NCBI RefSeq assembly: GCF_009711445.1 | Contig: NZ_SMMC01000215.1 | Span: 1 to 38,547 of the forward strand | From: Curvivirga aplysinae | GTDB lineage: Bacteria > Pseudomonadota > Alphaproteobacteria > UBA8366 > Aestuariispiraceae | Direction of reading: 5' to 3' | Length of the DNA: 38,547 nt | The notes under the pieces: model-generated | Databases searched by the model: none | Seen by the model: only the letters and a program-made list of their open reading frames with translations | What the model was told of the DNA's origin: nothing | Shown here: one piece after another, positions 1 to 38,547 of the stretch | Layout of the letters: every line of letters starts with the position of its first letter | How positions within the stretch are numbered: the stretch's first letter is position 1 | Position numbers and translations under genes: made by a program

Positions 1-13
1 GAACACCCACAAA

Positions 14-50
14 CTTTCCACAATTACTTGTGGATAACTTTTGGGGATAA
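14..50. promoter_or_regulatory. Cluster of DnaA-box-like sites
   Basis: TGTGGATAA at 29-37 is a perfect reverse-complement match to the DnaA box TTATCCACA. TGGGGATAA at 42-50 has one mismatch, and CTTTCCACA at 14-22 has two and faces the other way. The two outer half-sites form the hairpin CCACAA-TTAC-TTGTGG at 18-33. The surroundings are AT-rich. Such clusters occur at replication origins and also in DnaA-controlled promoters. The window edge cuts the region, so origin function is only a possibility. Confidence 0.4.
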
Positions 51-82
51 ATTACTTATATGAAGAGACAGAAAGTTTTTTC

Positions 83-103
83 CATACTTAAGCGTGAAGT
101 ATG
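83..103. repeat. 7-bp inverted repeat upstream of the DUF1835 promoter
   Basis: CATACTT (83-89) and AAGTATG (97-103) form a perfect 7-bp dyad around a 7-base centre. It lies about 16 bp upstream of the predicted -35 box of the DUF1835/regulator operon, so it could be an upstream protein-binding site. Its arms differ from the ACTCTG dyads downstream. Function unknown. Confidence 0.35.
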
Positions 104-119
104 ATAATTCCGTTTATAT

Positions 120-164
120 TTGACACTCTGAAAAACAGAGTTAAATTACTCTGAATTTCAGAGT
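120..164 (+). promoter_or_regulatory. Promoter with two identical-arm dyad operators
   Basis: A consensus -35 box TTGACA lies at 120-125, with a plausible -10 TAAATT at 142-147 (spacer 16). ACTCTG-N5-CAGAGT occurs twice, at 125-141 and 148-164, with a start-to-start distance of 23 bp. The first dyad fills the spacer and the second covers the expected transcription start. This layout is typical of a repressor operator. The small winged-helix protein encoded second in the operon is the natural candidate to bind it (inference). Confidence 0.6.
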
Positions 165-185
165 AATTATTGATTGGCAGAAAAA

Positions 186-1199
186 ATGAAAATTTTACAC
201 ATCACAAATGGGGATGCAGCGGCAAACTTAATTAAGGAAAGTAACCTAAAAGGTGACGTTCTACCTTGGCGCGACCCGATGCATCATGGCCCTTTTCGAG
301 GTAAATCTAACCTGACATCTACCAGTCAATTACGTGCAGAATATTTATCCGGCTTTGGACTCAATGCAGAAGATGTTGTCAGAGATTTTCAATTACGTGA
401 TGCTCATATACTTGCTGCTGATAAATATGAAGAAATCATTCTTTGGTTTGAACATGATCTACTAGATCAGTTACAAATACTTCAAATACTTGATCAATTA
501 CATCAAATACATATTGATCCATCCAAGTTATACATGATCTGCATCGATAAACATAAAGAGATCAGTCATTTCCGCGGATTAGGGCAACTAAATATTGATC
601 AGATTTCCAACCTATCTTCCACGAAATCAAACATTACAAATATGGATTTAGATATTGCTTCAAAAGGATGGAAAGCTTTTACAAACAACCAACCAAATGA
701 ATTACTAAACTTTTCAAAGTCCGATCACGCTTCTTTCCCATTTTTAAAAGCTGCATTATTCCGACATTTTGAAGAATACCCGAACGCACAAACCGGTTTA
801 ACACGCACTGAATACCAAATCTTGAATCTAGTAAGAGAAGGCATAAACACACCTGTTGATATATTCCGTCAGAATATGGAGCTGGAAGAATGTCTATATA
901 TTGGGGATTGGTATAGCTATATATTAATCGAAAAATTATGTTCCGGCGAAACACCGTTATTAACAACTCAATCTGATGAGGCTTTTTGGTTTGCCCCTAA
1001 ATACGAAACAGGCTCTACACCTTTTGAGGAACAAAAACTTCTCCTCACAGAATATGGCAATCAGGTTTTAGAGGGGGCAGCAACAGCATTTGACTTTCTG
1101 GATCGCGATGAATGGTTGGGTGGCGTCCAATTAAAATCAGGTCGCCCCTTATGGACATGGGATCAGCATAATCAAACATTTATCTTAAAGAATGTTTAG
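186..1199 (+). CDS. DUF1835 domain-containing protein
   Basis: This 337-residue protein carries the DUF1835 signature: it opens with ILHITNGDAAANLI, followed by LPWRDPMHHGPF (about residues 27-38) and an EEIILWFEHDLLDQLQ segment near residues 80-96. The biochemical role of DUF1835 is not established, and no signal peptide or membrane segment is visible. An upstream TTG at 174 is in frame, but the ATG at 186 puts the conserved motif at the very N-terminus, so I prefer it; neither has a clear ribosome binding site. A winged-helix regulator gene starts three bases after the stop, so the two form an operon, probably controlled by the paired ACTCTG dyads just upstream. Confidence 0.8.
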   Translation: MKILHITNGDAAANLIKESNLKGDVLPWRDPMHHGPFRGKSNLTSTSQLRAEYLSGFGLNAEDVVRDFQLRDAHILAADKYEEIILWFEHDLLDQLQILQILDQLHQIHIDPSKLYMICIDKHKEISHFRGLGQLNIDQISNLSSTKSNITNMDLDIASKGWKAFTNNQPNELLNFSKSDHASFPFLKAALFRHFEEYPNAQTGLTRTEYQILNLVREGINTPVDIFRQNMELEECLYIGDWYSYILIEKLCSGETPLLTTQSDEAFWFAPKYETGSTPFEEQKLLLTEYGNQVLEGAATAFDFLDRDEWLGGVQLKSGRPLWTWDQHNQTFILKNV

Positions 1200-1202
1200 G
1201 CT

Positions 1203-1511
1203 ATGTCCCGATATCCTAAACTGGACCCCATATTGCACCAACCTGTCCGAACACGTTTAGCCATATTACTCGTCATGGAGCCACGCAGCTTTAAACAGCT
1301 AAAGACATTATTGAATATTACAGATGGAAATCTTGATGCTCACCTGAAGAAACTTAGCAATGAAGGCTATCTACATAGTCAAATGATTACGGATGATGGG
1401 CGCCCCTATACTCTCTATCAGCTATCAGACAGTGGCCGTCGTGCGTTTAAAGACTATGAGAAAACTTTGAAGCTTTGGCTATCTAACCTTCAGGAAACCG
1501 ATAATTCCTGA
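1203..1511 (+). CDS. Small winged-helix transcriptional regulator (HTH_34 type)
   Basis: A 102-residue stand-alone winged-helix DNA-binding protein. The helix-turn-helix lies around residues 30-55 (FKQLKTLLNITDGNLDAHLK) and is followed by the wing DDGRPYTLYQLSDSGRRAF, as in MarR/ArsR-like PF13601 proteins. It has no ligand domain. The gene starts three bases after the DUF1835 stop, so it is probably translationally coupled to it. Its likely target is its own promoter, where two ACTCTG-N5-CAGAGT dyads sit; this is inference from position. The 3' end overlaps the convergent pyridoxal kinase gene by 22 bp. Confidence 0.8.
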   Translation: MSRYPKLDPILHQPVRTRLAILLVMEPRSFKQLKTLLNITDGNLDAHLKKLSNEGYLHSQMITDDGRPYTLYQLSDSGRRAFKDYEKTLKLWLSNLQETDNS

Positions 1512-2353
1512 ACATCAAATTTGAAACGCGGTTCTGAGATCATATCCTGCGCTTTAACAAGGACAATTTCTTCGCTTTTCATCGCTAATGTTTCATGCAG
1601 CAGGCTATAAACTGATGCCACCATCTGTGCCAATGCCTGATCCACTTTCTTACATTTTAAGTAATGCGCAAGATATAAGGCCGCAGATAAATCACCTGAT
1701 CCGCTTGGTTGAATGTCAAAAGGCAGCTTGGGTGTTTGAACTTTAAAAACTTTATCCTTTGACACAGCAAGCATTGAGATCGTATCGGGATCATCCGTGG
1801 AGGTCTCAACACTTGTCACAATCACAACATCCGGCCCAACCTCTATCAACTTGCAGGTCGCAGATACAATATCAGATGTTGTTGTTAAGGAAGATCCGCT
1901 TAATGTTTCCAACTCAAAGTGATTGGGAATAAGAATATCGGCCTTTGGTAAAACCTCTCGACCAATGAAATCCGGGATATCAGGATGTACATAAATGTCT
2001 TTACCGCGATCTCCCATCACAGGGTCACAACAATATAGTGCAGAATTATTAGCTTCTTGAACTTGCTTTACAGCTGATAAAACAACCTCCCCTAGTTCCA
2101 CAGAACCAAGATATCCTGAAAGAATAGCCTCACAGGATGAAAATACATTACGTTCCCCAATCCCTTGGATAACATCTGCAACATCTTGGGCGGGCAATAC
2201 CGGCCCTTTTACTGTTGGGTAACCCGCATGATTTGAAAACAACACTGTATTTACAGGCCAGACTTCATAACCAAGGCGTTGTAGCGGAAAGACGGCTGCG
2301 GCATTTCCCACATGCCCATATGAAACATGACTTTGAATTGTAAGTATCGACAT
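1490..2353 (-). CDS. pdxY: Pyridoxal kinase PdxY-like
   Basis: This ribokinase-family enzyme should phosphorylate pyridoxal to pyridoxal 5'-phosphate in B6 salvage. It reads like E. coli PdxY: SILTIQSHVSYGHVGNAAA at the N-terminus, VWPVNTVLFSNHAGY (substrate region), LSGYLGSVELGE, CDPVMGD, and a C-terminal SGSGDLSAALYL holding the catalytic Asp of the GxGD motif. The frame stays open to an ATG at 2401, but the extra 16 residues do not resemble the family, so I place the start at 2353, which gives 287 residues, the usual family length. Neither start has an ideal ribosome binding site. The stop overlaps the end of the winged-helix regulator gene. Confidence 0.88.
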   Translation of the reverse strand: MSILTIQSHVSYGHVGNAAAVFPLQRLGYEVWPVNTVLFSNHAGYPTVKGPVLPAQDVADVIQGIGERNVFSSCEAILSGYLGSVELGEVVLSAVKQVQEANNSALYCCDPVMGDRGKDIYVHPDIPDFIGREVLPKADILIPNHFELETLSGSSLTTTSDIVSATCKLIEVGPDVVIVTSVETSTDDPDTISMLAVSKDKVFKVQTPKLPFDIQPSGSGDLSAALYLAHYLKCKKVDQALAQMVASVYSLLHETLAMKSEEIVLVKAQDMISEPRFKFDVQELSVS

Positions 2354-2503
2354 AAGGCGCAGCATAGCCAAAATCCAAGACCTGTCGATTCTTATTTCCA
2401 TTCCTCAATCTTGTTACTGATTGAAATAAAAGAGTAACTTGCCAGATAATAAGGCAGGTTTATACTCTCACTTCTAAGTCTATATTTATGATGAGGCCAC
2501 GTT

Positions 2504-3382
2504 ATGTCCATTGATAATCGTCCACGCCGTTCCATGCTTTACATGCCGGGATCAAATGCCCGCGCACTTGATAAAGGACGCAGCCTGAAAGTTGATACGA
2601 TTATCATGGATCTGGAAGATGCGGTCGCACCTGAAGCCAAAATGGAAGCACGTCAGGAAATTATAAATCATCTGAAAGAAGGTGGTTATGGCAATCGCGA
2701 AATTATCGTTCGGGTGAATGCTATTGATACTCCTTGGGGGGAAGAAGACTTGCGCATCATGGCCCATTCTGGTGCCCATGCGATCATGTTACCTAAAGTA
2801 AATACAGCAAAACGCGTTCAAAAATCGGTGGATATATTGGAACGGGCTGGTGCGCCAGATAATTTGAAAATCTGGTGTATGATGGAAACACCCAAAGGCA
2901 TTCTAAACGCCAAGGATATTGCCAAATCCCATCCGCGCATGGCAGGCCTCTTATTAGGACTGGAAGATTTAGCAAAAGATTTACGGGTACAACCTGATGC
3001 GGATCGCAGCCAGCTGCAATTTTCCACGCAACGCTGCATCCTTGCTGCCCGTGCCTATGGCCTTGCAGTAATTGATGGGGTTTATACAGATGTGCATAAT
3101 CTGGATGGATTGCGACAATCTTGCGAACAAGCCTTAGCTATGGGTTTTGATGGCAAAAGCCTGATCCATCCTAAAAATCTGGATATCGCAAATGAAGTCT
3201 TTGCCCCAAGTGAGGAAGAAGTTGCTCACGCAAAAGAGGTGATTGAAGCTTTCAATGCCGCCAAAGCAGAGAAGAAAGCAGTTGCTTTGCTGAATGGAAA
3301 ATTAATCGAAGGCCTTCATGCAAAAGAGGCCCAGCGCATACTGGACCTCTATCAAGCAATTCAAGAATTAGATGAGGAATAA
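2504..3382 (+). CDS. HpcH/HpaI-family CoA ester lyase (CitE-like)
   Basis: A 292-residue TIM-barrel lyase of the CitE/malyl-CoA lyase family, which cleaves or forms C-C bonds in acyl-CoA esters such as malyl-CoA or citramalyl-CoA. Visible motifs are RRSMLYMPGSNARALDKG at the start, DTIIMDLEDAVAPEAK (about 31-46), the IMLPKVN strand, the metal-binding acid in MMETPKGILNA, LLGLEDLAKDL, and DGKSLIHPKNL near the C-terminus. The exact substrate cannot be read from sequence. A GAGG ribosome binding site lies upstream of the ATG. The gene stands alone and ends three bases from the convergent ABC ATPase gene. It is not the beta subunit of a citrate lyase complex, because no citD or citF is nearby. 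Confidence 0.85.
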   Translation: MSIDNRPRRSMLYMPGSNARALDKGRSLKVDTIIMDLEDAVAPEAKMEARQEIINHLKEGGYGNREIIVRVNAIDTPWGEEDLRIMAHSGAHAIMLPKVNTAKRVQKSVDILERAGAPDNLKIWCMMETPKGILNAKDIAKSHPRMAGLLLGLEDLAKDLRVQPDADRSQLQFSTQRCILAARAYGLAVIDGVYTDVHNLDGLRQSCEQALAMGFDGKSLIHPKNLDIANEVFAPSEEEVAHAKEVIEAFNAAKAEKKAVALLNGKLIEGLHAKEAQRILDLYQAIQELDEE

Positions 3383-3385
3383 TAT

Positions 3386-4375
3386 TTAGGCCGCAGCCTG
3401 CGACGTAAGCTGCAAGAAGATATCTTCCAAATCCGTTTCTTCGGTGGATACATCGACGATAGAGAGACTAGCACCAGTTGTGGCGGTGATGATATCACCC
3501 GCGGTAACCTCGGAAGGTTTATAGCTGATGGTGATATAGGTGAGGCCATCGCTTTCTTTTTTCAAGCTTGGCTTGAATTTCGCCAAAGCTTCTGGTGCTT
3601 CCGATAAATCTTCACGTACGGATAGTTTTAATGTTTTCGCATCCAAACGACCTAAAAGCTTTTTCTTATCATCATGGGCAACCACAGTGCCGTGATTGAT
3701 GATGGCAATTTCGTCACAAAGTTCTTCGGCTTCTTCCAGATAATGGGTGGTCAAAAGGATCGTGGTGCCACGCTTGTTAAGTTCCACCACATTTTCCCAA
3801 AGCTGTTGACGCAATTCAATATCCACACCTGCGGTTGGTTCATCCAAAACCAGAATGGGCGGATTATGGACCATCGCTTTACCAATCAACATACGGCGAC
3901 GCATCCCACCTGACAGTGTACGGGCATAGGCATCGCGTTTATCCCAAAGGCCAACGGATTTCAAAATTTCTTCGGTGCGGCGATCTTTTTTACGCACCCC
4001 ATACATGCCCGCATGAATATTCATTAACTCTTCTGGTGTGAAGAAAGGATCGATATTTAACTCTTGCGGCACAATACCAATAGATGCTTTTGCGTTACGA
4101 GGATGTTCATCAATATCCGTACCCCAAATCTCAACACTGCCCGTTGTTTTTAAAACCAGACCTGCCATGATATTAATCATGGTGGACTTGCCTGCGCCAT
4201 TTGGGCCAAGTAATCCAAATAGGCTCCCTCTTGGAATTGCCAAATCAACATTATCCAGCGCCAGTTTGCCCGGTGCTTTACCTTGCGGCTTATATTTCTT
4301 GGTCAGACCTTTAATGTTGATCGCATATTCCGGTGTCGGAATTGCAGCACCTTTTGAAATGGCTGAACTGCCCAT
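3386..4375 (-). CDS. ABC-2 type transporter ATP-binding protein (YadG/CcmA-like)
   Basis: This 329-residue protein is an ABC ATPase of the DrrA/YadG export class. Walker A is GPNGAGKST (57-65), the Q-loop is IGIVPQELNID, the signature is LSGGMRRRMLIGKAMVHNP, Walker B is ILVLDEPTAGVD, and the switch His is in LLTTHYLEEAEELCD. About 90 C-terminal residues follow, including the TEETDLEDIFLQL ending typical of this subgroup. Such ATPases normally pair with an ABC-2 permease encoded next to them. None is present here: the downstream neighbour is convergent and the upstream one divergent. The permease must be elsewhere, and the substrate is unknown. Confidence 0.88.
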   Translation of the reverse strand: MGSSAISKGAAIPTPEYAINIKGLTKKYKPQGKAPGKLALDNVDLAIPRGSLFGLLGPNGAGKSTMINIMAGLVLKTTGSVEIWGTDIDEHPRNAKASIGIVPQELNIDPFFTPEELMNIHAGMYGVRKKDRRTEEILKSVGLWDKRDAYARTLSGGMRRRMLIGKAMVHNPPILVLDEPTAGVDIELRQQLWENVVELNKRGTTILLTTHYLEEAEELCDEIAIINHGTVVAHDDKKKLLGRLDAKTLKLSVREDLSEAPEALAKFKPSLKKESDGLTYITISYKPSEVTAGDIITATTGASLSIVDVSTEETDLEDIFLQLTSQAAA

Positions 4376-4605
4376 TGAATTATTTCCTTAACTTTCCGTA
4401 TTTCAAACCCGCTTCGCCCCCGATATTTGCTATCTATTTATTCAGACATTAGATAAAATTTGGGCTGACATTATTGATTTATGGAGTTATGTATATTTTT
4501 ACAAGCTGTCTTGCGAAGAAAAGCTCTCTAAAGACTTATTCTTATCAAGAAACAGATCAGGATTAAACCATAGTTTAAAGAACTAATAAACGGGGAGTTT
4601 CCTCC

Positions 4606-4806
4606 ATGCAGGCACCAGATATTAATCAACCGGAAACAGTTGAAGTTGAAAGTCTAAAAGTTTCCTGTGACGGTGGTGGGGGCGCATTGGGCCATCCAAA
4701 AGTTTATCTAACCATCACACAAGATAAAGAGAACTTTGTTGACTGCCCTTATTGCGACAAACGTTTTGTGCTGAAAGAAGGCGCAAAAGTTGGTGGTCAC
4801 CACTAA
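4606..4806 (+). CDS. Zinc-finger protein, zf-CHCC / NDUFS6-like
   Basis: A 66-residue protein with the zf-CHCC pattern: VSCDGGGGALGHPKVYL supplies the first Cys and the His, and VDCPYCDKRFVL supplies the CxxC pair. This matches the alphaproteobacterial homologue of the mitochondrial complex I subunit NDUFS6, which binds zinc; a role in respiratory complex I assembly is known for the mitochondrial family and inferred here. The ribosome binding site GGGGAG sits 9-10 bases before the ATG, and the TTTCCTCC between them could fold back on it. The gene appears monocistronic, with a hairpin following before polA. Confidence 0.85.
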   Translation: MQAPDINQPETVEVESLKVSCDGGGGALGHPKVYLTITQDKENFVDCPYCDKRFVLKEGAKVGGHH

Positions 4807-4853
4807 GTTTTATCTAGGCTAAGTATAGCTTCTCAGATAAATTAAGTTTCGAT

Positions 4854-4880
4854 TTCGGGGTGGGTTTAACTCGCCCCGAA
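4854..4880 (+). terminator. Hairpin between the zinc-finger gene and polA
   Basis: TTCGGGGTG (4854-4862) pairs with CGCCCCGAA (4872-4880), including one G-U pair, around a 9-base loop. The sequence after it (TCTGTTTAGA) has only a weak T-run, so termination may be partial. Confidence 0.45.
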
Positions 4881-4951
4881 TCTGTTTAGACTATCTCCAA
4901 ATTTAACGATAAATCTGCTGTATCTATTTCAGCCAGTATAAGGGAAATTCC

Positions 4952-7729
4952 ATGTCCGATACCAATGCCGATAGCAATAAACCAAGACATGTCTATCTGA
5001 TTGATGGATCGGGCTATATTTTCCGTGCTTATTTTGGTTTACCACCCATGAGTAAAGCGGATGGCACACCAACCAATGCTGTATTTGGTTTTTCCACCAT
5101 GATCCATAAATTGGTGGAAGATACTGATGCAGATTATGTCGGGGTTATGTTTGATCGCGCGCGCGCGGGTTTCCGTTCAGAAATTTATCCTGACTATAAA
5201 GCACATCGTCCAGAAGCCCCGGATGACCTGAAACCGCAATTCCCTCTAATTCGTGAAGCCGCCGAAGCCTTTAATCTGCCCGCTGTTGATATGGAAGGTT
5301 TTGAGGCCGACGATCTGATCGCAACCTATGCCCGCCAAGCACGTGACCTTGGGGCAGAAGTCACCATTGTCTCATCCGATAAAGATTTGATGCAATTGGT
5401 GGGTGATGGGATTTCCATGTGGGATCCAATGAAAAATATCAAGATTGGCCCGGAACAAGTGGTAGAGAAATTTGGTGTTGGACCAGAGCGCGTCGTAGAT
5501 GTGCAAGCACTGGCAGGGGATAGTGCCGATAACGTACCGGGTGTTGCAGGTATTGGTATCAAAACTGCGGCGCAATTAATTGATGAATATGGTGATCTGG
5601 AAAGCCTGCTAGATCGTGCTGAGGAAATCAAACAGCCAAAGCGCCGTGAAAAACTGATGGAACAGGCCGATCTTGCGCGTATCTCTAAGGAATTGGTGAC
5701 ATTAAAACAAGATGTGGATGTAGAAGTCCCTCTATCTGAGTTGAAACGCCGTCCATTAGATGAAGACAAGCTTCTTGATTTCTTACGTGAGATGGAATTC
5801 AAACGTTTGATTTCCAAATTTGAAAGCCATGATCATGGCAAGTTCAATGAAGTAAAGAAAGCGGAAATCAAAGCAGAATACAGCTTGGTCCAAGATGAAG
5901 AAACGCTTCAAAAATGGATTGATGAAGCCTATTCCGTTGGACATGTAGCGGTTGACACAGAAACCACCAGTGTTAATCAAAATATCGCTGAACTGGTTGG
6001 TATTTCTCTCTGTTCAATCGCAGGTAAAGCTTGTTATATCCCAGTGGATCATAAGGCAAAAGTAGTTCAGGGGGATTTACTTGGTGGTGGATCAGAAGAA
6101 GAAGAAGCCCCCAAACAAATTAATAAAGCCCGTGCACTTGAGATGTTAAAGCCACTTCTGGAAGATATTGGTGTTCTTAAAATTGGTCAAAATATCAAAT
6201 ATGATATGACCATTTTCGCCCGCAATGGGGTGAATGTCTCCCCCGTTGATGACACAATGTTATTAAGTTTTGTGCTTGAAGGCGGATTACATGGCCATGG
6301 TATGGATGAATTGGCCGAACTTCACCTAGGTGTAAAACCAATTAAATTTGAAGAAGTCGCAGGTAAAGGCAAACAACAGGTTACCTTTGACTATGTGGAG
6401 TTAGATAAAGCACGCGACTATGCCGCAGAAGATGCAGATGTAACCTTACGTTTATGGGAAATACTCAAACCGCGATTGCTGCAGGAAAAACTGACAACGC
6501 TTTATGAGACAATTGAACGCCCCTTAACCAAAATCCTTTCTGATATGGAACAAGAAGGCGTGTTGGTTGATCCGGCCCGTCTCACCCAGCTTTCAGCTGA
6601 TTTTGCGGATCGTATTGCGGAATTGGAAAAAGAAATCCATGAATTGGCTGGACAAGAATTTAATATCGGCTCCCCCAAACAAATGGGTGAAATCCTGTTT
6701 GAAAAATTAGAACTTTCGGGTGGCAAGAAAACCAAGACCGGTAGTTATTCTACCAGCGCCGACGTATTAGAAAGCTTGGCGCATGAACATGCAATCGTTG
6801 CTAAAATCCTAGAATGGCGCGGATTAAGCAAACTGCGTTCCACCTATACCGAAGCTTTACTGCGTGAGATTAACCCGACCAGTAAACGTGTTCATACATC
6901 CTATATGATGACCGGGGCGCAAACTGGTCGTTTAAGTTCAACTGATCCGAATTTACAAAATATCCCTGTGCGTACCGAAGAAGGCCGTAAAATCCGTGAA
7001 GCCTTTATTGCAAAACCGGGCAACAAATTACTCGCGCTTGATTATAGCCAAATTGAACTTCGTTTAATTGCAGAAATTGCAGGCCTTGAAACCATGCAAG
7101 CTGCTTTCCGTGATGGTATCGACATTCACGCCATGACAGCATCAGAGGTCTTTGGCGTTCCTGTTGAAGGTATGGACCCAATGATGCGCCGAAACGCCAA
7201 AGCCATTAACTTTGGTATTATCTATGGTGTCTCCGCCTTTGGTCTTGCGAACCAACTGGATGTTAGTCGTACGGAAGCCAAACAATTTATTGATAGCTAT
7301 TTTGAACGTTTCCCGGGTATTCGTAAATTTATGGATAAAACCATCGAAGACTGTCGTTCAAATGGTTATGTAGAAACTATTTTTGGTCGTCGTATCCATA
7401 TCAACAGTATCAACGATAAAAACCCAATGCGCCGCAATCATGGTGAGCGTCAGGCAATTAACGCCCCTATCCAGGGATCTGCAGCGGATGTCATCAAACG
7501 GGCTATGATCCGAATTCCGGGTATTTTGAAAACAAACGGGCATGATGATGTGAAGATGCTGTTGCAAGTGCATGACGAATTGATCTTTGAATGCCCCGAA
7601 GCAAAAGCAAAAGAGGTTGCAACCCTCCTGAAATCCACGATGGAAAAAGCGGCAGAACCTGCGTTGAGCTTAAGTTTACCACTTGTTGTAGATGCAGGTA
7701 TTGCTGATAACTGGCGGGAGGCACATTAG
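4952..7729 (+). CDS. polA: DNA polymerase I
   Basis: This 925-residue protein is a complete three-domain DNA polymerase I for Okazaki fragment maturation and repair. The 5'-3' exonuclease occupies about residues 1-290 (IDGSGYIFRAYFGLPP, EGFEADDLIATYA, SSDKDLMQLV). The 3'-5' proofreading domain keeps its catalytic residues: VDTET (exo I), GQNIKYDM (exo II) and YAAEDADVTLRLW (exo III). The polymerase domain has motif A LALDYSQIELRL near 695, motif B RRNAKAINFGIIYG near 746 and motif C LQVHDELIFE near 870. AAGGGA lies upstream of the ATG. A cupin gene begins one base after the stop, so the two are probably co-transcribed. Confidence 0.97.
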   Translation: MSDTNADSNKPRHVYLIDGSGYIFRAYFGLPPMSKADGTPTNAVFGFSTMIHKLVEDTDADYVGVMFDRARAGFRSEIYPDYKAHRPEAPDDLKPQFPLIREAAEAFNLPAVDMEGFEADDLIATYARQARDLGAEVTIVSSDKDLMQLVGDGISMWDPMKNIKIGPEQVVEKFGVGPERVVDVQALAGDSADNVPGVAGIGIKTAAQLIDEYGDLESLLDRAEEIKQPKRREKLMEQADLARISKELVTLKQDVDVEVPLSELKRRPLDEDKLLDFLREMEFKRLISKFESHDHGKFNEVKKAEIKAEYSLVQDEETLQKWIDEAYSVGHVAVDTETTSVNQNIAELVGISLCSIAGKACYIPVDHKAKVVQGDLLGGGSEEEEAPKQINKARALEMLKPLLEDIGVLKIGQNIKYDMTIFARNGVNVSPVDDTMLLSFVLEGGLHGHGMDELAELHLGVKPIKFEEVAGKGKQQVTFDYVELDKARDYAAEDADVTLRLWEILKPRLLQEKLTTLYETIERPLTKILSDMEQEGVLVDPARLTQLSADFADRIAELEKEIHELAGQEFNIGSPKQMGEILFEKLELSGGKKTKTGSYSTSADVLESLAHEHAIVAKILEWRGLSKLRSTYTEALLREINPTSKRVHTSYMMTGAQTGRLSSTDPNLQNIPVRTEEGRKIREAFIAKPGNKLLALDYSQIELRLIAEIAGLETMQAAFRDGIDIHAMTASEVFGVPVEGMDPMMRRNAKAINFGIIYGVSAFGLANQLDVSRTEAKQFIDSYFERFPGIRKFMDKTIEDCRSNGYVETIFGRRIHINSINDKNPMRRNHGERQAINAPIQGSAADVIKRAMIRIPGILKTNGHDDVKMLLQVHDELIFECPEAKAKEVATLLKSTMEKAAEPALSLSLPLVVDAGIADNWREAH

Positions 7730-7730
7730 A

Positions 7731-8369
7731 ATGAGCTTCCAGAAAGCTGTTATTGATCTTTATTCAAATGCGCGTCCTCAACATCAGGAACTGGATATAC
7801 ACTTTGCCAATTATCTAGAAGGTTTAAAAACCGAAGGACAATTGGTTGAAAGCTACAAACAGCAATCCCATGATCTTCAAACCATGTTTGGGGAATTCTT
7901 ACGTAAAGAAACATTGCCTCAGCATAACGCTTTAAAAGCGGCTTTATTGGAACTTGAAAATAAAATCAGATGGTATGATTTCAGTGATCTGGATAAACGT
8001 TTCCCAGATTACAGTAACCATATTACCTTCGCCCAAATCTTAGGACCTGTTGGCGGTTTTGGCGATGCCATGCATGAACATCCAAGCATCAATGCCGGGA
8101 TATTTATTCAAGCACCCGGCTATTATTATGCGCCACATTTCCACGATAGCGTAGAATTGTATCATGTCTTACATGGAACTGCCTATTGGAAACGTGGAGA
8201 TGAAGATTGGATGCCGCGTAAGCCGGGTGAGTTCATTTTACATGATCGTGAACAAGTGCATGCGATGCGAACGGGAGATGATCCAATCATTGCGCTTTGG
8301 GCATGGTATGGGGGACCAAATGCACCTGTTCTCTTCACAGAAACCGATTTTCACGGAAACCCACAATAA
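7731..8369 (+). CDS. DMSP-lyase-like cupin protein (DddL/DddQ family)
   Basis: A 212-residue protein with an N-terminal helical part and a C-terminal cupin barrel as in the dimethylsulfoniopropionate lyase family, whose members cleave DMSP to dimethyl sulfide and acrylate. The metal-site pattern is PGYYYAPHFHDSVELYHVL, with His136, His138, Glu142 and Tyr144, plus His177 in EQVHAMRTG. The preceding ITFAQILGPVGG also resembles DddL. Many cupins with this signature have not been shown to use DMSP, so the substrate is inferred. The frame is open to an ATG at 7692 inside polA, but GGGAGG at 7715-7720 sits ten bases before the ATG at 7731, which decides the start. The stop lies 9 bases from the convergent DUF805 gene. 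Confidence 0.75.
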   Translation: MSFQKAVIDLYSNARPQHQELDIHFANYLEGLKTEGQLVESYKQQSHDLQTMFGEFLRKETLPQHNALKAALLELENKIRWYDFSDLDKRFPDYSNHITFAQILGPVGGFGDAMHEHPSINAGIFIQAPGYYYAPHFHDSVELYHVLHGTAYWKRGDEDWMPRKPGEFILHDREQVHAMRTGDDPIIALWAWYGGPNAPVLFTETDFHGNPQ

Positions 8370-8378
8370 TTTCTAACT

Positions 8379-9305
8379 CTAAAGCTTCTCACATTCTGGT
8401 GAAATACGCGGACCATGCAGCCAACTGGTCCAAGCACGTCTTGGATGGATCAAAAATCTATAGCCCGTTATATCACTAAGTGACTTAATCTGTATATCTA
8501 CCCCCTCCTTATCTTCATCTGAAGCGATATTAAAGTCACGGCTGTCAATTTGTGCGCCCAACTTCAAGTCGTCTGAAACTTCGCTATCAAGGACTATCAT
8601 CTCAATTGAGGCAATATCAGCATATCCAAACTGACTATGCCCAAATTTACCCGCAATCATTGGGATATTTTTCACAGCACATTCTGTACCGTTATTATCA
8701 GTGGTTATGTATACGCCTTCTGCCTTTAACCCTTGTAATTTATTCAATGCACCGATGGAAGGTTTGGAAAAATAAAGAACACCATATGCGCCAGCGGGGA
8801 TTTCTGAGGCCTTTGATTTTAAATTCATATTTTTTGTTAAAGCTGGTGCTGAATGATCCTCAAATCCTTTTAACAAATTATATGAGGAATAAGGCGAAGG
8901 CAGGTTCATCGCATAGATCAATGGGGTCAATCCAATTAGACAAAAAATGGCGAAGGTAGCGATGATGCCGATAGGAAGTTGACCTGATTTCTGATTTTTT
9001 TCAGCTGTTCGTTGACATAAAAAATAAACCAGCAAGATGATACCTGCTGGAATCAGGATTATCATCATCCACCAACCCGTTCGACCAGTATCATGTAGGC
9101 GTCGACCAGTCATGGATAGGAAGGGAAGTAGGCTTATAGCACCATATCCAGCTTCCAACCACGCAAAGCCAGCGACATTTATATCCAACAAAATTAATAC
9201 AAATGATACAGCAGCATTAACGAGAAAAAATCGCCAATAAAGAACACGGGATACGCATCCATCAAATTGCAAACAAGTTTTCCACGCATAAATAAATTCT
9301 TGCAT
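8379..9305 (-). CDS. DUF805 membrane protein with an extra C-terminal domain
   Basis: The N-terminal ~120 residues form a DUF805 domain: an amphipathic start, the SRVLYWRFFLVN motif, several hydrophobic helices and RRLHDTGRTGWWMM. A further hydrophobic segment (IGIIATFAIFCLIGLTPLI, about 113-131) leads into ~180 soluble residues that I do not recognise, containing ECAVKNIPM and the unusual ending IHPRRAWTSWLHGP. DUF805 proteins are usually near 120 residues, so this is a fusion of total length 308. Function unknown; a membrane anchor for a second domain is likely. AGGAG lies 7-8 bases before the ATG. It is divergent from a membrane AraC regulator, with tandem repeats between the two. Confidence 0.75.
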   Translation of the reverse strand: MQEFIYAWKTCLQFDGCVSRVLYWRFFLVNAAVSFVLILLDINVAGFAWLEAGYGAISLLPFLSMTGRRLHDTGRTGWWMMIILIPAGIILLVYFLCQRTAEKNQKSGQLPIGIIATFAIFCLIGLTPLIYAMNLPSPYSSYNLLKGFEDHSAPALTKNMNLKSKASEIPAGAYGVLYFSKPSIGALNKLQGLKAEGVYITTDNNGTECAVKNIPMIAGKFGHSQFGYADIASIEMIVLDSEVSDDLKLGAQIDSRDFNIASDEDKEGVDIQIKSLSDITGYRFLIHPRRAWTSWLHGPRISPECEKL

Positions 9306-9336
9306 TTTCTTACTCCTATCTCAGAATTTTCCCAAG

Positions 9337-9342
9337 ATTAGA
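9337..9342 (-). promoter_or_regulatory. Predicted -10 box for the DUF805 gene
   Basis: On the minus strand this reads TCTAAT, five of six matches to TATAAT. No good -35 is found 17 bp upstream; that position falls on the edge of the tandem repeats at 9361-9406. The promoter may therefore be controlled by whatever binds the repeats. Confidence 0.35.
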
Positions 9343-9360
9343 AGTAGTTGCAGGAATTGG

Positions 9361-9406
9361 CGTCCTAGATCACGATTTAGGACGTCCTAAATATTGATTT
9401 AGAACG
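9361..9406. promoter_or_regulatory. Two tandem 22-bp repeats, each a dyad; likely AraC-family binding sites
   Basis: Unit 1 starts at 9361 with CGTCCTA and ends with TAGGACG at 9378-9384. Unit 2 starts at 9383 with CGTCCTAAA and ends with TTTAGAACG at 9398-9406. The units repeat with a 22-bp period, two helical turns, and each is itself an inverted repeat. A TATAAC -10 candidate at 9433-9438 lies downstream with no recognisable -35, which suits an activator-dependent promoter for the AraC gene. The repeats also overlap the -35 position of the divergent DUF805 gene. Confidence 0.6.
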
Positions 9407-9451
9407 AGAAGCGGATAAGATCGATCCAACTTTATAACATTGGAATTTATT

Positions 9452-10480
9452 ATGTTGGCCATACCTGTGCCATTCGTGGCTTCTATTTTATACATTATGT
9501 TAGCTGTTATTGTCTTAATCTTAAGACCAGATCAAAAACGTATGGCTATTGGGTTTTTATGCCTTTGTGCAATGATGACAACAATTGTGGGTATAAGATG
9601 GAGCTTTGACAGTTATATTCTACAATTCATCCAACCTGTACTTGCAGCCAGTATACCGATTTCGGCATGGTACTATTTCTCTCAAGCAGAGAAAGAAAAA
9701 ACACTCTCTAAATTACATTTTTTACCATTAGTCATCATTGCTTTTGCTTCAGTCACAAGCCTCTATTGGCTACCACCATTTGATTTTGCTTTATCATTTT
9801 TGTATCTAGGCTATGGCAGTGCTCTAATTTATTCGTCATTACGAACAAAGCATATCCCTGAAAATGTGCGTTTAACGGATTTGGGCTGGGCGAAAAACTC
9901 AAAAAGAATCGCTGGATTTATGCTGATTTTTTCTGCGGGAATCGATTTAGCAATCGCGATAGATTTCTCAATAAACAGTGGCAAATCTGTTCCATACATT
10001 CTTTCAATAGGACATATCATTCTTCTGCCGTGCCTCGCTTTAAATGTGATCTTAATTTGTCATGCGACACAAAGACCACGTGACAAAAAGCAAAACCTAG
10101 AAATATCGCCTGACAAAGACGAAATATCTGACAAAGAAATACAGGAAGTTATTTCAAAATTTATTAGCTTGATGGAAGATAAAAAGGTTTATCTCGATCC
10201 AGATCTAACTTTAGGCCGTTTATCCAGAAAACTCGGCATCCCCACACGTGATTTATCAAATGCAATCAACCAATTTTATGGGCAGAATATTTCCAAAGTT
10301 GTTAATGAATATCGTATTAAAGATGCAATGAATCTTCTAACATCAGCCGATCAATCTGTGACTTCAATTTTTCTTCAAGTTGGCTTTAATACCAAGTCAA
10401 ATTTTAACAGGGAATTTCAAAGAATTACCGGATCTACCCCAAGCGATTTCAGACAGAATCAAACAAACCCAGCTAGTTGA
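9452..10480 (+). CDS. AraC-family regulator with N-terminal transmembrane sensor region
   Basis: This 342-residue protein has about seven hydrophobic segments in residues 1-205 and an AraC-type double helix-turn-helix in the last ~100 (LTLGRLSRKLGIPTRDLSNA, then SIFLQVGFNTKSNFNREFQR and the ending ITGSTPSDFRQNQ). It should be an inner-membrane-anchored transcription factor whose signal is unknown. A TTG at 9440 is in frame, but the ATG at 9452 has TGGAA 6 bases upstream and starts directly at the first membrane helix. Tandem 22-bp repeats upstream suggest autoregulation and control of the divergent DUF805 gene (inference). Its 3' end overlaps the convergent NRDE gene by 22 bp. Confidence 0.85.
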   Translation: MLAIPVPFVASILYIMLAVIVLILRPDQKRMAIGFLCLCAMMTTIVGIRWSFDSYILQFIQPVLAASIPISAWYYFSQAEKEKTLSKLHFLPLVIIAFASVTSLYWLPPFDFALSFLYLGYGSALIYSSLRTKHIPENVRLTDLGWAKNSKRIAGFMLIFSAGIDLAIAIDFSINSGKSVPYILSIGHIILLPCLALNVILICHATQRPRDKKQNLEISPDKDEISDKEIQEVISKFISLMEDKKVYLDPDLTLGRLSRKLGIPTRDLSNAINQFYGQNISKVVNEYRIKDAMNLLTSADQSVTSIFLQVGFNTKSNFNREFQRITGSTPSDFRQNQTNPAS

Positions 10481-11217
10481 GGGGCGTTATCATAACTAAA
10501 GTCGAGTGCACATGTTTCATCGATAACAGTCCCAACTTCATTGAAACAGGCTTCTGGCCAATAGCGCATCGCGGTTAAACTTGGTGCAATACGAATTTGG
10601 GTTATACTTTTTGTATGCGCATTTCCACGACGCATCAAAATAGATCGTCCCGGATCATTTGCATCTTGAGAGAGATGTAAGGAGGACATTACGACTGCGG
10701 GCATATGTGGGTAGCCAAGATATTCGTCCTGATAAGCTTTAAATAGAGCAGAGCGATATTCAATAATTTCAGCTAACCGCTCACCAGAAGATGTTAGGAA
10801 GAATCCCTCACCCAAAGAAATCTGCTTTGAGAATACGTCCTCTCCATTCCATGTAAAGTGGAATAGCTGACCATCTTTATAAACCACAAGATCAAACGGG
10901 TTAAAGTCGCCATATTCAAGTGACTCGAAATAACTAGCGACATCTTGCAACGTTTTTTTCTTTAAAATTTCCGGTAATAAAATACCCCGGGATTTTGCCA
11001 CATCTGCACGATGACGACCTTGATAATGGTTAAGTAATCCTGCAGCCATCCCATCTTCATTCATACCAATCCAAGTCCCATTTGAGACCAGATCAACCGG
11101 ATAGCATAAACTGTGATCAACTTGTAATCGATTAGCCTCATCACGAAAGCGGCCTTCGTCACGATTCATGGTTAAGACAGCCCCATTCAGGGTTGGTAAG
11201 ATGGTCAAAGTACACAT
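10459..11217 (-). CDS. NRDE-family (TANGO2-like) protein
   Basis: A 252-residue protein with the N-terminal MCTLTIL start, the family-defining NRDE motif at residues 18-21 (TMNRDEGRFR) and the following GTWIGMNEDGMAAGLLNH. The family includes eukaryotic TANGO2 and resembles Ntn-type hydrolases with Cys2 in the nucleophile position; its physiological role is not settled. The start follows the stop of the upstream DinB-like gene by one base (TAATATG), implying translational coupling. The C-terminal end overlaps the convergent AraC gene. Confidence 0.85.
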   Translation of the reverse strand: MCTLTILPTLNGAVLTMNRDEGRFRDEANRLQVDHSLCYPVDLVSNGTWIGMNEDGMAAGLLNHYQGRHRADVAKSRGILLPEILKKKTLQDVASYFESLEYGDFNPFDLVVYKDGQLFHFTWNGEDVFSKQISLGEGFFLTSSGERLAEIIEYRSALFKAYQDEYLGYPHMPAVVMSSLHLSQDANDPGRSILMRRGNAHTKSITQIRIAPSLTAMRYWPEACFNEVGTVIDETCALDFSYDNAPQLAGFV

Positions 11218-11218
11218 A

Positions 11219-11719
11219 TTAACTAGCAGCTCTTAAGAATGTTGCAGTTGCAGGCGCAAGGACAATAGAGGCTGGTAACGTAACATTCCGGGTCTTAGCA
11301 AGCAAACTAATGTATGCTGTATGATGAATTGTATGGTTGATAAGGTATAGTATTTCTCGAGATATATTCGACTTAAAACTACTAGTTTGGCACGCTGAAA
11401 CATCAACCTCCGAAATCACTTCAAGATCTTGCTCTCTAAAAGGAATCTGTTGGATATTGATGTAAAGCCCCTCTAGCATCTCACGGGCTGACGCAACATT
11501 TTCTTCGCAACTATGGCCACGACGACGGAGGTTATAATCAAGAACACCACTTTCAACAGCAAGTATAAAAGCTTGAAGATGATCTGCGATATGACGAATA
11601 TGTCTTCCAATACCAACTTCTACATATAGTTCTTGTTGATGATCCTGCTCTAACCCCTCCACAATTGAAATAATATCCAGAACTTGCTCCAGACATTTCA
11701 ATAATGCGTCTTTTTGCAT
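11219..11719 (-). CDS. DinB-like four-helix protein
   Basis: A 166-residue, mostly helical protein with the spaced histidines of the DinB/YfiT metal-binding superfamily: GRHIRHIADHLQAF (about 38-51) and INHTIHHTAYISLLA (about 131-145). Some members are metal-dependent thiol transferases, others are uncharacterised. It is the first gene of a two-gene operon with the NRDE protein. Upstream, CCTAAA and TTTAGG form a 6-bp dyad at 11733-11756 that might be an operator. Confidence 0.75.
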   Translation of the reverse strand: MQKDALLKCLEQVLDIISIVEGLEQDHQQELYVEVGIGRHIRHIADHLQAFILAVESGVLDYNLRRRGHSCEENVASAREMLEGLYINIQQIPFREQDLEVISEVDVSACQTSSFKSNISREILYLINHTIHHTAYISLLAKTRNVTLPASIVLAPATATFLRAAS

Positions 11720-11732
11720 AGATGTGTCTCCG

Positions 11733-11756
11733 CCTAAAAAGTAATATTTATTTAGG
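11733..11756. promoter_or_regulatory. Dyad upstream of the DinB-NRDE operon
   Basis: CCTAAA (11733-11738) and TTTAGG (11751-11756) are perfect inverted arms separated by 12 bp, 14 bases upstream of the DinB-like start codon. It is AT-rich and could be an operator; no regulator is identifiable. Confidence 0.3.
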
Positions 11757-11779
11757 AAGAGTATAGAGATGCTTCACTG

Positions 11780-11801
11780 GAAAAAGGCATAAACTCTGCC
11801 T
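11780..11801 (-). terminator. Possible terminator of ihfB-lapA
   Basis: On the minus strand AGGCA-N7-TGCCT is followed directly by TTTT. The stem has only five pairs, so it is weak, but it is placed correctly, about 25 bases after the lapA stop. Confidence 0.4.
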
Positions 11802-11824
11802 CAACTTATTGTGAGGAAAGCAAA

Positions 11825-12190
11825 TTAACTACTTGCGGACCATTTTGAATTTGTTGGGAGTTTTTCTGTATCAGAAGGAACAGGAAGAACAGCCTCACTG
11901 ATTTCAGTTTTTAATTCAGATCGTAAAGATTGAACTTCTTTATCTAAGGCGTTGGCTTTTTTACGCGTATCACGCGCTTCTTTGCGTTTATTCTGCCCGG
12001 CAACCCAACTTGCAAAACCGCCAGCTAAAAACCCTATTAACATCATTATAAAGCCGAATAACACCAACGGCATTTCAATAGAAAACGGAAACGGCCAAAG
12101 CGTCAGTTCTGTCGCTCCGCGATTCGAAACCGCGAAGGATATTGCGATCAAAACCAATGGAAACAATAGAATCCAATTGATGATACGCAT
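11825..12190 (-). CDS. LapA-domain (lipopolysaccharide assembly protein A-like) membrane protein
   Basis: A 121-residue protein with two transmembrane helices, WILLFPLVLIAISFAVSN (about 5-22) and MPLVLFGFIMMLIGFLAGGF (about 40-59), joined by the LTLWPFPF loop, then a charged coiled-coil tail (RKEARDTRKKANALDKEVQS). This is the LapA (PF06305, DUF1049) layout; E. coli LapA acts with LapB in LPS regulation. AAGGA lies 9 bases before the ATG. It follows ihfB, a common alphaproteobacterial arrangement, with a hairpin between them that may lower its expression. Confidence 0.85.
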   Translation of the reverse strand: MRIINWILLFPLVLIAISFAVSNRGATELTLWPFPFSIEMPLVLFGFIMMLIGFLAGGFASWVAGQNKRKEARDTRKKANALDKEVQSLRSELKTEISEAVLPVPSDTEKLPTNSKWSASS

Positions 12191-12228
12191 ATACAGACAT
12201 CCTTATGAAATATATTGAAAAACTAGGA

Positions 12229-12255
12229 AAGCTTCTTCCCCGACGAAAGAAGCTT
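12229..12255 (-). terminator. Hairpin between ihfB and lapA
   Basis: AAGCTTCTT (12229-12237) and AAGAAGCTT (12247-12255) are perfect 9-bp inverted arms around a 9-base loop. On the minus strand a run of five T follows 6 bases after the stem, so it may be a partial terminator or an RNA stability element. Confidence 0.45.
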
Positions 12256-12287
12256 ATCACAGGATATAGAACAGGAAAATCTTTAAG

Positions 12288-12575
12288 TTATTCTTCATCG
12301 CCATTTAGGCGTTCACGTAACAGCTTACCTGTCTTAAAGAATGGAACCGCTTTTGCGTCAACGCTTACAGATTCGCCTGTACGTGGATTACGACCAACAC
12401 GTGCTTCGCGATGTTTTACGGAAAAAGCACCAAATCCGCGTAACTCAACACGGTCGCCCTGACATAAGGCATCGGTAATTTCATCAAAGATGGTGGTTAC
12501 AATGCGCTCAACATCGCGATGATACAAATGCGGATTTTGTTGAGCAATACGAGCGATCAATTCTGAACGTGTCAT
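12288..12575 (-). CDS. ihfB: Integration host factor subunit beta
   Basis: This 95-residue HU/IHF-family DNA-bending protein reads [17 protein letters not shown] at the start, has [20 protein letters not shown], and carries the DNA-intercalating arm [12 protein letters not shown] with Pro in the expected place, followed by [16 protein letters not shown]. With the alpha subunit it forms IHF, which shapes DNA in transcription, recombination and replication. In many alphaproteobacteria ihfB directly follows rpsA; here a B12 operon and a tail-collar gene lie in between. Confidence 0.93.
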
Positions 12576-12904
12576 GTCGGGCTCCAGTTGTATAATCCCA
12601 TGTCAAAGGTGCATTGAGTGCAACGAATAATTTGCCTTCGACCCTGCTTCAAACGATTTTTTAATTATGCCTTTAGCTCTATGGCACTGAAAAATCATCA
12701 TAACTTTTAAAAGCTTAGCCAAAACAACCGCTTCAGGTCAAGTAGAGTCTGCGTAATTTCATGAAATATATCAGATTCCACGTATAAAACCGCAAGAAAT
12801 CGAACGAATATGTTAATTCGCGCATGAGTGTTACTTCACCTCTCAGTTTAGAATGCGAATAATTTTCTTCTTGAGCTCATTTTCAATTTTCTGTAAGTAA
12901 ACTC
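12576..12904. other. Intergenic region between ihfB and the riboswitch
   Basis: This stretch should hold the ihfB promoter on the minus strand and the promoter of the cobalamin-controlled transcript on the plus strand. No convincing open frame, tRNA or repeat is seen. I found no promoter with good matches in both boxes. Confidence 0.5.
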
Positions 12905-13092
12905 TACGGTTCTCAATGAAGAAGACTGAATTGAGATTAAAAGGGAATACGGTGCGGTGTATTCATCAGAAGCCAAAGCCGAAGCTGCCCTCGCAACTGT
13001 AAGCAGAAAGTGAACCCTATAAACCACTGATCTATTTGATTGGGAAGGATGGGTAAATGTCAGATCTGTCAGCCAGGAGACCTGCCGCATAT
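12905..13092 (+). ncRNA. Cobalamin riboswitch
   Basis: The conserved core is readable in order: AGGGAATACGGTG at 12942-12954, the block AGCCGAAGCTGCCCTCGCAA at 12977-12996, CCACTGAT at 13024-13031, TGGGAAGGATGGG at 13041-13053, and the B12 box AGCCAGGAGACCTGCC at 13071-13086. The 5' arm contains CTCAAT...ATTGAG. It precedes a B12-type ABC uptake operon and should shut it down when adenosylcobalamin is abundant. GACCT in the B12 box (13079-13083) is complementary to AGGTC of the ribosome binding site at 13125-13129, suggesting translational control. Outer boundaries are approximate. Confidence 0.9.
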
Positions 13093-13134
13093 ATATAACT
13101 TAATCCGGACGAGGTGTGCCGGGGAGGTCAATAA

Positions 13135-13275
13135 ATGCGTTTCCTGCTGTTACAGGCTAAGCATCAAAAACCCCATATATGTTTGGGAAATGATGTTAGC
13201 CTTGTTAAAAATTCCCATAAACTAAAGGGACTATCTGTGCGCGTCACATTGAAACCATATGTGGTGCTTCAATGA
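13135..13275 (+). CDS. 46-codon leader ORF coupled to the DUF1636 gene
   Basis: This small frame starts at ATG 13135 with an excellent ribosome binding site, GGGGAGG at 13121-13127, 7 bases upstream. It is the first start codon after the riboswitch. It runs for 46 codons and its TGA overlaps the DUF1636 start codon as ATGA. DUF1636 has no ribosome binding site of its own, so translation of this ORF probably feeds that gene. The peptide begins MRFLLLQAKHQ, is basic and has no recognised domain. It may be a translated leader rather than a functional protein. No homologue is known to me. Confidence 0.55.
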   Translation: MRFLLLQAKHQKPHICLGNDVSLVKNSHKLKGLSVRVTLKPYVVLQ

Positions 13276-13619
13276 TCATTTCCGTTTGCTCACATTGTAA
13301 ATCCAAAAAATCGGAAAATTTAAGTCAGGCCCAACTCGTTGAATGCCTAAAAGCAGGTTTGGATAATAATATCAAAATACAGCAAGTTAAATGCTTGGCT
13401 GCATGTGAACACGCAATTTCTGTTGGCATCACGGATACTGGAAAAGCGAGCTATCTATTCGGGCATATCTCTTCAAATGATGATGTTAGGGCTCTAATCG
13501 AGTTCACTATGCAATACAAAAATCGGCTGAATGGTTGGACAAATGCATCAGAACGTCCAAAGGCTCTATATAAAAAGACAATTGCTCGAATTCCTACCAG
13601 CCTGTTTGAACCGCAATAA
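13272..13619 (+). CDS. DUF1636 family putative metal-binding protein
   Basis: A 115-residue thioredoxin-fold-like small protein with four cysteines arranged as a ferredoxin-type metal or Fe-S site: VCSHCKSKK (Cys6, Cys9) and VKCLAACEHAISVGI (about 40-54). The AYLFG-like strand (ASYLFGHIS) also fits DUF1636. Function is not established; the family is found in cobalamin-related gene neighbourhoods, which agrees with the riboswitch upstream. Translation seems to depend on the overlapping leader ORF. The ABC ATPase gene follows 14 bases downstream. Confidence 0.78.
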   Translation: MIISVCSHCKSKKSENLSQAQLVECLKAGLDNNIKIQQVKCLAACEHAISVGITDTGKASYLFGHISSNDDVRALIEFTMQYKNRLNGWTNASERPKALYKKTIARIPTSLFEPQ

Positions 13620-13633
13620 AAAGATCATAAATC

Positions 13634-14455
13634 ATGAAACCGCAAATGACTTTACTTTCCTGTAGCAAGCTTGTTTTCAAAGATTCAAAAGATCAAATAC
13701 TTCTGGATCATGTCTCCTTAGAAGTTCAAGCAGGAGAAAAAGTTGCCATCGTCGGGCCTAATGGTGCAGGCAAGTCAATCTTGCAAAAACATTTATCCGG
13801 CCGATTAAATCCGGCTATGGGTGAAATAAAACTACATGATAAGTCCTTGTCCGCCATCCCACCTCTTAAGCGCGCGCAGTTAATGGCGGTCATGGCACAA
13901 TCTGAGCAAATCGAACCTCTACTATCTGTAGCAGAATATGTGTCTCTGGGTCGTATTCCTCATCAACATTCTTCAAAAGCTAAGGAAGACAACAAACAGA
14001 TTGATAGAGCGATTAAAATTTGCGGTCTAGAAAAGTTTAAAGATCAAACAATTCAAACATTATCTGGCGGGGAGCGACAACGTACGTCCCTAGCACGTGC
14101 AATTGCGCAATCACCTGAACTGTTGTTGTTAGATGAACCCACTAATCATCTTGATTTACGTGCTAGAGCAGACATCCTTAAATTGGTCAAAGGCTTACCT
14201 TCAACGGTTATTGCCGTCTTGCATGACTTGTCTCTTGTGCATGATTTTGCGGATCGTGTGATTGTCGTTCGACAAGGAAAAATTATATCTGATGGACCGC
14301 CCTCAGAAAGCTTATCCCCCGCCATTGTGCGGGATGTATTTGGAATGGAAACTCTTGATGTCCTCCATCCTGTTACCGGAAAGCCTCTCCGGGTTTATGA
14401 GGCTCCTCACCTAGAAACAAATATACAAACTGAAAAGGAATTTACATATGCGTAA
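13634..14455 (+). CDS. ABC transporter ATP-binding protein, BtuD/FecE-like
   Basis: A 273-residue ATPase of the iron-chelate/vitamin B12 importer class. Walker A is GPNGAGKS (41-48, followed by Ile instead of the usual Thr or Ser), the Q-loop is VMAQSEQ, the signature LSGGERQRTSLARAIAQSP, Walker B LLLLDEPTNHLD, and the H-loop VIAVLHDLSLVHDFAD. The ending SPAIVRDVFGMETLDVLHPV is typical of FecE/BtuD/HmuV proteins. The riboswitch makes cobalamin or another corrinoid the likely substrate, a heme or siderophore less so. The binding-protein gene overlaps its 3' end by 8 bases. Confidence 0.88.
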   Translation: MKPQMTLLSCSKLVFKDSKDQILLDHVSLEVQAGEKVAIVGPNGAGKSILQKHLSGRLNPAMGEIKLHDKSLSAIPPLKRAQLMAVMAQSEQIEPLLSVAEYVSLGRIPHQHSSKAKEDNKQIDRAIKICGLEKFKDQTIQTLSGGERQRTSLARAIAQSPELLLLDEPTNHLDLRARADILKLVKGLPSTVIAVLHDLSLVHDFADRVIVVRQGKIISDGPPSESLSPAIVRDVFGMETLDVLHPVTGKPLRVYEAPHLETNIQTEKEFTYA

Positions 14456-15416
14456 ATCTTTTGCTCTTTCTGCATTATTTGCAGCACCTCTGCTCATTGG
14501 TGCTCAAGTCGCTATGGCTGATACTGTTACAGTTGATAGTTGCGGCCGCGACGTAACCTTTAACACTTCACCAAGTAAAGTCATCGTTCATGACTTGAAT
14601 ATGAATGAGATGGCAATGGCTCTTAATCTACAAGACAAAATGGTTGGTGTAACAGGCGTAACTGGCTGGTACAAAACTGAAGGTCCCGCCCTTCTTGAAA
14701 AATTAGGTGGCGTTCCTGAACTTGCCCCTAAATACCCTTCATTGGAAAACTTATTGGCGGCTGAACCTGATTTGTTTATTGCAGGTTGGTATTATGGCAT
14801 GAAACCAGGTGGTGAAGTAACACCTGATATTCTGGAACAGCATGGCATTAAAACATTAGAACTCACAGAAAGCTGTGTTCACTTAGACAAAAACAAAAAA
14901 GCTGCATCTATGGATTTGTTATTTGATGACATGCTACGCCTTGGCAAAGTTTTTGACAAAGAACAAGAAGCTGACACTTTAGTTGATGGTTGGAAAAAAG
15001 AACTCTCAAGTATCAAAGAAGCTGTTGGGGAAAATGCTGGTACGCGTGTATTCCTATATGACAGCGGCGATGAAAAACCGTTTACCGCAGGTAAATACGC
15101 AATCCCGACAGCAATGATCGAAGCTGCAGGTGGTAAAAACATTTTAGACGATATGGACACTAGCTGGGGCCGTGCAAACTGGGAAACCGTTGCTTCCAGA
15201 AACCCAGAATTCCTAGTTTTGTTAGACTATAGCCAAGATGGTAGTGGTGCTGCTGGTTTGATGGACTTCTTAAAATCCCATCCAGTCATGAGTGAAACAG
15301 ATGCCGTTAAAAACGGACGTTTCGTGGCGCTTCGTTATGCTGAATTAACACCAGGACCTGCAAACATTGAAGCTATTCGCAAAATCGCTGCTGCGATGAA
15401 TCCTGAAAGCTTCTAA
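14448..15416 (+). CDS. Periplasmic substrate-binding protein of the B12-type ABC importer (BtuF-like)
   Basis: This 322-residue protein begins with a Sec signal peptide (basic MRKS, hydrophobic core, cleavage likely after AQVAMA near residue 25). It is a cluster-A binding protein of the PeriplasmicBP_2/BtuF type: RDVTFNTSPSKVIVHDLNMN, then LENLLAAEPDLFIAGW, a long linking helix, and a C-terminal lobe ending in GRFVALRYAELTPGPANIEA. No lipobox is seen, so it should be soluble in the periplasm. Corrinoid binding is inferred from the riboswitch. The start overlaps the ATPase gene, and the stop overlaps the permease start as TAATG. Confidence 0.87.
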   Translation: MRKSFALSALFAAPLLIGAQVAMADTVTVDSCGRDVTFNTSPSKVIVHDLNMNEMAMALNLQDKMVGVTGVTGWYKTEGPALLEKLGGVPELAPKYPSLENLLAAEPDLFIAGWYYGMKPGGEVTPDILEQHGIKTLELTESCVHLDKNKKAASMDLLFDDMLRLGKVFDKEQEADTLVDGWKKELSSIKEAVGENAGTRVFLYDSGDEKPFTAGKYAIPTAMIEAAGGKNILDDMDTSWGRANWETVASRNPEFLVLLDYSQDGSGAAGLMDFLKSHPVMSETDAVKNGRFVALRYAELTPGPANIEAIRKIAAAMNPESF

Positions 15417-16447
15417 TGGTTATTCGCAGATTTCCATTTGCATTGGTATGTGTTGCGGCCGGGCTCGTCCTGGCCGTCGCCATGCCATATGGGATTGCGA
15501 CTGGCAGCACAGCAATTACCTTTGAAACCGTTATTGCCGCTTTTTTAGGACCTGATCTCGCGACCTCATTCGGCTTAGAGCCAGCCAATAAACCAATGAC
15601 AAAGATCATTCTGGATTTAAGGCTACCTCGCATGATACTTGCAGCACTTGTTGGTGGTGGTCTCGCTGTTGTTGGTGGGCTTCTACAAACAGCCACACGG
15701 AACGACCTTGCAGATCCATTCCTATTCGGTCTTTCTTCTGGCGCTGCGGCTGGTGCCGTATTTGTTATTACGGTAACAGGCGATTTTCTGGGCATTTGGA
15801 CCCTTCCCATTGCTGCCTTCCTCGGTGGATTACTTTCAGCTTCTGTTGTGTTAATACTTGTCACCAGAACCATACATACCGGACCAGAACGATTGATCCT
15901 TGCTGGTCTTGCTGTTTCCTTTCTATTTACGGCGATTACAAACTATTTGGTCTTTGCAGGTGATCAACGTGCTGCCCATTCCGTAGTCTTTTGGTCTCTT
16001 GGCGGTCTAGGCCTTGCACGTTGGGAAACAATTGGCTTTGCCATAGCTAGTTTTAGTTTATTAATGTCTTTCTTTGCTTTTAGAAGACGCCCTTTGGACG
16101 CCCTACTTGCGGGCGATGATACAGCTCACAGTCTTGGGGCTGATCCTAAAGAAATACGGGTCGAAATCTTTGTCGTCTGCGCAATCAGCACTGGCCTGTT
16201 TGTGGCTCTTGTCGGCGTCATCGGCTTTGTTGGGCTTATGATCCCGCATCTCGCACGTGCCGTTGTCGGCCCACTTCACGGGGCAATGTTGATAGTTTGT
16301 GCTTTGTTTGGCGCTGCCTTAGTTGTGTTAAGCGATATCGTTAGTCGCCTACTTCTTGCCCCACAGGAATTGCCAATCGGTGTTGTCACCGCTGCATTAG
16401 GTGCAATCTTTGTCATATTTTTAGTGACGAAAAGGCGCGTTCATTAA
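15416..16447 (+). CDS. ABC transporter permease, FecCD/BtuC family
   Basis: A 343-residue, highly hydrophobic permease with about ten membrane helices. Family hallmarks are LRLPRMILAALVGGGLAVVG, LLQTATRNDLADPFLFGLSS, VFWSLGGLGLARWE, SLGADPKEIR (the ATPase-coupling region) and GFVGLMIPHLARAVVGP. It should form the homodimeric channel of the corrinoid importer with the ATPase and binding protein encoded just upstream. The start codon overlaps the previous stop. No TonB-dependent outer-membrane receptor gene is in the window, so the outer-membrane step must be encoded elsewhere. Confidence 0.9.
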   Translation: MVIRRFPFALVCVAAGLVLAVAMPYGIATGSTAITFETVIAAFLGPDLATSFGLEPANKPMTKIILDLRLPRMILAALVGGGLAVVGGLLQTATRNDLADPFLFGLSSGAAAGAVFVITVTGDFLGIWTLPIAAFLGGLLSASVVLILVTRTIHTGPERLILAGLAVSFLFTAITNYLVFAGDQRAAHSVVFWSLGGLGLARWETIGFAIASFSLLMSFFAFRRRPLDALLAGDDTAHSLGADPKEIRVEIFVVCAISTGLFVALVGVIGFVGLMIPHLARAVVGPLHGAMLIVCALFGAALVVLSDIVSRLLLAPQELPIGVVTAALGAIFVIFLVTKRRVH

Positions 16448-16508
16448 TAGCTAAACTTTATCAAATTAACTTCTGTTACATAAAATAATTGTATATCCAT
16501 ATTTTGGC

Positions 16509-16539
16509 TTATTAAAAGAAAGGGCCGCAAATGCGGCCC
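16509..16539 (-). terminator. Rho-independent terminator of the tail-collar gene
   Basis: GGGCCGCA (16522-16529) pairs with TGCGGCCC (16532-16539). On the minus strand the stem is followed by TTTCTTTTAAT, a good U-tract. On the plus strand it may also end the permease transcript, though only ATCTTTAG follows. Confidence 0.8.
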
Positions 16540-16553
16540 ATCTTTAGTAACAA

Positions 16554-17135
16554 TTAAAATTTAATGCATGGAAGCAATGCGATATTTTTGGGTCGTGTCT
16601 CGTCTCCAACCTTGGGCGTCCCATGTCCATTTGTTGTTAAATTAGTTACGACACCACTTCTAGCTCCAGCATAATTCCATTTAGAATTAACATTCCCGTT
16701 ATTGCCTAGACTTGGGCTCTCGGTACCACTACCACCACGAATAGTATGCCCATGCCCTTGAAGCTGATCATCCTGTAAACTTCCAAATTGGCGGCCAATA
16801 TCGATGGTGCCTGTATCATCCCATCCACGAACAAATCGACCACGTAAATCCGGTAAATTAAAAGTCGTGCTACCGTCACCTGCACCGTAAAGATCACCGA
16901 TAGCATCAAACAAATCACTATATGTTTCGCGAGAAACCTCCGATCCGTCACAATATAAGTACGCATTTGGCGGTGTCCCCATAGCAGACCATAAGATTGT
17001 GCCCGCCGGCACGATAGTATTTTCAAGAGTGGATGCTAAACAATTAATCGCATGATCGATATAGGTTTTATCCACCAATTCAATATCAACTATGTTCCCA
17101 GGGTTTGTATCACAATTCAGGTTGGTTGTTGTCAT
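16554..17135 (-). CDS. Phage tail-collar domain protein
   Basis: A 193-residue protein with the tail-collar fold (PF07484) found at the C-terminus of phage tail fibres and in Mdp-type bacterial proteins: IVPAGTILWSAMGTPPNAYLY, CDGSEVSRETYSDLFDAIG, FNLPDLRGRFVRGWDD, then a His-rich LQGHGHTI turn that could coordinate metal, a Gly/Asn-rich variable part, and the characteristic ending ETRPKNIALLPCIKF. An ATG at 17147 is in frame, but GGAG 7-8 bases before the ATG at 17135 favours the latter. It has its own terminator. No other phage gene is near, so it is either a domesticated fibre tip or the remnant of an insertion. Confidence 0.82.
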   Translation of the reverse strand: MTTTNLNCDTNPGNIVDIELVDKTYIDHAINCLASTLENTIVPAGTILWSAMGTPPNAYLYCDGSEVSRETYSDLFDAIGDLYGAGDGSTTFNLPDLRGRFVRGWDDTGTIDIGRQFGSLQDDQLQGHGHTIRGGSGTESPSLGNNGNVNSKWNYAGARSGVVTNLTTNGHGTPKVGDETRPKNIALLPCIKF

Positions 17136-17219
17136 ATATTTCTCCATCTATTTTTCGATTTAGCGCGCAAATCGTTTCAATCAACGCAATCATAAAATAG
17201 AACAAAAGCAGAACAATGT

Positions 17220-17259
17220 CAATAAATAAAAGAAAGGGCCATCCCAATGGGACGGCCCT
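17220..17259 (-). terminator. Rho-independent terminator of rpsA
   Basis: AGGGCC (17235-17240) and TCCC (17242-17245) pair with GGGA (17249-17252) and GGCCCT (17254-17259), with one A-C mismatch and a 3-base loop. On the minus strand TTTCTTTTATTTATT follows. It lies about 40 bases after the rpsA stop. Confidence 0.88.
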
Positions 17260-17297
17260 AAACTTTTGATCTTCGGTTTGAAGAAAATCGTTAGCGA

Positions 17298-18977
17298 TTA
17301 TTCACCAGATTTTTCTTTCAACGCTTTACCCAAGATGTCGCCCAAGGACGCACCAGAGTCGGAAGAACCGAAGTTAGCCATAGCTTCTTTTTCTACGTCA
17401 GACTCATGCGCCTTAATAGAGAGTGTCAACTTACGGCTAGATTTATCAACAGCTGTTACTTTCGCATCAACTTTTTCACCTTCTGCAAAGCGATCTGGAC
17501 GTTGTTCGCCACGATCACGGCTTAGGTCAGCTTTACGGATAAAGCCTGGAGCTCCTTCACCAGCTTCAACTTCGATGCCAGCTTCTGTTACTTTAACAAC
17601 TGTACATGTAACAACGTCACCACGTTTGATGTCACCCAACGCGTCTTCGAATGGATCACCAGCTAGTTGCTTGATGCCCAAAGAGATGCGTTCTTTGTCT
17701 GTATCAACATCCAATACTTTCGCTTTAACAACGTCACCTTTGTTGTAACCAGCCAAAGCGTCTTCAGCAGACTGATCCCAAGATAGGTCAGACATGTGAA
17801 CCATGCCGTCGATGTCGTCTGTCAAACCAATGAACAAACCGAATTCTGTGATGTTTTTGATTTCGCCTTCAACTTCGGAACCAACTGGGTATTTATCCAA
17901 GAATGTATCCCATGGGTTGTCCATGCATTGCTTGATACCTAGGGAGATACGACGTTTGGAAGCATCCACGTCCAGAACCATAACTTCCACTTCTTGAGAT
18001 GTGGAAACGATTTTGCCTGGATGTACGTTTTTCTTTGTCCAAGACATTTCGGAAACGTGTACCAAACCTTCGATACCGGATTCCAATTCAACGAATGCAC
18101 CATAGTCAGTGATGTTTGTAACAGCACCTTTGAAACGACCGTTCAATGGGTATTTAGCATCTACGCCTTCCCATGGATCAGCTTCAAGTTGTTTCATGCC
18201 CAAGGAGATACGTTGTGTCTCAGCGTTGAAGCGGATTACTTGAACTTTAACAGTCTCACCGATTGTCAAAGCTTCAGATGGGTGGTTGATACGACGCCAA
18301 GAGATGTCTGTAACGTGCAACAAGCCGTCTACGCCGCCAAGGTCAACGAAAGCACCGTAATCTGTGATGTTCTTAACAACACCCTCAAGTGTTTCACCTT
18401 CTTTAAGGTTTTTCATCAATTCCGCATGTTGTTCTGCACGGGACTCTTCCAATACAGCGCGACGGGAAACAACGATGTTGCCACGTGTACGGTCCATTTT
18501 CAGGATTTGGAATGGTTGTGCGTTACCCATCAACGGTGTGATGTCACGTACTGGACGGATGTCAACTTGGCTACCTGGCAAGAATGCAACAGCGCCGTTA
18601 AGATCAACTGTGAAGCCACCTTTAACGCGACCAAAGATAACACCTTGTACGCGTTCGTTGTTGTTGAACTGAACTTCAAGAGCAGTCCAAGCTTCTTCAC
18701 GTTTCGCTTTGTCACGAGAAAGAACGGATTCACCGTTTTTGTCTTCCATGCGCTCAACGTATACTTCAACAGTGTCGCCAACATTTACATTCGCAGGTTC
18801 ACCAGCAGCTGGTGCGAATTCTTTAAGTGCAACGCGGCCTTCAGATTTCAAACCAACATCGATCAATACCATGTCGTTGGATAAGGATACAACTGTACCT
18901 TCTACAACTGTACCTTCTAGGCTATCGCGTTCGCCGAGGCTTTCCTCAAGCAGTGCAGCAAAACTTTCTGCAGTCAT
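17298..18977 (-). CDS. rpsA: 30S ribosomal protein S1
   Basis: A 559-residue protein built of six S1 (OB-fold) RNA-binding repeats, each marked by sequences such as ITDYGAFVDLGGVDGLLHVT or ITEFGLFIGLTDDIDGMVHM and closing with RISLGIKQ. It binds mRNA on the small subunit and helps start translation of structured or weak-SD messages. The frame extends two codons to a TTG at 18983, but the ATG at 18977 has AAGGA about 10 bases upstream. The 5' leader (18978-19130) has potential hairpins. The gene follows cmk, the conserved order, and ends in a strong terminator. Confidence 0.97.
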   Translation of the reverse strand: MTAESFAALLEESLGERDSLEGTVVEGTVVSLSNDMVLIDVGLKSEGRVALKEFAPAAGEPANVNVGDTVEVYVERMEDKNGESVLSRDKAKREEAWTALEVQFNNNERVQGVIFGRVKGGFTVDLNGAVAFLPGSQVDIRPVRDITPLMGNAQPFQILKMDRTRGNIVVSRRAVLEESRAEQHAELMKNLKEGETLEGVVKNITDYGAFVDLGGVDGLLHVTDISWRRINHPSEALTIGETVKVQVIRFNAETQRISLGMKQLEADPWEGVDAKYPLNGRFKGAVTNITDYGAFVELESGIEGLVHVSEMSWTKKNVHPGKIVSTSQEVEVMVLDVDASKRRISLGIKQCMDNPWDTFLDKYPVGSEVEGEIKNITEFGLFIGLTDDIDGMVHMSDLSWDQSAEDALAGYNKGDVVKAKVLDVDTDKERISLGIKQLAGDPFEDALGDIKRGDVVTCTVVKVTEAGIEVEAGEGAPGFIRKADLSRDRGEQRPDRFAEGEKVDAKVTAVDKSSRKLTLSIKAHESDVEKEAMANFGSSDSGASLGDILGKALKEKSGE

Positions 18978-19130
18978 TTTCAAAGTTTCCTTCTAATTTT
19001 AAAACTATTCTGGCCGTATGGTTGGTTCCAACGGTCTCACCTCAAGGTTAAAAAATGATGCTTGTCGTGAGGCTCGGTCAAACATCGATTAACAGATAAA
19101 AATTTTAGTTCGTTCGTTAAGCCTGTTAAC
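18978..19130 (-). promoter_or_regulatory. rpsA 5' leader with potential RNA structure
   Basis: On the minus strand this 153-base spacer contains CCGTTGGAACCAACCATACGG-type pairing (CCGT with ACGG, and the self-complementary GTTGGAACCAAC) and a distant CTCAC/GTGAG pair, upstream of the AAGGA ribosome binding site. S1 controls its own mRNA in E. coli through a structured leader; whether this leader does the same is inference. Confidence 0.3.
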
Positions 19131-19772
19131 TTAACTATTTGAAATTAAAACAGCATTTAAAGCGGCCTCAAAAGCCTCATCGATTGATAAATCAGATGTG
19201 TCGATAATTTCTGCATCATCAGCGGGCTTCAAAGGGGCCACGGCCCGATTGCTGTCACGCTGATCTCTTTCTTTCAAATCTTCTAAAACGCGCGCATATA
19301 TAGAGCTTTCGCCCCGTTGAATCAACTCTTTATGTCGTCTTTCAGCACGAATTTCTACAGAAGCTGTCATGTAAATCTTGGAATCTGCATACGGACAGAC
19401 TACTGTACCGATATCACGACCATCCAAAATCGCCCCATCTTTACCCACTGGCGGGTTGCTGGCAAAGTTCTTTTGGAAGGCTAAAAGAGCTGCCCGTACT
19501 TCTGGCATTGCGGCCACTTTAGACGCGGCCTGTGCAGCTTGATCAGACTTCAATGCATCATCATCTAGCTGTGTATAATTCAAGCTATTCGCTGCATCAA
19601 GCGCGGCATCAGGATCTTCAGCATCACCACCAAAGCGCACCACATTATAGCCAACAGCACGATAAAGCTTACCCGTATCCAAATAGGCATAATTCAGATG
19701 TTCTGCCAGTTTCTTGGCAATAGTCCCCTTACCGCTTGCCGCGGTGCCGTCTACAGCAATGATTTTACCCAT
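19131..19772 (-). CDS. cmk: Cytidylate kinase
   Basis: A 213-residue nucleoside monophosphate kinase that phosphorylates CMP and dCMP with ATP. Motifs: the P-loop VDGTAASGKGTIAKKLAEHL at residues 7-26, YLDTGKLYRAVGYN (substrate binding), LDGRDIGTVVCPYADSKIYM, and the lid region RAERRHKELIQRGE followed by ERDQRDSNRAVAPLKPADDA. AGGAAG lies ahead of the ATG. It sits between aroA and rpsA on the same strand, 27 bases after aroA, as in many proteobacteria. Confidence 0.96.
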   Translation of the reverse strand: MGKIIAVDGTAASGKGTIAKKLAEHLNYAYLDTGKLYRAVGYNVVRFGGDAEDPDAALDAANSLNYTQLDDDALKSDQAAQAASKVAAMPEVRAALLAFQKNFASNPPVGKDGAILDGRDIGTVVCPYADSKIYMTASVEIRAERRHKELIQRGESSIYARVLEDLKERDQRDSNRAVAPLKPADDAEIIDTSDLSIDEAFEAALNAVLISNS

Positions 19773-19799
19773 TGGTATTCTTCCTACGTCTTTTAAAAT

Positions 19800-21137
19800 T
19801 TATGCGTCTTCGATTTTCGCGCCAAGGCCTGTCATAAGATCACGGAAAATTGGGAAACTTGTTTCAATTGGAGAACCATCTTCTACGGTCACAGGTTGCT
19901 CCGAAACCAATCCCATAATCAAAAAAGACATCGCCATGCGATGATCGTGGAAACATTCCACCATGCCACCACCAGGAATCTTGCCCCCTGTACCATGGAC
20001 AACCATCCAATCCTCACCTTCTTCGACTTCAACGCCATTGGCACGAAGCCCTGCCACAACAGCAGAAAGACGATCTGATTCTTTCACACGTAATTCTTCT
20101 ACGCCGCGCATTTCTGTTTTACCTTCCGCAAAAGCGGCTGCCACAGCCAACACTGGATATTCATCAATCATGCTTGGGGCGCGTTCCGGCGGCACAACAA
20201 TACCTTTCAGGTTTGAACTGCGTACAGTGATATCGCCGACAGGTTCCCCACCTGCAATACGTTCATTTTCAATGATCACTTCACCGCCCATTTCCCGCAA
20301 GGTGGTAAAGAGACCTGTACGGGTTTCATTCAAGCCGATATTCGGCATCTGGATTTCAGACCCTTCGGTCAACAAAGCCGCCACCATCGGGAAAGCGGAA
20401 CTACTTGGATCAGATGGTACAATTAGGTCAGCAGCAGTTAATTCAGGTTGGCCTGTAACAGTAATACGATTACCGCCATTCTCCATAGGCTCAACTGCGA
20501 TTTCACCACCGAAATGAGTTAACATACGTTCTGTATGATCACGGGTTGGTTTATTTTCGATAACTGTTGTTTTGCCGCGCGCATTAAGACCAGCAAGCAA
20601 GACAGCAGACTTCACCTGCGCAGATGCCATTGGCAACTCATATTCAATAGGCAGTACATCCTGTGCACCTTTGATATAAAGAGGCAGACGCTCCCCACTA
20701 CGACAATGGAATTCTGCGCCCATTGTCCCAAGTGGATCGGTTACTCGCTTCATCGGGCGCTTTCTTAGACTACCGTCTCCTGTAAGACATGCCGAAATAT
20801 TATGGCTTGCCATGATCCCAAGGATCAAACGCGCAGAAGTACCAGAATTCCCCATATCCAAGACATCTTCCGGCTCTTGCAATCCACCAAGCCCAACACC
20901 ATCAACGGTCCAGCTGCCATCCTGATGTTTTTCGATAGTTGCCCCCATCGCGCGAAAAGCAGCAGCGGTAGACAAAACATCTTCACCTTCCAACAAACCT
21001 TTCACCGTTGTACGGCCCACAGCCAAACTGCCCAACATAATGGAACGGTGTGAAATAGATTTATCACCAGGGATAGTGATCTCGCCTTTTAGACCAGAAG
21101 ATTTAAAAGATTTCATTGGACGGGCAGAATTGCTCAT
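19800..21137 (-). CDS. aroA: 3-phosphoshikimate 1-carboxyvinyltransferase (EPSP synthase)
   Basis: A 445-residue shikimate-pathway enzyme that transfers enolpyruvyl from PEP to shikimate-3-phosphate. Key motifs are GDKSISHRSIMLGSLA (Lys26), MGNSGTSARLILG, GDGSLRKRPMKRVTDPLGTM, ASAQVKSAVLLAGL, PSMIDEYPVLAVAAAFAEG with the catalytic Asp, and RVKESDRLSAV. The RPM-x-RV context resembles the class II (CP4-type) branch rather than E. coli AroA, but Gly is kept in the GNSGT loop. It is the first gene of the aroA-cmk-rpsA cluster. The upstream neighbour is the divergent TIGR02300 gene. Confidence 0.96.
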   Translation of the reverse strand: MSNSARPMKSFKSSGLKGEITIPGDKSISHRSIMLGSLAVGRTTVKGLLEGEDVLSTAAAFRAMGATIEKHQDGSWTVDGVGLGGLQEPEDVLDMGNSGTSARLILGIMASHNISACLTGDGSLRKRPMKRVTDPLGTMGAEFHCRSGERLPLYIKGAQDVLPIEYELPMASAQVKSAVLLAGLNARGKTTVIENKPTRDHTERMLTHFGGEIAVEPMENGGNRITVTGQPELTAADLIVPSDPSSSAFPMVAALLTEGSEIQMPNIGLNETRTGLFTTLREMGGEVIIENERIAGGEPVGDITVRSSNLKGIVVPPERAPSMIDEYPVLAVAAAFAEGKTEMRGVEELRVKESDRLSAVVAGLRANGVEVEEGEDWMVVHGTGGKIPGGGMVECFHDHRMAMSFLIMGLVSEQPVTVEDGSPIETSFPIFRDLMTGLGAKIEDA

Positions 21138-21547
21138 GTATCAGCTTTCCTTATAAGAAAGATATATCTTGTTTTCTGAGAAGGTCAGTAACATGCAGAT
21201 AGACTGCGTGACAATCAAGTTATTCTTTAAAAAGCAGACTATTTTCCATAGAAGATATTCGTTTCTTTTTCATAAATTTTGTTTTTCATAAAATTGCAGA
21301 TTAATTTTGCTCTTTTTACAGTTTTTCTTTTGACAACTCGCCAATAATTTGGCAATCGACCCGCTGAAATATTCTTCCAATGACAAAACCAGTCTTTTAC
21401 ATATGGTAACAATGCAGTTTCCTGTTGCCAGAAGGCACGACAAGTCATTAAAAGAAGATAGTAAAGTTTTTAATTGGTAGAGCTTGTCGTATATTACGAT
21501 GGCTCCCGTCGGAATCCTGATTTTCAGGAATAGTAAGGAGATATCCC
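21138..21547. other. Divergent intergenic region between aroA and the TIGR02300 gene
   Basis: This AT-rich 410-base gap separates two divergent genes and should hold both promoters. The open frames in it are short, lack ribosome binding sites and look fortuitous. A hairpin TCCTGA-TTT-TCAGGA lies at 21515-21529 in the leader of the TIGR02300 gene, just before its AAGGAG ribosome binding site. Nothing else is recognised. Confidence 0.5.
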
Positions 21548-21898
21548 ATGGCGAAACCTGAATGGGGCATGAAGCGCGGTTGCTTGAACTGTGGTGCAAA
21601 ATTCTACGATCTACAAAAAGATCCTATCGTCTGCCCAAAATGTGAAACCGAGTTTGACCCAGAAGCGGCTACAAAATTAAAACGTAATCGCGGCGTAGCG
21701 CCAGACAAAGCATCCGAAAAAACAGCAGCACCGGTTGCGGATGAAGATGCATTGTTGGACACAGATGATTTAGATGCAGCATTGGATGATACCGCTGAAG
21801 ATGTATTGGAAGATACAGATGATCTAGGTGGTGATGATGTGCCAGTTGTTGGCAGTGCTAACCCAACCAATACAAATGACAGTGGTGACGACGTATAG
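21548..21898 (+). CDS. TIGR02300 family protein (FYDLN acid)
   Basis: A 116-residue alphaproteobacterial protein. The N-terminal ~45 residues form a small zinc-ribbon-like domain, GCLNCGAKFYDLQKDPIVCP plus KCETEF, with two CxxC pairs and the FYDLxxxP signature. The rest is a low-complexity, strongly acidic tail rich in Asp, Ala and Thr. Function is unknown. AAGGAG precedes the ATG, and a strong terminator follows the stop. Its position divergent from aroA-cmk-rpsA is conserved in related bacteria. Confidence 0.9.
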   Translation: MAKPEWGMKRGCLNCGAKFYDLQKDPIVCPKCETEFDPEAATKLKRNRGVAPDKASEKTAAPVADEDALLDTDDLDAALDDTAEDVLEDTDDLGGDDVPVVGSANPTNTNDSGDDV

Positions 21899-21922
21899 AA
21901 GTCACATATTAGAATTTGATTT

Positions 21923-21956
21923 AAAGCCCGATGTTCTCATCGGGCTTTTTAGTTTT
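21923..21956 (+). terminator. Rho-independent terminator of the TIGR02300 gene
   Basis: An 11-bp perfect stem, AAAGCCCGATG (21923-21933) with CATCGGGCTTT (21938-21948), a TTCT loop, and the U-tract TTTAGTTTTT. This is the strongest terminator in the window. Confidence 0.95.
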
Positions 21957-22028
21957 TGGTAGAAGATTCGCTTTTTTACTCTTTCTATTGTAAGCTTTGC
22001 ATAGACTTCTCAATAGAGGGGAAAAACG

Positions 22029-22805
22029 ATGCTAATGAGAACTTTATGTCTATCTTTGCTTTTATTGCTACCACTTACATCCATAACTAAAGCAGCCGAT
22101 AAACTAACTGGCTGTTTTGTAATATGGCCGCCTTATACCCAGCTCATAGATGATAAACCCTATGGTATTACTGTAGATATCATGCATGAAGCTGCAAAGA
22201 GATCTAATTATGACCTCACCTTATCATCTCTCCCATGGAACAGATGCTTAAAGAATGTTCAACGCGGTGATATTGATTTCGCGATGGAAGCCGTAGAACG
22301 TCCTGGCTTCATTCATGGCAAGCATCCCAGCGCCCTTTACATTGAAGCGTTCTGGCATCGGGCCAGTGAAGACTATGGACGTTATAAATATGTAGGCTTA
22401 CTAACCGACAAACGCCTGGCCTTAATGCAAGGTTATAAATATTCAGACGAAATCTTGGATGCGGGCTTCAAAGTCATAGATTGGGTTCAAAGCGAAGATA
22501 GCGCAGCTCAATTAATAGTAAATGACCGCTTAGATCTTGTATATGCAGATGTTGTGGTCATGCAACATGTCATTACAAAAGAAGGATATGAGCTCGTTCC
22601 TCTTCTCCCCGTACATAATGTGCAACCTCTTTACCCTACATTTAATGTGTCACTTGTGGAAAAACGGGATAGGATCGATAATGCTTTAGGGCAAATGCAT
22701 GCCGATGGTAGCATCGACCAAATATATAAAAAGCATACAGGATTAAGTTTCTCAGATTTTGTGGAAATCAGCCAAAACTCATCTCTGGGAAAAATAACAA
22801 ATTGA
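22029..22805 (+). CDS. Periplasmic amino-acid-type binding protein (SBP family 3)
   Basis: A 258-residue protein with a clear signal peptide (MLMRTLCLSLLLLLPL, cleavage likely after TKA near 22) and a type II periplasmic binding fold: IWPPYTQLIDDKPYGITVDI (the ligand-site start), LPWNRCLKNVQRGDIDFAM, RLALMQGYKYSDE, and a C-terminal IDNALGQMHADGSIDQIYKK typical of SBP_bac_3. No permease or ATPase genes are adjacent, so it may be an orphan receptor or belong to a transporter elsewhere. GAGGGG lies upstream of the ATG. A hairpin at 22875-22894 may end the transcript. Confidence 0.83.
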   Translation: MLMRTLCLSLLLLLPLTSITKAADKLTGCFVIWPPYTQLIDDKPYGITVDIMHEAAKRSNYDLTLSSLPWNRCLKNVQRGDIDFAMEAVERPGFIHGKHPSALYIEAFWHRASEDYGRYKYVGLLTDKRLALMQGYKYSDEILDAGFKVIDWVQSEDSAAQLIVNDRLDLVYADVVVMQHVITKEGYELVPLLPVHNVQPLYPTFNVSLVEKRDRIDNALGQMHADGSIDQIYKKHTGLSFSDFVEISQNSSLGKITN

Positions 22806-22874
22806 ACGAAATTGAGCTGCCTTATTTTTTTCTTGCAACTAATGAAATCCTAATTATAAAAACGCTATCAGTAT

Positions 22875-22894
22875 GAAGCATATATCTATGCTTC
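22875..22894 (+). terminator. Hairpin before tRNA-Ala
   Basis: GAAGCATA (22875-22882) and TATGCTTC (22887-22894) form a perfect 8-bp stem with a TATC loop. Only AACTTTCT follows, so its strength as a terminator is uncertain. It could also be a site near the tRNA promoter. Confidence 0.4.
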
Positions 22895-22920
22895 AACTTT
22901 CTATGCTAGAAAAGACATGT

Positions 22921-22996
22921 GGGGCCTTAGCTCAGCTGGGAGAGCGTTTGGCTGGCAGCCAAAAGGTCAGGGGTTCGATCCCCCTAGGCTCCACCA
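22921..22996 (+). tRNA. tRNA-Ala (GGC)
   Basis: A complete cloverleaf of 76 bases with encoded CCA. Acceptor GGGGCCT/AGGCTCC has one G-U pair, the D-stem is GCTC/GAGC, the anticodon stem TTTGG/CCAAA encloses CTGGCAG with anticodon GGC at 22954-22956, and the T-arm is AGGGG-TTCGATC-CCCCT with discriminator A. It marks the boundary between conserved core genes and the AT-rich glycan island. Confidence 0.97.
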
Positions 22997-23289
22997 TTTC
23001 ACTTTCAAGCCTATTAAATTCAATAACCTACTGAATATAAAACAATTCTTTTGTCATTTGCTACACTAAACTGCTACAGTGGAGTTTATGAAAGAGATGC
23101 CAAAACACCCACGTTTATAACATCGTGGGGAAATGTATTATCACTAAGCAGTAATCCCTAAGATAAAAAAGCGTATAGTAAAAGTGGACTGAATATAGGC
23201 AATTTATAGCAAGTGGTGTAGGGTATTGTTTAGGAAGGGATAACCTATTAATATATAAACGTTTTCAAGTTTTCTTTTTAGGTGATTTC
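22997..23289 (+). promoter_or_regulatory. AT-rich leader region between the tRNA and the glycan island
   Basis: A possible promoter is TTGTCA (23055-23060) with TACAGT 18 bases later (23079-23084). TGCTACA occurs twice, at 23061-23067 and 23074-23080. A CCACG/CGTGG hairpin lies near 23110-23130. No gene is seen. The region would give the first island gene a leader of roughly 200 bases. Confidence 0.35.
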
Positions 23290-24384
23290 ATGATTCCATT
23301 ATCTGTTCCCGATTTATCAGAAGCCGAAGAATTAGCCGTTATGGCCTGCGTGCGATCCTCTTGGGTATCTTCAGCTGGACCTGAAATTGAAGCGTTTGAA
23401 AAAGAGATTGCGGAATATTGTGGCCGACAATTTGCTATTGCTACCTGTTCAGGCACTGCTGCGCTTCAATTGATGTTAACTTGCGCCGGGATTGGACAAG
23501 GCGATAAGGTGATTTTACCCACCTATTGTTTTGTAGCAACAGTCAATGCTATTCTGCATGTTGGCGGGGAGCCAATTTTTGTTGATATAACTCGACAGAA
23601 CTGGGTGCTTGATCCGGATTTAGTTGAAAAAGCACTCAAATTGAACAAAGACGTCAAGGCTGTTATCGCGGTAGACGTTCTTAATAATTTTCCTGACTTT
23701 TATCTGCTAAATGAGATATGCCAAAATTACAATGTTAAGGTATTTGAGGATGCCGCTGGCGCATTGGGGGCCAAGTCGCCAGCTGGTGATGGCGGCAGCT
23801 TCGGTGAAGCCTCAATTTTTAGTTTCAACGGGAACAAAGTTCTAACGACTGGTGGCGGTGGTATGATCGTAACAGATAATGAAGATCTGGCAAAACATGC
23901 TAAATTTTTATGTGCGCAAGCGCGTATAGGTACGGATTATATTCATAGTGAAGTTGGCTTCAATTATCGAATGCCTAATTTAAACGCTGCTTTAGGGCGC
24001 GCACAGTTTGGGCGCTTAGAAGGCATGATCTCAAAGCGCCGGAAAATTATGTCAGACTTTTCAGAATGCGTTGAGAATATGACAGAATGTGAATTACAGC
24101 CATTTAGTAAAGATATTGAAAGTAATGGCTGGCTGACAAGCTTAATATTTGAAGACGAGGATTTATTGGATAAATTTATATCCTATATGACAGACAATGC
24201 AGTTATGGTTAGAAAGTTTTGGCAGCCCTTGCATCATCAGGCTCCTTACAAACAGTTTGAAACATACACCAATGGAAGCGCGAAATATTTATCACACCGA
24301 GTAGTGACACTTCCCTGCTCAAGCAACATGCCGCTTGATGATATAGCTAAGATTTGTAATTTATTAAGAAACTGGAAAATATAA
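23290..24384 (+). CDS. legC: LegC-type PLP-dependent sugar aminotransferase (DegT/DnrJ/EryC1)
   Basis: A 364-residue aminotransferase of the subgroup that aminates 4-keto sugar nucleotides in legionaminic/bacillosamine-type pathways. It starts MIPLSVPDLSEAEELAVMAC and has SSWVSSAGPEIEAFEKEIA, ATCSGTAALQLML (phosphate binding), VFEDAAGALGA with the PLP-pairing Asp, and FSFNGNKVLTTGGGGMIVTD with the PLP lysine at 183, where many relatives read SFHxxK. The ending VRKFWQPLHHQAPY also fits LegC. AGGTG lies before the ATG. It is separated by 9 kb from the other legionaminate-type genes and by 390 bases from the next gene, an unusual placement. Confidence 0.82.
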   Translation: MIPLSVPDLSEAEELAVMACVRSSWVSSAGPEIEAFEKEIAEYCGRQFAIATCSGTAALQLMLTCAGIGQGDKVILPTYCFVATVNAILHVGGEPIFVDITRQNWVLDPDLVEKALKLNKDVKAVIAVDVLNNFPDFYLLNEICQNYNVKVFEDAAGALGAKSPAGDGGSFGEASIFSFNGNKVLTTGGGGMIVTDNEDLAKHAKFLCAQARIGTDYIHSEVGFNYRMPNLNAALGRAQFGRLEGMISKRRKIMSDFSECVENMTECELQPFSKDIESNGWLTSLIFEDEDLLDKFISYMTDNAVMVRKFWQPLHHQAPYKQFETYTNGSAKYLSHRVVTLPCSSNMPLDDIAKICNLLRNWKI

Positions 24385-24707
24385 AGTAAGTGAATAAACC
24401 TAATTTGGATATTTATTGCTTCTCTTTTCATTATATAGATACGATTTCTTTGGCATAAGCCGGCTGCGCAAAAAACCGTATATCCGATGTTTCGTCCAAG
24501 TATTAAAACTTAAATGTCATGTCTTTCAGTTCGAAAATCAACTTCCTGATGTAATTACTAAACGAGCGATGCGAAAACGTGATATACTATACTTTTGCAT
24601 TTTTCACATTGGCGAATTGAGGATATTTATAGAACGTATTTCTAGGAATGGCCTGCTGACTGAACGAATAAAGTTTCACTACTAAAACAGACAAATTCAT
24701 CAAGACA
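24385..24707. other. Gap after the aminotransferase gene
   Basis: No gene is supported here. An 89-codon frame (24416-24685) needs a TTG start, has no ribosome binding site and shows no known domain. The stretch could be decayed coding sequence, but I recognise no remnant in it. Confidence 0.4.
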
Positions 24708-24755
24708 TTGACTTGCAATTTAACTAGAATATCTATAGAAGTTCAATTATTGAAC
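24708..24755 (+). promoter_or_regulatory. Promoter and palindromic operator of the regulator-antiterminator pair
   Basis: TTGACT (24708-24713, five of six to consensus) is followed after 16 bases by the weak -10 TATCTA (24730-24735). GTTCAATTATTGAAC at 24741-24755 is a perfect palindrome with 6-bp arms placed over the expected transcription start. It lies 19 bases before a winged-helix regulator gene, suggesting autoregulation (inference). Confidence 0.55.
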
Positions 24756-24774
24756 ATCAACAAAGCAAACTATC

Positions 24775-25389
24775 ATGTCAAATTCAAGAGTCCTGCGAGA
24801 AATCCTAGTTGAAATTGAACGAGACCCGACAATTTCTCAAAAAAAGATTTCGGAAAGTGTCGGCATTTCCGTTGGCATGGTTAATTGGCATATCAAGCGT
24901 TGTGTGAATAAAGGCTTTATAAAACTTCAACAAGCGCCAGTTCGAAGATATTTTTATTATTTAACCCCAGATGGTTTTGCTGAGAAGGCAAATTTAACTG
25001 CAGATTACTTACGATCTTCCTTTGATATTTTTAAGGCTGGACGCCGTCAATATGAAGAATTGTTTCAACTTTGCAAAACAAATAGGTGGCATTCAGTTGC
25101 CTTTCTGGGGGAAAGCGAACTTAGTGAACTTGCATTATTAGTAGCAACCAAACATGAAAGCATTGATTTAAAATACATCCTCAACTTAAAAGGGAATGGT
25201 GTTGATAGCAATGAAATACCAGTATTGAATATACATAACAGCCTTACGCTTAAAAATCCTGTTAAAATTGATGCGTTGATCGGTACTGATTTCGAGTTAC
25301 GCATTCCAGGCGCCGTGGATATTAATCACATTTCTCAAAGCTGTGATCTGGACTCATCTCGTGTCTTAATTCCAGCTTTTTTAAAATAA
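24775..25389 (+). CDS. Winged-helix regulator of EPS-associated type
   Basis: A 204-residue protein whose first ~75 residues form a winged helix (PTISQKKISESVGISVGMVN, wing RRYFYYLTPDGFAEKANLT), as in MarR-like regulators found at the head of exopolysaccharide clusters. The remaining ~125 residues form an alpha/beta region (VAFLGESELSELALLVA, then IDALIGTDFELRI) that may sense a ligand or partner; I do not recognise it. The stop overlaps the start of the NusG-like gene as TAATG, so the two are made together. A perfect palindrome over the promoter is the likely target. Confidence 0.8.
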   Translation: MSNSRVLREILVEIERDPTISQKKISESVGISVGMVNWHIKRCVNKGFIKLQQAPVRRYFYYLTPDGFAEKANLTADYLRSSFDIFKAGRRQYEELFQLCKTNRWHSVAFLGESELSELALLVATKHESIDLKYILNLKGNGVDSNEIPVLNIHNSLTLKNPVKIDALIGTDFELRIPGAVDINHISQSCDLDSSRVLIPAFLK

Positions 25390-25934
25390 TGGAGGCTGAA
25401 TTGCATATTGAAGATACAGCCTCAACAAAAAACTGGATTGCTGTCACAACACATACAAATTCAGAAGAACTAGCATTAACCAATATAGAACGCCAAGGTT
25501 TTATAGGATATTGTCCAAAGCTGCTAAAGACGCGTCGACATGCTAGAAAAACTGAAGAGGTAAAACGACCTTTATTTCCAGGGTACATCTTTGTACTTAT
25601 AGATACGGCGCATGACCAGTGGAGACCGATAGAATACTCCAAAGGTGTTAGATCTATTGTTAAGTTTGGCAATAGACTTAGCTATCTACCCAAAGGATTA
25701 ATGGAAACTATCATCGAGCGAGAAAGTTCATGTGGTTACATTTTACCAGAAACTAAGAATTTAGATCTAAAAGTTGGTCAAAAAATGCGTGTCACAACAG
25801 ACAGCGTTTTTGAAGGAATAATTGGCACAATCTTGTCTGTCGAAAGCAAAGATAGAATCTGGATTTTGCTGGATTTGCTAAATCGTAAAGTAAAAACTGA
25901 GATTTCGGCATCTAGCTTGTGCAAGCTAAATTAA
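25389..25934 (+). CDS. NusG/RfaH-like transcription antitermination protein
   Basis: A 181-residue NusG paralogue. The NGN domain starts at NWIAVTTHTNSEELALTNIE (about 15-34) and includes YCPKLLKTRRHARKTEEVKR and PLFPGYIFVLID, the RfaH-like core; a KOW region follows (LKVGQKMRVTTDSVFEGIIG, about 126-145, then LDLLNRKVKTEI). Specialised NusG paralogues load on RNA polymerase at a DNA site and let it read through long cell-surface operons. The location directly ahead of a ~12 kb unidirectional glycan operon, with an ops-like element just downstream, supports that role. It is not the housekeeping nusG, which would sit beside secE and rplK. Confidence 0.87.
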   Translation: MEAELHIEDTASTKNWIAVTTHTNSEELALTNIERQGFIGYCPKLLKTRRHARKTEEVKRPLFPGYIFVLIDTAHDQWRPIEYSKGVRSIVKFGNRLSYLPKGLMETIIERESSCGYILPETKNLDLKVGQKMRVTTDSVFEGIIGTILSVESKDRIWILLDLLNRKVKTEISASSLCKLN

Positions 25935-26023
25935 GAAACCACATATTGGTTTCCTAAAAATTATTGGGCTGTGTTGGTGAAATTCACCCGCACTGCGGTA
26001 GCAATTGTGGAACACGTTATCAA
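25935..26023 (+). promoter_or_regulatory. Leader with two hairpins and an ops-like element (GCGGTAGC)
   Basis: This 89-base spacer holds GAAACC-N7-GGTTTC (25935-25953), then GGTGA-AAT-TCACC with further pairing GTG/CAC around it (roughly 25971-25993), then GCGGTAGC at 25995-26002. GCGGTAGC is the core of the enterobacterial ops element GGCGGTAGCGTG that recruits RfaH. It sits directly after an RfaH-like gene and before the first sugar gene, as in JUMPstart leaders. Match to the core is exact; the flanking GTG is displaced (AATTGTGG). Confidence 0.55.
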
Positions 26024-26971
26024 ATGTATCAGTTGGAAAATAAAAAAATCTGGGTCGCAGGGCATAATGGGATGGTAGGAAGTGCTATCGTTCGCTCGTT
26101 GCAACACTATAATCGTCACATTTTGACAACCACGCGACAGGAATTAGATCTGACCAACCAACAAAATGTTATGGATTGGATAAAAAAAAACAAACCTGAT
26201 ACAATTTTTTTAGCTGCGGCAAAAGTGGGAGGAATCCATGCAAATAACAGTTATCCTGCCGAGTTCATATATGACAATCTAACAATTGAAACTAATATCA
26301 TTCACGCAGCCCACCTCAATAATGTTGAAAAATTAGTTTTTTTAGGTTCCTCTTGCATCTATCCACGTAATGCTTCCCAACCCATTTCCGAAGATGAATT
26401 ATTAACAGGTGAGCTGGAATCAACAAATGAATGGTACGCCATAGCAAAAATTGCAGGCATCAAACTTTGCCAAGCCTATAAAAAACAATATGGATGCGAT
26501 TTCATCTCGGTTATGCCCACAAACCTCTACGGACCTGGTGACAACTTCCACCCAGAAAATAGTCACGTTCCAGCTGCTTTATTAGATCGATTTCATCAGG
26601 CGAAAATGTGCGATGCTCCAAAAGTAGAAGTATGGGGAAGCGGGACTCCATTTCGCGAGTTCCTTTATGTAGATGACTTGGCAGATGCATGTATTTACTT
26701 AAGTCAACATTATACAGGCGTGCTCCCAGTAAATGTTGGAACTGGTGCAGATTTAAGTATCCGAGATTTTGCGCATCTGATCGCTAAAACTGTGGGCTAT
26801 AAAGGTGAAATCGTTTTTGATACATCTCGTCCTGATGGAACGCCTAGAAAAGTTCTCAATGTATCAAAGCTTGCTGATTTGGGCTGGACGTACTCCACAG
26901 AACTTTCAAAAGGCTTGAAGCTTTATTATGACTGGTATTTAGAAAATATCCAGACTCTTCGAAACCACTAA
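26024..26971 (+). CDS. fcl: GDP-L-fucose synthase
   Basis: A 315-residue SDR enzyme that converts GDP-4-keto-6-deoxymannose to GDP-L-fucose (epimerase and NADPH reductase). Motifs: KIWVAGHNGMVGSAIVRSL (Rossmann), AAAKVGGIHANNSYPAEFIY, LGSSCIYPRNASQPI with the catalytic Ser, WYAIAKIAGIKLC with Tyr and Lys, and GSGTPFREFLYVDDLADA. The frame extends to a TTG at 25964, but the added 20 residues cross the ops-like leader and do not fit the family, so the ATG at 26024 is chosen. Gmd follows 15 bases later. Confidence 0.93.
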   Translation: MYQLENKKIWVAGHNGMVGSAIVRSLQHYNRHILTTTRQELDLTNQQNVMDWIKKNKPDTIFLAAAKVGGIHANNSYPAEFIYDNLTIETNIIHAAHLNNVEKLVFLGSSCIYPRNASQPISEDELLTGELESTNEWYAIAKIAGIKLCQAYKKQYGCDFISVMPTNLYGPGDNFHPENSHVPAALLDRFHQAKMCDAPKVEVWGSGTPFREFLYVDDLADACIYLSQHYTGVLPVNVGTGADLSIRDFAHLIAKTVGYKGEIVFDTSRPDGTPRKVLNVSKLADLGWTYSTELSKGLKLYYDWYLENIQTLRNH

Positions 26972-26986
26972 TACAAGAAGATATTA

Positions 26987-28024
26987 ATGACAAAAATTGC
27001 ATTGATCACTGGTGTCACAGGGCAAGATGGTGCTTATTTGGCAGAACTATTACTTAATAAAGGGTATGAAGTTCACGGCCTTAAGCGCAGGTCCTCATCG
27101 TTCAACACCGGCAGAGTAGATCATTTGTACCAAGACCCTCACGAAGAAAAAAGTAAGTTTCATCTTCACTATGGAGATCTGACTGATTCTACTAACTTAA
27201 TTAGAATCATCCAAGAAGTGCAACCAGATGAAATTTATAATCTAGCGGCACAAAGTCATGTGCAAGTTAGTTTCGAAACACCCGAATATACTGCAAACTC
27301 CGATGGGCTTGGGACATTGCGGATTCTTGACGCTATTCGAATTCTAAACTTGGAAAACAAAACTAGGTTCTATCAAGCCTCAACGTCCGAACTATACGGC
27401 TTGGTTCAAGAGGTTCCTCAAACTGAAAAAACTCCATTTTATCCCCGCTCTCCTTATGCTGCAGCTAAGCTTTATGCATATTGGATTACTGTCAATTATC
27501 GTGAGGCTTATGGGATCCATGCATCCAACGGGATCCTGTTTAATCACGAAAGCCCTATTCGCGGAGAAACCTTTGTAACGCGTAAAATTACTCGAGCGGT
27601 TGCCGATATAAAAAACAACCGACAAGATATTCTCTATTTAGGTAACCTAGAAGCTCAGCGAGATTGGGGACATGCAAAAGATTATGTAGAAGGCATGTGG
27701 AAAATTCTACAACATGAAGTCGCCGATGATTTTGTTCTTGCAACCGGCGAAACCCATTCGGTGCGTGAATTTGTAGAACTTGCCTTCAAACATGTAAATA
27801 TTACAATTTCTTGGCAGGGCCATGGTTTGGATGAGCAAGGCATTGACACCTCTAATGGTAAGATCCTTGTGAAAGTAGATCCAAGATATTTCCGTCCAAC
27901 TGAAGTTGATTTACTGATTGGCGATCCTGCCAAAGCACACAGAGAGCTTAACTGGCACCACAAAACTGACCTTGAAACGTTAGTTAAGGAAATGGTTGAC
28001 GCGGATTTATCCGCTAACAAGTAA
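26987..28024 (+). CDS. gmd: GDP-mannose 4,6-dehydratase
   Basis: A 345-residue SDR dehydratase forming GDP-4-keto-6-deoxymannose, the substrate of the enzyme encoded just upstream. Motifs are [19 protein letters not shown] (NADP site), [46 protein letters not shown] with the catalytic Thr/Ser-Glu, [20 protein letters not shown] with Tyr and Lys, and [16 protein letters not shown]. Length and motif spacing are normal. Together with fcl it supplies GDP-L-fucose or a related 6-deoxyhexose. Confidence 0.96.
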
Positions 28025-28064
28025 GTAATTTGATCTAAGATAGAATGTTAGAAAAGTTATAGTC

Positions 28065-29981
28065 ATGTGCGGAATCGTAGGCCTTTGGGATCGCTCACAA
28101 TCTTCATCTAAGTCATCCGTTAAAAACATATGTGCGGAAATGGCAAATAAACTGATCCATAGAGGACCCGATTCAAAAGGCACATGGATCGGCTCAGGAA
28201 CAAATATCTCATTTGGATTCCAGCGTCTTGCGATTCTTGATTTATCAGAGAGCGGTCATCAACCGATGCACTCTCCAGATACTAATCTAACTATCGCTTT
28301 TAATGGGGAAATTTATAATCATTTACAAATCCGAGAAGAATTAAATCGATTGGGTTATAACTTTCGAGGTCACTCTGATACGGAAACAATTATTTGTGCC
28401 TTCCAACAATGGGGAATCGAAAAAGCACTTGCCAAATTTGTAGGAATGTTTGCAATCGCTCTGTGGAGCGAAAAAGAGAAAAAACTATATCTTATTCGAG
28501 ATCGAATGGGCATCAAGCCATTATACTGGACTCAGCAAAACGATATTTTTGCTTTTTCATCTGAATTAAAAGCCTTTAAGAAATGCTCGAATCTAGAGTT
28601 CCAAATCGATAGACCTGCTCTTTCACTGTTTCTACGATACGGCTATATACCTGCTCCTCATTGTATCTTCCAAAATTTTCATAAACTTGAGCCCGGTACA
28701 ATTCTCTGTATTGGTGAAAACAGCACCATAGAACAGAAAAAGTTCTGGGACTTAGAGCAAGTCCTAGAAAAAGCAAAGAGAAACAAGTTCTCTTCGCCCG
28801 ATGACGTTGTCGATCAGTTGCACGAAACTCTAAAAACTGCTGTCCAAGACCGCCTATTATCAGATGTCCCGCTAGGCACTCTTTTATCAGGAGGGATAGA
28901 TAGCTCAACAATAGCAGCTCTCACTCAAGAACATAGCAGCCAACCAATCAGTACTTTTTCTATTGGTTTCCAAGAAGAAAACTACAACGAAGCACAACAT
29001 GCCAAAGCCATTGCCAAATTCCTAGGAACAAAACATACAGAATTGTATGTAAGTGCTACTGATGCTATCTCAGTTATTCCTAAGATGGGAAAGGTTTATG
29101 ATGAGCCTTTTGCAGATTCTTCGCAAATACCAACTTACCTTGTATCTGAACTTGCCAAAAAGGAGGTTACTGTCGCCCTATCAGGTGATGGCGGGGACGA
29201 GTTGTTTGGGGGGTATCGTCGTTATGATATAATGAACTCTGTTTGGACTAAAACCAGTGCGTTTAGTCCATTTGCTTGTAAGTTGTTTATCAAAGCAATT
29301 CAAAAACTCCCTAAACGCGTCCTTGCAAGTCCTTATGGAATGGATTTGTATACCTATACAACCAAGCTTGCGGATAAGGCTTCGGGGTTAACGCAACTGA
29401 AATCCTATCAAAAACACTTGTCTCAATATTTAACGCCAGAGGATCTCATTTTATCGGATGTGTCTGAACTCGATATCTTCAACGATGAAACTATCAGCAA
29501 TAAACTTACTGATCTGCAGGACTTAATGCAGTTTATTGATAGCAAATTATACCTACCTGACGACATTCTAACCAAGGTTGATCGCGCAAGTATGGCTCAC
29601 AGCTTAGAACTTCGCGTACCAATCATTGATCACCGTGTGGTAGAGCTCGCATGGCGCATTCCTTCTAGATATAGATATATGGATGGAGTTGGCAAATGGC
29701 CACTTCGCCAAGTACTCTATAAATACATACCTAAGGAACTTGTAGATCGCCCAAAATCCGGCTTCAATGTTCCAGTAAAATATTGGTTAAAGAATGAGCT
29801 TTTTGCTTGGGGCGACGCATATCTTTCCAAAGAGTACATTCAAAAACAAGTTTTTTTCAATCCTTCGAAAGTGGAACATCTGTGGCAACAACACCAAAAT
29901 GGAGGAGCAAATAATTTCCCGATAATATGGTGCTTGCTTATGTTCCAAGAATGGTATCAAAACTGGAATGAAAATGACTAA
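28065..29981 (+). CDS. asnB: AsnB-type glutamine-dependent amidotransferase
   Basis: This 638-residue protein has an N-terminal class II glutaminase domain with nucleophile Cys2 (MCGIVGLWD, HRGPDSKGTW, AFNGEIYNHLQIREEL) and a C-terminal synthetase domain with the PP-loop LLSGGIDSSTIAALTQ near residue 275 and VALSGDGGDELFGGYRR. It matches asparagine synthase. Copies in glycan clusters often amidate a sugar acid instead of aspartate, so the true acceptor is open. It is in the same operon as the sugar genes; the downstream glycosyltransferase overlaps its 3' end by 14 bases. Confidence 0.9.
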   Translation: MCGIVGLWDRSQSSSKSSVKNICAEMANKLIHRGPDSKGTWIGSGTNISFGFQRLAILDLSESGHQPMHSPDTNLTIAFNGEIYNHLQIREELNRLGYNFRGHSDTETIICAFQQWGIEKALAKFVGMFAIALWSEKEKKLYLIRDRMGIKPLYWTQQNDIFAFSSELKAFKKCSNLEFQIDRPALSLFLRYGYIPAPHCIFQNFHKLEPGTILCIGENSTIEQKKFWDLEQVLEKAKRNKFSSPDDVVDQLHETLKTAVQDRLLSDVPLGTLLSGGIDSSTIAALTQEHSSQPISTFSIGFQEENYNEAQHAKAIAKFLGTKHTELYVSATDAISVIPKMGKVYDEPFADSSQIPTYLVSELAKKEVTVALSGDGGDELFGGYRRYDIMNSVWTKTSAFSPFACKLFIKAIQKLPKRVLASPYGMDLYTYTTKLADKASGLTQLKSYQKHLSQYLTPEDLILSDVSELDIFNDETISNKLTDLQDLMQFIDSKLYLPDDILTKVDRASMAHSLELRVPIIDHRVVELAWRIPSRYRYMDGVGKWPLRQVLYKYIPKELVDRPKSGFNVPVKYWLKNELFAWGDAYLSKEYIQKQVFFNPSKVEHLWQQHQNGGANNFPIIWCLLMFQEWYQNWNEND

Positions 29982-31215
29982 GTCAAATTTCAAAATTGCT
30001 GTTGTCGCGAATAGTTTTTTTGGAATAGGTGGCGCAGAAAACTCAACACAGAGCCTGGTGCGCAGCTTAACAAAAGATGGTTATTCCGTTACAGTATTCT
30101 TACCTGACAAAGAACGCTCCAAACAACCTGAAAAGCCTGATTTTAATATTCGGTATTTCCCAAATGAGACTTTATTTATCTCCTTTCGCGATATCATTCT
30201 GAACCGCGATCAAAAGATCAATTTATGCGCAGACCTAATAGATTTCCGCGCGATTCATTTTTGTATGCTAAATACCATGATGGCTCTCTTCCCATACTTT
30301 CGGCATCGGAACTGGAGTGTAACCTGTCGTGGAGGAGATATTCAAAATCCAAGAAAAACTAACTATAAAGAGATCGTACGGAACTCTCCTTATAGAATAG
30401 CCTATAAAGGCTTTAGAACGAAAGTCAAGAACGAAGTATTTTTAAGAATTTTTCTTCTTTGGTATCGAAAATCAGGACATTTCATAACCATATCTGAAGA
30501 TATGCTTAGTGAACTTAAAGCTTTAGGAGTCCCTACCAACAAAGCACATAAGATTCTAAATGGAGTCGATACCGTGCGTCTCGATAAAATTTTGTCTTCT
30601 ACTTATATAGCAAAGCGCTCAGAAAAAACAAAATACATCTATGCTATTGGAAGAAATGACTCACGAAAAGGTTTTTATACTCTCCTGGATGCTGCAATGG
30701 TGTTACGAGATAGAAGTATAGATAACATACGCTTTCTATTAAAAGGTCGAGGTTTCAACGACATTGTTAGAATTTCTGAAGAGCTTAATGTAGAACGCTA
30801 TTTTACCGTAATTGATGAGAACCATAATATTGATTTCAAAGTAGAAACTTTCCTTGAAGACGATGGTCAAATCCCAGATGTTCCCACTGTTGCTTTATAC
30901 AAAATCGCAGATATAGTGATAATTCCTTCTTTAATTGAAGCACTTTCTAATATTGGACTAGAATCAGAAGTCGCTGATAAGCCCCTTATAGTTTCTGATA
31001 CTTTTGGATGTCGCGAATACATAACGCGAGAAACTGCTATTGGTTTTAGAACAGCCGATGCTACAGATCTAGTGGATCAAATCATCTCGGTTCTCTCTGA
31101 TCAAAATATTCAAGATCGTCTCAGGAGAATGAGACAAATACGTCAAAAACAAAACAACAAAGATAACTTTGTTCAAAAATACAAAGAAATAATTTTAGGA
31201 AAAAATAGTGTTTAA
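29968..31215 (+). CDS. Glycosyltransferase, GT4-like
   Basis: A 415-residue cytoplasmic glycosyltransferase with a GT-B layout. The N-terminal IAVVANSFFGIGGAENSTQS is the acceptor-side loop of the GT4 family; the second half has KYIYAIGRNDSRKGFYTLLD, then DIVIIPSLIEALSNIGLESE (the ExxxxxxxE nucleotide-sugar motif area) and PLIVSDTFGCREYI. Donor and acceptor cannot be read from sequence. The ATG at 29968 lies within asnB; a second ATG at 29974 is possible. It overlaps the exporter gene by 8 bases. Confidence 0.85.
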   Translation: MKMTKSNFKIAVVANSFFGIGGAENSTQSLVRSLTKDGYSVTVFLPDKERSKQPEKPDFNIRYFPNETLFISFRDIILNRDQKINLCADLIDFRAIHFCMLNTMMALFPYFRHRNWSVTCRGGDIQNPRKTNYKEIVRNSPYRIAYKGFRTKVKNEVFLRIFLLWYRKSGHFITISEDMLSELKALGVPTNKAHKILNGVDTVRLDKILSSTYIAKRSEKTKYIYAIGRNDSRKGFYTLLDAAMVLRDRSIDNIRFLLKGRGFNDIVRISEELNVERYFTVIDENHNIDFKVETFLEDDGQIPDVPTVALYKIADIVIIPSLIEALSNIGLESEVADKPLIVSDTFGCREYITRETAIGFRTADATDLVDQIISVLSDQNIQDRLRRMRQIRQKQNNKDNFVQKYKEIILGKNSV

Positions 31216-33034
31216 GAGCTTGCGTGAAATCGGCAAATTGCTTCGATATTTCAATCCTTATTTTTTGAAGTACTATACTAATCTTATCTTCGTAGTAATA
31301 CTGTCCATATTCGCAATTTTTTCTGACCTTATTAGCATTGGGGCTTTTGTTTCTGTTATCAAGATTATATTGAATGCTGAAAATACTAACTCTTTAACTT
31401 TTGCAGGTTTCAATTTTTCCTGGATTCAGGACAGTAATTTATCTAACAAGGAAATTATTTTCTATTCTTCGGGCGCGTTAATTTTAGTTCTATCTGTGAA
31501 AGAGTGGCTACTCTTTCTCAATGAATTGGTAGCCTTAAAATTACGACTTTATATAGACGGTGATGTAAAGAAATCACTATTTCAAAAATACCTTTCTGTC
31601 GACCACAATACTTTTGTGAATATAGAGAAAGGTGAAAGCGTCACAATAATTGGAACACTTTCAGGATATGTTGGACATCTAATTTTCAATATTGTCGATC
31701 TTATTCCTCTCGTATTTTTGCTAATTTTTCACCTTTCTGTGCTGCTTTTTGTAAGCTGGGAAGCCACAATTTTTACAATTCTTATAGTATGCATCATTAT
31801 TTTAACGATCAGCTGGGTGCTAAGATCCCAAAAAGAAACAGCCCAAGTTGTCGCAGATTCGCAAATTCGAATAAACGATGATGTGCTATCAATGCTAGCC
31901 GACAATATTGTTAATAGCGTCTACCGCTTGGCCCCTATTCGCGAAAATGATTTTCACAAAACTGTTAGTCGGAACATCAAGTACACAGGAGAACTTGGTC
32001 GCCTGAATGCCCTTACGCGACCTATTCAAGGTATGACTACTACCTTAGGACTTGCGGTAGTTCTATTGGCCCTAGGTATTAATGCTCCTGAAAATGATAC
32101 AACTTGGATTGAGACGTTGATGGTCTTTGTTTTTGTTCTGTGGCGCCTGCTATCCCCAGTTGCAGGTATAAACAATAGAATCAATAGAACTATTCAACTT
32201 CTGCCATTACTAAACAAAGTAAAAAATGCTTTGGATCATGCCACTGAGAAAAAAATAAACCTTTCAGGCAAATCGATACCGTCTCTAAAAGGGAGCATCT
32301 CTTTTCGGGATGTTGCTTTCAAGTATAATGATGACAATAGCCCAGCAATCAAGTGTATAAACTTAACTCTTCAATCTGGTAAATTCACCGCACTTGTAGG
32401 GAAATCAGGTTCAGGAAAATCAACGCTTTCCAAATTGCTGTTACGTGCTTTAAAACCTTCACATGGCTCAATATTCCTTAATGCGCAAGATGTAACCGAA
32501 ATATCTATGCGTGATTGGTTCAATCGCATAGCTTATGTGCCGCAAGAAGCTATACTAATAAATGGAACAATTCTTGAAAACATTAGATTAGGCTATGAAA
32601 GTGTAACATTTGAAAAGGCAGAAGAGGTTTCAAAGCTCGTTGATATTCATGACTTTATTATGGAGTTGCCTAATGGTTATAACACATATCTTGGTGAAGG
32701 GGGCATTCGCCTGTCTGGCGGCCAAGCCCAAAGACTAACGATCGCACGAGCACTGGCAAAAGAAGCTGACATAATAATATTTGACGAACCCACGAGTGCT
32801 CAAGATGCAGAAACTGAAGGTTTTCTGAAGGATACATTGAGGAAACTTTTCAAAAACAAAACTGTTATTATGATCGCCCACCGTTTATCGACCATCCAAG
32901 ATGCGGACCAGATCGTGGTGATGGAGAATGGTGAAATATCTGAGTTAGGTTTGCACGACGAATTATTAAAGCTGGATGGCATATATCGCAGATTCGTAAA
33001 CAATCAAGAATTAAAAACGGGAAATAAATGGTAG
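31208..33034 (+). CDS. ABC exporter / lipid-linked oligosaccharide flippase-type (PglK/MsbA-like)
   Basis: A 608-residue fused ABC transporter: about six membrane helices in residues 1-330, then an ATPase domain with Walker A VGKSGSGKSTLSKLLL, Q-loop AYVPQEAILI, signature LSGGQAQRLTIARALA, Walker B IIIFDEPTSAQD and switch IAHRLST. The D-loop reads SAQD where SALD is usual. Proteins of this type flip lipid-linked glycans (PglK) or lipid A (MsbA); the operon favours a glycan intermediate. The start is GTG at 31208 with AGGAA upstream, overlapping the glycosyltransferase. LegB overlaps its end by 7 bases. Confidence 0.85.
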   Translation: MFKSLREIGKLLRYFNPYFLKYYTNLIFVVILSIFAIFSDLISIGAFVSVIKIILNAENTNSLTFAGFNFSWIQDSNLSNKEIIFYSSGALILVLSVKEWLLFLNELVALKLRLYIDGDVKKSLFQKYLSVDHNTFVNIEKGESVTIIGTLSGYVGHLIFNIVDLIPLVFLLIFHLSVLLFVSWEATIFTILIVCIIILTISWVLRSQKETAQVVADSQIRINDDVLSMLADNIVNSVYRLAPIRENDFHKTVSRNIKYTGELGRLNALTRPIQGMTTTLGLAVVLLALGINAPENDTTWIETLMVFVFVLWRLLSPVAGINNRINRTIQLLPLLNKVKNALDHATEKKINLSGKSIPSLKGSISFRDVAFKYNDDNSPAIKCINLTLQSGKFTALVGKSGSGKSTLSKLLLRALKPSHGSIFLNAQDVTEISMRDWFNRIAYVPQEAILINGTILENIRLGYESVTFEKAEEVSKLVDIHDFIMELPNGYNTYLGEGGIRLSGGQAQRLTIARALAKEADIIIFDEPTSAQDAETEGFLKDTLRKLFKNKTVIMIAHRLSTIQDADQIVVMENGEISELGLHDELLKLDGIYRRFVNNQELKTGNKW

Positions 33035-34044
33035 ATAATATGAATTCGAAGATCCTTGTTACTGGCGGAGACGGTTTTATTGGAAGTCATCTAGTGGAAG
33101 AACTTGTCCGCCAAGGGCGTTCGGTACGTGTGTTCTGTTGCTATAACAGTTTTAACAGTTGGGGTTGGTTGGACAAATCTGACCCTAACACTCGAGATAA
33201 AATAGAAGTCATTCTCGGAGATATACGGGACAGATATTGTGTGACAGAAGCAATGAGAGGTTGTGATAGCGTAATGCATTTAGCTGCTCTTATAGCTATC
33301 CCTTATAGTTATGTAGCGGCAGAAGCATTTGTAGATGTCAACGTCAAAGGAACGCTAAATGTCGTTGAAGCTGCACGCCAACTAGGTGTCAAAAAAGTCG
33401 TGCATACTTCAACAAGTGAAACCTATGGTACGGCTCAGTTCGTGCCCATTTCAGAAGAACACCCTTTGGTTGGTCAATCGCCATATGCAGCATCAAAAAT
33501 TGGTGCTGATCAGATTGCTATGTCCTATTGGCGTTCATTTGATGTCCCAGTTGCAACAGTCCGACCATTTAACACATATGGACCGCGTCAGAGTTTACGC
33601 GCTGTAATACCTACGGTTTTATGTCAACTAATCGACGGCGCTACCAAGTTAAAACTTGGCGCAGCAAGCCCACGCCGTGATTTTAACTTTATCGAGGATA
33701 CCGTTAGTGGAATGATCGCTATTCTTGATAGCGAGAAATCAATCGGGGAAACGATTAATATTGGGAACGGATATGACATTTCAATAGGCGATATGGTTGA
33801 TATTTGCATGGAGATTACTAGTAATCAGGTTGAAATTGAAACAGAAGAACAGCGTATTAGACCCGAGGCCAGTGAGGTGGAACGCCTGCTATGCTCAAAT
33901 GAAAAAGCAAAGACACTGCTAGGATGGGAACCAAAATATCACGGTCACGAAGGTCTGCGCAATGGTTTGGCAAAATATGCAGAATGGCTCATGGTTAGAG
34001 AAAACCGTCAAAGCTATGTCAACACTGATCGATACGTTATCTAA
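33028..34044 (+). CDS. legB: LegB-type NAD-dependent 4,6-dehydratase
   Basis: A 338-residue extended SDR that dehydrates a nucleotide-activated GlcNAc at C4/C6, the first modification step toward legionaminic acid. Motifs: KILVTGGDGFIGSHLVEELV, MHLAALIAIPYSYVAAEAFV, HTSTSETYGTAQFVPISEEH and SPYAASKIGADQIAMSYWRS (Tyr and Lys), and RPFNTYGPRQSLRAVIPTV. The CCYNSFNSWGWLD segment is typical of this subgroup. A GGGA ribosome binding site precedes the ATG at 33028; ATG 33040 is a possible alternative. LegC normally follows legB, but here legG does. Confidence 0.88.
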   Translation: MVDNMNSKILVTGGDGFIGSHLVEELVRQGRSVRVFCCYNSFNSWGWLDKSDPNTRDKIEVILGDIRDRYCVTEAMRGCDSVMHLAALIAIPYSYVAAEAFVDVNVKGTLNVVEAARQLGVKKVVHTSTSETYGTAQFVPISEEHPLVGQSPYAASKIGADQIAMSYWRSFDVPVATVRPFNTYGPRQSLRAVIPTVLCQLIDGATKLKLGAASPRRDFNFIEDTVSGMIAILDSEKSIGETINIGNGYDISIGDMVDICMEITSNQVEIETEEQRIRPEASEVERLLCSNEKAKTLLGWEPKYHGHEGLRNGLAKYAEWLMVRENRQSYVNTDRYVI

Positions 34045-34070
34045 CAACTTACTCAATCAATCTAAATCAT

Positions 34071-35240
34071 ATGACTAAAGTAGCAATTTTCACAAGTGGC
34101 CGAGCTGAGTATGGCTTGCTTACCCCTCTAATCGATGAGTTAAAAGAACATCCAGAGTTTGAGGTTGGACTATTTGTAACTGGCATGCATTTATCACATG
34201 AATTTGGTCATTCTGTTAATCAGATTGAGGCAAATAGTCATGTAATTTGGGAAAGAATAGAAGGTTTGCTTTCCGGAGATTCTGAATCCGCTATATGCAA
34301 ATCACTGGCACTAACCACGTTAGGCATGTCTGAAGCATTACAGCGTCATCAACCCGATATTCTGTTTCTTTTGGGTGACCGATATGAGTTGCTCGCAGCA
34401 GCGCAAGCAGCAACAATACACAGAATACCCATCGGTCATATACACGGAGGAGAAACAACAGAAGGTGCATTTGATGAGGCCATCCGTCATGCGATAACTA
34501 AAATGTCACATCTGCATTTCACTTCCACGGATATTTATCGTCAACGTGTCATCCAAATGGGTGAGTCCCCACAGAAAGTCTTCAACGTCGGAGCAATGGG
34601 CTTAGACAACATAACTAAACTTAACCCGCTAAGCAGACAACAATTATCCGAAGACCTTAAACTGGACTTCGACAAAAAAACCTTTCTAATCACATATCAC
34701 CCGGTAACTTTAGAAGATAAAACACCAAAATGGGCCGTTATGGAACTTTTAGATGCTTTGAGTGAACTTAATGAAAGCAACTTTATTTTCACACATCCAA
34801 ATAGTGATCCCAATAGTAGAGAAATATTGCCTCTAGTCAGAGATTTTGTGGAAAGCCATGCGCCAAACGCTATCTTGGTAGAAAATTTAGGTATGTTAAG
34901 ATATTTAAGCGTATTAAAAATTGCCGCCGCAGTTATTGGAAATTCCTCAAGTGGTATAATTGAAGCACCATTGCTCAATACTGCAACTATTAATATTGGG
35001 TCACGGCAACGCGGTAGAATAGCTGGCAATTCGATAATTCAATGTGACGATGATCAGGACGAAATACTTAACGCTATTCGTGAATCTCAATCAAAAAGTT
35101 TCCAACGTAATATGCTAAGTTTCAAAAATCCATATGGCTATGGCAATGCGTCGAGTCAAATTGTTGATATTCTTTCTAAAATCAAACTCGACAAGATACT
35201 TATCAAGAAGTTCAATGACCTCGACAATATCAGGATTTAA
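34071..35240 (+). CDS. legG: Hydrolysing UDP/GDP-GlcNAc-type 2-epimerase (LegG/NeuC-like)
   Basis: A 389-residue GT-B-fold enzyme that epimerises C2 and releases the nucleotide, giving the free mannosamine-type sugar condensed by the nonulosonate synthase. Motifs are MTKVAIFTSGRAEYGLLTPL, LFLLGDRYELLAAAQAA, GHIHGGETTEGAFDEAIRHA, TYHPVTLE, FTHPNSDPNSREI and VIGNSSSGIIEAP. The order legB-legG-legI-ptmE points to the legionaminate rather than the sialic acid substrate. No clear ribosome binding site precedes the ATG. The protein is slightly longer at the C-terminus than typical members. Confidence 0.88.
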   Translation: MTKVAIFTSGRAEYGLLTPLIDELKEHPEFEVGLFVTGMHLSHEFGHSVNQIEANSHVIWERIEGLLSGDSESAICKSLALTTLGMSEALQRHQPDILFLLGDRYELLAAAQAATIHRIPIGHIHGGETTEGAFDEAIRHAITKMSHLHFTSTDIYRQRVIQMGESPQKVFNVGAMGLDNITKLNPLSRQQLSEDLKLDFDKKTFLITYHPVTLEDKTPKWAVMELLDALSELNESNFIFTHPNSDPNSREILPLVRDFVESHAPNAILVENLGMLRYLSVLKIAAAVIGNSSSGIIEAPLLNTATINIGSRQRGRIAGNSIIQCDDDQDEILNAIRESQSKSFQRNMLSFKNPYGYGNASSQIVDILSKIKLDKILIKKFNDLDNIRI

Positions 35241-35374
35241 AAATAATGCGTAATACGCAAGCGGATAACGGTTGTCACACGATACTGATCCTATTTCTTG
35301 GAGAACCGAGTTCGCTAACTTATTGAGAATCGGCACCTAGATCAAAATCTCTGAGACCAAAATTGAAGGTTAAA

Positions 35375-36454
35375 ATGTCTAAAAACGTTTATATAATTGC
35401 AGAAGCAGGCGTAAACCATAATGGAGAGTTATCGCGCGCTTTCGATCTCGTAGATATCGCAGCTGAGACTGGAGCAGATGCTGTTAAGTTTCAGACTTTT
35501 AAAGCAGATGAGCTAACAACTCAGCGCGCCGAGACTTGCGACTATCAAAGGTCGGCAACAAAAGGGGCAGTATCTCAACAAGATATGCTTCGGGCTCTGG
35601 AGCTATCGGAAGAAGAGTTTTGCATGCTGGCGGAGCATTGTGCAAAAAAGAACATTGAGTTTATGTCGACTGGTTTTGATATCAAAAGCTTAGATTTTCT
35701 AACTTCTAAAACTAAAATCAAGCGTGTAAAAATACCGTCGGGCGAAATGGTGAATCCATTCTTATTACTTCACGCTGCACGTACAAATTTACCTATTATA
35801 ATTTCCACTGGCCTTGCTTCACTTGAAGAAGTTAAACTTTCTATCGGTGTTATTTCATATGGACTTGCTCATCCGCATTCCATACCAACACGAGAGGAAG
35901 CGTTAGAGCAGTTGGAAAGCAAACAAAATTATGACCTCTTAAGAGAAAAAATTACAATTCTTCACTGCACAAGTGCTTATCCTGCACCTATGAGTGACAT
36001 AAATCTAAACGCTATCCGAACGCTGCATGACGAGTTCGAACTCGACATCGGTTTCTCAGATCATTCTCAAGGTATTAACGCATCTTTAGGTGCCGTAGCA
36101 GTTGGCGCAAAAGTCATCGAAAAACACTTTACTTTGGATAAAAACCTTCCGGGCCCGGACCACAAAGCCTCTCTATCTCCGAAAGAACTAAACGAACTTG
36201 TTTCCGGCATCCGCGACATTGAGCGAGCTTTAGGTAGCGGACAAAAGCAACCTTCATCTAGTGAATCAAAAAATAAACTCGCGGTCCGTGGTTCTTTAGT
36301 AGCATCATGCAAAATATCTAAAGATGAGATTCTAACTGAAGAAAACTTAACTGCGAAACGCCCTGGTGATGGGTTGCATCCTATGGCTTTTCTTGATCTG
36401 AATGGCCAAAAAGCTTCAAAACAATACGATCCTGATGATCTAATCAAAGAATAA
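35375..36454 (+). CDS. legI: N-acylneuraminate/legionaminate synthase (NeuB/LegI)
   Basis: A 359-residue PEP-condensing enzyme that makes nine-carbon nonulosonic acids. The TIM barrel begins VYIIAEAGVNHNGELSRAF and has ADAVKFQTFKADELTT, KIPSGEMVNPFLL, STGLASLEEV, CTSAYPAP, IGFSDHSQGINASLGAVAVG and KHFTLDKNLPGPDHKASL; a C-terminal SAF (antifreeze-like) domain follows with RGSLVASCKISKDE and LTAKRPGDGLHPM. The HKASL form argues against pseudaminate synthase. The ATG at 35375 has GAAGG 5 bases upstream and is preferred to a TTG at 35363. Confidence 0.92.
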   Translation: MSKNVYIIAEAGVNHNGELSRAFDLVDIAAETGADAVKFQTFKADELTTQRAETCDYQRSATKGAVSQQDMLRALELSEEEFCMLAEHCAKKNIEFMSTGFDIKSLDFLTSKTKIKRVKIPSGEMVNPFLLLHAARTNLPIIISTGLASLEEVKLSIGVISYGLAHPHSIPTREEALEQLESKQNYDLLREKITILHCTSAYPAPMSDINLNAIRTLHDEFELDIGFSDHSQGINASLGAVAVGAKVIEKHFTLDKNLPGPDHKASLSPKELNELVSGIRDIERALGSGQKQPSSSESKNKLAVRGSLVASCKISKDEILTEENLTAKRPGDGLHPMAFLDLNGQKASKQYDPDDLIKE

Positions 36455-36609
36455 ATTTTCTGCGAAAACTCGCAATGTGTTAGCGAACTTACCATACAAA
36501 ATGTAATTGTCTTATTATGATCACTACTATAATCATGTGAGACTCCATAAGTATTATAGATAAGTATCTCAATGTTACAAATTTGTCGAACTAAGCCCAA
36601 TAAAAAACT

Positions 36610-37677
36610 ATGACTATAAGAAGCGACATACAAAACATCTCTTTACCAAATAAGAGTAAAATCAGCGATGCGCTCACGATTCTTGAAAAATATCGCAAGA
36701 AAATTGTACTTATCATAGATGAGAAGAAGAAACTTGAAGGTATTGTTGTCGACGGAGATATAAGGCGTGCTCTAATTAAGGGATTGCCTTTAAATACCCC
36801 ACTCACAGAAATTATGAATACAGCGCCATTAATCTTGGATGATGATGTAGATCAAAATGAAGCAATCTCCTTTATGCGAAAAAACGGCATACAGCAACTA
36901 CCTGTTGTAGATATCGATGGTCAAGTTATAAACATACTGGAGTTGAATGAACTGTCAAAATCATTACAGCATGATAACTGGGTCGTTATCATGGCTGGTG
37001 GCGAAGGAAGAAGACTTCGCCCACTTACAAATGATATACCTAAACCAATGTTGAAAGTTGGCTCTCGACCTATCTTGGAAACAATCATTCGCCAGTTTGT
37101 TTCGCATGGCTTCAAGAAATTTATCTTATCCGTAAATTATCTGTCTCATACGATTGAGGATCACTTTGGTGACGGTAAAGAATTCGGCGTCGAGATCAAA
37201 TATATTCGCGAAACAGAGAAAATGGGAACGGCTGGAAGTTTAAGTTTACTAGAATTCAAGCCCACCTCTCCGTTCATTGTAATGAATGGAGACATTTTAA
37301 CAAATGTGAATTTCTCGAACCTGATTAAACGGCATGAACAACTTCAACCTGCGGCGACAATGTGTGTTCGAGAATACAAAATCGAAGTCCCCTTTGGCGT
37401 CGTAGAAGTTACAGAAAGTGAAGATCAAATAACAGCCTTACACGAAAAACCTTCAACGCTTCATTATATCAACGCAGGTATATACATATTGGCGCCTGAA
37501 GTATTAAAGCAGATTCCAAAAAATATATTTTTTGATATGACAGATCTATTTTCAACACTTATAAGTGAGAATTCTGTGCTTTTACCCTATGTGGTTCACG
37601 AGTATTGGGCAGATATAGGTCGGTTCTCCGACTATGAGAAAGTAAATAGTGAATACGCCACAATTTTTGCACCTTAA
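36610..37677 (+). CDS. ptmE: PtmE-type CBS-domain nucleotidyltransferase (glucosamine-1-phosphate guanylyltransferase-like)
   Basis: A 355-residue protein with two N-terminal CBS motifs (residues ~1-115; IVVDGDIRRALIKG, then QLPVVDIDGQVINILEL) and a sugar-nucleotidyltransferase domain starting WVVIMAGGEGRRLRPLTNDI, with KPMLKVGSRPILE, MGTAGSLSLL and FIVMNGDILT. In Campylobacter, PtmE makes GDP-glucosamine, the entry to a GDP-linked legionaminic acid route, and the gene order here matches that module. No ribosome binding site is evident. The next gene starts 1 base after the stop. Confidence 0.85.
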   Translation: MTIRSDIQNISLPNKSKISDALTILEKYRKKIVLIIDEKKKLEGIVVDGDIRRALIKGLPLNTPLTEIMNTAPLILDDDVDQNEAISFMRKNGIQQLPVVDIDGQVINILELNELSKSLQHDNWVVIMAGGEGRRLRPLTNDIPKPMLKVGSRPILETIIRQFVSHGFKKFILSVNYLSHTIEDHFGDGKEFGVEIKYIRETEKMGTAGSLSLLEFKPTSPFIVMNGDILTNVNFSNLIKRHEQLQPAATMCVREYKIEVPFGVVEVTESEDQITALHEKPSTLHYINAGIYILAPEVLKQIPKNIFFDMTDLFSTLISENSVLLPYVVHEYWADIGRFSDYEKVNSEYATIFAP

Positions 37678-37678
37678 T

Positions 37679-38547
37679 ATGAAAAAACACATAATATCTT
37701 TCTATAACTGTTCGGCTTCTAATCTACGGAAGTGTAAACAATTCATTCAGTATTTCCCTGAAAGACTGCTTTCAGAAATCGAGATATCACGACTTCCCAA
37801 AGATTTTTATCAAGTACATTCTTTTGATGATTTACTTCAAAGGAAACGAAGCGATACCATTTTTATTTTCGGCTCAGGCGGAAGTATATCGGATATAAAC
37901 GCGGGTGAATGGGCAGAAATTTCAAAACATAATACGTTAAGCTTTAATAACTTTTTTGTTCAAAAACTAATAGATATTGATTATCACATCGTTCGTGAAA
38001 TTGGAGATGTTGATTTCATTGGTTATGAACGTAATTCATTTCATAAGAATATTGCTGATGTTATAAATTCAAGCCCTTACTACGAGAACAGTGTTTTTTG
38101 TTTCCAGCGTGATTGGCAAGGATGGGCAGCCAAGTTTTTTGTCGGCTCAAAAATACTCCGTAGAGGAACAAAAATCTTCCCATTTAAGAACAAAGTTCGA
38201 GGTTTCCACCCTCCTACTGACAATATCAAATACGGTCTAACGCACGGTCCCGGGACACTCACTGATTGTATAAACTTAGCTTATTTATTGGGCTTTAAAG
38301 ACATAGTATTATGTGGGGTAGACTTAAATGACCGTCGCTATTTCTGGATGAAACCGGACATGGACTACTATGAAATTGATGGTCTCACCATTGCGGGAGG
38401 TGAAACATCGGCAAATACTGTAGTGTCTAGCGAACCGCATAGAACTGCTAATAGCCTAATTCCGTTTCTCCAGAACTGGAGGAACATTTTAGCGCAAAAT
38501 GATACAACACTATATGTTCAGAATCCCAATTCCGTATTGAATGAAAT
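37679..38547 (+). CDS. Partial gene: CstII/Maf-like putative nonulosonate transferase
   Basis: The frame opens at ATG 37679, one base after the ptmE stop, and stays open for 289 codons to the window end. Features shared with GT42 sialyltransferases and the related Maf/DUF115 core: a nucleotide loop FIFGSGGSISDI (Gly65-Ser69), a SFNNFF segment matching the conserved FrxNxFF, LTDCINLAYLLGFKDIVLCG plus VDL, a candidate catalytic His254 in EPHRTAN, and the ending LYVQNPNSVLN that parallels the C-terminus of CstII. Only a few residues may be missing. Next to nonulosonate synthesis genes, a transferase for that sugar is the natural reading, but the similarity is by eye. Confidence 0.5.
   Translation, partial: MKKHIISFYNCSASNLRKCKQFIQYFPERLLSEIEISRLPKDFYQVHSFDDLLQRKRSDTIFIFGSGGSISDINAGEWAEISKHNTLSFNNFFVQKLIDIDYHIVREIGDVDFIGYERNSFHKNIADVINSSPYYENSVFCFQRDWQGWAAKFFVGSKILRRGTKIFPFKNKVRGFHPPTDNIKYGLTHGPGTLTDCINLAYLLGFKDIVLCGVDLNDRRYFWMKPDMDYYEIDGLTIAGGETSANTVVSSEPHRTANSLIPFLQNWRNILAQNDTTLYVQNPNSVLNE

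Follow-up and report, generated by a model that had tools for sequence, protein, structure and literature searches.

A rare, single-domain protein family related to GT42 sialyltransferases includes a candidate CMP-legionaminate transferase of Curvivirga aplysinae

The gene that follows ptmE in a legionaminate-type polysaccharide cluster of Curvivirga aplysinae probably encodes, with a likelihood that we put at roughly 75%, a stand-alone, single-domain inverting CMP-legionaminate transferase that has the sialyltransferase (GT42/GT29/Maf) fold and serves a surface glycan. The family, fold, conserved residues, and gene context of this protein were established by computation, and it is from these that we infer its donor, acceptor, linkage, activity, and residue roles.

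Results

The target gene and its family

The window, by which we mean the whole stretch of DNA that was analyzed, spans positions 1-38547 on a contig of 78,075 bases from the 3.56 Mb genome of C. aplysinae. The target gene is cut by the window end, although the contig goes on, and begins one base past ptmE, as the first-pass annotation had described: the TAA stop codon of ptmE occupies 37675-37677, a single T follows, and the ATG start codon is at 37679. An in-frame GTG at 37649, which overlaps ptmE, is an alternative start, and the ATG is the more likely of the two. The open frame ends past the window at the start of the next gene, which encodes a CMP-nulosonate synthetase, and the first 289 residues of the target protein lie inside the window. 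The coordinates of the gene, its motifs, and its neighbors are collected in Table 1.

Table 1. Features of the target gene and of the surrounding cluster in the window
Feature	Position	Strand	Basis
Candidate CMP-nulosonate (legionaminate) transferase, gene continues past window	37679..38547	+	Frame, PDB profile search, fold, conserved residues
Gly-rich nucleotide-binding loop GSGGS, residues 65-69 (within FIFGSGGS)	37871..37885	+	Aligns with CstII AGNGPS loop
His189 of HG motif, second conserved His	38243..38245	+	16/17 members
GVDLNDRRYFW signature, residues 213-223	38315..38347	+	Aligns with CstII GIDFYQ...Y
His254, proposed general base	38438..38440	+	16/17 members
NPNS motif, residues 282-285	38522..38533	+	Aligns with CstII PNS
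PtmE/LegE-like: N-terminal CBS-like part and sugar-1-phosphate nucleotidyltransferase	36610..37677	+	Partial-family matches
NeuB/LegI-like nulosonate synthase	35363..36454	+	TIGR03569, 438.9 bits > cut-off 399.65
NeuC/LegG-like hydrolysing 2-epimerase	34071..35240	+	TIGR03568, 471.4 bits > cut-off 235.9
LegB 4,6-dehydratase	33028..34044	+	TIGR04180, 492.2 bits > cut-off 475
ABC exporter, same polysaccharide cluster	31208..33034	+	PF00005
GT4-type glycosyltransferase of cluster	29968..31215	+	PF00534
LegC-type aminotransferase	23290..24384	+	TIGR04181, 360.8 bits < cut-off 420

Sequence comparison assigns the target to a rare, unnamed family of 17 distinct loci. A single-sequence search matched three of 98 related genomes, its own included, and direct single-sequence searches returned no relative from genome_contigs, viral_contigs, plasmids, or the PDB; beyond the two relatives from related genomes, the family was reached by alignment searches only. 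Those searches gave 10 loci in genome_contigs (141 pattern matches), five loci in viral_contigs (60 pattern matches), three matching genomes among 385 of the class (its own, G004, and the weak L027), and its own genome only among 398 of the phylum. L017 and L021 lie on the same contigs as the two single-sequence relatives, and the distinct loci total 17. According to the titles of their records, they belong to Alphaproteobacteria, Gemmatimonadetes, Actinobacteria, Thermoleophilia, Acidobacteria, a Woesearchaeota MAG, and contigs that are filed as viral, a rare and patchy spread that would fit horizontal transfer together with the cluster. The protein is 281 aa long in L016 and 238-252 aa in L029, L030, L031, and L033. 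The 14-row alignment (A3) does without three members (L024, L027, and L032), all of which are included in the 17-row count from which conservation is given below.

Conserved residues

The landmarks by which the gene had originally been likened to CstII-type sialyltransferases, namely a Gly-rich loop, a GFKDIVLCG strand with an Asp, a late His, and an LYxxxPNS ending, were all recovered. The loop reads FIFGSGGS, the strand GFKDIVLCGVDL carries Asp215, the late His is His254, and the C-terminal stretch within the window is LYVQNPNSVL. In the 17-row alignment, G65, G67, S69, G213, D215, S285, and L287 are kept in every member, and His254 (Thr in L024), His189, and Asn90 (Gly in L016) in 16 each; Tyr221 is kept in 15. 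Judged by this conservation across the 17 members, the landmarks exceed chance.

At the positions of CstII Tyr156 and Tyr162, which we take to be phosphate-binding residues, the window protein has Asn217 and Tyr221, of which the second is aligned differently from one alignment to another. Fourteen of the 17 members have Tyr at position 217, the window protein and L024 have Asn, and L027 has Lys. The general base of CstII is His188 according to the part of PMC4202792 that we draw on. His254 falls on this residue in the HMMER (11-row profile) and HHalign alignments; it is about four residues off in the 14-member profile alignment and one or two residues off in MAFFT alignments. On the alignments, His254 is likely the exact counterpart of His188. 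The absence of a catalytic His had been named at the outset as a result that would tell against the assignment, and what we found is a late His kept nearly throughout the family. The same part of PMC4202792 describes Arg129, Asn51, and Tyr81 of CstII as binding the sialylated acceptor. These three residues are not conserved in the family in MAFFT alignments, which leads us to expect an acceptor other than the one used by CstII.

Sequence relationship to GT42, Maf, and MptE

Profiles of the family were searched against 177,635 PDB sequences, and GT42 enzymes were on top in every search, with best E-values of 0.18 (three members), 0.0031 (11 members), and 7.7e-6 (14 members). Eight GT42 sequences matched the 14-member profile with E-values between 7.7e-6 and 5.1e-5, of which the best was CstII (profile positions 43-264 against CstII 3-221); the next ranks were an unrelated chain at E 0.63 and a Pasteurella sialyltransferase at E 0.79. 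Maf and MptE chains were absent from the matches of this profile up to E 10; MptE was likewise absent with the two smaller profiles, which amounts to no exclusion. By profile comparison, GT42 enzymes are the only significant relatives of the family in the PDB, in agreement with the GT42-like transferase that the first-pass annotation had proposed. HHalign comparison of the family with GT42 (CstII and a Maritalea enzyme) scored 69.1 over 206 columns, reaching the C-terminal end, and comparison with three Mafs scored 46.7 over 137 columns of the N-terminal part only. No score above 22.1 came from 60 column shuffles per template, and none above 21.3 from 20 unrelated proteins. A search of the Woesearchaeota genome for MptE-like genes gave only the target homolog, so that the HHalign comparison covered GT42 and Maf.

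Of the profile searches recommended earlier, those with curated family models did not repeat the significant GT42 matches of the PDB search: PF06002 went unmatched and PF01973 stayed below its cut-off. None of 11 members matched PF06002 (CST-I) at E 1 or better; as a positive control, the Maritalea enzyme scored 53.8 bits against the cut-off of 25. In Pfam, the target matches PF01973 alone (30.7 bits, below the cut-off of 34.6). This model matched eight of 11 members, the best E-value being that of the window protein, itself below cut-off, and in three members the match spans only the shared mG.k.I.l.GvDl stretch. A reverse search of the C. aplysinae genome with a two-row GT42 profile was empty and missed the target. 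The target is thus GT42-related and not a filed GT42 member, since the curated model PF06002 is not matched, and it is not filed as a Maf because of its architecture and its score below the PF01973 cut-off. The target had only two NCBIfam matches, both weak, which were set aside as chance, one to a 16S rRNA methyltransferase (15.8 bits against a cut-off of 265) and one to an FAD-binding protein (11.7 bits against a cut-off of 812).

The PF06002 model found nothing in 190 genomes of the class, a result that carries no weight since no control genome matched either, and gave two matches in 398 genomes of the phylum. Both were rejected: the translated frame of L035 gave no recognizable GT42 protein, and L036 is short with an internal stop. 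A CstII query returned nothing from the viral set and nothing from phages. The GT42 alignment consisted of CstII and the Maritalea enzyme, without L035, L036, or three Pasteurella matches from the plasmid collection. The Maritalea enzyme is encoded on Maritalea myrionectae plasmid pHL2708Y3 (L037) near NeuB and NeuA genes; it passes PF06002, and a true GT42 therefore also occurs in the alphaproteobacterial class.

Predicted fold

The model of the truncated window protein was weak (pLDDT 74.9), and the fold conclusions therefore rest on the AlphaFold model of the full-length member L016 (pLDDT 90.1, pTM 0.90). Foldseek matches are led by MptE, Maf, and CstI, with M. jannaschii HPPK first. In VIA-align, the L016 model matched the central domain of Maf 5mu5 with Z 14.2 over 226 residues, MptE with Z 12.3 over 184 residues, CstII with Z 11.0 (4.4 A, 200 residues), CstI with Z 10.9, and animal sialyltransferases with Z 10.2-11.0 (ST8SiaIII 11.0 over 208 residues; ST3Gal-type 10.4). 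Other folds scored lower (SteA 9.0, 3cq9 7.9, the rest at most 4.1), and sialyltransferases of GT52, GT80, and GT38 are missing from the VIA-align lists, which excludes nothing. The prediction puts the protein in the sialyltransferase/Maf/MptE fold group, within which the order of scores does not favor GT42. The comparison with CstII that had been suggested gave a match on the L016 model, but Maf and MptE score higher; because Maf, MptE, CstII, and the animal sialyltransferases all match, the fold alone does not pick a subfamily. Neither Foldseek nor VIA-align placed an unrelated fold above this group, the outcome that had been held in advance to speak against a GT42-like enzyme.

Gene context

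The genes upstream of the target (Table 1) form, with those downstream, a legionaminate-type pathway. For the cluster NeuB, the NeuB model gives a score of 438.9 and the PseI model one of 247.5. Downstream of the target lie a NeuA-like cytidylyltransferase (PF02348; best NCBIfam model PseF, 128.7 against a cut-off of 205.7), an SDR, a Gfo/Idh oxidoreductase, a WbuX amidotransferase (367.1 against 203.2), HisF (295.1 against 294.55), HisH, a second SDR, and a sulfotransferase. The pathway probably includes an acetamidino modification of legionaminate. The other glycosyltransferases scanned in the cluster are of GT4 or GT2 types, one of them weakly GT4-like. The cluster is headed, at 24775-25934, by a winged-helix regulator together with a NusG-like protein, an arrangement reminiscent of long polysaccharide operons under RfaH-type control. 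Among the frames listed for the cluster (window 23290-38547 and L010), none was noticed that would encode a LegH-type N-acetyltransferase. Of pterin genes, the closest one seen encodes GTP cyclohydrolase I and lies about 26 kb off on the same contig.

The genome also encodes two PF01973 Maf proteins above cut-off, of 662 aa (L011, G000:C207) and 936 aa (L012, G000:C29), both on other contigs. The gene for the 662-aa Maf comes after a flagellin gene and before a second NeuB homolog, an asparagine-synthetase-like gene, and an amidotransferase gene. This arrangement suggests separate nulosonate routes, one for flagellin and one for the glycan of the window. A third NeuB homolog of the genome is at G000:C188:10418-11386.

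Across the family, a NeuB homolog was found in 10 of the 17 loci (the window, L013, L014, L015, L018 when extended, L019, L020, L022, L029, and L033). None was seen in the remaining seven, L016 (3.8 kb), L023 (contig end), L024, L027 (3.3 kb), L030, L031, and L032, three of which are short or contig-end stretches. Random placement would put NeuB within 8 kb in about 1.3% of cases (three NeuB copies in 3.56 Mb), and the fair base rate is higher than this because polysaccharide genes cluster. The alphaproteobacterium Aestuariispira insulae resembles C. aplysinae in that the target homolog directly adjoins NeuA in both, in Aestuariispira directly after it. In Gemmatimonadales (L015), the homolog shares strand and neighborhood with LegB-, LegC-, NeuC-, NeuB-, and PtmE-like genes. 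Nulosonate or glycan neighbors recur in Gemmatimonadales, Actinobacteria, and Woesearchaeota, so the tie to legionaminic acid synthesis that had been noted in the window extends, as an association of legionaminic type, across phyla.

Several of these loci have features of their own. Between NeuB and PtmE, L015 has a frame for a NeuD-like acyltransferase. On two IMG/VR contigs filed as viral, of 351 kb (L029) and 548 kb (L033), a 12.7-kb stretch carries NeuA, NeuB, and the target homolog within about 6 kb, and the surroundings hold many small glycosyltransferase- and methyltransferase-like frames. The Woesearchaeota MAG (L018, L040) has an archaeal nulosonate cluster with NeuA, NeuB, NeuC, a LegC-like aminotransferase, HisH, HisF, and two WbuX-like amidotransferases, and here the target homolog is about 12 kb from NeuB.

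Discussion

On the reading that we prefer, the donor would be CMP-legionaminic acid made by the surrounding LegB-, LegC-, NeuC-, NeuB-, PtmE-, and NeuA-like enzymes, probably in its acetamidino form because WbuX, HisF, and HisH genes lie downstream. The Gly-rich loop and Asn90 would hold the cytidine, and Tyr221 with neighboring residues of the GVDL..RRYFW motif would hold the phosphate. His254 would deprotonate the acceptor hydroxyl in the manner of CstII His188, and the sugar would pass to a hydroxyl of the surface glycan with inversion and with no metal ion. Among known systems, the Campylobacter jejuni enzymes CstI and CstII (CAZy GT42, PF06002) resemble the family in fold, Gly-rich loop, the equivalent of Asn31, GvDl strand, late His, and NPNS-like end. 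The family differs from them in having no PF06002 match, in not conserving Arg129, Asn51, and Tyr81 of CstII, and in its own HG and DRRYFW motifs, and its nulosonate would probably be legionaminic acid rather than Neu5Ac. Animal GT29 enzymes (ST8SiaIII, ST3Gal1) share the fold at Z 10.2-11.0, but identity in the listed structural alignments is 5-9% and there is no sequence match. Several results count against the reading: Maf and MptE outscore CstII in fold, PF06002 is unmatched, the reverse GT42 search was empty, Asn217 stands in place of Tyr156, the acceptor residues of CstII are not conserved, the alignment of the His shifts, and seven of the 17 loci show no NeuB.

The fold scores bear on the question of whether the protein is instead a short Maf-type (PF01973) transferase that adds a nulosonate directly onto protein, for example a surface protein, and not onto a glycan. 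A Maf central domain gives the best score for the predicted structure (Z 14.2 over 226 residues), the target matches no Pfam family besides PF01973, HHalign to Maf is above chance, and Mafs use CMP-nulosonates, as stated in the parts of PMC11339370 and PMC9298399 that we cite. We nevertheless consider a Maf unlikely. The N- and C-terminal domains of Mafs are absent (281 aa in L016 versus 666 aa in 5mu5), so that neither this protein nor the 238-252 aa members show the three domains and about 600 aa or more by which Mafs are recognized; the HHalign match is confined to the N-terminal part; the three aligned Mafs have no conserved His at the place of His254; no Maf chain appeared at E <=10 in the PDB profile search; and the two true Mafs of the genome are encoded on other contigs, where one of them adjoins a flagellin gene, which the target does not. 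The Pfam name of the same model raises a further reading, an MptE-like pyrophosphokinase (6-hydroxymethylpterin diphosphokinase), which we regard as highly improbable. Its attractions are the leading place of M. jannaschii HPPK in Foldseek, the Z of 12.3 to MptE (8sd5) in VIA-align, and the GTP cyclohydrolase I gene on the same contig. The gene neighbors in Gemmatimonadales, Actinobacteria, and Woesearchaeota, however, belong to nulosonate and glycan rather than pterin or methanopterin pathways, MptE is missing from the profile matches up to E 10, and the PF01973 matches of three members cover nothing but the mG.k.I.l.GvDl stretch.

The transferase fold could also work with a different donor, such as CMP-Kdo or CMP-pseudaminate, or the protein could be a non-catalytic partner in this species. 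The Asn at position 217 of the window protein and the preference of the NeuA-like neighbor for the PseF model, below cut-off, would suit such a role, and Mafs accept CMP-Neu5Ac and CMP-Kdo according to the portion of PMC11339370 used here. LegB, NeuC, and NeuB, on the other hand, pass legionaminate or neuraminate models, NeuB with 438.9 versus 247.5 for PseI, and the window protein retains His254 along with the other motif residues, so that we hold a different donor or a non-catalytic role to be distinctly unlikely.

Pathways for CMP-legionaminic acid synthesis are known, and the enzymes that attach the sugar mostly are not. According to the sections that we cite of a 2020 article (PMC7439481), reports of a bacterial enzyme that transfers Leg to cell surfaces did not yet exist. 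The corresponding sections of a 2024 article call information on legionaminyltransferases very limited and name only Maf4, which acts on flagellin, as a candidate (PMC11356810). Against the cited portions of this literature (PMC7439481, PMC11356810, PMC9298399, PMC13130089), what is new here is a distinct, unnamed variant among enzymes of a familiar type, which would act where very few enzymes are known. The window protein may even be the first recognized member of a phylum-spanning group of single-domain legionaminic acid transferases for cell-surface glycans, which would use the His mechanism of GT42, stand between GT42 and Maf/MptE in sequence, and have spread along with their nulosonate genes to bacteria, an archaeon, and some very large contigs that are filed as viral; this wider proposal we advance tentatively, as somewhat short of an even bet. 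The family is compact, its late His can be tested, and its presumed donor is made by the neighboring genes, all of which lends it to direct assay. It may serve as a tool for making legionaminylated glycans, and it offers a link between GT42, Maf, and MptE.
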